DNA of 50,137 nt. Source: Meridianimarinicoccus zhengii (GTDB lineage Bacteria > Pseudomonadota > Alphaproteobacteria > Rhodobacterales > Rhodobacteraceae). This document shows, piece by piece, positions 1 to 50,137 of this stretch; position 1 is the first letter of the stretch; every line of letters begins with the position of its first letter. The translations under genes were made by a program, and so were the position numbers. The notes beneath the pieces were generated by a model. It saw nothing but the letters and a program-made list of their open reading frames with translations. It had not been told where the DNA came from and did no database searches. Where the stretch lies: contig NZ_QDFI01000028.1 of assembly GCF_003254465.1 (NCBI RefSeq), forward strand, positions 1-50,137, given 5' to 3'.

Positions 1-384
1 GGGCGCGCCCGTGGTGCCGGGGGTCGCGCCGGACGCGGCCACGCGTGACGGGAGCAGCAGCAGTTCGCCCTGGCGCAGCCGCGCATCGGCCGGCAGGCCG
101 TTGGCATCGGCCAGCGCGTCGGGTCCCAGCCCCAGCCGCCCGGCCATGGCGCGCACCGTATCGTCAGGCTGTGCCACAGCGACCTGGTAATTCGGATAGG
201 AGATCACGCCGCGCGCATCGGGTTCCGGGCGCGGCGCGGTGGGCGCACGCGTTTCCGTTTCGGGCGGCCCGCTGATGAGGTCGAATCCGCCGGGCAGGGA
301 CAGGCTGCTGCATCCTGCAAGCAGCGCGGCCAGCGCCAGTGGCGCCATGCGGCGCAGGACGCGGGTCGGATCGGGATCGGCCAT
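1..384 (-). CDS. nlpD: LysM-domain lipoprotein, NlpD-like (5' part only)
   Basis: This is the N-terminal part of an envelope lipoprotein; the gene runs off the left edge. The start chosen has a GAGAG Shine-Dalgarno six bases upstream; an ATG two codons earlier is in frame but touches that site. The product has a short basic n-region, a hydrophobic stretch and the lipobox LAGC with Cys at residue 25. A Pro/Thr-rich linker and one LysM domain (about residues 60-112) follow. NlpD/EnvC proteins carry LysM followed by a LytM (M23) peptidase domain and help activate septal amidases; the M23 part would lie outside the window. The position directly downstream of surE-pcm is the usual place for nlpD in proteobacteria. 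Family is inferred from the LysM lipoprotein plus gene order. Confidence 0.82.
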   Translation of the reverse strand, partial: MADPDPTRVLRRMAPLALAALLAGCSSLSLPGGFDLISGPPETETRAPTAPRPEPDARGVISYPNYQVAVAQPDDTVRAMAGRLGLGPDALADANGLPADARLRQGELLLLPSRVAASGATPGTTGAP

Positions 385-456
385 GGTCATCTCTCGCGTG
401 CCTCATGATGCCCCGCTCTGTGGCGGGTTCGGTTGCAATGCGCGGTCCCGGCGGGA

Positions 457-1110
457 TCAGCCATCGCCCAGCCCCTCGATCAAGGGCACGAAACGCACGG
501 CGCCGAGTTCGTCATACTCGAACCCGGTCTCGGTGCGGGTGACCTTGACCAGCGTCTGGACGGTGTCGGACTGGCCCACCGGCACGACCATGATACCCCC
601 CGTGCGCAATTGCGCCAAGAGCGGACCGGGCGGGTCCTCGGCCGCGGCGGTGACGAGGATGCGATCGAACGGTGCCTGCTGCGGCAGCCCGTGGCTGCCA
701 TCTGCGGTGAAGACGGTGATGTTGGCCATGTCGAGCGCGCGAAACCGCGCCTGTGCGGCCTCGGCCAGTTGGCGGAACCGTTCGACCGTGTAGACGCGCC
801 GCGCGAGACGGCTGAGCACCGCCGCCTGGTATCCCGACCCGGTGCCGATCTCCAGCACCGTGTCCCGCGGTCCGACCCGCAAGGCCTGCGTCATCAGCCC
901 CACGACCGACGGCTGGCTGATCGTCTGGCCGCATTCGATGGGCAGCGGCATGTCGTCATGGGCACGCGGCGCGAAGGTGCCGCGGATGAACGCGGCGCGG
1001 TCGGTCTTTTCCAGCGCTGTCAGCACCCGGTCGTCGGTGATGCCCTTGGACCGGAGTGTGAAGACGAACTGCGCCAGTTTTTCGGCGGGCCGTTCATCGG
1101 GTGCCGTCAT
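457..1110 (-). CDS. pcm: Protein-L-isoaspartate O-methyltransferase
   Basis: A 217-residue SAM-dependent methyltransferase that starts repair of isoaspartyl residues in aged proteins. The SAM-binding loop reads [11 protein letters not shown] at about residues 85-95. It is preceded by the family stretch [15 protein letters not shown] (about 56-70) that contacts substrate and cofactor. Length is normal for the family. Its ATG overlaps the surE stop codon (ATGA), so the two are translationally coupled, as in many proteobacteria where surE-pcm forms a stress-survival pair. A longer in-frame upstream extension exists but lies inside surE and is not used. Confidence 0.95.
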
Positions 1111-1892
1111 TCGAGCCGGTCCTTCAGATCCGCCAGCACCTCGTGCGCGGTCAGATCCGCGCGCAACGGGGTCACGGTGATGTGCCCGGCGATGTTCTCG
1201 GCCACGTCGGTGCCGGGTTCGCTGTCCACGTCCTGCGCCGCCCCGCGCACCCACAGGAACCGCCGTCCCGACGGCTCGAGATGCGGTTCGACGGTGAAGA
1301 AGGTGTTGGGCCGGAAGCCCTGCCGCGTTACGCGCAGGCCCTTCACGTCCTCCGCGGCGACGGGGGGAAAGTTCACGTTGTAGAACAGGCGGTAGTCCGC
1401 GTCGTCCCACATGGCGTGGTCGAGCAGGCGGCGGATCGTGGCGGCACCGTGGGCCGCAGCGGCCTCGAACGGATCGTCGAGGTCATGGGTCCGCGGGCCG
1501 AGAAACTGCGACAGCGCCACGGCGGGAAGGCCCTGCAACGCCGCCTCCATCGCACCGCCGACGGTGCCGGAATAGACCACGTTCTCGCCCGAATTGTTGC
1601 CCCGGTTTACGCCCGACAGCACAAGGTCCGGGCGTTCGCCCTTCAGCACGTCATGCACGCCGGCAAGAATGCAGTCGGCCGGGGAGCCTTCGGCGGCGAA
1701 GCGACGGTCGTCGATCTGGGCGATCATCGTGGGGTGGTTGAAGGTGATCGCGTGACCGACGCCGGATTGTTCGAACGCGGGGGCCACGGTCCAGACTTCG
1801 CCATCCGGGCCTGCAAGCTCCGCGGCGATGGCTTCGAGCACCTTCAGCCCCGGTGCGTTGATGCCGTCGTCATTGGTCAGCAGGATGCGCAT
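1107..1892 (-). CDS. surE: 5'/3'-nucleotidase SurE
   Basis: A metal-dependent nucleoside-monophosphate phosphatase of 261 residues. The start [10 protein letters not shown] carries the two metal-binding aspartates (Asp8, Asp9). Ser43 and Asn96 in the [18 protein letters not shown] region complete the usual metal site, and the numbering matches the family almost exactly. A GGAG motif lies eight bases upstream of the ATG, which rules out a much longer N-terminal extension in the same frame. It is the first gene of a surE-pcm-nlpD unit. In many relatives serS precedes it; here an SDR gene lies about 180 bases upstream on the same strand. Confidence 0.95.
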
Positions 1893-2071
1893 GATGGGTC
1901 TCCGGGGGCCGTTTCGCGGGTGGGGTGTCGTGTGCGTGCTTAGTCTCTCCGCCGGTCCGGGACAAGCGCTCGCCGCGATGCGGCATGGGGCGCCGCCCGC
2001 GCGTTCCCGCAACGGACCCGACGGTGCAGCGCGTTGGCCCGGTCGGGGCGCGCGGCCTCGGCGGCCCGGTG

Positions 2072-2734
2072 TCAGCCCGCCAGCCACGCGGCGCAGAGCC
2101 GCTCGCCCTCGTCCCCGGCATGGGCAAGCGCCGCCCGATCCTCACCGGGATAGAACCGGGCGCGGGTGGCGGTGGCCATGGGCGCCGGGGTCTGGATCGC
2201 GACCTGCGGGCCGATGCGGGCGGACTCCGCGGCCCAGGATCGCGCCAGCACCATCTGCGCGGCCTTGGTGGCCCCGTAGGCGCCGAAGAACTTGCCGCTG
2301 GCGTTCGGGTCGTTGAAGAACACCGCCCGCCCGTCGCGCCCCAGCAAGGGGGCGACATAGACGATCAACCGCCGCGTGGCGTCGGCATTGATGGCGACAG
2401 CGCGGGCCCAGTCCTTGTCGTCGATGGACGGCGCGGGCGTCAGGGGGCTGGCGTGGATCGCCGTGTGCACCCAGGCGTGCAGGCGCCCCCAGCGGTCATG
2501 GGTCTGGCGGCACAGGTGCTGCATCGCGCCCGCGTCGGTGATGTCGAGCGGGGCGAGCGTCGCCGACCCGCCCGCCGCCTGTATCCGGTCGTCAAGGTCT
2601 TCGAGCCCGCCCACGGTGCGCGCGACGGCGATGACGTGAAAGCCGCGCCGTGCCAGCGCCAGCGCATATCCCGCCCCGAGCCCGCGCGAGGCCCCGGTGA
2701 CGAGCACGGGAAGGGATGTCTGTGTCATGTCCAT
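2072..2734 (-). CDS. SDR-family oxidoreductase, atypical active site
   Basis: A 220-residue Rossmann-fold protein of the short-chain dehydrogenase/reductase family. The nucleotide-binding motif TGASRGLG is at about residues 13-20 and a YxxxK pair (Tyr153, Lys157) sits in YGATK. Two points are unusual. The NNAG motif of strand 4 is replaced by HTAI, and there is no serine at the canonical position about 13 residues before Tyr153. The nearest Ser146 lies in a PNASG stretch. Substrate cannot be assigned. An alternative ATG two codons in cannot be excluded. It lies upstream of surE on the same strand and diverges from bioY. Confidence 0.8.
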
Positions 2735-2837
2735 GGCGTCCGCTTAGGCGGGCGCGCGGGTATGGCGCAAGGGGGATGCTTGACTTTCGGGGAGGGTGCG
2801 CGAAAAAGGCCGGTGACACCAACAGATGAGGCGCGCC

Positions 2838-3410
2838 ATGATCCGCAACGAGACATTGACACAGGCGGTGCTGCCGCAATCCGGCCTTGGCGCGAAGATC
2901 GCGCTCGTGGTGGCGGGGTCGCTGCTGGTGGCCGCATCCGCGCGGGCCGAGGTGCCCATGTACCCGGTGCCCATGTCGCTGCAGACGCTGGCGATCTCGC
3001 TGATCGGTCTGACCTATGGTGCGCGGCTCGCGGCCGTGACGCTGCTCGCCTATCTCGCACAGGGCGCCATGGGGCTGCCCGTGTTCGCGGGCGGGGCTGC
3101 CGGGGCGGCTTACATGATGGGGCCGACGGGCGGCTATCTTGTTGGTTTCGTTGGCATGGCTTGGCTCACCGGCTGGCTGGTGGAGCGCGGGCTGGGGCAG
3201 GGCGTGCTGCGCCTGTTCGCCGCCGCGCTGATCCCCGCGACGCTGCTGTTCGTGCCGGGTGTGGCATGGCTTTGGGCGATCACGCCGCTCGATCTGAATG
3301 GCGCCATCGCGGCGGGCGCGCTGCCGTTTCTGCTGGGCGGTCTGGTCAAGTCGGGCGTCGCGGCGATGATCGCGGCGGGCGGCTGGCAGGCGCTGAAGGC
3401 GCGCGGCTGA
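2838..3410 (+). CDS. bioY: Biotin transporter substrate-binding subunit BioY
   Basis: A 190-residue, highly hydrophobic S-component of an ECF-type biotin transporter with about six membrane segments. It shows the BioY signature around GLPVFAGG...GPTGGYLVGF (about residues 75-105). The start at 2838 has GAGG six bases upstream; an ATG four codons earlier overlaps that site and is rejected. No bioM or bioN (ECF ATPase and T-component) is next to it, so it is either a solitary BioY or is served by a module elsewhere. I see no BioR-type TTATnnATAA operator upstream. A strong terminator follows directly. Confidence 0.93.
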   Translation: MIRNETLTQAVLPQSGLGAKIALVVAGSLLVAASARAEVPMYPVPMSLQTLAISLIGLTYGARLAAVTLLAYLAQGAMGLPVFAGGAAGAAYMMGPTGGYLVGFVGMAWLTGWLVERGLGQGVLRLFAAALIPATLLFVPGVAWLWAITPLDLNGAIAAGALPFLLGGLVKSGVAAMIAAGGWQALKARG

Positions 3411-3440
3411 CGCGAACTGGTACAGTCCTGACCGGAACGG

Positions 3441-3463
3441 GCCGCCCTTCGGGGCGGCTTTTT
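3441..3463 (+). terminator. Rho-independent terminator of bioY
   Basis: A perfect 7-bp stem GCCGCCC/GGGCGGC closed by a TTCG tetraloop is followed immediately by five T. It lies 30 bases after the bioY stop codon and separates bioY from the repeat array and radA. Confidence 0.93.
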
Positions 3464-3477
3464 CGTGTCGGAAACGT

Positions 3478-3543
3478 GTAGGAGACCTGTAGGAGTCCCG
3501 TAGGAGTCGCATATGAATTTCATATGACTCCCGTATGACCCGT
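3478..3543 (+). repeat. Six 11-bp units, CATATGACTC-type array upstream of radA
   Basis: Six consecutive units have an exact 11-bp period. The first three resemble GTAGGAGTCCC and the last three resemble ATATGACTCCC. The block lies between the bioY terminator and the radA start, ending about 55 bases before the ATG. GANTC sites occur at 3493-3497, 3504-3508 and 3526-3530, which is exactly one and then two periods apart. A shorter array of the same unit in the same sense orientation occurs at 30572-30615. Function is unknown. Eleven base pairs is close to one DNA helical turn, which suggests binding of a repeated protein on one face of the helix. Confidence 0.85.
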
Positions 3544-3598
3544 GTCGGCCTTCGGCGCGGGCTTGCGGCCTGTCCGCGGCTGGGGCATGGCGGGGACC

Positions 3599-4969
3599 AT
3601 GGCAAAACCGATGACCCATACCTGCACCGCCTGCGGCGCGGCCCATGCCAAGTGGTCCGGGCGCTGCGACGCCTGCGGTGCATGGAACACCATCGTCGAG
3701 GACCAGCCGCTGACTGCCGGGCCCGGACCGGGGCGCGGCGCGGGCGGGCTGGTGCGCGGCAAGGCCGTGGCGCTCGTGCCGCTGACGGGCGAGGACGCGC
3801 CGCCGCCGCGCACGGAGTCGCGGGTGGCGGAGCTGGACCGAGTGCTGGGCGGCGGGCTGGTGCCTGCCTCGGCCACGCTGGTGGGCGGCGATCCCGGCAT
3901 CGGGAAATCGACGCTGCTGCTGCAGGCGGCGGCGGCGTTTTCCCGCCGGGGTCTGGCGACCGTCTATGTCTCGGGCGAGGAATCGACCGCGCAGGTGCGG
4001 ATGCGCGCCGCGCGGCTGGGGCTGGCCGATGCCGCCGTGCGGCTGGCGGCGGAAACGAACCTGCGCGATATCCTGACGACGCTGGAGACGGAGGCCCCGG
4101 CGCTGGTGATCGTCGATTCGATCCAGACCATGTGGCTCGATACCGTGGACTCGGCGCCGGGGTCGGTGTCGCAGGTCCGCGCGGTGGCGCATGAATTGAC
4201 GACCTTCGCCAAGCGGCGCGGGATCGCGGTGGTGCTGGTCGGGCACGTGACCAAGGACGGCCAGATCGCCGGGCCGCGCGTGGTCGAGCACATGGTCGAT
4301 ACGGTGCTCTATTTCGAGGGCGAACGGGGGCATCCGTTCCGCATCCTGCGCAGCGTCAAGAACCGCTTCGGCCCCGCGGACGAGATCGGCGTGTTCGAGA
4401 TGACCGGCAAGGGGCTGGCGCAGGTCGCCAACCCGTCGGCGCTGTTCCTCGCCGACCGGGGCTCGCCTGCCGCCGGGTCGGCGGTGTTCGCGGGGATCGA
4501 GGGCACGCGGCCCGTGCTCTGCGAATTCCAGGCGCTGATCGCGCCCGCGCCCCATGGCTCCCCCCGCCGCAGCGTCGTGGGCTGGGATGGCGGGCGGCTG
4601 GCGATGATCCTCGCGGTGCTGGAATCGCGCGCGGGCATCCCCTTCGCGGGGCTCGACGTCTATCTCAACGTGGCCGGCGGGTTGCGGGTGTCCGAGCCTG
4701 CGGCGGATCTGGCGGTGGCCGCGGCGCTGCTGTCCGCGCGCGAGGACATCGCCCTGCCGCCCGAGACGGTGGTTTTCGGCGAGATCAGCCTGTCCGGCGC
4801 GGTCCGTCCCGTCACGCAGGCGGAAAACAGGTTGAAAGAGGCGGAGAAACTTGGTTTTTCCAAGGCGATCCTGCCCGCGGGGGGCAAGGGCGTGGCGAGT
4901 GCCGCGATGCAACTGTCCCCGCAGGCCGATCTGACCGGCTTTGTCGGTGATATTTTCGGGGCCGGTTAG
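3599..4969 (+). CDS. radA: DNA repair protein RadA
   Basis: A 456-residue RecA-like branch-migration ATPase that processes recombination intermediates. It shows in order a C4 zinc finger (Cys9, Cys12, Cys23, Cys26), Walker A GGDPGIGKST (about 96-105), Walker B LVIVDS (about 169-174), the RadA-specific KNRFG motif (254-258) and a C-terminal Lon-protease-like domain. In-frame ATGs exist at 3587 and 3611; 3599 gives the family-standard N-terminus just ahead of the zinc finger. The gene is followed by cvpA after about 20 bases, a common order in Rhodobacterales. The 11-bp array upstream lies in its likely promoter or leader. Confidence 0.95.
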   Translation: MAKPMTHTCTACGAAHAKWSGRCDACGAWNTIVEDQPLTAGPGPGRGAGGLVRGKAVALVPLTGEDAPPPRTESRVAELDRVLGGGLVPASATLVGGDPGIGKSTLLLQAAAAFSRRGLATVYVSGEESTAQVRMRAARLGLADAAVRLAAETNLRDILTTLETEAPALVIVDSIQTMWLDTVDSAPGSVSQVRAVAHELTTFAKRRGIAVVLVGHVTKDGQIAGPRVVEHMVDTVLYFEGERGHPFRILRSVKNRFGPADEIGVFEMTGKGLAQVANPSALFLADRGSPAAGSAVFAGIEGTRPVLCEFQALIAPAPHGSPRRSVVGWDGGRLAMILAVLESRAGIPFAGLDVYLNVAGGLRVSEPAADLAVAAALLSAREDIALPPETVVFGEISLSGAVRPVTQAENRLKEAEKLGFSKAILPAGGKGVASAAMQLSPQADLTGFVGDIFGAG

Positions 4970-4990
4970 CGCGGTGCAAGGGAGAAGGTG

Positions 4991-5551
4991 ATGGACGGTT
5001 TCACCGTTGTGGATGGGGTGGTTGCGGCCGTCATCGTGGTTTCGGCGCTTCTGGCCTATTCCCGCGGTTTCGTGCGTGAGGGGATGGCCATCGCGGGTTG
5101 GGTCGCGGCAGCGATCCTTGCGTTTCTGTTCGCGGCACAGGCCGAGCCGCTTGTGAAGGAAATTCCCTATGTCGGCGATTTCCTGCGCGGGTCGTGCGAA
5201 TTGTCGATCATCGCCGCCTTCTCGGTCGTCTTCGCGCTGGCGCTGGTGGTCGTGTCGCTGTTCACGCCGCTGTTTTCGACGGTGGTCCAGCGGTCCGCGC
5301 TGGGGGGGATCGACCAGGGGCTGGGATTCGTCTTCGGCGCGCTGCGGGGCATCCTGTTGGTGGCCGTGGCGCTGGTGGTCTATGACCGCGTGGTCGCCGG
5401 AAGCCCGGTGCAGATGATCGAGGACAGCCGCACCGTGCAGGTTTTCGACAGCGTGTCGAGCGATCTGAACGCCTGGGTGCCCGAGGATGCGCCGGGCTGG
5501 ATCCTGCTGCGCTACGAGGAGCTGGTGGGCAGCTGCGGCACCGACGCATAA
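4991..5551 (+). CDS. cvpA: CvpA family membrane protein
   Basis: A 186-residue inner-membrane protein with about four hydrophobic segments (roughly residues 8-27, 32-50, 70-95 and 110-130) and a soluble C-terminal tail. CvpA in Escherichia coli is needed for colicin V production and lies next to purF; the molecular role is poorly defined. Here it follows radA and precedes purF with one minus-strand gene between. GGAG six bases before the ATG at 4991 decides the start over a GTG one codon earlier. Confidence 0.9.
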   Translation: MDGFTVVDGVVAAVIVVSALLAYSRGFVREGMAIAGWVAAAILAFLFAAQAEPLVKEIPYVGDFLRGSCELSIIAAFSVVFALALVVVSLFTPLFSTVVQRSALGGIDQGLGFVFGALRGILLVAVALVVYDRVVAGSPVQMIEDSRTVQVFDSVSSDLNAWVPEDAPGWILLRYEELVGSCGTDA

Positions 5552-5573
5552 GCGCCGGTGCCTGTTGGGGCGG

Positions 5574-6278
5574 TCACGCCTCGTTGGTGGACACCTTCGC
5601 GTCGCTGTCGCCTTCGGCCACCAGCCCGAGCGGACGCCCGGCGGTCAGCGGCCAGCGCGCGCCCAGAAGCCGCTTGCGGTCGATCCGCATCACGTTGACG
5701 CTGTCGGACTGGTTGCCGCCAAGCACGTGGTAATGGGTCGCGTCCTCGCCGTGGTAGAAGCCGACATGGCCCTGCCAGCCGCTTTTCTTGCCGCGCCAGA
5801 ACACGAGCACCGCGCCGACCTGCGGGGTGCAGTCCTCGCCGAAGCGCAGCCATTGCCGCGCGCCGAGCGGGTTGGCGGGTAGGGGTTCGTCGCCCAGCGA
5901 AGACCCGATGCAATGGCCCACGAACAGCCCGCACCACGGGATGTCGTCGCCGCTGTAGTCGATGTCGATCGTGTCGGCCATCGCGAGGATGACCTCGTTC
6001 GATTTCGACCCGGCGATCTCGCGCGTGCCGACGAGGCGGATCGCCTCGGCATACCAGGGCATGTCGTCGGTGGCGGGGCGTTCGCCGGGGGCGTCCGGTC
6101 CGAACAACGCGGCGCGGGTGCGCGGCCCCACGATGCCGTCGGCCACCAGCCCGCGGGATTCCTGGAACCGCTTGACCGCGCCCACGGTCATGCGACCGCG
6201 AATCCCGTCGATGGGGCCGGGGTTGAAGCCGAGCTTCACCAGCCGCCGCTGCACGTTCTTCCAATCGTCTGGGGTCAT
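5574..6278 (-). CDS. Peptidoglycan-binding, TIGR02594-type Cys/His hydrolase
   Basis: A 234-residue two-domain protein. Residues 5-57 form a peptidoglycan-binding domain-1 repeat (VQRRLVKLGF...DGIVGPRTRAAL). Residues about 75-200 resemble the TIGR02594 family, related in fold to NlpC/P60-CHAP peptidases. Candidate catalytic residues are Cys116 in DIPWCGLF and His171 in GHVGFYHG. No signal peptide is visible, so export may need another route, as with phage-like endolysins. AGGAGGG lies just upstream of the ATG at 6278. It sits between cvpA and purF on the opposite strand. Confidence 0.85.
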   Translation of the reverse strand: MTPDDWKNVQRRLVKLGFNPGPIDGIRGRMTVGAVKRFQESRGLVADGIVGPRTRAALFGPDAPGERPATDDMPWYAEAIRLVGTREIAGSKSNEVILAMADTIDIDYSGDDIPWCGLFVGHCIGSSLGDEPLPANPLGARQWLRFGEDCTPQVGAVLVFWRGKKSGWQGHVGFYHGEDATHYHVLGGNQSDSVNVMRIDRKRLLGARWPLTAGRPLGLVAEGDSDAKVSTNEA

Positions 6279-6506
6279 GGCGCCCTCCTGTCGGTAAGCC
6301 GGTCGAAACATGCCGGTCAAAACGTGGTTAACGCCGCCAGCTTAACGCAGTTCCAAGATTTGCGCAGGTGCGGAAATCCTGCGCAGGCGGGCGGCGGTGC
6401 CTGTGCGCGGGCCGCGCCGATGCCGCCGCCATGTGATCGTTTCGTGACAGCGCCGGGGCATTGGGTTAAGGGTGCGCCGTCCCCAGTGGAATCGGAGCCT
6501 GCGCCC

Positions 6507-8018
6507 GTGTCGCATGATGCCCTGTCCGTGCCGCCGCACGACGATCGACCCCGTAACCTGCCCCGCCACCCGTTCGACCCCGATGGCGACAAGCTGCGCG
6601 AGGAGTGCGGCGTCTTCGGGGTGATCGGCACATCCGAGGCCGCGAATTTCGTGGCGCTCGGGCTGCACGCGCTTCAGCATCGCGGGCAGGAGGCGGGCGG
6701 GATCGTCAGCCATCACCCGGAGTTCGGGTTCAATTCCGTGCGCCGCTTCGGCTATATCCGCGACAGTTTCACCAAGCAGTCGGTGATGGACACGCTGCCG
6801 GGGTCGCTGGCGATCGGGCATGTGCGGTATTCGACGGCGGGGTCCAAGGGCAACACGCAGATCCGCGACGTGCAGCCGTTCTTCGGCGAGTTCTCCATGG
6901 GCGGGGCGGCGATCGCCCATAACGGTAACATCACCAACGCGGATGCGCTGCGGCGCGAGCTGATCGAGCGCGGGTCGATCTTTCAGTCGAGCAGCGACAG
7001 CGAATGCATCATCCACCTGATGGCGCGGTCGCTGCAGCGCGACATCCCCGAGCGGATGAAGGACGCGCTGCGCCGGGTGGAGGGGGCGTTCTCGGTCGTG
7101 GCGATGACGCGCACCAAGCTGATCGGTGTGCGCGATCCGCTTGGCGTGCGGCCGCTGGTGCTGGGGCGCGTGGGCGACGGCTATGCGCTGTCGTCGGAGA
7201 CCTGTGCCCTGGACATCATCGGGGCGGAACTGATCCGCGAGATCGAACCGGGCGAGATGGTCGTGATCTCGGGCGACGAGGTGCAGAGCTATTTCCCGTT
7301 CGAACGCAAGGCGGGGCGGTTCTGCATCTTCGAGCATGTCTATTTCTCGCGCCCCGATTCCATCCTCGGCGGGCGGTCGGTCTATGAGACGCGCCGCGCC
7401 ATCGGGGTGGAACTGGCGAAGGAAGCCCCGGTCGACGCCGACATGGTGATCCCCGTGCCCGACAGCGGCACGCCCGCCGCGGTGGGTTATGCCGCCGAAA
7501 GCGGGCTGCCCTTCACGCTGGCGATCACCCGCAACCAGTACATGGGCCGGACCTTCATCGAACCCACCGAGCAGATCCGCAACATGGGCGTGCGGCTGAA
7601 GCTGAACGTGAACCGCGCGCTGGTGGCGGGCAAGCGCGTGATCCTTGTGGATGATAGCGTGGTGCGCGGCACCACCAGCCGCAAGATCAAGGAAATGGTG
7701 CTGGATGCGGGGGCGGCCGAGGTGCATTTCCGGATCGCGTCGCCGCCCACGGCATGGCCCTGTTTCTACGGGGTGGACACGCCGGAACGCGGCAAGCTGC
7801 TGGCGGCGAACATGTCCGAGGACGAGATGCGCGATTACCTCGGCGTGGACAGCCTGCGTTTCATCTCGCTCGACGGGCTTTACCGCGCGGTGGGCGAAGC
7901 AGGCGGGCGCGACCCCAAGGCGCCGCGCTATTGCGATGCGTGCTTTTCTGGCGATTACCCGGTGGTACCTGCCGACATGATCGCGCGCGGGTTCGAACTG
8001 AAGACAGCGGCGGAATAG
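6507..8018 (+). CDS. purF: Amidophosphoribosyltransferase
   Basis: A 503-residue enzyme for the first committed step of purine synthesis, making phosphoribosylamine from PRPP and glutamine. The Ntn nucleophile is Cys34 (EECGVFG), exposed after propeptide removal. The PRPP loop is VILVDDSVVRGTT (378-390). Cys273, Cys419, Cys476 and Cys479 occur with the spacing of the [4Fe-4S] ligands of the Bacillus-type enzyme, so this is probably the iron-sulfur form. The start is a GTG with GGAG nine bases upstream; another GTG lies seven codons later. The frame stays open far upstream, but that part is antisense to the hydrolase gene and not coding. Confidence 0.95.
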   Translation: MSHDALSVPPHDDRPRNLPRHPFDPDGDKLREECGVFGVIGTSEAANFVALGLHALQHRGQEAGGIVSHHPEFGFNSVRRFGYIRDSFTKQSVMDTLPGSLAIGHVRYSTAGSKGNTQIRDVQPFFGEFSMGGAAIAHNGNITNADALRRELIERGSIFQSSSDSECIIHLMARSLQRDIPERMKDALRRVEGAFSVVAMTRTKLIGVRDPLGVRPLVLGRVGDGYALSSETCALDIIGAELIREIEPGEMVVISGDEVQSYFPFERKAGRFCIFEHVYFSRPDSILGGRSVYETRRAIGVELAKEAPVDADMVIPVPDSGTPAAVGYAAESGLPFTLAITRNQYMGRTFIEPTEQIRNMGVRLKLNVNRALVAGKRVILVDDSVVRGTTSRKIKEMVLDAGAAEVHFRIASPPTAWPCFYGVDTPERGKLLAANMSEDEMRDYLGVDSLRFISLDGLYRAVGEAGGRDPKAPRYCDACFSGDYPVVPADMIARGFELKTAAE

Positions 8019-8037
8019 CAGCTGCGCGGCGGGTTCA

Positions 8038-8072
8038 TGCCTCCGGCGGGGATATTTCCGGACAGAAGATGA
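8038..8072 (+). repeat. Rhodobacteraceae-type intergenic element, GCCTCCGGCGGGGATATTT
   Basis: Just after the purF stop codon lies GCCTCCGGCGGGGATATTT followed by an AGAAGATGA tail. From memory, very similar sequences recur downstream of many genes in Rhodobacteraceae genomes and look like weak terminators (a GC-rich hairpin, then ATATTT). Only one copy is present in this window, so the repeat status rests on recollection. Confidence 0.45.
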
Positions 8073-8171
8073 CCCCGCCTTTGCGCCATGCGACCTTTGG
8101 GCCGGGGCAGGCGCCTTGCCCGCCGCGCCGCGGCGCGGGATAACCGGGCGCAAGCCACAGGGGAGTTTTCC

Positions 8172-8576
8172 ATGATCGGTCGTCTGAACCATGTCGCCAT
8201 CGCCGTGCCGGACCTGGAGGCCGCGCGGGCGCAGTACCGCGATGCGCTGGGGGCCATGGTGGGCGCGCCGCAGGACGAACCGGACCACGGGGTAACGGTG
8301 GTGTTCATCGAACTGCCGAACACCAAGATCGAATTGCTGTATCCGCTGGGCGAGGACAGCCCGATCAAGGGGTTCCTTGAAAAGAATCCGGCGGGCGGTA
8401 TCCATCACATCTGCTACGAGGTGGACGACATCATCGCTGCGCGCGACAATCTGGCGGCCACGGGCGCGCGGGTGCTGGGCAACGGCGAGCCGAAGATCGG
8501 CGCCCACGGCAAGCCGGTGCTGTTCCTGCACCCGAAGGATTTCAACGGCTGTCTCGTGGAACTGGAGCAGGTATGA
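8172..8576 (+). CDS. mce: Methylmalonyl-CoA epimerase
   Basis: A 134-residue single-domain VOC (glyoxalase fold) protein. It interconverts (2R)- and (2S)-methylmalonyl-CoA in propionate and ethylmalonyl-CoA metabolism. The metal-site pattern is visible: HVAIAVPDL near residue 7, IELLYPL about 55, IHHICYEVDD about 77-86 and VELEQ at the C-terminus. GGGAG lies seven bases before the ATG. Its stop overlaps the next gene's start (ATGA), so it is co-translated with the DUF1467 membrane protein. Confidence 0.92.
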   Translation: MIGRLNHVAIAVPDLEAARAQYRDALGAMVGAPQDEPDHGVTVVFIELPNTKIELLYPLGEDSPIKGFLEKNPAGGIHHICYEVDDIIAARDNLAATGARVLGNGEPKIGAHGKPVLFLHPKDFNGCLVELEQV

Positions 8577-8860
8577 GCGTCACCTCCGCCATCGTCCTGT
8601 TCGCCGTGATCTGGTTCATGGTGTTCTTCGTCGTGCTGCCCCTGCGCCTGACCACGCAGGGCGACGAGGGGAAGATCGTGCCGGGCACCCATGCGTCGGC
8701 CCCATCGAATCCGCAGATGTGGCGCCGGGCGCGGCTGACGACATACTGGGCGGTGGGTCTGTGGATCGTCATCGGCGGCACGATCCTGTCAGGGGCTATT
8801 ACCGTGCGCGACATCGACATCATGGGGCGGATGGGGCCCGAGAGCTTCCGGGCGGAGTGA
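8573..8860 (+). CDS. DUF1467 family small membrane protein
   Basis: A 95-residue protein with two membrane segments (about 4-26 and 55-75) separated by a polar loop. It matches the pattern of DUF1467, a small alphaproteobacterial family of unknown function. It is translationally coupled to mce, a pairing I associate with this family in Rhodobacteraceae. Its last 41 bases overlap the 3' end of the convergent gene on the other strand. Confidence 0.85.
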   Translation: MSVTSAIVLFAVIWFMVFFVVLPLRLTTQGDEGKIVPGTHASAPSNPQMWRRARLTTYWAVGLWIVIGGTILSGAITVRDIDIMGRMGPESFRAE

Positions 8861-9323
8861 TCGGGGCGGACCCCGCGATGGGCCGCGCACGATCCCACGC
8901 GAGGTAGAACACTGCGGCCCATGCGGTATAGGCCAGCGTGAGCATTGCGTTGAGCGCGAGCGTGTCCCACAGCCCGTGCCCGCCCAGCCCCATCAGGATC
9001 GGGATACCCACCGCCGTGAGCGCCAGTTCGTGGCTGATCGCGTGCGCCAGCCGCGCGCGGGGGCCGCGCTGGCAGGCGGTGCGCCCGGTCCGGCGCAGGT
9101 CGATCCGGTCATAGACCGCGTTGTGCAGTGGCCCGGCCAGAAGACAGCCAAGCGCCAGCATGGCCATGAGCGCCGCACTTTCGCCGGTGCCGTGCCCGGT
9201 GATGGCACTATAGGCGGGCAACACCAGCGCGAGGCCGCCGAGTTCGAACAGCAGCGTCTGCGCGATGCGTTCCTGCAGCGGGCGCAGCAGATGGGCGTTT
9301 TCGGGGCGCGTTGAGCATGGCAT
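8820..9323 (-). CDS. PACE-type (chlorhexidine efflux) membrane transporter
   Basis: A 167-residue protein with about four membrane helices arranged as two tandem BTP (bacterial transmembrane pair) domains. The first begins with the family pattern R-x3-ER-x2-QT-x3-E near residue 18 (LQERIAQTLLFE). The second begins near ISHELALT and contains WDTLALNAMLTLAYTAW. PACE transporters export biguanides and short-chain diamines by proton antiport. The C-terminal 14 codons are read antisense to the DUF1467 gene. The start at 9323 is the only good ATG, but its ribosome site is weak. Confidence 0.78.
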   Translation of the reverse strand: MPCSTRPENAHLLRPLQERIAQTLLFELGGLALVLPAYSAITGHGTGESAALMAMLALGCLLAGPLHNAVYDRIDLRRTGRTACQRGPRARLAHAISHELALTAVGIPILMGLGGHGLWDTLALNAMLTLAYTAWAAVFYLAWDRARPIAGSAPITPPGSSRAPSAP

Positions 9324-9418
9324 GCCCGCCTATTGGGCGAGTTGCGGATGATTTTCCGTATCGCGGCGCACGTTTGCGCCGGGTGCGCAGGTCGGGATAT
9401 CCGGACCCGGCGGGCCGG

Positions 9419-10111
9419 TCAGCCCCGCGCGTCGAGCCGGTGGAACAGGTGCGTGAACGTCGCCGCGCCCAGCACCGGCACCACGAGGTTCAGCACCGGC
9501 ACGGTCAGCGGCACGGCCATGATCGCCCCGGCGAGCCAGATGCGCCCGCCATGGCGGCGGCGCAGGCGGCGGGCGCCGGGTTCGTCCAGATGGCGCAGCG
9601 CGGCGAGCATGAAATACTCGCGCCCCAGCAGGAACCCGTTCAGCCCCCAGAAGATCAGCGGGGCCGCGGGCGGGAGCATCAGGTAAAGCACCAGTGCGCA
9701 GAGGTTCGCAAGAACGATCACGCCGAGAAACCGCAGGCTGTCGGCGATGGCCGACAGGATCGGCGCGGCGGGGCGTGCGGTGGCGTCGGGGTAGTGGCGT
9801 GCCTCGACCGCCGCCGCGACATCGTCGAGGAAGATGCCGGTGAAGGCCGACGCGACCGGGACCATCAGCACGGTGGACAGCGCCAGCACCCCCAACACGG
9901 ACAGGCCCGACGCAAGGCTGTCGAGGAATGTCAGCTCGCCCACCAGCGGCAGGGACACGGTATCGGGCACGAGCCAGCCGACCAGCCAGCCCATCCCGGC
10001 CGCCATGGCCACCAGCAGCGCGAGCGTCAGCCCGAGCCCACGCAGCAGCACGCCGCGGAAGGTCGGGTCGCCCGCCTGCGCGAGCGCGCGGGATATGGCG
10101 GCGAAGATCAC
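9419..10111 (-). CDS. EI24 domain / CysZ-like membrane protein
   Basis: A 230-residue integral membrane protein with about four to five hydrophobic segments. It fits the EI24 superfamily, which includes the sulfate permease CysZ; the motif region GREYFMLAALRH near residue 163 is typical. Whether it transports sulfate is not shown by the sequence. It starts with GTG, which overlaps the stop codon of the upstream nitroreductase (GTGA), so the two are translationally coupled. Confidence 0.85.
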   Translation of the reverse strand: MIFAAISRALAQAGDPTFRGVLLRGLGLTLALLVAMAAGMGWLVGWLVPDTVSLPLVGELTFLDSLASGLSVLGVLALSTVLMVPVASAFTGIFLDDVAAAVEARHYPDATARPAAPILSAIADSLRFLGVIVLANLCALVLYLMLPPAAPLIFWGLNGFLLGREYFMLAALRHLDEPGARRLRRRHGGRIWLAGAIMAVPLTVPVLNLVVPVLGAATFTHLFHRLDARG

Positions 10112-10686
10112 GTGTCGCGCCAGTCGGTGATGGCGTCGAGATCCGGGCGTGGCCGGTCCGGCGGGGCGCTGGTTTCGGTGCCGACATGGATGAAGCCCGC
10201 GACGGTTTCATGGGGCGCGAGGCCGAGCGCGCGGGCGCGGAAATCGGGGTCGTGCGCGCCCCAGCCCGACAGCCAGTTGGCCCCCCAGCCCGACGCGAGC
10301 GCGGCGTTCAGCAGCGACAGGCAGACCGCGCCCGCCGACAGGGTCTGCTCGATCCCGGGGATCTTGTCGGAGGGTTTCGGCGACGCGATCACCGCGACGC
10401 ACAGCCCCGAGCGCGCGAACTGGTCGGCGAACTTGGCGATATCCTCGGGCGGGCGGGCCTGTGCGGTGCCGATCTCGTGGGCGGCATCGGCCAGCCGGTC
10501 GTTGGCGTCGCGCCCCAGCACGATGAAACGCCACGGCTCCAGCTTGCCATGGTCGGGCGTACGTGCGGCGGCGGTCAGGATCGGTCGCAGGTCCGCGCGG
10601 CCGGGCCATGGCGCACCGAGCGTCTTGGCAGGGCGCGAGCGGCGGTTCAGCAGGAAATCGAGCGCGGCGGGGTTCGGGTCGGGCAT
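10108..10686 (-). CDS. Nitroreductase family protein
   Basis: A 192-residue FMN-dependent oxidoreductase of the nitroreductase superfamily, close to the YdjA type. It has the FMN-contacting LLNRRSRPAKTL near residue 12, TPDHGKLEPWRFIV about 43-56 and the SGWGANWLSGW region near 135. Physiological substrate is unknown. The start at 10686 fits the conserved N-terminus; a longer version with 15 extra residues is possible but has no better ribosome site. It is coupled to the EI24 gene. Confidence 0.88.
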   Translation of the reverse strand: MPDPNPAALDFLLNRRSRPAKTLGAPWPGRADLRPILTAAARTPDHGKLEPWRFIVLGRDANDRLADAAHEIGTAQARPPEDIAKFADQFARSGLCVAVIASPKPSDKIPGIEQTLSAGAVCLSLLNAALASGWGANWLSGWGAHDPDFRARALGLAPHETVAGFIHVGTETSAPPDRPRPDLDAITDWRDT

Positions 10687-10769
10687 GGCGGGCTTTCGGT
10701 TGCGGGGTCTGTCCGGGTAGACCTGTGCCATCGGGGCCCAAGCTGCAAGGGGTCTGCAAGGGGGCTGCG

Positions 10770-10997
10770 ATGGACGGCAGACGGATCGCGGTGCGGGTCA
10801 CGCCGCGCGCGGCGCGCGCGCGGATCGAGGTCGGGCCGGACGGGGCCTTGCGCGCCCATGTGACGGTGCCGCCGGAAGGGGGCAAGGCCAACGCGGCGGT
10901 GCGCGCGCTACTGGCGGAACACCTGGGCGTAGCGCCGTCGCGGTTGCGGTTGTGGCGCGGGGCGAAGGCGCGGGACAAGGTGTTCGTGCTGGATTAG
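10770..10997 (+). CDS. DUF167 (YggU) family protein
   Basis: A 75-residue small basic protein with the DUF167 core: RVTPRAARARIEVG near the N-terminus and PPEGGKANAAVRALLAEHLGV in the centre. The function of the family is unknown. It is divergent from the nitroreductase gene. Its TAG stop overlaps the stop codon of the convergent gene by four bases. Confidence 0.88.
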   Translation: MDGRRIAVRVTPRAARARIEVGPDGALRAHVTVPPEGGKANAAVRALLAEHLGVAPSRLRLWRGAKARDKVFVLD

Positions 10998-11239
10998 CGC
11001 ACGGGCTTGTTCGGGGTCAGCCGGTAGACGCCTTCGGGCAGGTTGAGCGCCGCGGCAAGGTCGCGCACCTGCGATAGCGTGAAGGTGATGCGCAGCGTGT
11101 CGTCGCGGCGCGGGTCGAACTGTTCGACCGTCACGCAATCCTCGAAGGCCTGCACGGTGATGTCCTCGGACAGGGGGGCCGCGCTGTCATCGACCAGCGT
11201 GATGACGGTGGCGTCGAAATCGTGCTCGATGGAAAACAT
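10994..11239 (-). CDS. Conserved hypothetical protein, 81 residues
   Basis: A small acidic protein with no signal peptide or membrane segment. Its centre reads as beta-rich (FDATVITLVDD, DTLRITFTLSQVRDLAAALNLPEGVYRLTP). I do not recognise a named family. Codon use matches neighbouring genes and it fills the gap between DUF167 and the DCC gene, which supports it being real. Its stop overlaps the convergent DUF167 stop. Confidence 0.65.
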   Translation of the reverse strand: MFSIEHDFDATVITLVDDSAAPLSEDITVQAFEDCVTVEQFDPRRDDTLRITFTLSQVRDLAAALNLPEGVYRLTPNKPVR

Positions 11240-11294
11240 GGGGGCGCCTCTGCTGCGGGGTCTGACCGGAGGCTAGGGGATTGGCGCGCCCGGC

Positions 11295-11681
11295 TCAACG
11301 GCCCGCTTGCGCGGCGGCGCGGCGCACCCGGCGGCGGTGCAGGGCGTAAAGCGCGGGCGCGGCCAGCCCTTCGTAGACCAGCGTGGCGAACTGGCGCAGA
11401 CCCGGCAGCGCCACGATGCGCGCCAGCGGGCGGAAGCGCGGCATGGCCGACCAGAGCGCGAGGAAGGCGGGGGTGCCCGCCAGAAGCGTGCCGTCGTCGA
11501 TCACGTGGAGCCGCTGGGCGGCGTCTTCGGGCGTCAGGCCGAGCGCGCCGAGATCGGTGCGGTCGAGATCGCGGAACGCCACGGGCAGCGCCCGGGCGTC
11601 GCAGTACCGCCGGTAGCCCGCGATCTCGCGCGAACAGATCGGGCAGTTGGCGTTGTAGATGACGATTGTGGATGCGGTCAT
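11295..11681 (-). CDS. DCC-family thiol-disulfide oxidoreductase-like protein
   Basis: A 128-residue protein of the DCC (DUF393) family. It begins with a predicted strand, then a CxxC pair (Cys13, Cys16) in NANCPICSREI, which is followed by RDLD and AFLALW motifs typical of the family. The redox substrate is unknown. The start at 11681 puts the CxxC at the usual N-terminal position; the frame stays open upstream into the divergent M48 gene, which is not coding on this strand. Confidence 0.85.
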   Translation of the reverse strand: MTASTIVIYNANCPICSREIAGYRRYCDARALPVAFRDLDRTDLGALGLTPEDAAQRLHVIDDGTLLAGTPAFLALWSAMPRFRPLARIVALPGLRQFATLVYEGLAAPALYALHRRRVRRAAAQAGR

Positions 11682-11700
11682 GGGCGTTAGATAGGGTGCT

Positions 11701-12450
11701 ATGGGACAAGACAAGCGGAGACCGGCGTTGGCGACGGGATGGCGGAACGGGATGGCGTGGCTGGCGGCAGCGGTTCTGTTGGGCGGATGCGCCGTGCAGG
11801 CCCCGCCGCCGCCGCGTGAAGCCGCGCCCGTCGCCGCCCGGACCACGGTTGCGCCGGGGGCCAAGCTGCCCTTCGCCCAGGTCGTGGCGCGGGTCGAGCC
11901 GGTGGCCGAGGATCTGTGCCGCCGCCGGGGCACCGTGCGGGACTGCGATTTCCGCATCATCTATGACGACCGGCCGGGCGTGCCCGCCAACGCGTTCCAG
12001 ACCCGCGACGACCGTGGAAGACCCATCCTGATCGTCACCGGCCCGCTGGTGCGCGAGACGCGCAATGCCCATGAACTCGCCTTCGTGCTGGGGCACGAGG
12101 CCGCGCACCATATCGAGGGCCACCTCGACCGCCAGCAGGCCAGCGCGGTCTGGGGCGCCGTGCTGATCGGGTCGGTGATCGCGGCGTCGGGCGGCGATCC
12201 GTCCAGCGTCGAGGCGGCACAACGGCTTGGTGCGCAGGCGGGATCGCGCGTGTTCTCGAAAGAGTTCGAGCTGGAGGCCGATGCGCTTGGCACGGTCATC
12301 GCCGCGCGGTCGGGTTTCGACCCGGTGCAGGGGGCGGCGTTCTTCGCGCGGATCCCCGATCCGGGGGACCGGTTCCTCGGTTCGCACCCCCCGAACGCGG
12401 CTCGCCAGCAGGTCGTGCGCGACACGGCGGCGCGGCTGTCGGTGCAATAG
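11701..12450 (+). CDS. M48 family zinc metallopeptidase lipoprotein
   Basis: A 249-residue envelope-anchored peptidase. The lipobox is LLGGC with Cys30. The zinc motif HEAAH is at 132-136, and the third ligand is Glu190 in FELEADALG (ExxxD). This is the pattern of the periplasmic BepA/LoiP-like M48 group involved in outer-membrane quality control. No TPR region follows, so it is a short form. It is divergent from the DCC gene by only about 20 bases. Confidence 0.9.
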   Translation: MGQDKRRPALATGWRNGMAWLAAAVLLGGCAVQAPPPPREAAPVAARTTVAPGAKLPFAQVVARVEPVAEDLCRRRGTVRDCDFRIIYDDRPGVPANAFQTRDDRGRPILIVTGPLVRETRNAHELAFVLGHEAAHHIEGHLDRQQASAVWGAVLIGSVIAASGGDPSSVEAAQRLGAQAGSRVFSKEFELEADALGTVIAARSGFDPVQGAAFFARIPDPGDRFLGSHPPNAARQQVVRDTAARLSVQ

Positions 12451-12454
12451 CGGC

Positions 12455-12468
12455 TTGATCTGGATCAA
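12455..12468. promoter_or_regulatory. FNR/FnrL-type operator
   Basis: The site reads TTGATCTGGATCAA, a perfect match to the FNR consensus TTGAT-N4-ATCAA. It lies just after the M48 gene and is centred about 72 bases before the ATG of the DUF6455 gene. That spacing suits activation with the transcription start some 30 bases before the gene. FnrL in Rhodobacteraceae binds such sites under low oxygen. Confidence 0.8.
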
Positions 12469-12533
12469 GGCGCGGGGGGAAGCGGGGCGACAGGCTGGCC
12501 GGGCAATCCGCCATCGCAGCCCGGAGGTTTCCC

Positions 12534-12842
12534 ATGTCCCGCACCGATCCGAAGCCCCTTGGCGACATGGTAACGCATTTGTGGCTGGCGCAATCGATGG
12601 CGAGGGCCACGGGCGTCGACCTGGCCGCGCGCCAGGCCGATGGCGCGCTCACCCAGCAGGAATGGGCCGGGATGGTCCACCGCTGCCGGGGCTGCGACTG
12701 GGAACGGTCGGGCGGCTGCCATGACCGGCTCGCCAGGCAGGAACCGGGTGCGGCGGTGGTGCCGCAGGCCTGCGCCAACGTGCAGATGTTCGATTTTCTC
12801 GGGGCGGCCACGGCGGATGCCGATGCCCGCGAGGCGGGTTGA
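12534..12842 (+). CDS. DUF6455 family cysteine-containing protein
   Basis: A 102-residue soluble protein. Its centre carries CRGCDWERSGGCHD (CxxC plus a third Cys) and a further Cys in PQACAN, so metal or cofactor binding is plausible. I recognise it as DUF6455, common in Rhodobacteraceae and of unknown function. GGAGG six bases upstream fixes the start. The perfect FNR box upstream suggests oxygen-responsive expression. It is a single-gene unit, convergent with the next gene. Confidence 0.82.
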   Translation: MSRTDPKPLGDMVTHLWLAQSMARATGVDLAARQADGALTQQEWAGMVHRCRGCDWERSGGCHDRLARQEPGAAVVPQACANVQMFDFLGAATADADAREAG

Positions 12843-12854
12843 GGCGCGCGCGGA

Positions 12855-13283
12855 TCAGGCCATCCGGTCGGGAAAAAGGCTCCGGCCCGCATGGGCGCGC
12901 GCGGGACCGACAGGACCGTGCGGGCGGCCGGGCATCGGGCGCGCGCCCTGCATGGGCTGGGGCAGGGTGCGGGTGCGTGTCCGGCGCAGGGCAGGCACCG
13001 CGCGCCGGTCCCGCAGCCGCAGCGCCACGGCCAGTACCGAGGTGCCGAGGCAGAACAGCTCCGTCAGGAACGCGCCGAGGTTGAAGCTGTAGAGCAGGCT
13101 GACCCCGATCAGCGTGGCGGCGGCGATGTTGAGCAGGTAGAAGGCGATCCCTTCGCTCGACAGCCGCCGCAGGCAGAGCGCGATGTCCGCGCCCGCATAG
13201 ACCACGAACCCGGCCACCCCGAGAAGCGTGGGCAGCGCAAGCCCGAAGGGCAGGCCGAGGGGCAGGGCGGCGTCGGTCAGCAT
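12855..13283 (-). CDS. CBU_0592-like small membrane protein
   Basis: A 142-residue protein with about three membrane segments in the first 90 residues (about 12-32, 45-63 and 68-88). A basic, proline-rich cytoplasmic tail rich in Arg and Pro follows. The membrane part resembles the CBU_0592 family of unknown function. The tail is unlike typical members and may be poorly conserved. Confidence 0.7.
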   Translation of the reverse strand: MLTDAALPLGLPFGLALPTLLGVAGFVVYAGADIALCLRRLSSEGIAFYLLNIAAATLIGVSLLYSFNLGAFLTELFCLGTSVLAVALRLRDRRAVPALRRTRTRTLPQPMQGARPMPGRPHGPVGPARAHAGRSLFPDRMA

Positions 13284-13363
13284 CGGGTCATGTATCCTGT
13301 CGGGTCAGCCGCACCCTGACATCCCGTCCGACGGTCCCCAAGTCCGCGATACCCGACCTTTCG

Positions 13364-13387
13364 GTGCGGCTCCGTGCCGGAGCGCAC
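13364..13387 (-). terminator. Hairpin downstream of rimO-cutA
   Basis: A stem pairs GTGC plus GCTCCG with CGGAGC plus GCAC, with a single bulged G and a TGC loop. It lies 14 bases after the cutA stop on the minus strand. No U-tract follows, so it may end transcription only weakly or may protect the mRNA 3' end. Confidence 0.4.
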
Positions 13388-13401
13388 GTTTCGCGGCGCG
13401 C

Positions 13402-13737
13402 TCAGTGTGCGTCGGGTTCGCCCGTGCAGGCGGCGTGCGCCCAGTCCCCCGTGGCCGGTGTCGCGTCCGCATGGACCCATGTGATCGCGGGCAGGTCATA
13501 GGGATGCAGGCGCGCGATCAGGTCGCACAGGGCCGTGCGGCGATCTTCCACCGTGGTCAGCAGCAGAACGGTTTCCGGGTGGGCGTGAATCGCGCCCTGC
13601 CATCGGTAGCGGCTTTCGCCGTCAGACAGGGTCGCCGCGGCGGCGAGCCGCGCGTCGATCGCCGCATCGGCGATGCGCGCGGCGCTGTCGGCATCGGGGC
13701 AGGGGCAGCGCAGCAAGATGACCGCGCCCCCGGTCAT
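13402..13737 (-). CDS. cutA: Divalent cation tolerance protein CutA
   Basis: A 111-residue trimeric-fold protein of the CutA1 family, linked to copper tolerance in E. coli but of unsettled function. Visible motifs are LLRCPCPD near the N-terminus, [11 protein letters not shown] about 42-52, [12 protein letters not shown] about 55-66 and the signature HPYDLPAI about 79-86. Its ATG overlaps the rimO stop (ATGA), so it is coupled to rimO. The frame stays open far upstream, but that is antiparallel reading within rimO. Confidence 0.9.
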
Positions 13738-15104
13738 GGGACGATGCGGCCCCAGAGATCGTAGTCGCCTGCCTCGTCGACCTCCACCGTGACGATATCG
13801 CCTTGGGTCAGGCCCGCGTGGCCCTCGTCGATGAAGAGGTTGCCGTCGATTTCCGGCGCGTCGGCCATGGTGCGGCAGGTTGCGGCGTCGTCTTCCACCA
13901 GGTCCACGATGACCTTCAGGCGCTGGCCCACCCTTGCGGCCAGCTTCGCTTCGGAAATGGCCTGCGCCTTTTCCATGAAGCGGTTCCAGCGGTCCTGTTT
14001 GACATCTTCGGGCACGTGATCCGGCAGGGCGTTCGCGCGGGCCCCCGCGACGTTTTCGTACTGGAAACAGCCGACACGGTCGAGCTGCGCCTCGTCCATC
14101 CAGTCGAGCAGGGTCTGGAACTCCCCTTCCGTCTCGCCGGGATAGCCGACGATGAAGGTGGAGCGCAGGGTGATGTCCGGGCAGGCCGCGCGCCAGGCCG
14201 CGATCTCGTCCAGCGTGCGCGCCGCCGCGGCGGGGCGGGCCATGCGGCGCAGCGTGTCGGGGTGGGCGTGCTGGAACGGGATGTCGAGGTACGGGAGCAC
14301 GCCCGAGGCCGGGTCGGCCATCAGCGGGATGATCTCGCGCACATGGGGGTAGGGATAGACATAGTGCAGCCGCACCCAAGCCCCGAGCGTGCCAAGGTCG
14401 CGGGCGAGATCCACGATGGGGGCCTTCGCGTCGCGGTCGCGCCAGTCCGTGCCATAGGCGGAGGTGTCCTGGCTGATGACCAGAAGCTCGCGCACGCCCG
14501 CCGCGACCAGCCGTTCGGCCTCCCGCAGCACAGCCTTGTGGGGGCGGGAGACAAGCTTGCCGCGCATGTCGGGGATGATGCAGAACTTGCAGGCGTGATT
14601 GCAGCCTTCGGAAATCTTCAGATAGCTGTAATGGCGTGGCGTCAGCGTGACGGCCTGCGCGGGCAGCAGGTCCACGAAGGGGTCGGGCTGCGGCGGCACC
14701 GCGGCGTGGACGGCATCCAGAACGGCCTCGTATTGGTGCGGGCCGGTCACGGCGAGCACGCGCGGATGGGTGCCTGTGATGTAATCGGGTTCGGCGCCAA
14801 GGCATCCGGTGACGATCACACGGCCGTTTTCGGCCAGCGCCTCGCCGATCGCCTCGAGGCTTTCGGCCTTGGCGCTGTCGAGGAACCCGCAGGTGTTCAC
14901 GATCACCGCGTCGGCGCCCGCGTAGTCCGACCCGATGGCGTAGCCTTCGGCGCGCAGGCGGGTGAGGATGCGCTCGCTGTCCACCAGCGCCTTGGGGCAG
15001 CCGAGCGAGACCATGCCGATGGCGGGCTGGCCGGGGCGGCGCGCATCGCCGATCCGGGCCTTGGGGGCGAGATCGGGGCGCAGGTCGGGCGGGTTGGCAC
15101 TCAT
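13734..15104 (-). CDS. rimO: Ribosomal protein S12 methylthiotransferase RimO
   Basis: A 456-residue radical-SAM methylthiotransferase that modifies an aspartate of ribosomal protein S12. The N-terminal cluster ligands are Cys36, Cys72 and Cys101. The radical-SAM cluster uses Cys168, Cys172 and Cys175 in [10 protein letters not shown]-terminal TRAM domain (about 385-456) ends in [11 protein letters not shown]. Length is normal. It is the first gene of a rimO-cutA unit and divergent from the membrane protein at 15248. Confidence 0.96.
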
Positions 15105-15247
15105 GACGCGGCTATAGGGCTTGCGCGCGTCCTGTGCAATCGGGACGGCACCGGGCCGGCCAACCGCCCAAGCCCGGCGGCAGCGTTGCCGCAGGGGGTG
15201 GCATGGTGTACCTTCAAGCCACCCGAGGGCGTTGCCAGGAGCCCCGC

Positions 15248-16144
15248 ATGCCCGAAGATATCGACTGGTCCGAACAGGACGCGGTTGCCGAGAACGACCC
15301 GCCGCCGCTTTATTTCTCGTCGGTGGACGTGGTCACGGACCATGGCGTGCAGAAGCTGAAGTTCACGCGCCCCCGTCACGCGGAGCCACTGAGCGAAAGT
15401 GCGGCCACGCTCTATTCGCAGATCGAAGGCACCGCGCAGACCATCCGCGAGCTGGTGCGCAGCAAGGCGCTTGTGGCGTCGCTGTTCCAGCATCTTGCCG
15501 GGATCGGGTACCAGGGGCTGGTCGGTCCGAACCCGGACACCGCGTCGCAATTGACTGAATTGCAACGTCTTCGGGTCGAACAGGTCGAACCGCACCTGCG
15601 AAAGGCCCGCCGGGTTTACGCGGCGATGACCGTTCTGACGCTGATCGTGACCGCGACCCTTGCGGTGGCGGGGCTGTACGCGCTCTGGATTTACGAGGCG
15701 ACGATCCTGTCCGCCGCGCAGGCCCGTTTCGCCGCGCCCGGCGGCGTCGCGTCGCAGTCCGTCCTTTCAGGCGTCGATTTCCGGGCCGTACTGTCCGGCA
15801 CGGCGGCGTTTCTTTTTGGCGTGATCGGTTTCGCGGTGGCGGAGGTCGTCACCGCATTCTACGCCGCACAGCGGGCCAGTCTGGAATCCTATCGCACGAA
15901 CGACCGGTTCCGGTTCTGGCCGGTGGAGCGTCTCGCCTTCGGTCTCGCGCTGCTGTTCCTGACGCTCGTCTTCGTCGCGGTGGACTGGATCATCCTCGGC
16001 GTGGCCGGGACCGAGCTCAAGGATGCCGTGGATGGCAAGCCGCTGCTGGGCGTGATCGTCGGGATCGTGATCGGTCTTGCGTTCGACCGGATCGCGGGAC
16101 TCCTCGTGACGAAGGCCAAGGACAGCGTGGCGAACACCGGCTGA
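15248..16144 (+). CDS. Four-helix membrane protein of unknown function
   Basis: A 298-residue protein. The N-terminal 120 residues are soluble and acidic to mixed, with a probable helical stretch at about 50-115. Four membrane segments follow, at about 120-145, 170-200, 220-248 and 258-280. AGGAG six bases before the ATG at 15248 sets the start; a longer upstream reading is rejected. I do not recognise the family. It is a monocistronic unit between divergent rimO and convergent gcrA. Confidence 0.75.
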
Positions 16145-16178
16145 CGGCCGATGTTCCGTTCCACGCTTTCGGTCCCGC

Positions 16179-16775
16179 CTATCGCCGCCGGTCGCGCCGA
16201 GCGCTCATGGGTTGGAAGGCGACGCCGACATGGGCTTCGCAATAGGGTTTGCCCTGTTCCACCGGGAGCCCGCAGAACCAGAAATTCGGCGTGGCCGGAT
16301 CGCCGATGGGCCATTTGCAGGTCCGTTCCGTCAGTTCCATCAGCGACAGCCGCTTGGCGCGTTTCTCGACTTCGCGCTGGGAGGCGAGGGCCTCGGGGCT
16401 GATCTCGTTCGCGGATGGCTGCGGCGGCAGCGGCTGGCCCGCAGGGATGATCTGGCGTCGTGCGGGCACGGAGGGGCGAGGGGCGGTCTCGACCGGGGCG
16501 GGGTCCGGGTGCGCCGCGGGGGCGGCGGTATCGGCCGCGGTGGCAGCCGGTGCCGTGTCGGGGGCCACGGTCTCGGTCACGGGCGCGGGCTGGGCCTCGG
16601 CCGGATCGCCGGCCGGTGCGGCGCCGCCGGTGCGGTTCGACAGGCCCAGCCGATGGACCTTTCCGATGACGGCATTGCGTGTCACACCGCCAAGTTCCTT
16701 GGCGATCTGGCTGGCGCTCTGGCCGTCGGCCCACATCTTCTTCAGCGTCTCGACGCGGTCTTCGGTCCAGGACAT
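16179..16775 (-). CDS. gcrA: Cell cycle regulator GcrA
   Basis: A 198-residue alphaproteobacterial sigma70 co-activator. The N-terminal helix-turn-helix (MSWTEDRVETLKKMW...VTRNAVIGKVHRLGL, residues 1-45) is the GcrA DNA-binding domain. A long Ala/Pro/Thr-rich linker (about 50-125) leads to the C-terminal sigma-interacting domain with TCKWPIGDP and the cysteine-rich FWFCGLP...YCEAH. In Caulobacter GcrA recognises promoters methylated at GANTC by CcrM. No GANTC site is visible in the roughly 90 bases upstream of this gene. Confidence 0.93.
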   Translation of the reverse strand: MSWTEDRVETLKKMWADGQSASQIAKELGGVTRNAVIGKVHRLGLSNRTGGAAPAGDPAEAQPAPVTETVAPDTAPAATAADTAAPAAHPDPAPVETAPRPSVPARRQIIPAGQPLPPQPSANEISPEALASQREVEKRAKRLSLMELTERTCKWPIGDPATPNFWFCGLPVEQGKPYCEAHVGVAFQPMSARRDRRR

Positions 16776-16972
16776 GGCATGCCTTGCTTTTCTCGTGTTG
16801 CACGGTGCATCCCCGCGATGCGGCCCGTCGGGGCGCGCGGGGATCGTTTGTAATCCTCAGCACGCTATTCTAATCACGCAGGCGCGGGATACAAGGCATC
16901 CCGCGGCCGCGGCGCCGGACGGCCCCGCGCGACAGGCACCGACATGGGCACCGACACGGGCAGGAACAGCAG

Positions 16973-17776
16973 ATGACGCAGATACGGGAAATGGGCGTGC
17001 GGCGCTTCGGACGGGTCAACTGGCTCGGGCTGTGGACGCTCGCCGAACGGGAGACACGCCGCTTCATGGCGGTCTGGACCCAGACGCTCATGGCGCCGCT
17101 CATCACCGCCGGGCTGTTCCTCGCCATCTTCTCGCTCGCCATCGGCACGCGGCGGGGCGAGGTCATGGGCGTGCCCTTCGTGGAATTCCTCGCCCCCGGC
17201 ATCCTGATGATGACGGTGATCCAGAACGCCTTCGCCAATACGTCCTCGGCCATCATGATCGCCAAGGTGCAGGGCAACATCGTGGACACGCTGATGCCGC
17301 CCCTGTCGCCCGCCGAACTGGTGGCGGGCTACCTGTCGGGCGCGGTGTCGCGGGGGCTGTTCGTGGCCGTGGCGATCCTGATCGTGGCCGCGATCTTTCT
17401 CGGGCAGGGGATGGCGCACCCGATCTGGGTGCTGGTCTATGTCGTGCTGGGCAGCGTGTTCCTCGGCGCGCTGGGGATCATCGCCGCGATCCTCGCGAAC
17501 AAGTTCGACCAGATGGCGGCGATCACGAATTTCATCATCACGCCGCTCAGCTTCCTGTCGGGCACGTTCTATTCGGTCGAGGGGCTGCCGGGCGCGATGC
17601 AGATCCTGACCCATGTGAACCCGGTCTTCTACCTGATCGACGGGGTGCGCTACGGGGTGATCGGCGCGTCGGACAGCAGCCCCTGGATGGGCCTGCCCAT
17701 CGTGGGCGTCTTTACCGTCGCGGCTCTTGCCCTGTGCCTGCGCTGGTTCCGGACGGGATTCCGGATGAAGGCCTGA
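16973..17776 (+). CDS. ABC-2 type transporter permease
   Basis: A 267-residue permease of the ABC-2 (drug/polysaccharide export) type with six predicted membrane segments. The ABC-2 signature region lies around PLSFLSGTFYSVEGLP (about 189-204), followed by NPVFYLIDGVRYG. No ATPase gene is adjacent, so its partner must be encoded elsewhere. Just upstream is a tandem pair of 12-bp repeats (GGCACCGACATG, then GGCACCGACACG, 16935-16958) and an 8-bp inverted repeat at 16883-16905. Confidence 0.88.
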   Translation: MTQIREMGVRRFGRVNWLGLWTLAERETRRFMAVWTQTLMAPLITAGLFLAIFSLAIGTRRGEVMGVPFVEFLAPGILMMTVIQNAFANTSSAIMIAKVQGNIVDTLMPPLSPAELVAGYLSGAVSRGLFVAVAILIVAAIFLGQGMAHPIWVLVYVVLGSVFLGALGIIAAILANKFDQMAAITNFIITPLSFLSGTFYSVEGLPGAMQILTHVNPVFYLIDGVRYGVIGASDSSPWMGLPIVGVFTVAALALCLRWFRTGFRMKA

Positions 17777-17839
17777 GCGGCAGGCCGCGTCTCGGCCGCT
17801 GGCCGGGCGCGGCGCAAGCCGTCGGAAGGGGACGTGGGC

Positions 17840-17863
17840 GTCGGCACGGTCCGCCGTGCCGAC
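17840..17863. terminator. Bidirectional terminator-like hairpin
   Basis: A perfect 10-bp stem GTCGGCACGG/CCGTGCCGAC closes a TCCG tetraloop. It lies between the convergent ABC permease and trpA genes. No T-tract is present on either side, so it would act as a weak or Rho-assisted terminator or as a 3' stabiliser. Confidence 0.55.
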
Positions 17864-17909
17864 AGTGGCACCCTCACGCGCGCGCCGTGTCGCAGGCAGG
17901 GTCCCCGGT

Positions 17910-18701
17910 TCAGGCCCCGTGCGCGCCGTCGGCGAGGCCCCTGACGAAATTCAGGATCTCGGGGACCGGGCGGCCCTCTTCGACCTGCTTGACGATGGCG
18001 GTGCCCACGACCGCGCCATCGGCCACCGACGCGATCTCGCGCGCGCTGTCGGGGGTGCGGATGCCGAAGCCCACGATCACCGGCAGGTCGGTCTGCGCCT
18101 TGATCCGGGCGACCTCGGGGGCGACATCCGCGGCACTGGCCGCCGCCGCCCCGGTGATCCCCGTGATCGACACGTAGTATACGAAGCCCGACGTGTTCTG
18201 CAGCACCTTGGGCAGGCGCTTGTCGTCGGTCGTCGGCGTCGCCAGCCGGATGAAATTCAGCCCCGCCGCCTGCGCGGGGATGCACAGTTCCTCGTCCTCC
18301 TCGGGGGGCAGGTCCACGACGATCAGCCCGTCGATCCCGGCGGCCTTGGCGTCCTTCAGGAACGTGTCCACGCCGCGCGAATAGATCGGGTTGTAGTAGC
18401 CCATCATGACGATGGGCGTCGTGTCGTCCACCTCGCGCAAGGACCGCGCCATGTCGAGCGTGCGTTGCAGCGTCTGGCCTGCCGCCAGCGCCCGCTGGCC
18501 CGCAAGCTGGATGGTCGGGCCGTCCGCCATCGGATCGGTGAAGGGCATGCCCAGCTCGATGATGTCGACGCCTGCACCGGGCAGCCCGCGCACCAGTTCC
18601 AGCGAGGTGTCGTAATCCGGATCGCCCGCCATGACATAGGCCACGAAGGCCTTGCGTCCCTCGGCCCGCAGCGCGGCGAACTTGGCATCGATACGGGTCA
18701 T
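17910..18701 (-). CDS. trpA: Tryptophan synthase alpha subunit
   Basis: A 263-residue TIM-barrel lyase that releases indole from indole-3-glycerol phosphate. Catalytic Glu in [17 protein letters not shown] (about residues 46-62), the MGYYNPI loop, VDLPPEE, and the phosphate-binding GFGIRTPD and AVVGTAIV are all visible. GGAGGAG eight bases upstream supports the start at 18701. trpB is not adjacent, so trpA stands alone here, divergent from ychF. The frame is open far upstream, but that is antisense to ychF. Confidence 0.96.
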
Positions 18702-18825
18702 TCTGCGGTCTCCTCCGGTGGTCGCCGGGGTGTGGCCCATGCGCGCGCAAAAGGCAAGGTGCGCCCGCTTGCGCCCGTGCGGCGCGCGGCGTAGGGAAGC
18801 GCCGGGCCAAGCGAAGGAGCGTGCC

Positions 18826-19923
18826 ATGGGGTTCAAGATGGGGATCGTCGGTCTGCCGAACGTGGGCAAATCGACCCTGTTCAATGCGCTGACCCGCACG
18901 GCGGCGGCGCAGGCTGCGAATTTTCCCTTCTGCACGATCGAACCGAACGTCGGCGACGTGGCCGTGCCCGATGCCCGGCTCGACAGGCTGGCCGCGATCG
19001 CCGGCAGCAAGCAGATCATTCCCACGCGCATGACCTTCGTGGATATCGCGGGTCTGGTGAAGGGTGCCAGCCAGGGCGAGGGGCTTGGCAACCAGTTTCT
19101 CGCCAATATCCGCGAATGCGACGCCATCGCCCATGTCCTGCGCTGCTTCGAGGATGACGACGTCACCCACGTGGATGGCCGCGTGGACCCGGTCGCAGAT
19201 GCGGAAACGATCGAGACGGAACTGATGCTCGCCGATATCGAAAGCATCGAGAAGCGGCTCGCGAACCTCACCCGCAAGGTGCGCGGCGGCGACAAGGAGG
19301 CCGTGCAGCAGGAACGGCTGCTCAGGGCCGCCCTTGCCGCGCTGGAGGAGGGCAATCCCGCCCGCAGCGTGGAGGTGGATGCCGAGGATGCGAAGGCGTG
19401 GAAGATGCTCCAGCTCCTGACCACGAAGCCGATCCTCTATGTCTGCAACGTGGAGGAAACCTCGGCGGCCACGGGCAATGCCCAGTCCGCGCGGGTGGCC
19501 GGAATGGCCGCGGCACAGGGGGCGGCCACGGTCGTCATCTCGGCAGCCATCGAGGAAGAGATCAGCCAGCTCGATGCCGAGGAAGCGGCGGTGTTCCTGT
19601 CCGATCTGGGGCTCGAAGAACCGGGGCTCGACCGGCTGATCAAGGCGGGCTACGACCTGTTGCAACTCGAGACCTATTTCACCGTTGGCCCCAAGGAAGC
19701 GCGCGCCTGGACGATCCGGCGCGGCACGCTGGCCCCGCAGGCGGCGGGCGTGATCCACGGCGATTTCGAACGCGGCTTCATCCGGGCCGAAACCATCGCC
19801 TATGACGATTTCATCGCCTTGGGCGGCGAAGCCGGCGCGAAGGACGCAGGCAAGATGCGGGTCGAGGGCAAGGCCTATACCGTCAAGGATGGCGACGTGC
19901 TGCATTTCCTCTTCAACGCCTGA
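18826..19923 (+). CDS. ychF: Redox-regulated ATPase YchF
   Basis: A 365-residue Obg-family P-loop protein that binds ATP rather than GTP and associates with ribosomes. The P-loop is GLPNVGKST (about 8-16); the switch region [10 protein letters not shown] and the NVEE specificity motif (CNVEE, about 207) are present. The C-terminal TGS domain covers about 280-365 and ends [16 protein letters not shown] seven bases before the ATG fixes the start; upstream in-frame ATGs fall within the divergent trpA promoter region. Confidence 0.96.
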
Positions 19924-19968
19924 GATAAGGGGTGGACGGGGCCGCGCCCCACAGCCCATGGTCGGGGC

Positions 19969-20643
19969 ATGAAGGCGTTCCTCGTGACCCTGCGCGAATT
20001 CCTGTGGACCGTGATCGCGGTGCTCGCCGCGGGCGCGCTGGCGGCGGCCGTGCTGATCCCTGCGCAATTCGCAGACCGCAGCGCGCGGGTGTTCGAGGCG
20101 CTGCAGGACGAAGGCTTCGACGTGCGCATCAAGACGCCGCTTCTGGAGGCCGATTTCACGCGCGTGACGCAGGAAATCGCCGACAGCGACTCGCGGGTGA
20201 TCTTCCTTGAAGAACGGCTCGCCGAGATGCAGGCCCAGAACAATAGCCTGTGGACCGCCATCGACGCGGCCGCAGAGGCCGGCTTCGACGTCGAGATCGA
20301 TGTGCCGGTCAGCGAAATGCAGGAAGGCGAGGGGGAGCCGTCGGCGTCGACACCGCCATGGGTCGTGATCGCCGGCACCCAGCGCAGTCTCGACGGGCAG
20401 CGCGCGCAGCTTGGGCTGCTGCAAGCCGCAGGCATCGAGGATGCGGTGATCCTGCAGGTGGATGGCTGGTTCCAGACCGCGGTCGTCTATGACGGCGGGC
20501 GGGCGGCTGCCGAAGCGGGGCTTGCGCGCGTGTCGGAGGTGGTCGGCGCGAACCGCGGGGCCTATGTTCGGGCACTGGACCGGATTTGCCCCAGCCATGA
20601 GGAAACGCCGGGAGACCCGAACCTTTGGAGGTGTGAGACATGA
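19969..20643 (+). CDS. Membrane-anchored protein with coiled coil and SPOR-like C-terminus
   Basis: A 224-residue protein with one N-terminal membrane helix (about 10-32) and a polar region with a short predicted coiled coil (about 75-95). A C-terminal domain (about 130-205) has alternating strands and helices, WVVIAG...AQLGLLQAAGI...WFQTAVVYDG, resembling SPOR peptidoglycan-binding repeats, though I cannot confirm it. Its stop overlaps the next ATG (ATGA). No named family is recognised. Confidence 0.7.
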   Translation: MKAFLVTLREFLWTVIAVLAAGALAAAVLIPAQFADRSARVFEALQDEGFDVRIKTPLLEADFTRVTQEIADSDSRVIFLEERLAEMQAQNNSLWTAIDAAAEAGFDVEIDVPVSEMQEGEGEPSASTPPWVVIAGTQRSLDGQRAQLGLLQAAGIEDAVILQVDGWFQTAVVYDGGRAAAEAGLARVSEVVGANRGAYVRALDRICPSHEETPGDPNLWRCET

Positions 20644-21131
20644 CGCTCGACAAATCCTGGATACGAGCCGCGCTGGCGGCGGGGCTTATCGCACTTGCCG
20701 CGCCACTGGCGCAGGCCCACGGCATGCTGGAGCGCGATTTCATCGTGCAGGAAAGCCCGGCGGATGTCGCGACCACGACCGAGGCGCTGGTGGCCGCCAT
20801 CGAGGGCGCCGGGGCCACGGTGTTTGCCGTGATCGACCACGCGGCCGGCGCCGCGTCGGTGGACCAGTCGCTCAACGACGCGCAGGTGGTGATCTTCGGT
20901 AATCCCGCGCTCGGCACGCAGGTCATGCAGGACGACCTGCTGGCCGGGCTCGCGCTGCCGCTGCGCATCCTCGTCTACGAAGGCGATGACGGGGTGACCC
21001 GGCTCGCGCACGAGGATCCGTCGGCGTTCCTCGGCGGCTACGATGTCAGCCCCGAGGCGCCCTACATGGAAACGATCCGCGGCGCGCTGATGCGGCTCGG
21101 CGCCGCGGCCATCGAGAACGTCCAGCCCTGA
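20640..21131 (+). CDS. Exported DUF302 domain protein
   Basis: A 163-residue protein with a signal peptide (cleavage likely after LAQA, near residue 28) and a DUF302 domain. The domain shows HAAGA, VVIFGNPALGTQVMQDD and LPLRILVYEGDDG, typical of the family. DUF302 is a small alpha/beta fold of unknown function. It is translationally coupled to the membrane-anchored protein upstream, which suggests a joint envelope role. Confidence 0.85.
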   Translation: MTLDKSWIRAALAAGLIALAAPLAQAHGMLERDFIVQESPADVATTTEALVAAIEGAGATVFAVIDHAAGAASVDQSLNDAQVVIFGNPALGTQVMQDDLLAGLALPLRILVYEGDDGVTRLAHEDPSAFLGGYDVSPEAPYMETIRGALMRLGAAAIENVQP

Positions 21132-21255
21132 CGCGCCGTCCGCGGCCGGGACAGGCCCGGACGCCATGTGAACGCAGGGCGCGATCCCACACCAGACGTG
21201 GCGCCACTATAGCAGGCGTGTGCCCGCCCGCAGCCCGACGCCTGCCACGTCCGAA

Positions 21256-21274
21256 CCCGTGCGCGGGGCACGGG
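21256..21274. terminator. Hairpin between convergent DUF302 and hisA genes
   Basis: A perfect 7-bp stem CCCGTGC/GCACGGG with a five-base loop lies 16 bases beyond the hisA stop in the 159-base convergent gap. No T-tract follows, so termination is a tentative call. Confidence 0.4.
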
Positions 21275-21290
21275 CAGCGGCCATGACGGC

Positions 21291-22007
21291 TCACCCCAGC
21301 GTAGCCAGCGCCGCGCGCAGGTCCAGCGCCCCGTCATAGAGCGCCCGGCCCGAGATCGCGCCCGCGACCACGCCGGTGTCCCGCAGCGCCATCAGGTCGT
21401 CCAGCGACGACACGCCGCCCGATGCGATGACCGGCACCGACACGGCCCGCGCAAGCGCCGCCGTGGCCGCGATGTTTGGCCCGCCCATGGCGCCGTCCCG
21501 CTCGATGTCGGTGTAGATGATCGCGGCGATACCCGCGTTCTCGAACCGCTGTGCAAGGTCGGTGACCGTCAGATGCGTCTCTTCGGCCCAGCCGCGCGTG
21601 GCGATGCGCCCGCCCCGCGCATCCAGCCCCACGGCGACCTGTCCGGGAAACGCCTTCGCCGCCGCGTGCACGAGGTCCGGGTCTTCCACCGCCACGGTGC
21701 CAAGGATCACGCGCGCGACGCCCTTGTCCAGCCACGTCTCGATGGTGGCCATGTCGCGGATCCCGCCGCCAAGCTGCGCGGGGATATCCGTGGCCGCAAG
21801 GATCGCCTCCACCGCCGCGCCGTTCACCGGTGCACCCGCGAAAGCGCCGTTGAGATCCACGAGATGCAGCCAGCCGCAGCCCGCGTCCTGGAACGCCCGC
21901 GCCTGCGCCGCCGGATCGTCGCCGAACACCGTGGCCTTGTCCATGTCGCCCTTGAGCAGGCGCACGCACTGGCCGTCCTTCAGATCGATGGCGGGGTAGA
22001 GGATCAT
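21291..22007 (-). CDS. hisA: HisA, ProFAR isomerase
   Basis: A 238-residue TIM barrel for the fourth step of histidine synthesis. The N-terminal catalytic Asp lies in [12 protein letters not shown], the QLGGGIRD phosphate loop is near residue 78, the second catalytic Asp is in [10 protein letters not shown], and IASGGVSS supplies the second phosphate site. AAAGGA lies nine bases upstream of the ATG. hisF and hisE, which usually follow hisA, are not downstream; the next gene is a convergent DUF302 protein. Confidence 0.95.
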
Positions 22008-22191
22008 GTTGCAGGGTCCTTTCGCGGCGGCGGCACGGATGTCGCGCGGTGTCTTGCACGGGGGCGCGGCGAAGCCAAGAGGGTCGGGCGCGTCCCCCGC
22101 AGCCGGACGCAGACGATGCGCCGCAGCGTCACGCTTGCCCCGCATGCCCTGCGCGGCATTGTGGCGGCGGAACGCAGACGAGGAGGATGCG

Positions 22192-22587
22192 ATGCGGGGA
22201 TGGAAGGGACTGACGGCCGCGCTGGCGCTGGCCGCGGCGGCGGGGGCGGCGCAGGCCGACCCGGTGGAAGGCGTCTGGCAGACCCAGCCGGGCGATGACG
22301 GTGCGTTCGGGCATGTGCGCATCGCGCCCTGCGATGACGCCCTGTGCGGCACGCTGGTGCGCGCCTATGACGGCGACGGCCGCGCGCGCGACACCGACAC
22401 GCTGGGCCGCCGGATCGTCTGGGACATGGCCCCGCAGGGCGGTGGCGCTTATGGCGGCGGCAAGATCTGGGCGCCGGACCGCGACAAGACCTATGCGTCG
22501 AAAATGACCCTCGATGGCGACCGGCTTGAGGTCTCGGGCTGCGTGATCGGCATCTGCCGCAGCCAGACCTGGGCGCGGGTGGACTAA
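22192..22587 (+). CDS. Exported DUF2147 domain protein
   Basis: A 131-residue protein with a signal peptide (cleavage after AQA, near residue 22) and a DUF2147 domain: [43 protein letters not shown] and a C-terminal [11 protein letters not shown]. The family is a small, probably lipid-binding-like beta fold without known function. AGGAGG five bases before the ATG is a strong ribosome site. It sits between hisH and hisA but points the other way. Confidence 0.9.
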
Positions 22588-22660
22588 GACGGGTCTCGGG
22601 CGCGGGCCACGTCGCAACGGGGGCAGGGCCGGGTTCGGGCGGGGGCCGTCTGCCCCGCCG

Positions 22661-22701
22661 GCCCCTGCGGGGCGTTCGCGCCGGAAACGCTTCGCAGGGG
22701 C
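22661..22701. terminator. Nested hairpin between DUF2147 and hisH
   Basis: The outer stem GCCCCTGCG/CGCAGGGGC (9 bp) encloses an inner stem GCGTT/AACGC (5 bp) around a nine-base loop. It lies in the 227-base gap between convergent genes. Its symmetry suits a bidirectional terminator or 3' end protector. There is no clear T-tract. I see nothing else in this gap. Confidence 0.45.
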
Positions 22702-22814
22702 GTTCCCCAGGCGACGCTCACCCCCCGAGGAATCCTTACGACTGAAGACGACCGCGCTGTGCGGCAGGCCGCGTTTGCCCGATCGGCAGGACGACGGGCA
22801 ATGGGCCGCGCCGC

Positions 22815-23453
22815 TCAGGGCCGCCAGCGCAGGAAATTGGCGATCATGCGCAACCCGGCGGCCTGGCTCTTTTCCGGGTGGAACTGCAACCCGATGATGT
22901 TGTCGCGCGCCACGATGGCGGTGACCTCGCCGCCGTAATCCACATGGGCCAGCCGCTGCGCCGGATCCGCGACCCGGAACTGGTAGGAATGGACGAAATA
23001 GGCGTGATCGCCCGTGGCCACGCCGTCCAGCACCGGGTGGGCGCGGTCGATCACCAGGTCGTTCCAGCCCATATGCGGCACCTTCAGCGCCGTGTCGGCA
23101 GGCGCGATCGGCACCACCTCGCCGCCGATCAGGTCCAGGCCATCGGTGACCCCGTATTCGTGCCCGCGCGTCGCCAGCATCTGCATGCCCACGCAGATCC
23201 CCATGAAGGGCACGGCGCGGACCGTCACGGCCTCCACCATCGCCTCGAACAGGCCCGTGCGCGCGCGCAGCCCCGCAAGGCAGGCGGGGAAGGCCCCGTC
23301 GCCCGGCAGCACGACGCGGGTCGCGCGGGCCACGTCCTCGGCGCGGTCGGACACGATCACCGGCCCGCCGCCCGTTTCGGCCGCCATGCGCTGGAACGCC
23401 TTTTCCGCCGAATGCAGGTTGCCGCTGTCGTAATCGATCAGGACGGTCGTCAT
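22815..23453 (-). CDS. hisH: Imidazole glycerol phosphate synthase, HisH amidotransferase subunit
   Basis: A 212-residue class I glutamine amidotransferase that feeds ammonia to HisF. The nucleophile is Cys87 in PFMGICVGMQ, and the His-x-Glu pair lies in QFHPEKSQ near residues 193-198. VVLPGDGAFP is the typical early motif. It follows hisB by three bases, so the two form one unit. hisF is not in the window. Confidence 0.95.
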   Translation of the reverse strand: MTTVLIDYDSGNLHSAEKAFQRMAAETGGGPVIVSDRAEDVARATRVVLPGDGAFPACLAGLRARTGLFEAMVEAVTVRAVPFMGICVGMQMLATRGHEYGVTDGLDLIGGEVVPIAPADTALKVPHMGWNDLVIDRAHPVLDGVATGDHAYFVHSYQFRVADPAQRLAHVDYGGEVTAIVARDNIIGLQFHPEKSQAAGLRMIANFLRWRP

Positions 23454-23456
23454 GGC

Positions 23457-24044
23457 CTACAGGCTGCCCTTGGTGGACGGGATCGCATCGCCCTTGCGGG
23501 CATCCGGCTCCAGCGCGTCACGCAACGCCCGCGCCACCGCCTTGAACGCGGCCTCGGCGATGTGGTGGCTGTTGATCCCGTGCAGCGCGTCCACATGCAG
23601 CGTGATCCCGCCATGGGTGGCCAGCGCCTGGAAGAATTCGCGCACCAGTTCCGTGTCGAAGGTCCCGATCTTCGCCGCCGGGAAATCGACGTTCCACACG
23701 AGGTAAGGTCGCCCCGACAGGTCGAGCGCCGCGCGCACCAGCGCATCGTCCATGGGCAGCAGGCACGCGCCGTACCGCCGGATGCCGCGCTTGTCGCCCA
23801 TCGCCCGCGCGAGGGCCTGCCCCAGCGCTATCCCGACGTCCTCCACCGTGTGGTGGTCGTCCACATGCAGGTCGCCCACGGCCCGCACCTCCATGTCGAT
23901 CAGCGCATGACGGGCGAGCTGGTCCAGCATGTGATCGAAGAAACCGACACCGGTGGCGTTGTCGTACCGTCCCGTCCCGTCCAGATCGACGGTCACGGCG
24001 ATGTCTGTTTCCGCGGTCTTGCGGCTGATGGTGGCTGTGCGCAT
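23457..24044 (-). CDS. hisB: Imidazoleglycerol-phosphate dehydratase
   Basis: A 195-residue monofunctional dehydratase for the sixth step of histidine synthesis. It shows the internal duplication with Mn-binding motifs [13 protein letters not shown] and [17 protein letters not shown], and later HGITLHV plus [18 protein letters not shown] seven bases before the ATG at 24044 supports the start; a start 19 codons earlier is not needed. It is the first gene of hisB-hisH. Confidence 0.95.
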
Positions 24045-24187
24045 GCGCTGTCTCCGGGCTGCCTGCTGCGCGCTTATAGGCAGGCGCCGCGCCATGTCCA
24101 AGCGGGGCCGCCCCTTGCAGCGTGAAATTCTGCGCCCCCACGCAGCCTGCCGCCGGTCATTGTGCCGAATCGTGTTCCGATATACGG

Positions 24188-24202
24188 TTAACGAGTGCTT
24201 AA
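24188..24202 (+). promoter_or_regulatory. CtrA-type box
   Basis: TTAA-CGAGTGC-TTAA followed by C matches the full CtrA consensus TTAA-N7-TTAA(C). It ends 19 bases before the ATG of the VPLPA-CTERM gene, so it would overlap the core promoter or the transcript start. CtrA governs motility, envelope and gene-transfer functions in Rhodobacterales. Confidence 0.65.
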
Positions 24203-24221
24203 CAAATGGCGGGGAGCCGAC

Positions 24222-24866
24222 ATGGAAAATATCGTGAAACCCTTGGTGGTCGCTGCGGCGTTGGCGGGCATGGCCGTGACCGCGCAGGGTGCCGCCTTCA
24301 CACCGAGCTTCGACGTGCCGAACTTTCCCGGCACCCAGTTCGACGTGGAAAGCGACCCGGCCTACAACGACTATTATGCCGAGAATTTCGGGATCACGGT
24401 CGTGAACGCCTATCTCTACAAGGACAGCCGCGACACGTTCGACGGCATCGGCATCGCAAGCGGACCGGTGGCGCGTGCGGGCAGCACGGCGGCGCCCCGC
24501 GAATTCGGGCGGATCAACTTTCTGGATACGACCGACACCGTGACGATCGATTACTGGGCGCTGGAGCCATCGGTCTACGCCGCGTATTCGCCCACGGGCG
24601 CGCTGGTGGACTCCGTCTCGGTTCCGGCCGAGATCTCGACCATGACCCTCGATGGCGGGATCATCGGGTATATCCTGTTCTCCGCCGAACGGTCGGCCTT
24701 TGCGACGATCAGCTCGCTGACCTACAATTACGACGGCACGACCGACGGCGTGAACGACGATATCGTCGATGCGCCGGTGCCCCTTCCTGCCGGGTTCGCG
24801 CTTCTGGCGCCGGTCCTGATTGGGATGGGCGGGCTGTCGTATCGGGCGCGGCGCCGGGCTGCCTGA
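24222..24866 (+). CDS. VPLPA-CTERM sorting-signal protein
   Basis: A 214-residue exported protein with a signal peptide (cleavage near VTAQGAA, about residue 24) and a beta-rich central region with low lysine and many Asp/Thr. It ends in a sorting tail: the motif VPLPAG, a hydrophobic helix, and a terminal Arg cluster (RARRRA). Such tails are handled by exosortase XrtD-type enzymes in Rhodobacterales. GGGGAG five bases upstream sets the start. A CtrA-type box lies directly before the ribosome site. Confidence 0.88.
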
Positions 24867-24891
24867 TCTCGGCTCGCCACTGCCGGTTCAA

Positions 24892-24915
24892 CCGCGCGCC
24901 GGAAACGGCGCGCGG
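24892..24915 (+). terminator. Hairpin with GAAA tetraloop after the VPLPA gene
   Basis: A perfect 10-bp stem CCGCGCGCCG/CGGCGCGCGG closes a GAAA tetraloop, 26 bases after the stop codon. It lies between the VPLPA gene and the convergent tRNA genes. No T-tract follows, so it is an atypical terminator. Confidence 0.55.
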
Positions 24916-25001
24916 GTCATGCCATGTCGCGCAGGGTCCGCTGGCACAGCCATACCGGCACGCGAGCAGTCGCATCTGAAAAATCGGGAAACGGATCATC
25001 C

Positions 25002-25076
25002 TGGAGCGGGCGATGAGATTCGAACTCACGACCCTTACCTTGGCAAGGTAATGCTCTACCCCTGAGCTACGCCCGC
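25002..25076 (-). tRNA. tRNA-Gly (anticodon GCC), downstream copy
   Basis: A 75-base tRNA with encoded CCA. The acceptor stem GCGGGCG pairs with CGCCCGC. The D-arm contains AGCTCAGGGGTAGAGC, the anticodon GCC is at 25042-25044 (read on the minus strand), and the T-loop is TTCGAAT. It is the second of two tandem glycine tRNAs. Its T-stem is GTGAG/CTCAT. Confidence 0.97.
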
Positions 25077-25097
25077 GTCCGGATGCCGGTCTCTTCC

Positions 25098-25172
25098 TGG
25101 AGCGGGCGAGGCGATTCGAACGCCCGACCCTTACCTTGGCAAGGTAATGCTCTACCCCTGAGCTACGCCCGC
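25098..25172 (-). tRNA. tRNA-Gly (anticodon GCC), upstream copy
   Basis: A 75-base tRNA with encoded CCA, 21 bases upstream of the other copy and probably co-transcribed with it. The anticodon GCC is at 25138-25140. Acceptor, D and anticodon arms are identical to the other copy. The T-stem differs (GGGCG/CGCCT) by paired changes that keep the stem intact. Confidence 0.97.
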
Positions 25173-25285
25173 ACCCTGAAGAGTAGCGGTTCTCTAACGA
25201 CAGCGCCGCGCGGGTTCAAGCGGAAAAACGGCCCTCTGACGTGAAATGACCGCGGTGCGCGATGGCCGGCCGCGCCGCGCGCCGG

Positions 25286-25447
25286 TCAGCGGAACAGCCG
25301 GCCCAGCATCCGCCCCGTGGCCTTGCCCGCGATGCGCCGCCCGATCCGGCGGGTGATCGCGCCCTTGCGGGGCGACCGCACGGCCTGCACATCGCCCAGC
25401 AGCTTCGCCAACAGGTAAAGATTGCGCCGCAATGTGTTGATCTTCAT
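25286..25447 (-). CDS. Small basic protein, 53 residues
   Basis: Reads MKINTLRRNLYLLAKLLGD at the N-terminus, then a very basic half with PRKGAITRRIGRRIAGKATG and the C-terminus MLGRLFR. There is no signal peptide. The N-terminal half could form an amphipathic helix and the C-terminal half is rich in Arg and Lys, so nucleic-acid or membrane-surface binding is possible. GGGAAA lies upstream of the ATG. Codon use has the high-GC third positions of neighbouring genes. The family is not recognised, though it resembles small proteins I have seen annotated in Rhodobacteraceae. Confidence 0.6.
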   Translation of the reverse strand: MKINTLRRNLYLLAKLLGDVQAVRSPRKGAITRRIGRRIAGKATGRMLGRLFR

Positions 25448-25674
25448 TCTGGTTTTCCCGTTTCATACCGATCTGACGGCGTGATCCCCGATGTGCGTCC
25501 GCACGGACCGGCGCGGCGGCGGCGCCCGTCCGGTATCCGCGGGGCACGCCCTAGGGCGGTCTGCGCCGCCGCGCAACCCGTGGGCCGCCGGGTTCAGGGG
25601 CATGCGCGTCACCTTGCGGCTGGACAAAACGCGCCCGCGCGGCAAACCTGCGGCCACGTTCAACGGAGCAGACC

Positions 25675-26109
25675 ATGACCCCGTCCAAGACCCCCTGGCA
25701 CCATTTTCCCGTCGCGGCACTGACCCTGCTGTTCTATGCCCTCGCGGCGCTGGAATACGCGCTGACCAAGCTGGGGGTCTCCGTCTGGCTCGGCCTCTTT
25801 CCGGCCGAACTCGCGGATCTCGTGGCCGGGCTGTCGCCTTGGGTGAGCGCCATCTGGGCCATCGGGACCTGGGGCGGGCTCGTGGGCGCGTGGCTTCTGT
25901 GGAAGCGCAACCGCTGGTCCGTGCTGCTTCTTCTCGCGGGGGCCGCGTCCCTCGCTTTCCTGACGGTCTGGACGAGCCTGTTCACGCGGCCCACGATCTT
26001 CGGCGCGGCGGGGTTCATGGGGTTCTACGTGATGGCCGGATCGACCGCCATCGCGGCGCTGATCTACATCTACGCACGGTGGGAACGGACCGAACACGCG
26101 CTGGCCTGA
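25675..26109 (+). CDS. Four-helix membrane protein, unknown role
   Basis: A 144-residue protein with four hydrophobic segments (about 10-32, 48-75, 82-98 and 105-132) and short loops. A Trp-His-His start (MTPSKTPWHHFPVAA) and a Tyr-rich second half resemble small proteins often labelled sugar-transporter-like in alphaproteobacteria, but the label is weak. GGAG six bases upstream supports the start. It converges with the liv operon; the 181-base gap between them holds only a weak 6-bp inverted repeat (26129-26147). Confidence 0.72.
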   Translation: MTPSKTPWHHFPVAALTLLFYALAALEYALTKLGVSVWLGLFPAELADLVAGLSPWVSAIWAIGTWGGLVGAWLLWKRNRWSVLLLLAGAASLAFLTVWTSLFTRPTIFGAAGFMGFYVMAGSTAIAALIYIYARWERTEHALA

Positions 26110-26290
26110 TCGGCCTCCTGCCGGTCAAACGCTCCGTCCGCGAGCGTGGTCGTTACCATGTATCACGCCGGCCCCCGAACGATCAGCGTCAGGAGCGGGC
26201 GGGCGTTGCCCCCACGCATCTGTTGGATGAGATGCGAAAGGCGCGCGCAGCCCCGGCCGATCCCCTGAGGCGCTCGACCGCCCGGTTCCG

Positions 26291-27589
26291 TCAGCGCTCC
26301 GGCATCAACCCGCGCGGGCTGAAGCGCAGCACCAGCAGCAGCACCACCCCCATGGTCAGAAGCCGCATCTGCGCAGCACCCGCCAGCAGATGATCCTTCA
26401 GCGCGCTGCCATCGGGCAGGGGGGCGGTCACGACCCCCAGCAGCCACTGGCCCATCGGTTCCACCTGCACCCACAGGAACCACACGAGCATACCGCCCAG
26501 CACCGACCCGAAATTGTTGCCCGATCCGCCCACGATCACCATCACCCAGATCAGGAAGGTATAGCGCAGCGGCTGGTAGCTCGTCGGTGTCAGCTGCCCG
26601 TCCAGCGTCGTCATCATCGCGCCCGCCAGCCCGCAGACCGCCGAGCCGATCACGAAGATCTGCAGATGCCGCGCCGTGACGTTCTTGCCCATGGCGCTCG
26701 CCGCCACCTCGTTGTCGCGAATGGCGCGCATCATCCGCCCCCAGGGCGACCGCAGCGCCATCTGCGCCAGCACCAGCACCACGACCAGCACGGCCGCCAG
26801 CAGCAGCGAATAGCCCGCCTTGACGTAAAGCGTGGAGGCCGTCACCGGGTCCAGCCCCCACTCCGCCGCCCGCGCGACGAAATCCGGGCTGGCCTGCAGG
26901 TCGATCTCGTTCGGCACGGGGCGCGGCAGGCCGTTGACGTTCTTCACCCCGCGGCTCAGCCAGTCCTCGTTCTTCAGCACGGCGATGACGATTTCCGAAA
27001 TCCCCAGCGTGGCGATGGCCAGGTAATCGGCCCGCAGCCCCAGCGCGGTCTTGCCGATCACCCATGCGGCCCCGGCCGCCAGCAGCGCGCCCACTGGCCA
27101 AGCCAGCAGCACCGGCAGGCCGAAGCCCCCCAGATAGCCGCTCACCGCCGGGTTGACGTCCTCGATCGCGCCCACGGCGGGCGCCATCACCGCGCGGTAG
27201 ACGAAGAACCCCGCCACCACCCATGCGGTCATCCCCAGCCCGCGGATGCGCCCCGCCGGCAGCCGCCGCCACAGCGCGACGGCGCCGACGATCACGCCCG
27301 CGCCCAGGGCAAGGCCCGCCATGGCGCGCAACCCACCGGCGGACCATGCCTCTGGCACCGGCGGCATGGACACCAGCACCACGGCCAGCCCGCCCAGTGC
27401 CACGAACCCCATGACGCCCACGTTGAACAGCCCGGCAAAGCCCCATTGCAGGTTCAGCCCCAGCGCCATCACCGCCGACACCAGCCCCATGTTCAGGATC
27501 AGCAGCGCGGAATTCCAGCCCTGCACGATCCCCGTGCCCACGATCAGCGCCGCCACCAGCGCGAACAGTCCCGCCTCGCGCATCGTCAT
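26291..27589 (-). CDS. livM: Branched-chain amino acid ABC transporter permease LivM
   Basis: A 432-residue permease with about ten membrane helices and the inner-membrane transport signature GMMRAIRDNEVAASAMGKNV (about 290-310) that contacts the ATPases. It is longer than many LivM proteins because of an extra periplasmic region between helices (about 200-240). Its ATG overlaps the livH stop (ATGA). It is the last gene of the livJ-G-F-x-y-z-H-M operon. The frame extends upstream into livH without coding. Confidence 0.93.
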   Translation of the reverse strand: MTMREAGLFALVAALIVGTGIVQGWNSALLILNMGLVSAVMALGLNLQWGFAGLFNVGVMGFVALGGLAVVLVSMPPVPEAWSAGGLRAMAGLALGAGVIVGAVALWRRLPAGRIRGLGMTAWVVAGFFVYRAVMAPAVGAIEDVNPAVSGYLGGFGLPVLLAWPVGALLAAGAAWVIGKTALGLRADYLAIATLGISEIVIAVLKNEDWLSRGVKNVNGLPRPVPNEIDLQASPDFVARAAEWGLDPVTASTLYVKAGYSLLLAAVLVVVLVLAQMALRSPWGRMMRAIRDNEVAASAMGKNVTARHLQIFVIGSAVCGLAGAMMTTLDGQLTPTSYQPLRYTFLIWVMVIVGGSGNNFGSVLGGMLVWFLWVQVEPMGQWLLGVVTAPLPDGSALKDHLLAGAAQMRLLTMGVVLLLVLRFSPRGLMPER

Positions 27590-28599
27590 GCCGTGCGCCC
27601 TCCATAAAGCCCGTTCGGCCGGAAGATCAGCACCACCACGAGGATCGCGAAGCTGACCGCGAACTTGTAATCCGTCCCGAGGATCTGCAGCAGCCCCGCG
27701 GGCTCCCACCCCTCGGGAACAAGATACGTCACCACCCGCTTGAACGCATAGGTCACGCCCACCTCGGAAAAGGCCACGACGAAGCCACCCGCGATGGCGC
27801 CCACCGGATGACCGAGGCCCCCCACTATGGCCGCCGCGAACACCGGCAGCAGAAGCTGGAAATAGGTGAAGGCGTCGAACGACTTGTCGAGCCCGTAAAG
27901 CGTGCCCGCGATCGTCGCCAGCCCCGCCACCAGCAGCCATGTGATCCGCACCACCCGCTCCGGGTCGATGCCGGACAGCAGCGCCAGATCCTCGTTATCG
28001 GCATAGGCGCGCATGGACTTGCCCGTGCGCGTGCGGTTGAGAAACCAGAACAGCGCCGCCACCACGATCACCGCCGTCACCAGCGTGATCGCCTGCGTGC
28101 TGCGCAGCGCCAACCCCTCGTCCAGCCCCGTCATCTCGCGGAACTGCCGCACGCTGACGACGAAACGCGCCCCATCGTCGAACCGCTGGCTGTCCACGCC
28201 GATGATGAAGCGCACCAGCCCGTTCATCACGAACATCACGCCCACGGACACGATCAGCAGCATCACCGGGTTGACCTTCTGCGCGCGGTAGAAGCGATAG
28301 ACCACACGGTCGGTGCCCAGAAGCAACAGCGCCGTCACCGCGATCCCCAAGGGCAGCGCGAGCAGCGCCGTGGGCAGCGGGGCGATGGACACGCCCAGCC
28401 CCTGCAAGCCCCAGGTGCCGAAGATCACGACCATGGTGCCAAAGGCCATCGTGTCCCCGTGCGCGATATTGGTGAAGCGCAGGATGGCGAAGACAAGCGT
28501 CACCCCCATCGCCCCCAGCGCCAGTTGCGCGCCGTAAGCCATCGCCGGGATGATCACGAAATTGGCCAGCACGATGACCGCGTTCAGAAAGTCGATCAT
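27586..28599 (-). CDS. livH: Branched-chain amino acid ABC transporter permease LivH
   Basis: A 337-residue permease with about eight helices. It has the LivH pattern GAMGVTLVFAILRFTNIAHGD near residue 30, the ATPase-contact region GKSMRAYADNEDLALLSGID (about 188-207) and GGLGHPVGAIAGG near the C-terminus. Its ATG overlaps the stop of the low-GC small gene upstream (ATGA), so that gene is translationally tied to the transporter. Confidence 0.94.
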   Translation of the reverse strand: MIDFLNAVIVLANFVIIPAMAYGAQLALGAMGVTLVFAILRFTNIAHGDTMAFGTMVVIFGTWGLQGLGVSIAPLPTALLALPLGIAVTALLLLGTDRVVYRFYRAQKVNPVMLLIVSVGVMFVMNGLVRFIIGVDSQRFDDGARFVVSVRQFREMTGLDEGLALRSTQAITLVTAVIVVAALFWFLNRTRTGKSMRAYADNEDLALLSGIDPERVVRITWLLVAGLATIAGTLYGLDKSFDAFTYFQLLLPVFAAAIVGGLGHPVGAIAGGFVVAFSEVGVTYAFKRVVTYLVPEGWEPAGLLQILGTDYKFAVSFAILVVVLIFRPNGLYGGRTA

Positions 28600-28991
28600 T
28601 CTAGGCGGCTCCTAATGCACGTTCCATGTTGTTGACTTGCAACGAGTTCAGACCCGAGAACCGTGTGCCTGCTATGGACAGCAGAACCAGCGTCGCTGAC
28701 TGTCGTGGTTTGAACAACGCCGCTTTCCAGCAGCTCAAGAAAACTGGAGGCGTTGGAACCGCGAATGGCTAGGACTGTGGCCGTTCCGTTGTTTGCAACG
28801 AGTAGAGCCTCTTGAGACTGGGGATCCCAAGTGAATTCGATTGTGAAATCAGTGGCTTTGCAACCAGACTCTGGCGAACAAGTCGAAGTGAAATTGCAGT
28901 CGTACCTTTCGACGTCAGAGAAAGCTGGATCTGGGAGTGACAGCAGACCCCCCAAAAGGGTCGAAAGGATGATGTAGCCCTTTCTTTGCAT
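28596..28991 (-). CDS. Small exported protein of lower GC, paralogue of its neighbour
   Basis: A 131-residue protein with a signal peptide (cleavage near PAFS, about residue 25). The mature part starts YDCNFTSTCSPESGCKATDF, with three closely spaced Cys, and a fourth Cys lies near the end (HGTC). Spacing and motifs match the next gene (CHFTTECFENEPCDEADF ... GTC), so the two are paralogues. The coding sequence is visibly AT-richer than all neighbours. The start at 28991 has GAGG seven bases upstream and overlaps the preceding stop; GTG at 28994 is an alternative. Function is unknown. Confidence 0.72.
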   Translation of the reverse strand: MQRKGYIILSTLLGGLLSLPDPAFSDVERYDCNFTSTCSPESGCKATDFTIEFTWDPQSQEALLVANNGTATVLAIRGSNASSFLELLESGVVQTTTVSDAGSAVHSRHTVLGSELVASQQHGTCIRSRLE

Positions 28992-29467
28992 CACTCGTCC
29001 TCGCAGGTGCCGATATAGCTGACCATGGCCGGGCCATCCGTCAGGTGCAGTGTATAGCGTGCGCTCTCGTCCGGGCCGATGGTCAGGATCTGCACGCTGG
29101 ACGGGCCGCGCGCGAGCACCAGCGTCGCGCCGCTCTGCGCCACGCCAAGCTCGCCCGTGACCTCATCCGCCGGGCCGCCCAGCCGCACCGACATCTCCTC
29201 GGGGCCGGGACGAATGCGCAGGACGAAATCGGCTTCGTCGCAGGGCTCGTTCTCGAAACACTCGGTCGTGAAATGGCAGGCCGCGTCGATGGCCGCGGCG
29301 GGCAGGGCGGTTGCGCCCGCAAGCGCGGCGAACAGAGCGCCAAGGATGAAATGTCGCTCGCCCGGCGGCAAGCCGGGCAGCCCCCGACCGCGGGCTATGC
29401 CCCCATAAGCGGCCGGGTGCAGCCCTTGCCGCGTCGCGGCGACGTCGATGCACGACACGACCTTCAT
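28991..29467 (-). CDS. Small exported cysteine-containing protein, unknown function
   Basis: A 158-residue protein with a long basic n-region, a hydrophobic segment (about 40-58) ending ALPAAA, and a beta-rich mature domain. Cys pattern CHFTTECFENEPC near the mature N-terminus and a terminal GTCEDE mirror the lower-GC gene downstream. The ATG overlaps the preceding stop (ATGA), which supports this start although the n-region is unusually long. Composition is normal for the genome. Likely periplasmic; the role beside a liv transporter is not known. Confidence 0.72.
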   Translation of the reverse strand: MKVVSCIDVAATRQGLHPAAYGGIARGRGLPGLPPGERHFILGALFAALAGATALPAAAIDAACHFTTECFENEPCDEADFVLRIRPGPEEMSVRLGGPADEVTGELGVAQSGATLVLARGPSSVQILTIGPDESARYTLHLTDGPAMVSYIGTCEDE

Positions 29468-29841
29468 TCCGACCCCTCCGGCGTCGCCTCGGCGGTGCAG
29501 CGACCCTCACGGCTCACGATCCGCGCCGCGGCCTCCGGGTCGGACACCACCAGCACGGCCAGACCTGCACGCGGTCCGGATTGCGCAAGGTCCAGCACGG
29601 CGACCCGGTTGCCGTGATCGATGTCCGGCGCGGTGCGCAGGCTCAGCCAGACCCCCTCGCGCCGCACGGCGGCCAGCCGGGGCGGGCTGTCGTCCAGCCG
29701 CAGGACCGCCAGCCCCGGCGCATCCGCCACGGGCACGGCCCGCGCCGATGCAGCACTGTCGAACGCCGCGCGCCCGTCGATGCTGGCCGTGGTGAAGGCG
29801 CAGACCAGCGCGCCCGCCAGTGCCGTGACCGGACCCGCCAC
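29464..29841 (-). CDS. Small probably exported protein in the liv operon
   Basis: A 125-residue protein that starts with GTG three bases after the livF stop, with a G-rich ribosome site seven bases upstream. The N-terminus is hydrophobic (residues 2-20) and looks like a signal peptide. The rest is beta-rich with a single late Cys (EGRCTAEA). It may be a distant relative of the two genes that follow, since it ends with a similar strand-turn-Cys pattern, but similarity is weak. It is coupled to the next gene by an ATGA overlap. Confidence 0.62.
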   Translation of the reverse strand: MAGPVTALAGALVCAFTTASIDGRAAFDSAASARAVPVADAPGLAVLRLDDSPPRLAAVRREGVWLSLRTAPDIDHGNRVAVLDLAQSGPRAGLAVLVVSDPEAAARIVSREGRCTAEATPEGSE

Positions 29842-29844
29842 GCC

Positions 29845-30555
29845 TCAGCCCCCCAGGAAACTGCGGCGGACCTCGGGATCGGCCAGCAAGGCCGCCCCGG
29901 TGTCGGTGTAACGGTTGCGCCCCTGCACCAGCACATAGCCGGTGTCGGCGATCTCCAGCGCCTGCCGGGCGTTCTGTTCCACCATCAGGATGGAAATGCC
30001 CGTCCGCGCCACCTCGATGATGCGGTCGAACAACTCGTCCATCACGATGGGGCTGACCCCGGCGGTGGGTTCGTCCAGCATCAAAAGCCGCGGATGGGTC
30101 ATCAACGCGCGCCCGACCGCGACCTGCTGGCGCTGCCCGCCCGACAACTCGCCCGCGTGCTGGTGGCGCTTGTCTTTCAGGATCGGGAACAGGTCATAGA
30201 CCTGCGCGATGGTGTCGGCGATGTCGTCGCGCCGCAGGAAGCCCCCCATCTCCAGGTTCTCCTGCACGGTCATCGTCGGAAAGATGTTGCGGACCTGCGG
30301 CACGAAGCCCATGCCCGCCGCCACCCGGTCCTGCGGCGTGAGCCCCGTGATGTCCCGCCCGTCGAGCGTGACCGTGCCCGCGCGCAGCGGCAGCATCCCG
30401 AAGACGGCCTTCATGGCGGTGGACTTGCCCGCGCCGTTGGGGCCGACGATCACCGCGATCTCGCCCCGCGCGACGGTGATGGTAAGGTCATGCAGAATGT
30501 CCGCAGCGCCATAGCCGCCGGTCATGCCGCGCGCGTCAAGGAAGGGCGCGGTCAT
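29845..30555 (-). CDS. livF: Branched-chain amino acid ABC transporter ATPase LivF
   Basis: A 236-residue ABC ATPase. Walker A is GPNGAGKST (about 38-46), Q-loop FVPQVRNIF, signature LSGGQRQQ (about 136-143), Walker B LLMLDEPTAG and switch His/Gln in VEQNA, as in LivF proteins. It is separated from livG by 73 bases that hold an 11-bp repeat array. Downstream, three small genes lie between it and livH. Confidence 0.95.
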   Translation of the reverse strand: MTAPFLDARGMTGGYGAADILHDLTITVARGEIAVIVGPNGAGKSTAMKAVFGMLPLRAGTVTLDGRDITGLTPQDRVAAGMGFVPQVRNIFPTMTVQENLEMGGFLRRDDIADTIAQVYDLFPILKDKRHQHAGELSGGQRQQVAVGRALMTHPRLLMLDEPTAGVSPIVMDELFDRIIEVARTGISILMVEQNARQALEIADTGYVLVQGRNRYTDTGAALLADPEVRRSFLGG

Positions 30556-30571
30556 GGGCGAACCCGCTTCG

Positions 30572-30615
30572 GAGTCATATGCGAGTCATATGAAAGTAAT
30601 ATGCGATTCATATGC
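30572..30615 (-). repeat. Four 11-bp units, CATATGACTC-type array upstream of livF
   Basis: Read on the coding strand of livF, four consecutive 11-bp units resemble GCATATGACTC (variants end in AATC, ACTT and ACTC). The array ends 16 bases before the livF ATG, in the gap after livG. On the plus strand GANTC sites start at 30572, 30583 and 30605, one and two periods apart; the unit at 30594 lacks it. This is the same unit, period, orientation and GANTC spacing as the array at 3478-3543. Confidence 0.85.
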
Positions 30616-30628
30616 ACGGGAACGACCG

Positions 30629-31417
30629 TCACGACGCTGCCCCCGCCTGCACCTTGTTCTTCAACCCAGTGCCAAGATAGGCCTCGATCACCGCCTCGTT
30701 CGCCTTGATCTCGTCGATGCTGCCCTCTGCCAGCACCTTGCCCTCGGCCATGCAGATGACCGGGTCGCACAGCCGCCCGATGAATTGCATGTCATGCTCG
30801 ATCATGCAGAAGGTGTAACCTCTCTCGACGTTTAGCCGCCGTATTGCATCCCCGATCGTGTTCAGCAGCGTGCGGTTCACGCCCGCGCCGACCTCGTCCA
30901 GGAACACGATCTTGGCGTCCACCATCATCGTCCGGCCGAGCTCCAGCAGCTTCTTCTGCCCGCCCGACAGGTTCCCGGCCTTTTCATCCGCAAGATGGTC
31001 GATGGTCAGGAATTCAAGAACTTCGCGGGCTTTCTTCATCAAGGACCGCTCTTCCTCGGCGATCAGTGCCCGCTTGAACCAGGCGTTCCACAGCGTCTCG
31101 CCGGCCTGGTGCCCCGGCACGACCATCAGGTTCTCCGCGACCGTCATGGAGCTGAATTCATGGGCGATCTGGAACGTCCGCAGCAGCCCGCGATGGAACA
31201 ACTCATGCGGCGGCAGCCCGGTGATGTCGTCCCCGCCCATGGTGACGCGCCCCGAGGTCGGTTTCAGAACACCCGCGATCACGTTGAAAAGCGTGGTCTT
31301 TCCGGCGCCGTTCGGGCCGATCAGCCCGGTGATGGACCCGTCCCGTATGGTCAGGCTCGCGCCGTCCACGGCGTGAAACCCGCCGAAATGCTTGTGCAGA
31401 TCGTCCACCGCGATCAT
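30629..31417 (-). CDS. livG: Branched-chain amino acid ABC transporter ATPase LivG
   Basis: A 262-residue ABC ATPase with Walker A GPNGAGKTT (about 34-42), signature LSGGQKK (about 149-155), Walker B IVFLDEVGAGVN and switch histidine in MIEHDM. The motif order and the extra region around residues 105-135 fit LivG rather than LivF. It follows livJ after a gap that holds a strong hairpin. Confidence 0.95.
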   Translation of the reverse strand: MIAVDDLHKHFGGFHAVDGASLTIRDGSITGLIGPNGAGKTTLFNVIAGVLKPTSGRVTMGGDDITGLPPHELFHRGLLRTFQIAHEFSSMTVAENLMVVPGHQAGETLWNAWFKRALIAEEERSLMKKAREVLEFLTIDHLADEKAGNLSGGQKKLLELGRTMMVDAKIVFLDEVGAGVNRTLLNTIGDAIRRLNVERGYTFCMIEHDMQFIGRLCDPVICMAEGKVLAEGSIDEIKANEAVIEAYLGTGLKNKVQAGAAS

Positions 31418-31440
31418 GGCGGGCGGCTCCTTTCATGCAG

Positions 31441-31470
31441 GGGCATGGCCGCTTGTGCGCGGCCATGCCC
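31441..31470 (-). other. Intra-operon hairpin between livJ and livG
   Basis: A perfect 12-bp stem GGGCATGGCCGC/GCGGCCATGCCC closes a six-base loop, starting six bases after the livJ stop. No T-tract follows. Such hairpins after binding-protein genes usually stabilise the upstream mRNA or reduce read-through, so that more binding protein than ATPase is made. Confidence 0.8.
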
Positions 31471-31476
31471 GATGGA

Positions 31477-32670
31477 TCAGCGGAAGCCGACCGTGCTGAC
31501 TTCGCCGTCCACGATCTCGATCTCGCGGTAGACGCCCGCGGCCTCGCCCGGTTCGATCAGTTCCACCGCCGACGCGCCGACATAATCCACGTCGCCGCCA
31601 TCCGCGATGATTTCCAGTGCCTTGGCCAGTTCACCCGGCATGATCGGCTCGCCCGGTGCGTTGGCCACGTCCATCACGTGTTCCTTGAAATCGCCTGCCG
31701 CGGACGATCCCGCCGCCTGCATGGCCAGCAGGATCAATGCCGCCGCATCATAGGCTTCCTTGGAGTACACGGACTCGCCGTTCACGCCCGCAGCCGCGGC
31801 CAGTTCTTCGTAGATCGCTGCGCCGTCGCTGTCGGAGCCGGGGTTCTGCCCGAAGGACCCTTCGATCTCGGTGCCGAAATTCGCGCTCAGCGCATCGCCG
31901 ACCATCCCGTCGGGGAACACGAACATGTCGAACGCACCCGTGTCGAGCGCCGCGCGGACCATGCCAGACCCGCCTTCGTCGACATAGCCCGCAACCACGA
32001 GCGCATCGCCCCCGGCTGATGCCAACGCCCCGATTTCGCCCGAGTAATCGGCCCGTCCGTCTTCGTGGGGCGCCGACAGGGTGATCGTCCCGCCCGCGGC
32101 TTCGAACGCCTGCTGGAAGCTGTCGGCCAGACCCTTGCCATAGTCGTTGTTGGTGTAGGTGACGGCGACGGTGTCGATGCCGCGCTCCATGATGATGTCG
32201 GCCATCACGACGCCTTGCCGCGCGTCGGACGGCGCGGTGCGGAAGAACAGGCCGTTGTCTTCCACCGTGGACAGGCCCGGCGAGGTGGCGGAGGGCGAGA
32301 TCATGACGATGCCGTTGGGCAGCGCCACGTTGCTCAGGATGGCGCCGGTGGCACCCGAACACATGGCGCCGACCATCGCGGCGATGCCTTCCGAGGTAAC
32401 CAGCCGTTCGCCCGTCGCCGTGGCCGCTGCGGCATCGACACAGGTGCTGTCGCCGCGCACCGGCGTCACCATGGACCCGCCCAGCAGCAGGCCGCTTTCG
32501 CTGATCTCGGCGATCGCCAGTTCCGCGCCACCGGCCATGGGCGGTGCCAGCGTTTCCAGCGGGCCGGTGAAGCCCAGAACGACGCCGATCTTGATCTCTT
32601 CCTGCGCCTGCACGGCGGCGGCGCTGCACAGCATGGCTGCGATCGTTGCGCCTTTTGCCAGTGTTTTCAT
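31477..32670 (-). CDS. livJ: Branched-chain amino acid ABC transporter substrate-binding protein
   Basis: A 397-residue periplasmic binding protein of the Leu/Ile/Val (type I, ANF-receptor-like) fold. The signal peptide is cleaved after VQA near residue 22. The mature start EEIKIGVVLGFTGPLETLAPPM is typical, as are GVMVADII...VAVTYTNNDYGKGLADSFQ and the acidic surface. GGGAG six bases upstream fixes the start. It is the first gene of the liv operon, divergent from the PQQ dehydrogenase. The ligand could be another amino acid or amide. Confidence 0.92.
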   Translation of the reverse strand: MKTLAKGATIAAMLCSAAAVQAQEEIKIGVVLGFTGPLETLAPPMAGGAELAIAEISESGLLLGGSMVTPVRGDSTCVDAAAATATGERLVTSEGIAAMVGAMCSGATGAILSNVALPNGIVMISPSATSPGLSTVEDNGLFFRTAPSDARQGVVMADIIMERGIDTVAVTYTNNDYGKGLADSFQQAFEAAGGTITLSAPHEDGRADYSGEIGALASAGGDALVVAGYVDEGGSGMVRAALDTGAFDMFVFPDGMVGDALSANFGTEIEGSFGQNPGSDSDGAAIYEELAAAAGVNGESVYSKEAYDAAALILLAMQAAGSSAAGDFKEHVMDVANAPGEPIMPGELAKALEIIADGGDVDYVGASAVELIEPGEAAGVYREIEIVDGEVSTVGFR

Positions 32671-32843
32671 GTGTATCTCCCTGTCGTGGAATCCGGTTGG
32701 AAACGATCCCGTTGCGCAGGCTAGTGCGCGTCGCGGGGAATGAAAAGCGGGCTTTGGTTCAGGGCACACGGTTTCGTGCCTCGCCGGGCCGCGGGGCGCG
32801 CTCTATGCCTTTTGCAAGACACACATGACACGGGAGGTTCGGC

Positions 32844-33962
32844 ATGATGCAAGGGAAGCCATGGATCGCGCGGGCAGTCACGGGGCTGGCGGCTTTGCTG
32901 TTGGCTGCCGCGGCGTCCGCGCAGACGCTCGACAGCAGCGCGGGTCCGCTTCGGGTGGATCGGGTCGTGTCGGGGCTCGACACGCCATGGGCGCTGGGGT
33001 TTCTGCCGGGTGGCGGGCTGCTCATCACCGAACGGGACGGGCGGCTGCTGCATGTGGCGGACGGGCGCGCGCAGACCGTGGCCGGCGTTCCACGTGTCGC
33101 GGCGGTCGGACAGGGCGGATTGCTCGACGTGCTGGTGCCCCGCGATTTCGCAACGACCCGCGAGGTCTATCTCAGCTTCGCGCGCCCGCAGGACGGCGGA
33201 GCGGGCACGGCGCTGGCCCGCGGGGTTCTGGCGGAGGACGGCACGGCGCTGGACGATGTGCAGGTGATCTTCGAGATGGCGCCGGGCAGCAGTGGCGGGC
33301 GGCATTTCGGATCGCGCATGGTCGAAGGCCGCGACGGGATGATCTACCTGACGACCGGCGACCGGGGCGACCGCCCCAGCGCGCAGGACCGGTCGCGGCA
33401 CGAGGGCAGCGTGATCCGTCTCAATCGAGACGGCAGCGTGCCCGCGGACAACCCGTTCACGGGGCGCGACGATGTGCAGCCAGAGATCTGGAGCTACGGG
33501 CACCGCAACCCGCAAGGCGCCACGCTGGACGCGGACGGCCAGCTTTGGCTGGTGGAGCACGGTGCCCGTGGCGGGGACGAGGTCAACCGGATCGAGAAGG
33601 GCGCGAATTACGGATGGCCCGTCATCTCCTTCGGGCGCCACTATTCGGGTGCGCGCATCGGCGAGGGCACAGCGCGGGAGGGCATGGAGCAGCCCGCCCA
33701 TTACTGGGATCCATCCATCGCGCCATCGGGGCTGATGATCTATTCGGGTGCGCTCTGGCCGGAATGGAAGGGCGACATGTTCACCGGCAGTCTCAATTCC
33801 GGCCTGATCTCCCGCGTGGACGGCGATACCCTTGACGAAGCCGAGCGCATCGAGGGCCCGGAAACGGATCGCGTGCGGGATATCCGCGAAGGCCCGGATG
33901 GCGCGATCTGGTTCATTTCGGAAAACAACGGCGCGATCTTCCGGGTGACACCGGCCGATTGA
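32844..33962 (+). CDS. PQQ-dependent sugar dehydrogenase (Asd/YliI type)
   Basis: A 372-residue exported six-bladed beta-propeller of the glucose/sorbosone dehydrogenase family. The signal peptide is cleaved after ASA near residue 26. Blade motifs include LDTPWALGFLPGG, GGRHFGSRMVEGRDG-(I)YLTTGDRGD, QPEIWSYGHRNPQG and GGDEVN-(R)IEKGANYGWP, which hold the PQQ and calcium contacts in this family. GGGAGG lies upstream of two adjacent ATGs; the first is used. It oxidises aldoses in the periplasm; the electron acceptor is unknown. Confidence 0.92.
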   Translation: MMQGKPWIARAVTGLAALLLAAAASAQTLDSSAGPLRVDRVVSGLDTPWALGFLPGGGLLITERDGRLLHVADGRAQTVAGVPRVAAVGQGGLLDVLVPRDFATTREVYLSFARPQDGGAGTALARGVLAEDGTALDDVQVIFEMAPGSSGGRHFGSRMVEGRDGMIYLTTGDRGDRPSAQDRSRHEGSVIRLNRDGSVPADNPFTGRDDVQPEIWSYGHRNPQGATLDADGQLWLVEHGARGGDEVNRIEKGANYGWPVISFGRHYSGARIGEGTAREGMEQPAHYWDPSIAPSGLMIYSGALWPEWKGDMFTGSLNSGLISRVDGDTLDEAERIEGPETDRVRDIREGPDGAIWFISENNGAIFRVTPAD

Positions 33963-33985
33963 CGACTGTCAAGATCAGGTTGTGC

Positions 33986-34630
33986 TCAGGCGCGCTTGCG
34001 GCGTGCCGCGACGCCGAGTGCGCCAATCCCGCCGATCAGAAGCAGCGCAGGTGCGGGCAGCGGAATCTTGGGGGTCACCGTGATGCCCGTCGCCATGAAG
34101 CCCGACGCGTCGGAATTACCCGAAATCGCGGCGAAGACTCCGCTGACGCGCTGGCCATCGCTGAAATCGGCGAAGGCGGTCGCACCGATCAGCTCGTCGC
34201 CGGTGATCGTGCTGTTGAGGGCGGCATCGGTCGGGTCCACGTCGATGATGAAGGTGAACGTCTCCGACGGCTGGAAATCGTCGAAGAAGATGTCCAGTGT
34301 CGTGCCGTTATCGACGACGCTGAAGGACGTCAGGCCGGTTGTCGTGTCCGTGCCGCCCAGCGGCGTGAAGGGTGTCCCGAGATTGTCGAGGGGCGAGGGC
34401 GGCCGAGGGTCGTCGGTCGTGTCGAACTCGGTGGCGAATGCGGTGGTTCCGCTCAGGTCGATGAAGAACCGGAGCATCTGTTCCCCGGCGTCTGACGTGT
34501 TGTCGATGTTGAAGTTGTCGGTGAACGTGTTGCCATCCACGATGAAACTGAGCGAGGGCGTCGCGAATGCCGTGCCGGCGGATACCAGAATGGTCCCGAC
34601 GGCTGCGCCAAGGCGTGCGAGTGATCTCAT
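33986..34630 (-). CDS. VPLPA-CTERM-like sorting-signal protein
   Basis: A 214-residue exported protein with a signal peptide (cleavage near TAFA, about residue 23) and a beta-sandwich-like body rich in Thr, Asp and Gly with no Cys. The C-terminal sorting tail has the motif IPLPAP, a hydrophobic helix and the basic end RRKRA. It is a second substrate type for a Rhodobacterales exosortase, unrelated in its body to the protein at 24222. It converges with the PQQ dehydrogenase. Confidence 0.85.
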   Translation of the reverse strand: MRSLARLGAAVGTILVSAGTAFATPSLSFIVDGNTFTDNFNIDNTSDAGEQMLRFFIDLSGTTAFATEFDTTDDPRPPSPLDNLGTPFTPLGGTDTTTGLTSFSVVDNGTTLDIFFDDFQPSETFTFIIDVDPTDAALNSTITGDELIGATAFADFSDGQRVSGVFAAISGNSDASGFMATGITVTPKIPLPAPALLLIGGIGALGVAARRKRA

Positions 34631-34766
34631 TGTGTTTCCCTGCGGTTGCGGAAGTTCTTGTGGAGGAAGGCGTCACGGCCATCCCAGTGTCACCATAGCA
34701 GATTGCGCACGATCTTGCAGGTCTCGATTCTGGCCCTGACAGCGGTGGTCCGGGCGGGGCGGGCTG

Positions 34767-35750
34767 TCAGCCGCGCTCCGCACGGTCGGCCGCCATGGCA
34801 CCACGTTCCCGGTAGGGGGTCGTGTTGTATTGGGCCCGGTAGCATTTCGAGAAATGCGACGGCGACGTGAACCCGCAGGCGAGCGCGACGTTGATCACGC
34901 TCATGTCCGTCTGCATCAGCAGGTTGCGGGCCTTCGAAAGCCGCAGTTCCATGTAATACCGCTTCGGGCTGCGGTTCAGGTACCGCCGGAAAAGCCGCTC
35001 GAGTTGCCGGGTGGACAGGCCGACGTCGCGCGCCATCACCGCCGGGCTGATCGGGTCCTCGATATGGTTCTCCATCTCCTTGATGACCGCGGACAGCTTG
35101 GGATGGCGCACGCCGATCCGGGTGGGGATGGACAGTCGCTGCGTGTCGCGGTCCGTGCGGATGGAGGCATAGATCAACTGGTCCGCCACCGCCGAGGCCG
35201 TCTCCTCGCCCACCTGCCTTGCGATCAGCTTCAGCATCAGGTCGAGCGACGCGGTGCCACCCGCGGTGGTATAGCGCCCTCCGTCGATGGCGAAGACCGA
35301 CCGGGTCAGGTTCACGTCGATGAAATCCTCGGCGAAACTGTCGAGGTTCTCCCAGTGGATCGTCGCGCGCCGCCCGTCCAGAAGCCCCGCCGCGGCCAGT
35401 GCATGGGCGCCGGTGCACAGGCCGCCCACCGCGCAGCCGCGCCGCGCTTCGCGCCGAAGCCAGTTCACGAGTCGCTTGGTCGTGGCGTTCTGCACGTCGA
35501 TGCCACCGCAGACGATCACCGTGTCGTCTCGGTTCAGCACCTCGAGATCCCCGGACAGCCGCACGGCGACACCGGCGGAACTTGTTGCCTCTTCCCCGCC
35601 TTCGCCGACCAGCGTCCAGCTGTAACAGGTCCGCCCCGTCATGCGGTTGGTCACGCGCAGGGCTTCGACAGCCGCGGCGAAGGCCAGCATGCTGAAGCGC
35701 GGCAGAAGCACGAAGACGAAGTGGTGGGGCTTGGGCGCGGTGAGGGTCAT
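34767..35750 (-). CDS. GlxA-family transcriptional regulator (DJ-1/PfpI + AraC)
   Basis: A 327-residue regulator with an N-terminal DJ-1/PfpI-like domain (about 10-180), including the elbow GGLCTGAHALAAAGLLDG and TAGGTASLDLML. A C-terminal AraC helix-turn-helix pair (about 220-318) follows, with ARDVGLSTRQLERLFRRYL and ALACGFTSPSHFSKCYR. It is similar in layout to GbdR/CdhR/ArgR, which sense quaternary amines or arginine; the ligand is not evident here. It precedes and diverges from aroG, with a 285-base gap in which I see no further gene. Confidence 0.9.
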   Translation of the reverse strand: MTLTAPKPHHFVFVLLPRFSMLAFAAAVEALRVTNRMTGRTCYSWTLVGEGGEEATSSAGVAVRLSGDLEVLNRDDTVIVCGGIDVQNATTKRLVNWLRREARRGCAVGGLCTGAHALAAAGLLDGRRATIHWENLDSFAEDFIDVNLTRSVFAIDGGRYTTAGGTASLDLMLKLIARQVGEETASAVADQLIYASIRTDRDTQRLSIPTRIGVRHPKLSAVIKEMENHIEDPISPAVMARDVGLSTRQLERLFRRYLNRSPKRYYMELRLSKARNLLMQTDMSVINVALACGFTSPSHFSKCYRAQYNTTPYRERGAMAADRAERG

Positions 35751-36035
35751 GGAGCGGTCACGAGGCTGTCACGGGGTGGTCATGGGGCGGTTCCTGCCGT
35801 CGGTCTTGGCGCCCGGGTGCCGGAACGACCGGGCGCCCCGCCTGCGTAGCCCAGCCGATTGCCGCGCGGAAGATCCGGAATGCCCGCCCCGGCACAAAAC
35901 CGTCATATGCCTGTCGCATTCCGCCCCGCCTGCTGTCGCGCGGATGGGGCGGTTTGACTTGACACCGGGGGATGCCCCACGCAATCAGGCCCAACCCGGC
36001 CCAAGCCCAGCCAGGGGATCGTTTCGGAGGACAAG

Positions 36036-37406
36036 ATGGCACAGACCTGGAGCAAGTCTGACTGGCGCAGCAAGCCGCGGGTGCAGATGCCCGATTATTT
36101 GGATGCCGCCGCACTTAAGTCGGTGGAAACGCAACTGGCCTCTTATCCGCCGCTGGTCTTCGCAGGGGAAGTGCGCACGCTGAAGCGCGAACTGGCGAAG
36201 GTCGCGCGGGGCGAGGCGTTCCTGCTTCAGGGCGGGGATTGTGCCGAAAGCTTCCAGCAGTTCAGCGCCGACACGATCCGCGACACGTTCAAGGTCATGC
36301 TCCAGATGGCGATGGTGCTGACCTATGCCGCGAAGGTGCCCGTGGTGAAGGTCGGGCGCATGGCGGGCCAGTTCGCCAAGCCGCGCTCCGCACCTACGGA
36401 AATGGTCGGCGGGCAGGAACTGCCGTCCTATCGCGGCGACATCATCAACGACATCGCGCCGACCGCCGCGGCGCGCATGCCCGACCCGCAGCGCATGCTG
36501 CAGGGCTACACGCAGGCGGCGGCGACGCTGAACCTGCTGCGCGCGTTCTCGACCGGCGGCTATGCCGACATGACCAAGGTCCACGCCTGGACGCTGGGCT
36601 TCACCGAGCATGACGAGGCGGAAAAGTATCGCGACCTGGCGAACCGGATCTCGGACGCGCTGGATTTCATGAAGGCCGCGGGTGTGACCGCCGAGAACGC
36701 ACCGACGCTGCACGAGGTCGATTTCTACGTCAGCCACGAGGCCCTGCTTCTGGAGTACGAAGAGGCGCTGTGCCGGATCGACAGCACGTCGGGCCTGCCG
36801 GTGGCGGGGTCGGGGCATCTGATCTGGATCGGTGACCGCACCCGGCAACCCGACGGCGCCCATGTGGAATTCTGCCGCGGCGTACAGAACCCGATCGGGC
36901 TGAAATGCGGGCCGACCACGACGCCCGAAGACCTGAAGGTGCTGATGGCCAAGCTGAACCCCGCGAACGAGGCGGGGCGGCTGACGCTGATTTCCCGCTT
37001 CGGGGCGGGATCGGTGGGCGATCATCTGCCGCGGCTCATCAAGACCGTGCAGGACGAAGGTGCCAACGTTGTGTGGACCTGCGACCCCATGCACGGCAAC
37101 ACGATCAAGTCGGCCAATGGCTACAAGACGCGGCCCTTCGACAGTGTATTGCGCGAGGTGCGGGAATTCTTCGGCATCCACAAGGCGGAGGGAACCCATC
37201 CCGGTGGCGTGCATTTCGAGATGACCGGATCGGACGTGACCGAATGCACCGGCGGCGTGCGCGACGTGACCGAGGACGATCTGTCCTCGCGCTATCACAC
37301 GGCATGCGACCCGCGCCTCAACGCCAGCCAGTCGCTGGAACTCGCCTTTCTCGTGGCCGAGGAACTGACTTCGGCGCGGCAGGCGCTGGCGGTCAACGCG
37401 AACTGA
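36036..37406 (+). CDS. aroG: Class II 3-deoxy-7-phosphoheptulonate synthase
   Basis: A 456-residue plant-type (class II) DAHP synthase, the first enzyme of the shikimate pathway. Conserved stretches are [12 protein letters not shown] (metal Cys near residue 69), [36 protein letters not shown] with the metal His, and [21 protein letters not shown] five bases before the ATG is a strong ribosome site. It is monocistronic, with a large hairpin directly after its stop. Confidence 0.96.
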
Positions 37407-37456
37407 CTTCGCGCGGCGCGCGCCCTTATCCGGGGGCGTGCGCCGCGGGTGCGAAG
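37407..37456. terminator. Long bidirectional hairpin after aroG
   Basis: A 14-bp stem CGCGGCGCGCGCCC pairs with GGGCGTGCGCCGCG (one G-U pair) around an eight-base loop. It is extended by CTTCG/CGAAG across a four-base bulge. It starts at the aroG stop and lies just before the stop of the convergent PAS gene, so it probably serves both. Confidence 0.7.
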
Positions 37457-37465
37457 ACGGGCCGG

Positions 37466-38191
37466 TCAGCCCTCCCGGTCGCTGTCATGCACCAGCCGGA
37501 GATGCGGTGCCCGCGAAGCGGCCGCCGACGCATCGTTGTCGAAGGGCGCGGCGTCCTCGTGCAGGGCGGGTGCGTCTTCGGTGCGGCGGGTTTCGGGTCC
37601 GGGATAGTCCGACTGCCGGACCGTGCGGACCAACCCCTGGAGCGGCTTTATTTCCTCGGCGGCGACGCGGAAACGGTGTGGGGCCCGGCCGACCGGCGCG
37701 CCATCCGTCACGAGACAGCCGAGCGCCCGGCTGATATCGCCCAGATCGCTGCGCAACGGCAGCAGGATCAATTCACCCACCGCGCCCGGTTGCGTCCACG
37801 ACCCCGGCGCGGCTTCGAGCCGCATCCGTGCCTTTGCCGGCTCTTCGAACACGTGTTCCAGAAGGGCGGTGACGGTCGCCCGGTCGGCGGGATCGAAAAG
37901 GGCCGTCACCGGCATCCCGCGCACCTCCATCCCCATCAGTTCGTTCAGATGCATGCCGGCCAGCCGGAACCGGGCGACGGTCGGGGCGATCCGTTCGAGG
38001 ATGAATGCGTTTTCGAGCGCCTGGTCGATGCCGCGGGGATCGACCTCGGCCCGGAGGGGCACCTGCCGGTCACCGCGCAGTGCCTCCCAATACCCTTCGA
38101 TTTGTGCGATGGCCGGGTGTTTCATGCTGAATGCGCGCATACCGAACCCAATGATGCTGTTTGCCTCGAACTCATGACCATTCTCGCCCAT
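37466..38191 (-). CDS. PAS domain protein (PF07310-like)
   Basis: A 241-residue soluble protein. The central part (about 20-165) resembles the alphaproteobacterial PAS_5 family: IAQIEGYWEALRGDRQVPLRAEVDP, then ERIAPTVARFRLAGMHLNELMGMEVRGMP. A polar, probably disordered C-terminus follows. No output domain is attached, so it may work with separate signalling proteins. GGGAAA six bases before the ATG supports the start. It is divergent from gmk. Confidence 0.82.
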   Translation of the reverse strand: MGENGHEFEANSIIGFGMRAFSMKHPAIAQIEGYWEALRGDRQVPLRAEVDPRGIDQALENAFILERIAPTVARFRLAGMHLNELMGMEVRGMPVTALFDPADRATVTALLEHVFEEPAKARMRLEAAPGSWTQPGAVGELILLPLRSDLGDISRALGCLVTDGAPVGRAPHRFRVAAEEIKPLQGLVRTVRQSDYPGPETRRTEDAPALHEDAAPFDNDASAAASRAPHLRLVHDSDREG

Positions 38192-38323
38192 AACACGTTT
38201 CCCAGAAAAATCCGACCCTTGCGCAGCCATTCCGGGCGCCTTGCGCGACCGCGGCCGGGTGGCGTCGTCCCATCGCATCCAAGGTAGTTTTGACACAAGA
38301 TTGCGGCGAAGTGTTCCCGTTTG

Positions 38324-38338
38324 TTGACCGATGGTTAA
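38324..38338. promoter_or_regulatory. Near-consensus CtrA-type box
   Basis: TTGA-CCGATGG-TTAA has the 7-base CtrA spacing with one mismatch to TTAA-N7-TTAA. It lies in the divergent gap between the PAS gene and gmk, 132 bases from the former start and 118 from the latter. Tentative. Confidence 0.25.
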
Positions 38339-38456
38339 TTCTTGCATGATCCACCGCAAGGCGCGAGTCAGGACAGCCCGACCCGCAGTGCCTTGACCTT
38401 GGCCCCGCATCCGGCCCAAGTGCGGGCGACGGGACGGGCGTGGACAAGGGGGCTTC

Positions 38457-39098
38457 ATGGCGGCACGGCGCGGATTGCTGATCATCCTGTCCTCGCCCTC
38501 GGGCGCGGGCAAGTCAACGCTGGCGCGGCGCCTGCGGGCATGGGACCCGTCGATCCGGTTCTCGGTGTCGGCCACGACGCGCGCACCGCGGCCGGGCGAA
38601 ACCCACGGGGTGGAGTATTTCTTTCACAGCCACGCGGAATTCGACGCGATGGTCCAGGACGGGGCGCTGCTGGAACATGCCGAGGTGTTCGGGAATTTCT
38701 ACGGCTCGCCCAAGGGCCCGGTTCTCGCGGCACTCGAAGAAGGCGCGGACGTGATCTTCGACATCGACTGGCAGGGTGGCCAGCAGGTCCGCAATTCGCT
38801 GCGCGCCGAAGACGTGGTGTCGGTCTTCGTGCTGCCACCCTCCATCGCGGAACTGGAACAGCGCCTGTCGGGCCGCGGGCAGGACAGCGCCGAGGTGATC
38901 GCGGGCCGCATGACCCGCGCGCGGGACGAGATCAGCCATTGGGCCGAATACGATTATGTCCTCGTGAACCGGGATATCGATACGGCGGAACATGAGTTGC
39001 GCGCCATCGTCACGGCCGAGCGGCTGAAACGCAGCCGGCAGGCGGGCCTGGTGGAATTCGTGCGCGCGCTCAACACGGAATTCGAGGAAAGGACATGA
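38457..39098 (+). CDS. gmk: Guanylate kinase
   Basis: A 213-residue kinase phosphorylating GMP to GDP. P-loop [10 protein letters not shown] (about 12-21), GMP-binding [13 protein letters not shown] (about 36-48), VEYFF, and DIDWQGG (about 101-107) are visible. The start has a purine-rich AAGGGGG nearby. It overlaps the next gene by ATGA and begins a run of four co-directional genes. Confidence 0.96.
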
Positions 39099-39634
39099 CG
39101 CTCTATGCCCTTGACGGCCATGCGCCGGAACTGCCCGCGGATGGCGAGGTCTGGATCGCCCCCGGCGCCCATGTCATCGGGCGGGTGATCCTGCACAGCG
39201 GCGCGTCGGTGTGGTTCGGCAGCACCTTGCGGGGCGACAACGAACCGATCACCGTGGGCGCGGGCACGAACATCCAGGAAAACTGCGTGCTGCACACCGA
39301 CATGGGCTTTCCGCTGTCCATCGCCGAGGATTGCACCGTCGGGCACAAGGCGATGCTGCACGGTTGCACCATCGGGGCGGGCAGCCTGATCGGCATGGGC
39401 GCCACGGTGCTGAACGGCGCGCGCATCGGGCGCGGCTGCCTGATCGGCGCAGGCGCGCTGGTGACCGAGGGCAAGGAGATCCCCGACGGATCGCTCGTGA
39501 TGGGTGCGCCGGGCAAGGTCGTGCGGCAACTCGACGATGCCGCGCGGGCGGCTCTCATCGACTCGGCCACGCGCTATCGCGCCAATGCCCGCCGCTTCGC
39601 CGCGGGCCTTACGGTTCTGGAGAACCCTTCATGA
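39095..39634 (+). CDS. Gamma-carbonic anhydrase family protein
   Basis: A 179-residue left-handed beta-helix protein with hexapeptide repeats. The three zinc-type histidines of the family are at His67, His84 and His89 ([14 protein letters not shown]). It resembles the YrdA/CaiE-like group, whose members are often not active as carbonic anhydrases. It overlaps gmk upstream and the PLP enzyme downstream by ATGA junctions, so all three are co-translated. Confidence 0.92.
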
Positions 39635-40803
39635 CGGACTTCCGCAATCCGCTGCGCGGACAGCCCTGGCCCGACAGCACAACGGCACCCATCGGGTCGG
39701 CCTTGCAACCGTCTGTCGCCTATACCGCCGCCGATCCCGATGCGCTCGACGCGCTGTACACGGGGCAGGTGGCGGGTTTCAGCTATGCCCGCGAAGGGCA
39801 CCCCAACGCCACCGTGCTCGCGCGCCGGATCGATGCGCTTGAAGGTGTCGCGGGCGGGATCGTTACAGGCTCCGGCATGGCCGCGGTCGCGGCGGTGATG
39901 TTCGGCCTGCTCAAGACCGGCGACCGGGTGCTGGGGGGCACGCAGCTTTATGGCCGGTCCTTGCGCATGATGCGCGAGGAGCTCCCCCGCATGGGCATCG
40001 AGACCGCCTTCGCAGACCCCACCGATGGTGCGGCCTTCGCCGCCGCGATCACGCCCGGCACGCGGCTCGTGCTGGTGGAGGTCGTGTCGAACCCGACCCT
40101 GCGCGTGGCCGACATGGCGGCGATCCGCGATGCCGCAAGGGCGGCGGGCGCGATCCTCGTGGTGGACAACACCTTCACCACACCGGCCGCGATCCGCGGC
40201 ATCGATTTGGGCGCCGACGTAGTGATCCATTCCGTGACCAAGCTGCTCGCGGGCCATTCGGACGTGACGCTAGGCTATGCCCATGCCCATGATGCGGACC
40301 AAGCGAAGGCGATCTACGACAGCGCGACGACCATGGGCCTGACGCCAAGCCCGTTCGACTGCTGGCTGGCCGAGCGCGGCCTGATGACGTTTGACCTGCG
40401 CTTCGAACGGGCGCAGGCCAACGCCGCGGCGCTCGCCGACATGCTGGCGGCGTCCCCGCAGGTTGCGCAGGTCCTGTATCCCGGGCGTGCCGATCACCCC
40501 GACCATGCGCGCGCCGCGGCGCTGCTGGGGAGGCAGTTTGGCAACATGGTGACCTTCCATCTGGATGGCGGGCGGGAGGAGGCGAACCGTTTCGTCCGCG
40601 CCGCCGCGGCGCTGCCTTTCGCGCCCACGCTGGGCGACGTGGCGACGACCCTGTCGCACCCGGCATCCAGTTCGCACCGCGCGCTGTCGCCCGCGGACCG
40701 TGTCGCCATCGGCATCACCGAAGGGACTTTCCGCGTATCCGTAGGGATCGAGCCACCGGATTTCCTGCGCGACGCCTTCGCCCGCGCCCTGGCGGCGGTC
40801 TGA
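39631..40803 (+). CDS. Cys/Met metabolism PLP-dependent enzyme
   Basis: A 390-residue fold-type I PLP enzyme of the cystathionine gamma-synthase/lyase family. The Schiff-base lysine is Lys204 in [41 protein letters not shown] and the C-terminal [17 protein letters not shown] are typical. Whether it is a lyase, a synthase or a methionine gamma-lyase cannot be read from the sequence. The start at 39631 overlaps the carbonic-anhydrase stop. Confidence 0.9.
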
Positions 40804-40807
40804 ACGG

Positions 40808-41863
40808 ATGACCGACGCCGATCTGGTCCGCTCGGTCCTCGCCGGTGTGCCGCTGCCCCTTCTGACGGTCGGCCCGGACGAGCGTATCGGATTGATGAAC
40901 CCGCCCGCGGCCAATCTGTTCGGCCAGAGTGCCGAGGGGCGGCACTTCCTGACCGTGCTGCGTCAGCCTTCGATCATCGATGCCATCACCGACGCCCGCA
41001 GCCGCGCTGCGCCAAGCGAGGCCCGCTACCACCGCAAGGATCACAGTGGCGAGACGGTGTATCGCGTGATGTGTTCGCCGCTGGGGCAGGGCGGCGCGCA
41101 GGGTGTCATCGCCAGCTTCGAGGATGTCACCTCGATCGAGACGGCCGGGCAGATGCGGCGCGATTTCGTCGCCAATGTCAGCCATGAGTTGCGCACGCCG
41201 CTGACGGCGATCATCGGGTTCATCGACACGCTGCGCGGCCCCGCGCGCGAAGACCCCGTGGCGCGCGACCGCTTTCTCGGGATCATGGAGGGCGAGGCGC
41301 AGCGCATGAACCGTCTCGTCCACGACCTTCTGTCACTGTCGCAGGTGGAGACCGAGGAACGCATCCGCCCGACAGAGTTGCAAGACCTGGCCGCGCTCTG
41401 CGCCAGCGTCTGCCACAGCCTGCGCCCGCTGGCCGAGGAAGGCGGCGTCGCGCTGACCATCGTGCCGCCGGACCCGCCGCTGCCGCGCGTGCTGGGCGAT
41501 GCCGATCAGCTGCGGCAGGTGTTCACGAACCTCGTCGAGAACGCGATCAAGTATGGCCGTGATGGCGGGCGGGTCGAGCTGCGCTTCGCGACACTGCCGC
41601 GCGATCCGATCCTCGGCGGGCCGGCCGTGTCGGTCACGGTGCAGGACTTCGGGGCCGGGATCGATTCTATCCATTTCCATCGGCTGACCGAACGGTTTTA
41701 TCGCGTGGACGGGCACCGGGCCAAGCAGATGGGCGGCACCGGGCTCGGGCTCGCCATCGTCAAGCACATCATGAACCGCCATCGCGGGCGGCTCAAGATC
41801 GACAGCCGGCTGGGGCAGGGCAGCAGCTTTACCGCCATCTTTCCCCAGCCCGCCCCAGCATGA
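40808..41863 (+). CDS. PhoR-like sensor histidine kinase without membrane segments
   Basis: A 351-residue kinase with an N-terminal PAS-like domain (about 8-108). A HisKA domain follows with phosphoacceptor His126 in FVANVSHELRTPLTAI, then HATPase_c with N-box NLVENAIKYG, G1 DFGAGI and G2 GGTGLGLAIVKHI. It most resembles PhoR of the phosphate system, but there is no membrane anchor and no pst, phoU or phoB gene next to it. It starts four bases after the PLP enzyme gene and converges with tamB. Confidence 0.82.
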   Translation: MTDADLVRSVLAGVPLPLLTVGPDERIGLMNPPAANLFGQSAEGRHFLTVLRQPSIIDAITDARSRAAPSEARYHRKDHSGETVYRVMCSPLGQGGAQGVIASFEDVTSIETAGQMRRDFVANVSHELRTPLTAIIGFIDTLRGPAREDPVARDRFLGIMEGEAQRMNRLVHDLLSLSQVETEERIRPTELQDLAALCASVCHSLRPLAEEGGVALTIVPPDPPLPRVLGDADQLRQVFTNLVENAIKYGRDGGRVELRFATLPRDPILGGPAVSVTVQDFGAGIDSIHFHRLTERFYRVDGHRAKQMGGTGLGLAIVKHIMNRHRGRLKIDSRLGQGSSFTAIFPQPAPA

Positions 41864-41881
41864 CCGCGCCGCCCGCTTGCG

Positions 41882-44800
41882 TCAGTAATCACGCTCGAAG
41901 GCGAGGCCGATGCCGGTTTCGCCTTCGTTGTTGAATCGGCCCCGCGCGGTCAGTGTCGAATTGATCTCGTAATTCAGTTCGATCTCCGAGGTGCCGTCGG
42001 ATCCGACCGTGAGGTCGGTATAGACGCGCTCGTTGATGTAGCGGCCCGCGGTCACGGCGGTGTTCCCGTCCTCGTCGGTGGCCACGCTCAGATCGTCCAC
42101 GCCAAGTGCCTCGCGCGCGAAACCGAACACGCCGCCGCCGCCACCCTGCAATCGGTTGATGGCGGAGGCGAGTTGCGCCAGTTCCAGCGGTGTCAGATCG
42201 CGCACCGGCTTGCCGAAGAACAGCTGCGCAAGCACCTCGTCCTCGGGCAGTTCGGGTTCCGACGCGAAGCGGATCTCCGGGTTGTCCACCGGGCCTGCGA
42301 TGATGATCTGGGACCGCACACCGCCATTGTTGGAACTGGCCACCATGTTGATGTCGGGCGCGAGATCGCCCTGGAGCGAGATTTCCGCCTGGTCGAACAC
42401 CAGCCGCTCCGACAGCAGGTCGAGCCGCCCGCGGATCAGCCGGAGTCCGCCTTCGGGCTGCGGTGCCGCCGTGGTGCCGCGGATGGCGATGATGCCCCCC
42501 AGTTCCACGTCCAGCCCCCGGCCGCGCACGAATATCTGGCGCGGCGCGGAAATCACGACATCGAGCCCGTACACGGGCCCGCCACCGCCGCCACCCGCCG
42601 CCGTATCGTCGGTCACAAGCCCGGCGCGGGCGCGCGTGCGCAGGCTTTCCCCTGGCTCTGCCACGTGCACGATATCCGGCAGCGCCCCGCCGCCGCCGAC
42701 CACGTTGGGGATGCGGATCTCGCTCGGGCCGATATCGATACGGCCTGCGATGTTCGCCCCGCCGGCAAGCGGGCCGGTCACGTCGATCTGCCCGCCCAGC
42801 CCGATTTCATAAAGCGCGGGGTCGACGAGGGTCAGTGCATTCAGCTGCGCAGTCAGGTTCGCGTCGAATCCGCCGGTCAGGTTCACGGGTCCTGCCACGG
42901 TGATGCGCCCGCCCGACGACATGTCGGCACCTGCATCGACCTGGGCCCGTGAATTGCCCAGCCCGACCGTGAGCCCAAGGTTTTCCAGTGCCAACCGCAG
43001 GGTCGGATCCGCGATCCGGGCGCCAACGATGCGGACCTCTCCGGCCACGGCATCAAGCCCCGGCGGCCCGTTCACGGTCACGTCGAACGTCGTTCGTCCA
43101 TCGATCGTGCGCGGCAGGATGAACTGGTTCACAAGACCAAGTGGAAGGCCCCCGGTCACACGCAGGTCCATGGTCCCGTCCGGACGCAGGGCATCGCCAA
43201 CCGCCTGCGCCGTCGACCCCTGCGGTCCCGTCAGATCGGCGTCCACCGACCATGTCCCGGCGGCATTCCGCGCCGTGCCCATCACCTCCAGCGGTCCGTT
43301 GAAACCGGGCGCGAGCAGCCCGACATCGCGCAGCGCCGCGTCCAGCCGAACGTTTATGACATCACGCACCATCGCACCGGTGACGGCCGCGTTCAGTTCG
43401 CGGCTGGTCAGCGTGGCCTCGTCGATGCGCAAGCCGTCCGCATCGCGCACGGCGCGCGCCACGATCTGCGACGCGCCCCCGATCACCTGATCGGCCTGGT
43501 CGATTCCGGTGGCAATGTCATCGGCATCGATCCGCAGGTCCACATCGAAAAAGCCGCTGTCCAAGGCAAAGGCGACACGGCCGCGCGCATCGGCGCGGCC
43601 GGCAAGATCCACCCCCGCCAGCGCGGCGAAGCGCTGCAGGGGGCCGGTCGCTGCGTCGATGCGTGCGTCGATCGCCATTGCGTCGCCGCCCAGCCCGTTG
43701 ACCGTGCTGTCCCCGGCCACGCGCAGCTCGCCCGAGTCCAGGGACAGCCCGGCGACTTGCAGCGTCTCTGCCGCCGCGTCCCAGTCGATCCCCGCGTCGA
43801 AGCTGATGCCCGGCGCGACCAACGCCGACAGGTCCGGATCGGTTGCGCTCAACCCGGACAGGGCGGCTTCGATCTGTGCGGCAAGCCCTGCCACCGTGTC
43901 GCCGTCGCGGCGCAACGTTCCGGTCGTGCGCAGGATCGCGCGGTCCATGGCGGCCTCACCTTCGCGCAACAGGTCCCGCGCATCGAGGGTCAGGGCGAAG
44001 CCCTCGCCCGAGGCCGGGTCATAGGCGAGATCGAGGTCCGCGGATTGCAGGCTCGTACGCGGCCCCGGCGCGGGCAGCACCACGGGCGCGCCATTGCGGG
44101 CCCCGATCCGGCCCGATACCTGCACCGCACGCGGCCAGCCCTGCGGATCGATCCCGCCGCGCCCGGTGATGTCGATACGCTCGCCTGCGATGTCCAGCCG
44201 GTCGAGCGACAGCCCGTCCGCGTTGCGTGCCGCCGTGATCCCGAGATCAACCGCCCCAGTCAGCAGCCCGTCCGCGGCATCCTCGCCGATTTCGAGGTCA
44301 CGGGCGGCGCCGTCGAGAACGGCTTTGAACGCGCCGCTGACCGTGTCGTACTCGGCCTGCAAGGTCGCGTCGATGCCGCCGCCCAGCGTCTGCCCGCTGA
44401 TTGCGGCGAAGCGTGACAGATCCCCTGCGCGCGCGGCGACATCGGCGGCCACGGCGATGGCGCCCTCGGTCAGCCCGGTCACGTCCACATCGCCGGTCAG
44501 GCCGAGATCGCCTGCGGTCAGGTCGATCCCGTCGACGCGCAGCGGCCCGTCGCGCTGCCAGTCGACGCGCGCGGACCCGTCAAGCCCGTCGCCAACCGCA
44601 TCCCACAGGGCTGCATCGGTCGTCGAGAACCCGCTGATCCGCACGGCGATGTCGGCCAGCGCCGCAGTGATGTCCGTGGGACCGTCTTTGGTCAGTTGTC
44701 CGGTCGTGTTCAGCGCCAGCGTGTCGAGCAGCAGCCCGTCCGCACGCATCACGCCCGTCCCCGCGAAATCCAGCGCGAAGGTATCGCCCGCCGCCTCGTC

Positions 44801-45955
44801 ATAGGTGAGCGCAAGGTCGGCATCATGGACGAGCATCGGCGGGCCGGGGATCGGTAGCACCACGGGCAGGCCCAAATCCGTTCCGATCCGCGCCGTCAGG
44901 TCCACGTCTTGCGGCAGGAACGCGGGCGACAGGTTCACCGATCCGCGCAGTTGCATCCCGCGCGTCAGCAGCGTCAGGTCGGAAATGTCGAACCCCACGG
45001 CTTCCCCCTGCCGCGCGCGCAGCACCAGTTCGACCCGGCGTCCGAAGAAATCGCGGTAGTCGGGCAGGAACAGGTCCGCCACGTCACCGGCAACATCCGC
45101 GGTGATCTCGCGCTCCGGCGGTGTGGTGTCGGGCAGGTCGCGCAGGGCGATCTGTCCGGCCAGCCGTTCCACCCCGTCCGTGCGGAACGCCAGATCTGCG
45201 GTGAAGTCCGACAGCGGATCGGTGCCCGCCAGTGTCAGCTCCAGCGACGGGCTTTCCGGAATGCCTGCGAGCGTGGTGATCAGGCCGCCCTCGGCCTCGG
45301 TCACGGCCAGGTCGAGGGCCACGATCTGCGTCGCGTTGGTGAATCCCGCAGCGAGCGCATAGCGCGATGCGTGCCCGTCCACCCGCACCACGCTCAGGTT
45401 CGCCGAACCTTCGCCGCCTTCCAGCCGCGCCGCGCCGGAAATCGACAGTTCCGCGGTGTAGCCCAGCACGGGTTCGGCCAGGTCGAGCACGCCCACGGAA
45501 AGTTGCGCCACGTTCACCGCCACCGGCAGTTCGGGCAGGCTGAAGGGTTCCGGCGCGGCATCGGGGTCCGCGGCCAGCTTCGGCGGGGCCGCCGGCGGGG
45601 GCAGGGGCTTGCGCAGCACCTCCACCCGGCCCACGCTGAGCGCGTTGACCTCGAGCCGCCCGCGCAGCAGTGCCAGCCGCCTCCAGTCGAGTGACACGTC
45701 GGTGACCCGCAGCCACGCGCCATCATCGTCGGATATGGTGATCGCGGCGATGCTGGCCTGCGAACTCAGCACGCCGGACAGGCCTTGCACGCGCACGGTG
45801 CGCCCGTCGCCGCCCAGGGCGTTCTGGATCAGGTTCTCGAGAAACCCCGCATCTTCGGGCGCATCGGCCTCTTGCGCCGGGGCCGGGGCCAGAAGCAGCG
45901 CGGAGGCCAGAACAGCGGCGGCGGGCTTCGACAGAAGTGAACGGATCATGCCCAT
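41882..45955 (-). CDS. tamB: Translocation and assembly module protein TamB
   Basis: A 1357-residue AsmA-like protein spanning the periplasm. It has an N-terminal signal-anchor (about 1-27), a very long repeat-rich beta region of hydrophobic-groove type, and the C-terminal TamB (DUF490) domain (about 1000-1357) ending GLAFERDY. It works with TamA in outer-membrane protein assembly and lipid transport. Its ATG shares one base with the tamA stop (TGATG). An ATG two codons later is also possible. Confidence 0.94.
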   Translation of the reverse strand: MGMIRSLLSKPAAAVLASALLLAPAPAQEADAPEDAGFLENLIQNALGGDGRTVRVQGLSGVLSSQASIAAITISDDDGAWLRVTDVSLDWRRLALLRGRLEVNALSVGRVEVLRKPLPPPAAPPKLAADPDAAPEPFSLPELPVAVNVAQLSVGVLDLAEPVLGYTAELSISGAARLEGGEGSANLSVVRVDGHASRYALAAGFTNATQIVALDLAVTEAEGGLITTLAGIPESPSLELTLAGTDPLSDFTADLAFRTDGVERLAGQIALRDLPDTTPPEREITADVAGDVADLFLPDYRDFFGRRVELVLRARQGEAVGFDISDLTLLTRGMQLRGSVNLSPAFLPQDVDLTARIGTDLGLPVVLPIPGPPMLVHDADLALTYDEAAGDTFALDFAGTGVMRADGLLLDTLALNTTGQLTKDGPTDITAALADIAVRISGFSTTDAALWDAVGDGLDGSARVDWQRDGPLRVDGIDLTAGDLGLTGDVDVTGLTEGAIAVAADVAARAGDLSRFAAISGQTLGGGIDATLQAEYDTVSGAFKAVLDGAARDLEIGEDAADGLLTGAVDLGITAARNADGLSLDRLDIAGERIDITGRGGIDPQGWPRAVQVSGRIGARNGAPVVLPAPGPRTSLQSADLDLAYDPASGEGFALTLDARDLLREGEAAMDRAILRTTGTLRRDGDTVAGLAAQIEAALSGLSATDPDLSALVAPGISFDAGIDWDAAAETLQVAGLSLDSGELRVAGDSTVNGLGGDAMAIDARIDAATGPLQRFAALAGVDLAGRADARGRVAFALDSGFFDVDLRIDADDIATGIDQADQVIGGASQIVARAVRDADGLRIDEATLTSRELNAAVTGAMVRDVINVRLDAALRDVGLLAPGFNGPLEVMGTARNAAGTWSVDADLTGPQGSTAQAVGDALRPDGTMDLRVTGGLPLGLVNQFILPRTIDGRTTFDVTVNGPPGLDAVAGEVRIVGARIADPTLRLALENLGLTVGLGNSRAQVDAGADMSSGGRITVAGPVNLTGGFDANLTAQLNALTLVDPALYEIGLGGQIDVTGPLAGGANIAGRIDIGPSEIRIPNVVGGGGALPDIVHVAEPGESLRTRARAGLVTDDTAAGGGGGGPVYGLDVVISAPRQIFVRGRGLDVELGGIIAIRGTTAAPQPEGGLRLIRGRLDLLSERLVFDQAEISLQGDLAPDINMVASSNNGGVRSQIIIAGPVDNPEIRFASEPELPEDEVLAQLFFGKPVRDLTPLELAQLASAINRLQGGGGGVFGFAREALGVDDLSVATDEDGNTAVTAGRYINERVYTDLTVGSDGTSEIELNYEINSTLTARGRFNNEGETGIGLAFERDY

Positions 45956-47784
45956 CAGAATGCCTGCCCCACACCGATATATAGCTCGACCCGCGAGAAC
46001 CGGTCACCGAATTCGCTGACGGGCGTGGCGAGATCCACGCGGATCGGCCCGATCGGCGTGCCGAACCTGACCCCCGCGCCCGCACCGGCATGGAACCTCG
46101 CGTCGCCATCTATGTAGCTGTCCGCGCCGATATAGCCCGCATCTGCGAACAGAACTGCCCCGATGGAGCCGGAAATGAGTTGCCGGACCTCGCCCGAAAG
46201 CCCGAGAAAGCTGCGCCCGCCGGACGTTTCGCCATTGGCCTGCTCGATCCCGAGCGACTGGTATTTCTGACCCCGCACCGTGCCGCCGCCGCCCGAGAAA
46301 AACAGGAATTCTGGCGGGGTCGCGTCCAGGTCAGATCCCACCACGCTGCCAAGGTGCACGCGTCCGGCCAGAACGGTGGTGTCGTTGGGGCCGAACCCGT
46401 AATAGCTGCGCAGGTCAAGCTCGGCGACCGTGCCGCTTTGCGACCCATCGATCCCGATATAGGGCGTGGCGTCGGCGGCGATGAAGAAGCCTTCCGTGGC
46501 GTTGCCCGGATCGTCGCGCCGGTCCCATTCCAGCCGGCCCGGAAACACCACGTGCCGGAACGTGCGTTCTCCGAACGCGTCGGTCACGTCGGAAAAGCGC
46601 AGGCCGATGGCCAGCTCGCCGGTCAAGTCGGGCGAGAAATAGCGCGTGACGCCGACGCCGAAGCGGAAGCTGTCTTCCTTGTAGTCGGGGTCGTCGATGG
46701 ACTCGAGCGACGCGAAGGTGAACAGGTCGTTGTCAGGGCCGAACGTGCCGGGACGCGTCAGCCGCAGGTTCAGTTCGTAATCCTCGCCCCCGCGATCCAC
46801 GAGCCCCGCCTCGTCGCCGCCAAGATTCTGCACCCGCCCGTCGATCCGCAGCCGCTCTGCCCCGCCGAACAGGTTGCGGTGCAGCCAGAACGCGCCGACC
46901 GACAAGCCGTCCACCGTGCTGTATTCCACGTCAGCCCCGAAGCGGCGGGGCTTTTCCTCGATCAGCGTCACCGCGTAATCCAGCGTTCCGTCCGGATTCG
47001 GCTGATCGGCCTCGCGCACGCTCACGGTGCGGAAGACGCCCGAACGGCGCAGCCTGTTCACGGCCTCGCGCAACGCTTCGGGGGAATAGACCTCGCCTTC
47101 GGGAAAGCCCATGATCTGGCGCACCCGCCGGTCGGACACGCCGGTGTCGCCGCCCAGTGCCACCGTGCCGAAACGCAGTTGCGGCCCCGGTGCCAGCGCG
47201 ATCTGCACGTCGAGCCGGGCGTCGCGGTGGTCGGCGGTGATGCGTTGGTCGGCGACCGTCGCCTTGGCATGGCCCTCGTCGCGCCATTCGCCGACCGCCG
47301 CGTTGGCCGCCCGCGCGATCAGGCCGGACCGCGCTTGCCGCCCACTCGTGAACCCATCCACGAGCCGCGTGCCCTGCCGCGCCGCGGGCCGGGGCGCCAC
47401 GTCCAGCGTGCCGAAGCCGAAGCGCGGCCCGGCAGTGACATTGATGGTGATGGTCTCGATGGTCGTGGGCGGGCTGAACGGATCGATATCCGCCGCCTCG
47501 CGCCCGTCCACCAGGATCGAGACACTGGGGCCGTAGAACCCTTCGCCGTAAAGCCCGCCAAGGATGCGCGCATAGTCGGTAACCGCCGCGCCGAACAGGT
47601 CCGCATCGCTTTCGAACGGATCCTCCAGCGACCGGAAGGCCAGGGACGACCGCTCGATGGCCGAGGTCACCGCGCCGCGGTTCTCGTCGTCGATCCCGAT
47701 CACGTTGACGGTGATCGTTTCAACCGCAAATGCCGCTTCCGCCATCGCGCAGATCGTGATCGCGCCTGCCCATTTGAACCGCAC
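45955..47784 (-). CDS. tamA: Translocation and assembly module protein TamA
   Basis: A 609-residue Omp85-family outer-membrane protein with a signal peptide (cleavage near AFA, residue 20), three POTRA-like repeats (about 22-265) and a 16-strand barrel. The barrel includes the RGQKYQSLG-type region of strand 12-13 and a terminal Phe (VGVGQAF), the C-terminal beta-signal. The start is GTG with AGGAG six bases upstream; the nearby ATG is out of frame. It is the first gene of tamA-tamB. Confidence 0.94.
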   Translation of the reverse strand: MRFKWAGAITICAMAEAAFAVETITVNVIGIDDENRGAVTSAIERSSLAFRSLEDPFESDADLFGAAVTDYARILGGLYGEGFYGPSVSILVDGREAADIDPFSPPTTIETITINVTAGPRFGFGTLDVAPRPAARQGTRLVDGFTSGRQARSGLIARAANAAVGEWRDEGHAKATVADQRITADHRDARLDVQIALAPGPQLRFGTVALGGDTGVSDRRVRQIMGFPEGEVYSPEALREAVNRLRRSGVFRTVSVREADQPNPDGTLDYAVTLIEEKPRRFGADVEYSTVDGLSVGAFWLHRNLFGGAERLRIDGRVQNLGGDEAGLVDRGGEDYELNLRLTRPGTFGPDNDLFTFASLESIDDPDYKEDSFRFGVGVTRYFSPDLTGELAIGLRFSDVTDAFGERTFRHVVFPGRLEWDRRDDPGNATEGFFIAADATPYIGIDGSQSGTVAELDLRSYYGFGPNDTTVLAGRVHLGSVVGSDLDATPPEFLFFSGGGGTVRGQKYQSLGIEQANGETSGGRSFLGLSGEVRQLISGSIGAVLFADAGYIGADSYIDGDARFHAGAGAGVRFGTPIGPIRVDLATPVSEFGDRFSRVELYIGVGQAF

Positions 47785-48008
47785 CGCATTCTCCTGCCCG
47801 CGAGAGTTCGCCCCTCGTTCCCTTCGCTTTTCTCATTCCGTCGCTGCGATGTCACCCTGCGACGCCATAAATTTTCGGCGCCGATGCCCGGATGCGCAGG
47901 TCTGATCTGCACCCATGCACATTGACCCTGCGCGTCCTGCCTGCGACACGATGGCGGAAATCGCGTCCGGCGCCATGCCGCGACCGCAACAGGGAGAGAG
48001 ACGAGATC

Positions 48009-48893
48009 ATGGCGAAACTGGCATTTCTGGGGCTCGGGGTCATGGGTTACCCGATCGCGGGGCATCTTGCCGCGGCGGGCCATACCGTGACGGTCTACAA
48101 CCGGACCACCGCGAAGGCCGAAGCTTGGGCCGGAAAACATGGCGGCGGCTTCGCGCCGACCCCACGCGAAGCGGCCGCGGATGCGGAGATCGTGTTCACC
48201 TGCGTGGGAAATGACGACGACCTGCGGTCCGTGGTGTTGGGCGACGATGGCGCGCTTGCGGGAATGACCTCGGGGGCGCTGCTGGTCGATCACACGACCG
48301 CCTCCGCGACGGTGGCCCGCGAACTCGCTGACGCCGCGGGTGCCAAGGGCATCGGCTTCGTCGACGCCCCCGTCTCCGGTGGCCAGGCAGGTGCAGAGGG
48401 AGGCCAGCTTGCGATCATGTGCGGCGGGGCGCAGGGCGATTACGATCGCGCAGCCGCGGTGATGGGCGCCTATGCCAAGGCGACCGAACGCTTCGGCGAT
48501 GTCGGTGCGGGACAGTTGACCAAGATGGTCAACCAGGTCTGCATCGCCGGCATCGTCCAGGGCATCTCCGAAGGGTTGATGCTGGCGCTGGAAGCCGGGC
48601 TCGACGCCAAGCAGGTGGCGAAACTCGTCAGCCAGGGCGCGGGCGGGTCTTGGCAGCTGACCAACCGGGCCGACACGATGGTGGATGGCCATTTCGACCA
48701 TGGCTTCGCGGTGAACTGGATGCGCAAGGACCTCGGGATCGCGCTGGAGCAGGCCAAGGAGATCGGCGTGACGATGCCGGTCGCGGCGCTGGTTGACCAG
48801 TTCTACGGGGACGTGCAGAACCTTGGCGGCGGACGCTGGGACACCTCCAGCCTGATCCAGCGCCTCCGCGTGCTGCGCGGCAAAGAAATTTAA
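48009..48893 (+). CDS. Beta-hydroxyacid dehydrogenase (HIBADH family)
   Basis: A 294-residue NAD(P)-dependent oxidoreductase of the 3-hydroxyisobutyrate/tartronate semialdehyde reductase type. The dinucleotide loop is GLGVMG (about 7-12), the substrate motif is DAPVSGGQAGAEGGQL (about 119-134), and the catalytic Lys lies in GQLTKMVNQ near residue 175. The specific substrate is unknown. It is divergent from tamA. Its stop codon lies inside an AT-rich perfect palindrome. Confidence 0.9.
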   Translation: MAKLAFLGLGVMGYPIAGHLAAAGHTVTVYNRTTAKAEAWAGKHGGGFAPTPREAAADAEIVFTCVGNDDDLRSVVLGDDGALAGMTSGALLVDHTTASATVARELADAAGAKGIGFVDAPVSGGQAGAEGGQLAIMCGGAQGDYDRAAAVMGAYAKATERFGDVGAGQLTKMVNQVCIAGIVQGISEGLMLALEAGLDAKQVAKLVSQGAGGSWQLTNRADTMVDGHFDHGFAVNWMRKDLGIALEQAKEIGVTMPVAALVDQFYGDVQNLGGGRWDTSSLIQRLRVLRGKEI

Positions 48894-48904
48894 TTAAATT
48901 TCTT
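48883..48904. repeat. AT-rich perfect 22-bp palindrome at a stop codon
   Basis: AAGAAATTTAA is followed directly by its exact reverse complement. The dehydrogenase stop codon TAA (48891-48893) lies in its left half. It stands out in a GC-rich region. It could form a loop-poor hairpin in RNA or be a protein-binding site in the gap before bchO. Confidence 0.7.
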
Positions 48905-48951
48905 GGGTTGCGCGGCGCGGCGGATGCCGCGCCCGCGCGCCCGGCCGGGGA

Positions 48952-49815
48952 TCAGGCCAGCGCGTCGCGCAGGATGGCGGCGATGCGGTTCGGGTCTTCC
49001 TCATGGGCGAGGTGCCCCAGTCCCGCAACATGGATGACCCGCGCGTCCGGCAGCCGCGCCGCAGCGCGCACGGACGTCACTGGCGGAACCGCCCGGTCGC
49101 CGTCCGCCGCGATCAGCACGACGGGCGCCGTGATCCCCGGCAAATCCGCGAGCAGCGGGTCGAGGTTCCAGCCAGCCATCATCCGCAGCGTCGCGTCCAC
49201 ATGGCCGCGATCCGCGATCAGCCGGGTGTAGAGGGCCAGATCCGCGTCCCCGATCCGCGACCCCGTGCTTTCGATCAGTTGCCGCACCCGCGCAGGATTG
49301 CCCGATGTCAGCGAAAAGAGCCGCGGCACCAGCGGGTTGAGCACGAGTGTCTTCGCCAGCACCGGGAACAACCAGCCCGCCAGCCCGTCGAACGGGGCAA
49401 GGGCCGCGTTGAGCCCGATGATCTTCGGCGCCGGTGAGTCCCCGTTGGGCAGGATCTGGGCGAGCCGCAGCGCCAGCGCGCCCCCCGCGGAATGCCCGAC
49501 GATGGCCGCGGGGGCCCAACCCTCAGCCCGGATCAGCGTCGCGATGTCCTCGGCCATGGGGCGCAGGCCGCAGCGCAGCTTCGTGCCCATTCGCGTGAAT
49601 CCCTGTCCCGGCAGATCGATCGCCACCACGTGGAAATCCCCGGCCAGAAGCGGGATCAGGTCGCGGAAACTGTGGGTCGATCCGCCCGCGCCGTGCAACA
49701 GCAGCAGCGTCGGGCCGGTGCCCGTCTCCTGCACGTGCCAGTCATGGGGCCGCATGGCAACGCGCCGCGAATGCTGGTGCAGCGGCCACGTGGGCAGGTC
49801 GCGCGCCCAGTCCAT
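48952..49815 (-). CDS. bchO: Alpha/beta hydrolase BchO
   Basis: A 287-residue alpha/beta-hydrolase with the oxyanion stretch LLLLHGAGGSTHSF (about 37-50), nucleophile Ser109 in GHSAGGAL, and late His in GLGHLAHEEDP. Ligation to bchD (four-base gap) identifies it as BchO, a protein of the crtA-bchI-bchD-bchO group thought to assist magnesium chelatase. It is the last gene of that operon. Confidence 0.9.
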   Translation of the reverse strand: MDWARDLPTWPLHQHSRRVAMRPHDWHVQETGTGPTLLLLHGAGGSTHSFRDLIPLLAGDFHVVAIDLPGQGFTRMGTKLRCGLRPMAEDIATLIRAEGWAPAAIVGHSAGGALALRLAQILPNGDSPAPKIIGLNAALAPFDGLAGWLFPVLAKTLVLNPLVPRLFSLTSGNPARVRQLIESTGSRIGDADLALYTRLIADRGHVDATLRMMAGWNLDPLLADLPGITAPVVLIAADGDRAVPPVTSVRAAARLPDARVIHVAGLGHLAHEEDPNRIAAILRDALA

Positions 49816-49819
49816 CCGG

Positions 49820-50137
49820 TCAGTCCGCCAGCGCCGAGCCGAGCGCGCGGGACAAACGCCCAGCATCGGCGCGCGGCAGCGGCAGGTATGTTCCGGCCAT
49901 CGCCGCGGCGAGCGCACGCAGCGCGGGCTGCGGCCGCGCGGCGGTGTCGAGGACGACCGCAGGTACGCCACGCGCGCGCAACGCTTGCGCCATCGCCGTG
50001 GCGTCCGTGCCCGCCTGCGTCCGGTCGGCACGTCCGTCGAGCGCGATATTCGCGCGCCCGTCGGTCAGCAGCGCCAGTGTCGGTGTCATGCCGCGGCCGC
50101 GCGCGGCCAGCGCTGCCTCGAGTCCCGCGCGCAGCCC
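49820..50137 (-). CDS. bchD: Magnesium chelatase subunit D, C-terminal part
   Basis: The last 105 codons of a gene that enters from the right edge. The frame is open to the edge. GRGMTPTLALLTDGRANIALDG is the VWA (integrin I) domain region of BchD, with the following AMAQALRARGVPAVVLDTA and a terminal AGRLSRALGSALAD. BchD forms the AAA+ motor with BchI that inserts Mg into protoporphyrin IX. The N-terminal part and bchI lie outside the window. Confidence 0.9.
   Translation of the reverse strand, partial: GLRAGLEAALAARGRGMTPTLALLTDGRANIALDGRADRTQAGTDATAMAQALRARGVPAVVLDTAARPQPALRALAAAMAGTYLPLPRADAGRLSRALGSALAD

Follow-up and report, generated by a model that had tools for sequence, protein, structure and literature searches.

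Omega of pSM19035, ParG of TP228 and Arc of P22 are small dimeric β-α-α proteins with repeated operator sites; Arc half-sites lie about 11 bp apart, and omega binds heptad repeats. Short tandem units in arrays dispersed between genes are also found in the cyanobacterial STRR sequences, which are heptamers, and to our knowledge neither a cognate binding protein nor positional conservation across genera has been described for these. SlmA and Noc, two proteins with folds other than ribbon-helix-helix, use dispersed, non-tandem sites. According to a passage of PMC4117426, SlmA sites are dispersed and more abundant near the origin. MatP is presented in part of PMC12756933 as a ribbon-helix-helix (RHH)-containing organiser with over 20 dispersed matS sites. 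Passages of PMC5016525 describe type Ib partition proteins that double as repressors, and RHH repressors that are autoregulated through repeated sites upstream of their own operon. For Apl of phage 186, a section of PMC7498355 describes direct repeats one helical turn (10–11 bp) apart and highly cooperative binding.

The arrays reported here are tandem 11-bp units dispersed between genes of a Rhodobacteraceae genome, and their candidate reader is a protein of the antitoxin family BrnA. As with omega, ParG and Arc, the candidate would be a small dimeric β-α-α protein with repeated operator sites, but here there are about 52 arrays chromosome-wide, the core thought to be recognised differs among species, and no ParA or toxin partner was found among the few neighbours of the gene that were scanned. 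As in BrnTA, its RHH domain matches the BrnA family (PF14384), all six gene copies scoring above the curated cutoff; unlike in BrnTA, there is no BrnT toxin gene immediately upstream of the two copies in the genome under study, where LepA and an ABM monooxygenase are found instead. The number of sites is of the same order as for MatP, whereas matS lies in the Ter region and the present arrays are four-unit direct repeats, absent from the presumed terminus side in one genome (G049). The arrays are dispersed like SlmA and Noc sites. Apl operators work as we propose for these arrays, but they belong to a phage excisionase and to two loci, not to a whole chromosome. The likeness to STRR sequences lies in tandem short units dispersed between genes; by our own criterion, the arrays differ from a freely spreading repeat of that type in that positions common to lineages exceed background, for a minority of arrays only. 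Text searches of the open-licence literature, judged from titles and the opening lines of abstracts, gave no account of such arrays or of RHH proteins in Rhodobacteraceae.

The window, a stretch of 50,137 nucleotides from Meridianimarinicoccus zhengii (genome G000, 4.6 Mb in 220 contigs), contains two arrays and the following genes:

2838..3410, plus strand: bioY (PF02632), upstream neighbour of the radA array
3467..3554, plus strand: 11-bp array between the bioY terminator and radA, with six clean units and degenerate edge units
3587..4969, plus strand: radA, downstream neighbour of the array, with AAA/KaiC-type ATPase, zinc ribbon and ChlI-like domains; named from domain content and the initial annotation
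16182-16775, minus strand: GcrA gene (PF07750, E 2.3e-46)
29845..30555, minus strand: livF, ABC ATPase by Pfam, downstream of the second array; named from the initial annotation and position
30570..30613, minus strand: four-unit array in the livG–livF gap, sense with the operon
30629..31417, minus strand: livG, branched-chain amino acid ABC ATPase, upstream of the second array

The initial annotation had described six units of exact 11-bp period at 3478-3543, three of them with GANTC sites at offsets 0, 11 and 33, and the sequence bears this out: six in-phase 11-mers (GTAGGAGACCT GTAGGAGTCCC GTAGGAGTCGC ATATGAATTTC ATATGACTCCC GTATGACCCGT) carry GANTC at 3493, 3504 and 3526, and degenerate units lengthen the array to about 3467-3554. 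The Pfam match likewise supports the GcrA gene that had been placed in the window. Both window arrays have the same sense orientation, as had been claimed; this does not extend to the family, whose arrays lie in all orientations. The radA array is poorly conserved: all that the congener G150 keeps is one or two remnant units past the bioY terminator, and G149 has none. The array had no blastn match in 72,556 plasmid records with the low-complexity filter on. Elsewhere in the window, 24999-25172 is a 96-bp tandem duplication (period 96, 1.8 copies, 94% match) that by eye resembles two tRNA-Gly genes.

Across the genome, the pattern RTATGA-N5-RTATGA gave 122 matches and a reversed-pattern control gave 0, indicating that the arrays are not due to chance. 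The 50 stretches covering these matches contain 52 arrays with at least two RTATGA units each, 240 units in all, after locus L044 (a chance match) and second-strand duplicates in L063 and L067 had been left out. The proposal of a genomic family, and not two arrays only, is thus upheld. Four units are the rule (27 arrays), followed by five (16), six (4), seven (2), three (2) and eight (1). Self-similarity in these loci, which were chosen for their arrays, gave 44 hits at period 11, 6 at period 22 and 0 at periods 7, 8, 10, 13, 14, 16, 17, 19 and 20. The consensus unit is RTMKGA followed by five looser bases: among the 240 units, T occupies position 2 in 240, A or C position 3 in 238, T or G position 4 in 237, G position 5 in 239 and A position 6 in 227, counts that are partly built in, since the rule for extending array ends demanded T at the second position and a match to five of the six core letters. 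The commonest linkers depend on unit index, with ATCGC first (11 of 52), CTTTC second (13), CTCCC third (13) and CTCCG fourth (7 of 50). The junction step between units is CA in 70 cases, CG in 65, TG in 46, GG in 5, GA in 2 and TA in 0, where 17.8 TA junctions were expected among C/T–A/G steps. TA is never seen even though T often precedes the junction and A often follows it; it does occur in the RTCGGA arrays of G177.

Genes around the 52 arrays were called with a simple in-house gene caller. Nearly all arrays are intergenic, 2 lying inside a called reading frame. Twenty-three are antisense and 9 sense to both neighbours, so that antisense is favoured in codirectional gaps (binomial p 0.02), while 11 lie between convergent and 7 between divergent genes; a stop codon is no more than 30 bp away from 31 arrays, and a called start codon from 12. 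The commonest Pfam family among the 104 flanking proteins matches 4 of them, and the neighbours examined one by one are of unrelated kinds (argininosuccinate synthase, a LeuD-like Aconitase_C protein, MurB, PdxA, an rRNA dimethylase, CobN, transporters and others). Placement thus looks like that of intergenic space in general and not like a regulon.

Several candidate explanations were discarded. The flanking genes were rejected as a regulon because they have no common function. A KOPS-like marking of replication polarity does not fit array strands that are mixed within contigs, and a minigene chain built from overlapping ATG and TGA in RTATGA units does not fit the GTAGGA and RTCGGA dialects, which are without ATG. 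RNA hairpins between units were dropped, since by eye only CTTTC/ATTTC linkers would pair. As for a phage origin, a three-unit scan of viral contigs returned 88 stretches, and most of the 80 listed look by eye like low-GC or near-perfect microsatellites. One IMG/VR viral contig (L098) carries tandem 11-bp GTATGACTCCG/GTGTGACTCCA units.

The prevailing core varies by genome, with RTATGA, GTAGGA, RTCGGA and RTATGG dialects. Three exact RTATGA units were present in 3 of 7 genomes of the genus (67 matches in G000, 27 in G150 and 1 in G149) and, across the family, in 6 of 149 genera; a 400-kb sample of the congener G152 gave no three-unit match. RTCGGA arrays were found in 8 of 295 genera (G174 81, G064 52, G177 29, G126 8 and the other four 1-2 each), with one control match in each of two genomes. 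In most genera searched, none of the dialects tried gave a match. The core seen most often in G149 is GTAGGA (13 of 18 units, in fetched parts partly chosen for GTAGGA matches), and RTCGGA is the sole core in the fetched parts of G154 (12 of 12). The RTATGG dialect of G049 came to light upstream of leuD and proved to be genome-wide, with 38 matches against 0 for the control. Among the matches listed, records with four RTATGA units came from Rhodovulum marinum, Marinosulfonomonas, Actibacterium, Amylibacter, Maritimibacter and Poseidonocella; Bacteroidales and others matched as well, with arrays that look different. In the Bacteroidales MAG RGIG4882 (L205, L224, L243, L252), several contigs have 11-bp TCATAT units followed by ATATGA units, that is, inverted phased arrays, and other Bacteroidales have direct GTATGACTACT-like arrays; these may be a parallel system in another phylum. 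Arrays of the uncultured Rhodobacteraceae CAKZTM01 (L183, L184, L200, L206, L221) have a common conserved tail, GTGGTTAAG..GCGTTCGGTGAGGGTTTGG, as if they were part of a larger copied element.

Comparison of orthologous loci showed that the same site bears different dialects at livG–livF, murB and leuD. In the livG–livF gap, an RTATGA array that includes an odd ATATTA unit is common to G000 and G150, G149 has GTAAGA, GTAGGT and GTATGA units, and G154 has three ATCGGA units; the gap is empty of arrays in the congeners G152 and G153. The murB array keeps its side and orientation, with RTATGA in G000 and G150 and RTCGGA in G133 and G177. At leuD, RTATGA occurs in G000, G150 and two Rhodobacteraceae MAGs, and RTATGG, by coordinates, in G049. 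Beside the thioesterase–argG pair (L055), and likewise at L058, the RTATGA array of G000 and G150 corresponds to GTCGGA/GTAGGA units in G149. Two further arrays, beside genes named by eye, are common to G000 and Marinosulfonomonas (serS) and to G000, Marinosulfonomonas and Rhodovulum marinum (a gltD-like gene).

For 7 of 97 array-flanking genes, a homologue in another genus also adjoins an array, against 5 of 363 other genes of the same stretches (Fisher p 0.005); two of these five are syntenic neighbours, and the test without them gives p 0.001. Two of the seven are RHH paralogues matching one locus, and with these left out 5 of 95 remain (p 0.036, or p 0.012 against 3 of 361). Side and orientation agree in 6 of the seven cases, arr23 being the one that disagrees. 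Linkers of 14 orthologous G000 and G150 arrays agree at 0.70, against 0.62 for non-orthologous arrays (permutation p 0.0016), arr8 and arr50, where the G150 gap has at most two units, being left out. Whole units agree at 0.80 against 0.77 (p 0.03), and core letters are no more alike in orthologous than in non-orthologous arrays (0.88 and 0.89); a core identity of 0.91 for orthologous units was set aside as circular through the extension rule. The G150 regions were largely chosen for containing arrays, and counts there do not give a retention rate. Collectively, the positions common across genera and the retained linkers indicate that at least some arrays were inherited and not re-inserted. The system is patchy across relatives: among the best 30 of 61 genomes, a period-11 array lies upstream of leuD in G000 and G049, out of 29 usable loci, and upstream of serS in G000 alone, out of 25, loci in which the start was not found (1 for leuD, 5 for serS) being excluded. 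G019, one of the 61 but outside the best 30, has an array 79 bp from serS by coordinates and is counted as one genome with the Marinosulfonomonas record L274, whose contig positions it matches.

The likely reader of the arrays, judged from sequence and gene position, is an orphan RHH protein of the BrnA family, which accounts for 2 of the 104 proteins flanking G000 arrays. Six gene copies were found in five genomes of three dialects, one of them an uncultured Rhodobacteraceae MAG (K_MB387), and all lie directly downstream of an array in the dialect of their own genome:

L051:5119-5517, RHH gene in G000
L069:4501-4911, RHH gene in G000
L379, RHH gene in G150
L431, RHH gene in G177
L180, RHH gene in K_MB387
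L548, RHH gene in G049

In all the DNA gathered, much of it chosen around arrays, every tblastn hit to the protein (E up to 1e-3) has a two-unit core match at a distance of 46-233 bp. What was fetched of G177 and G049 comes to 13 and 12 stretches, each about 3 kb long, or some 1% of either genome, and an accidental encounter with the gene in so small a part is therefore unlikely. A profile search added one weak match (E 0.006), a BrnA-like frame in L066 with an array 1.6 kb away, and the fetched parts of G149, G154, Rhodovulum and other array-bearing genomes gave no RHH gene. At E 1e-3, the L069 protein was matched by none of 72,556 plasmid records and none of 50,697 phage records, and none of the 44 pattern stretches found in viral contigs with the RHH alignment was confirmed.

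The six copies resemble one another in promoter layout. The array reads toward the gene in 6 of 6, and TTAAC follows it at 22, 23, 22 and 22 bp in four copies and at 14 bp in G049; the K_MB387 promoter region has no TTAAC and has TTAAT instead. Array end and chosen start codon are 74, 73, 75, 73, 69 and 62 bp apart, several copies having other candidate starts. The presumed operators consist of four units in five copies, and of two units in phase with a third shifted by one base in G049. Within the protein, 13 of 18 invariant residues fall in positions 68-99, the presumed strand-helix-helix part, and an AlphaFold model of one protein, made from a single sequence, shows a β-α-α pattern with a mean pLDDT of 40. 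No NCBIfam model hit the RHH proteins at E 0.01, and a profile search of solved structures returned no RHH entry and two weak unrelated hits. The RHH fold is a prediction from the Pfam match and the modelled β-α-α pattern.

Genes adjoining the RHH gene (L051:5578-6912, L069:3144-4493 and L379:11903-13603) differ at each place. A KAP NTPase (by Pfam) is downstream of one G000 copy and an ORF without Pfam hit is beside the other, while an AAA-like frame was recognised by eye in G150; these genes look like accessory insertions. G177 and K_MB387, as read from their sequences, both have a divergent cold-shock-like frame upstream and a small YdcH-like frame beyond, a common layout that suggests an old locus.

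In RHH proteins, residues of the β strand face the DNA. The presumed DNA-contacting strand is VRVTLLL in genomes with RTATGA (G000, G150 and K_MB387), VKVTLML with RTCGGA (G177) and VKVTASF with RTATGG (G049), a pattern that would be expected from co-evolution of protein and site and that rests on three dialects. The two G000 paralogues also differ, the VRVTLLL copy adjoining ATATGA units and the VRITIRV copy GTATGA units. The first letter is sorted among the 52 G000 arrays more than expected by chance, with 12 all-A, 18 all-G and 22 mixed (dispersion 2.05, reached in 0 of 5000 shuffles). The 24 arrays in the parts of G150 obtained, where one RHH copy was found, show no such split (p 0.74).

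Collectively, the arrays are probably multi-unit operators of an orphan, autoregulated BrnA-family RHH protein. One RHH dimer would read one 11-bp unit through its β strand, and neighbouring dimers, one helical turn apart and on the same face of the DNA, would bind cooperatively and fill about four units. The protein would repress its own gene through the promoter array and have a structural role at non-promoter sites; changes in strand residues would alter the dialect, and the arrays would then follow. Among the roles suggested by the initial annotation, a binding array for an oligomeric protein appears to be the best reading. The occurrence of arrays in all gene orientations and beside functionally unrelated genes indicates that the protein is most likely a chromosome-wide organiser or nucleoid-associated protein and not a pathway regulator. 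The surprising part is the dialect switch.

Other readings account for part of these data. That the arrays are a proliferating intergenic tandem-repeat family, copied and homogenised in each genome, with the RHH gene merely near a copy, would agree with the patchy spread over genera, with index-specific linkers that suggest a common ancestral array and with the sites empty in G152 and G153; we consider it unlikely, given that cross-genus position and orientation agree above background, orthologous linkers are retained, and array–gene linkage and promoter layout recur in the six copies. RHH proteins are typically repressors, and a conventional regulon, in which this or another direct-repeat-binding regulator controls the adjacent genes, could explain the 12 arrays close to called starts, murB, leuD and livF included. 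The arrays between convergent genes, those antisense to both neighbours, the frequent proximity to stop codons and the lack of a common function among neighbours make a regulon quite improbable. A narrower version of the organiser reading would make the arrays origin-side sites for nucleoid occlusion, similar to those of SlmA or Noc. The 14 arrays on one contig of G049 leave 652-2032 kb empty, away from parS at 3239-3240 kb (largest gap p 0.014-0.021, KS p 0.030-0.035 for assumed lengths of 3.30-3.45 Mb), but this is one genome, tested after the gap had been noticed and with an assumed molecule length. The gap does contain, close to its end, a single two-unit match (2016 kb), which was omitted as likely chance, and in G049 about 1.3 Mb separates serS, a gene with an array in G000 and Marinosulfonomonas, from parS. 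Accordingly, we regard this version as very unlikely.

The remaining two readings place the signal in RNA or in methylation. An RNA-level element, acting in Rho loading, mRNA processing or translation control via 11-nt spacing, would suit the arrays near stop codons and the antisense preference in codirectional gaps; strict dialects, a four-unit modal length and use of both strands are unexpected for Rho sites, and arrays also occupy divergent gaps, so that we consider such an element highly improbable. The suggested RNA leader of radA does not carry over to a family whose arrays face both ways relative to genes and also lie between convergent ones, nor does a Shine-Dalgarno role, the GTAGGAG form being only one of several dialects. 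There seems to be hardly any chance that the arrays sense CcrM methylation read by GcrA, as the initial annotation had proposed. GANTC occurs in 152 of 240 units of G000 arrays, in contrast to its strong depletion over the entire window (52 sites, where dinucleotide shuffles predict about 196), and it is also frequent in arrays of G150 (62 of 96 units), G149 (9 of 18) and Rhodovulum marinum (25 of 58), with 7 of 24 in Marinosulfonomonas and 4 of 26 in G146/CAKZTM. The G000 count is, however, close to the single-position expectation (0.996 x 0.946 x 0.854 x 0.717 = 58%, about 138 units), and GANTC is absent or nearly so in G154 (0 of 12), G177 (1 of 39), G049 (0 of 38), Actibacterium (0 of 16) and Amylibacter (0 of 8). 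Thus five of ten other genomes or groups have GANTC in 15-65% of units and the other five in almost none, which shows that arrays exist and hold their period independently of GANTC: it accompanies some dialects and is not the conserved feature.

Returning to the orphan RHH protein as reader, a further possibility, which we put forward tentatively, is a new class of chromosome-organising system in which a self-controlled antitoxin-family protein would coat dozens of four-turn arrays, some positions being kept across genera, protein and sites switching dialect together and sites tending to avoid the terminus. If true, one small protein and some fifty chromosomal sites would have changed their recognition sequence together more than once in one family, while sites at some genes stayed put. 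Natural comparison could then be used to test how a multi-site protein evolves its DNA-recognition specificity, and the antitoxin family, known for antidotes to toxins, would have a chromosome-scale role.
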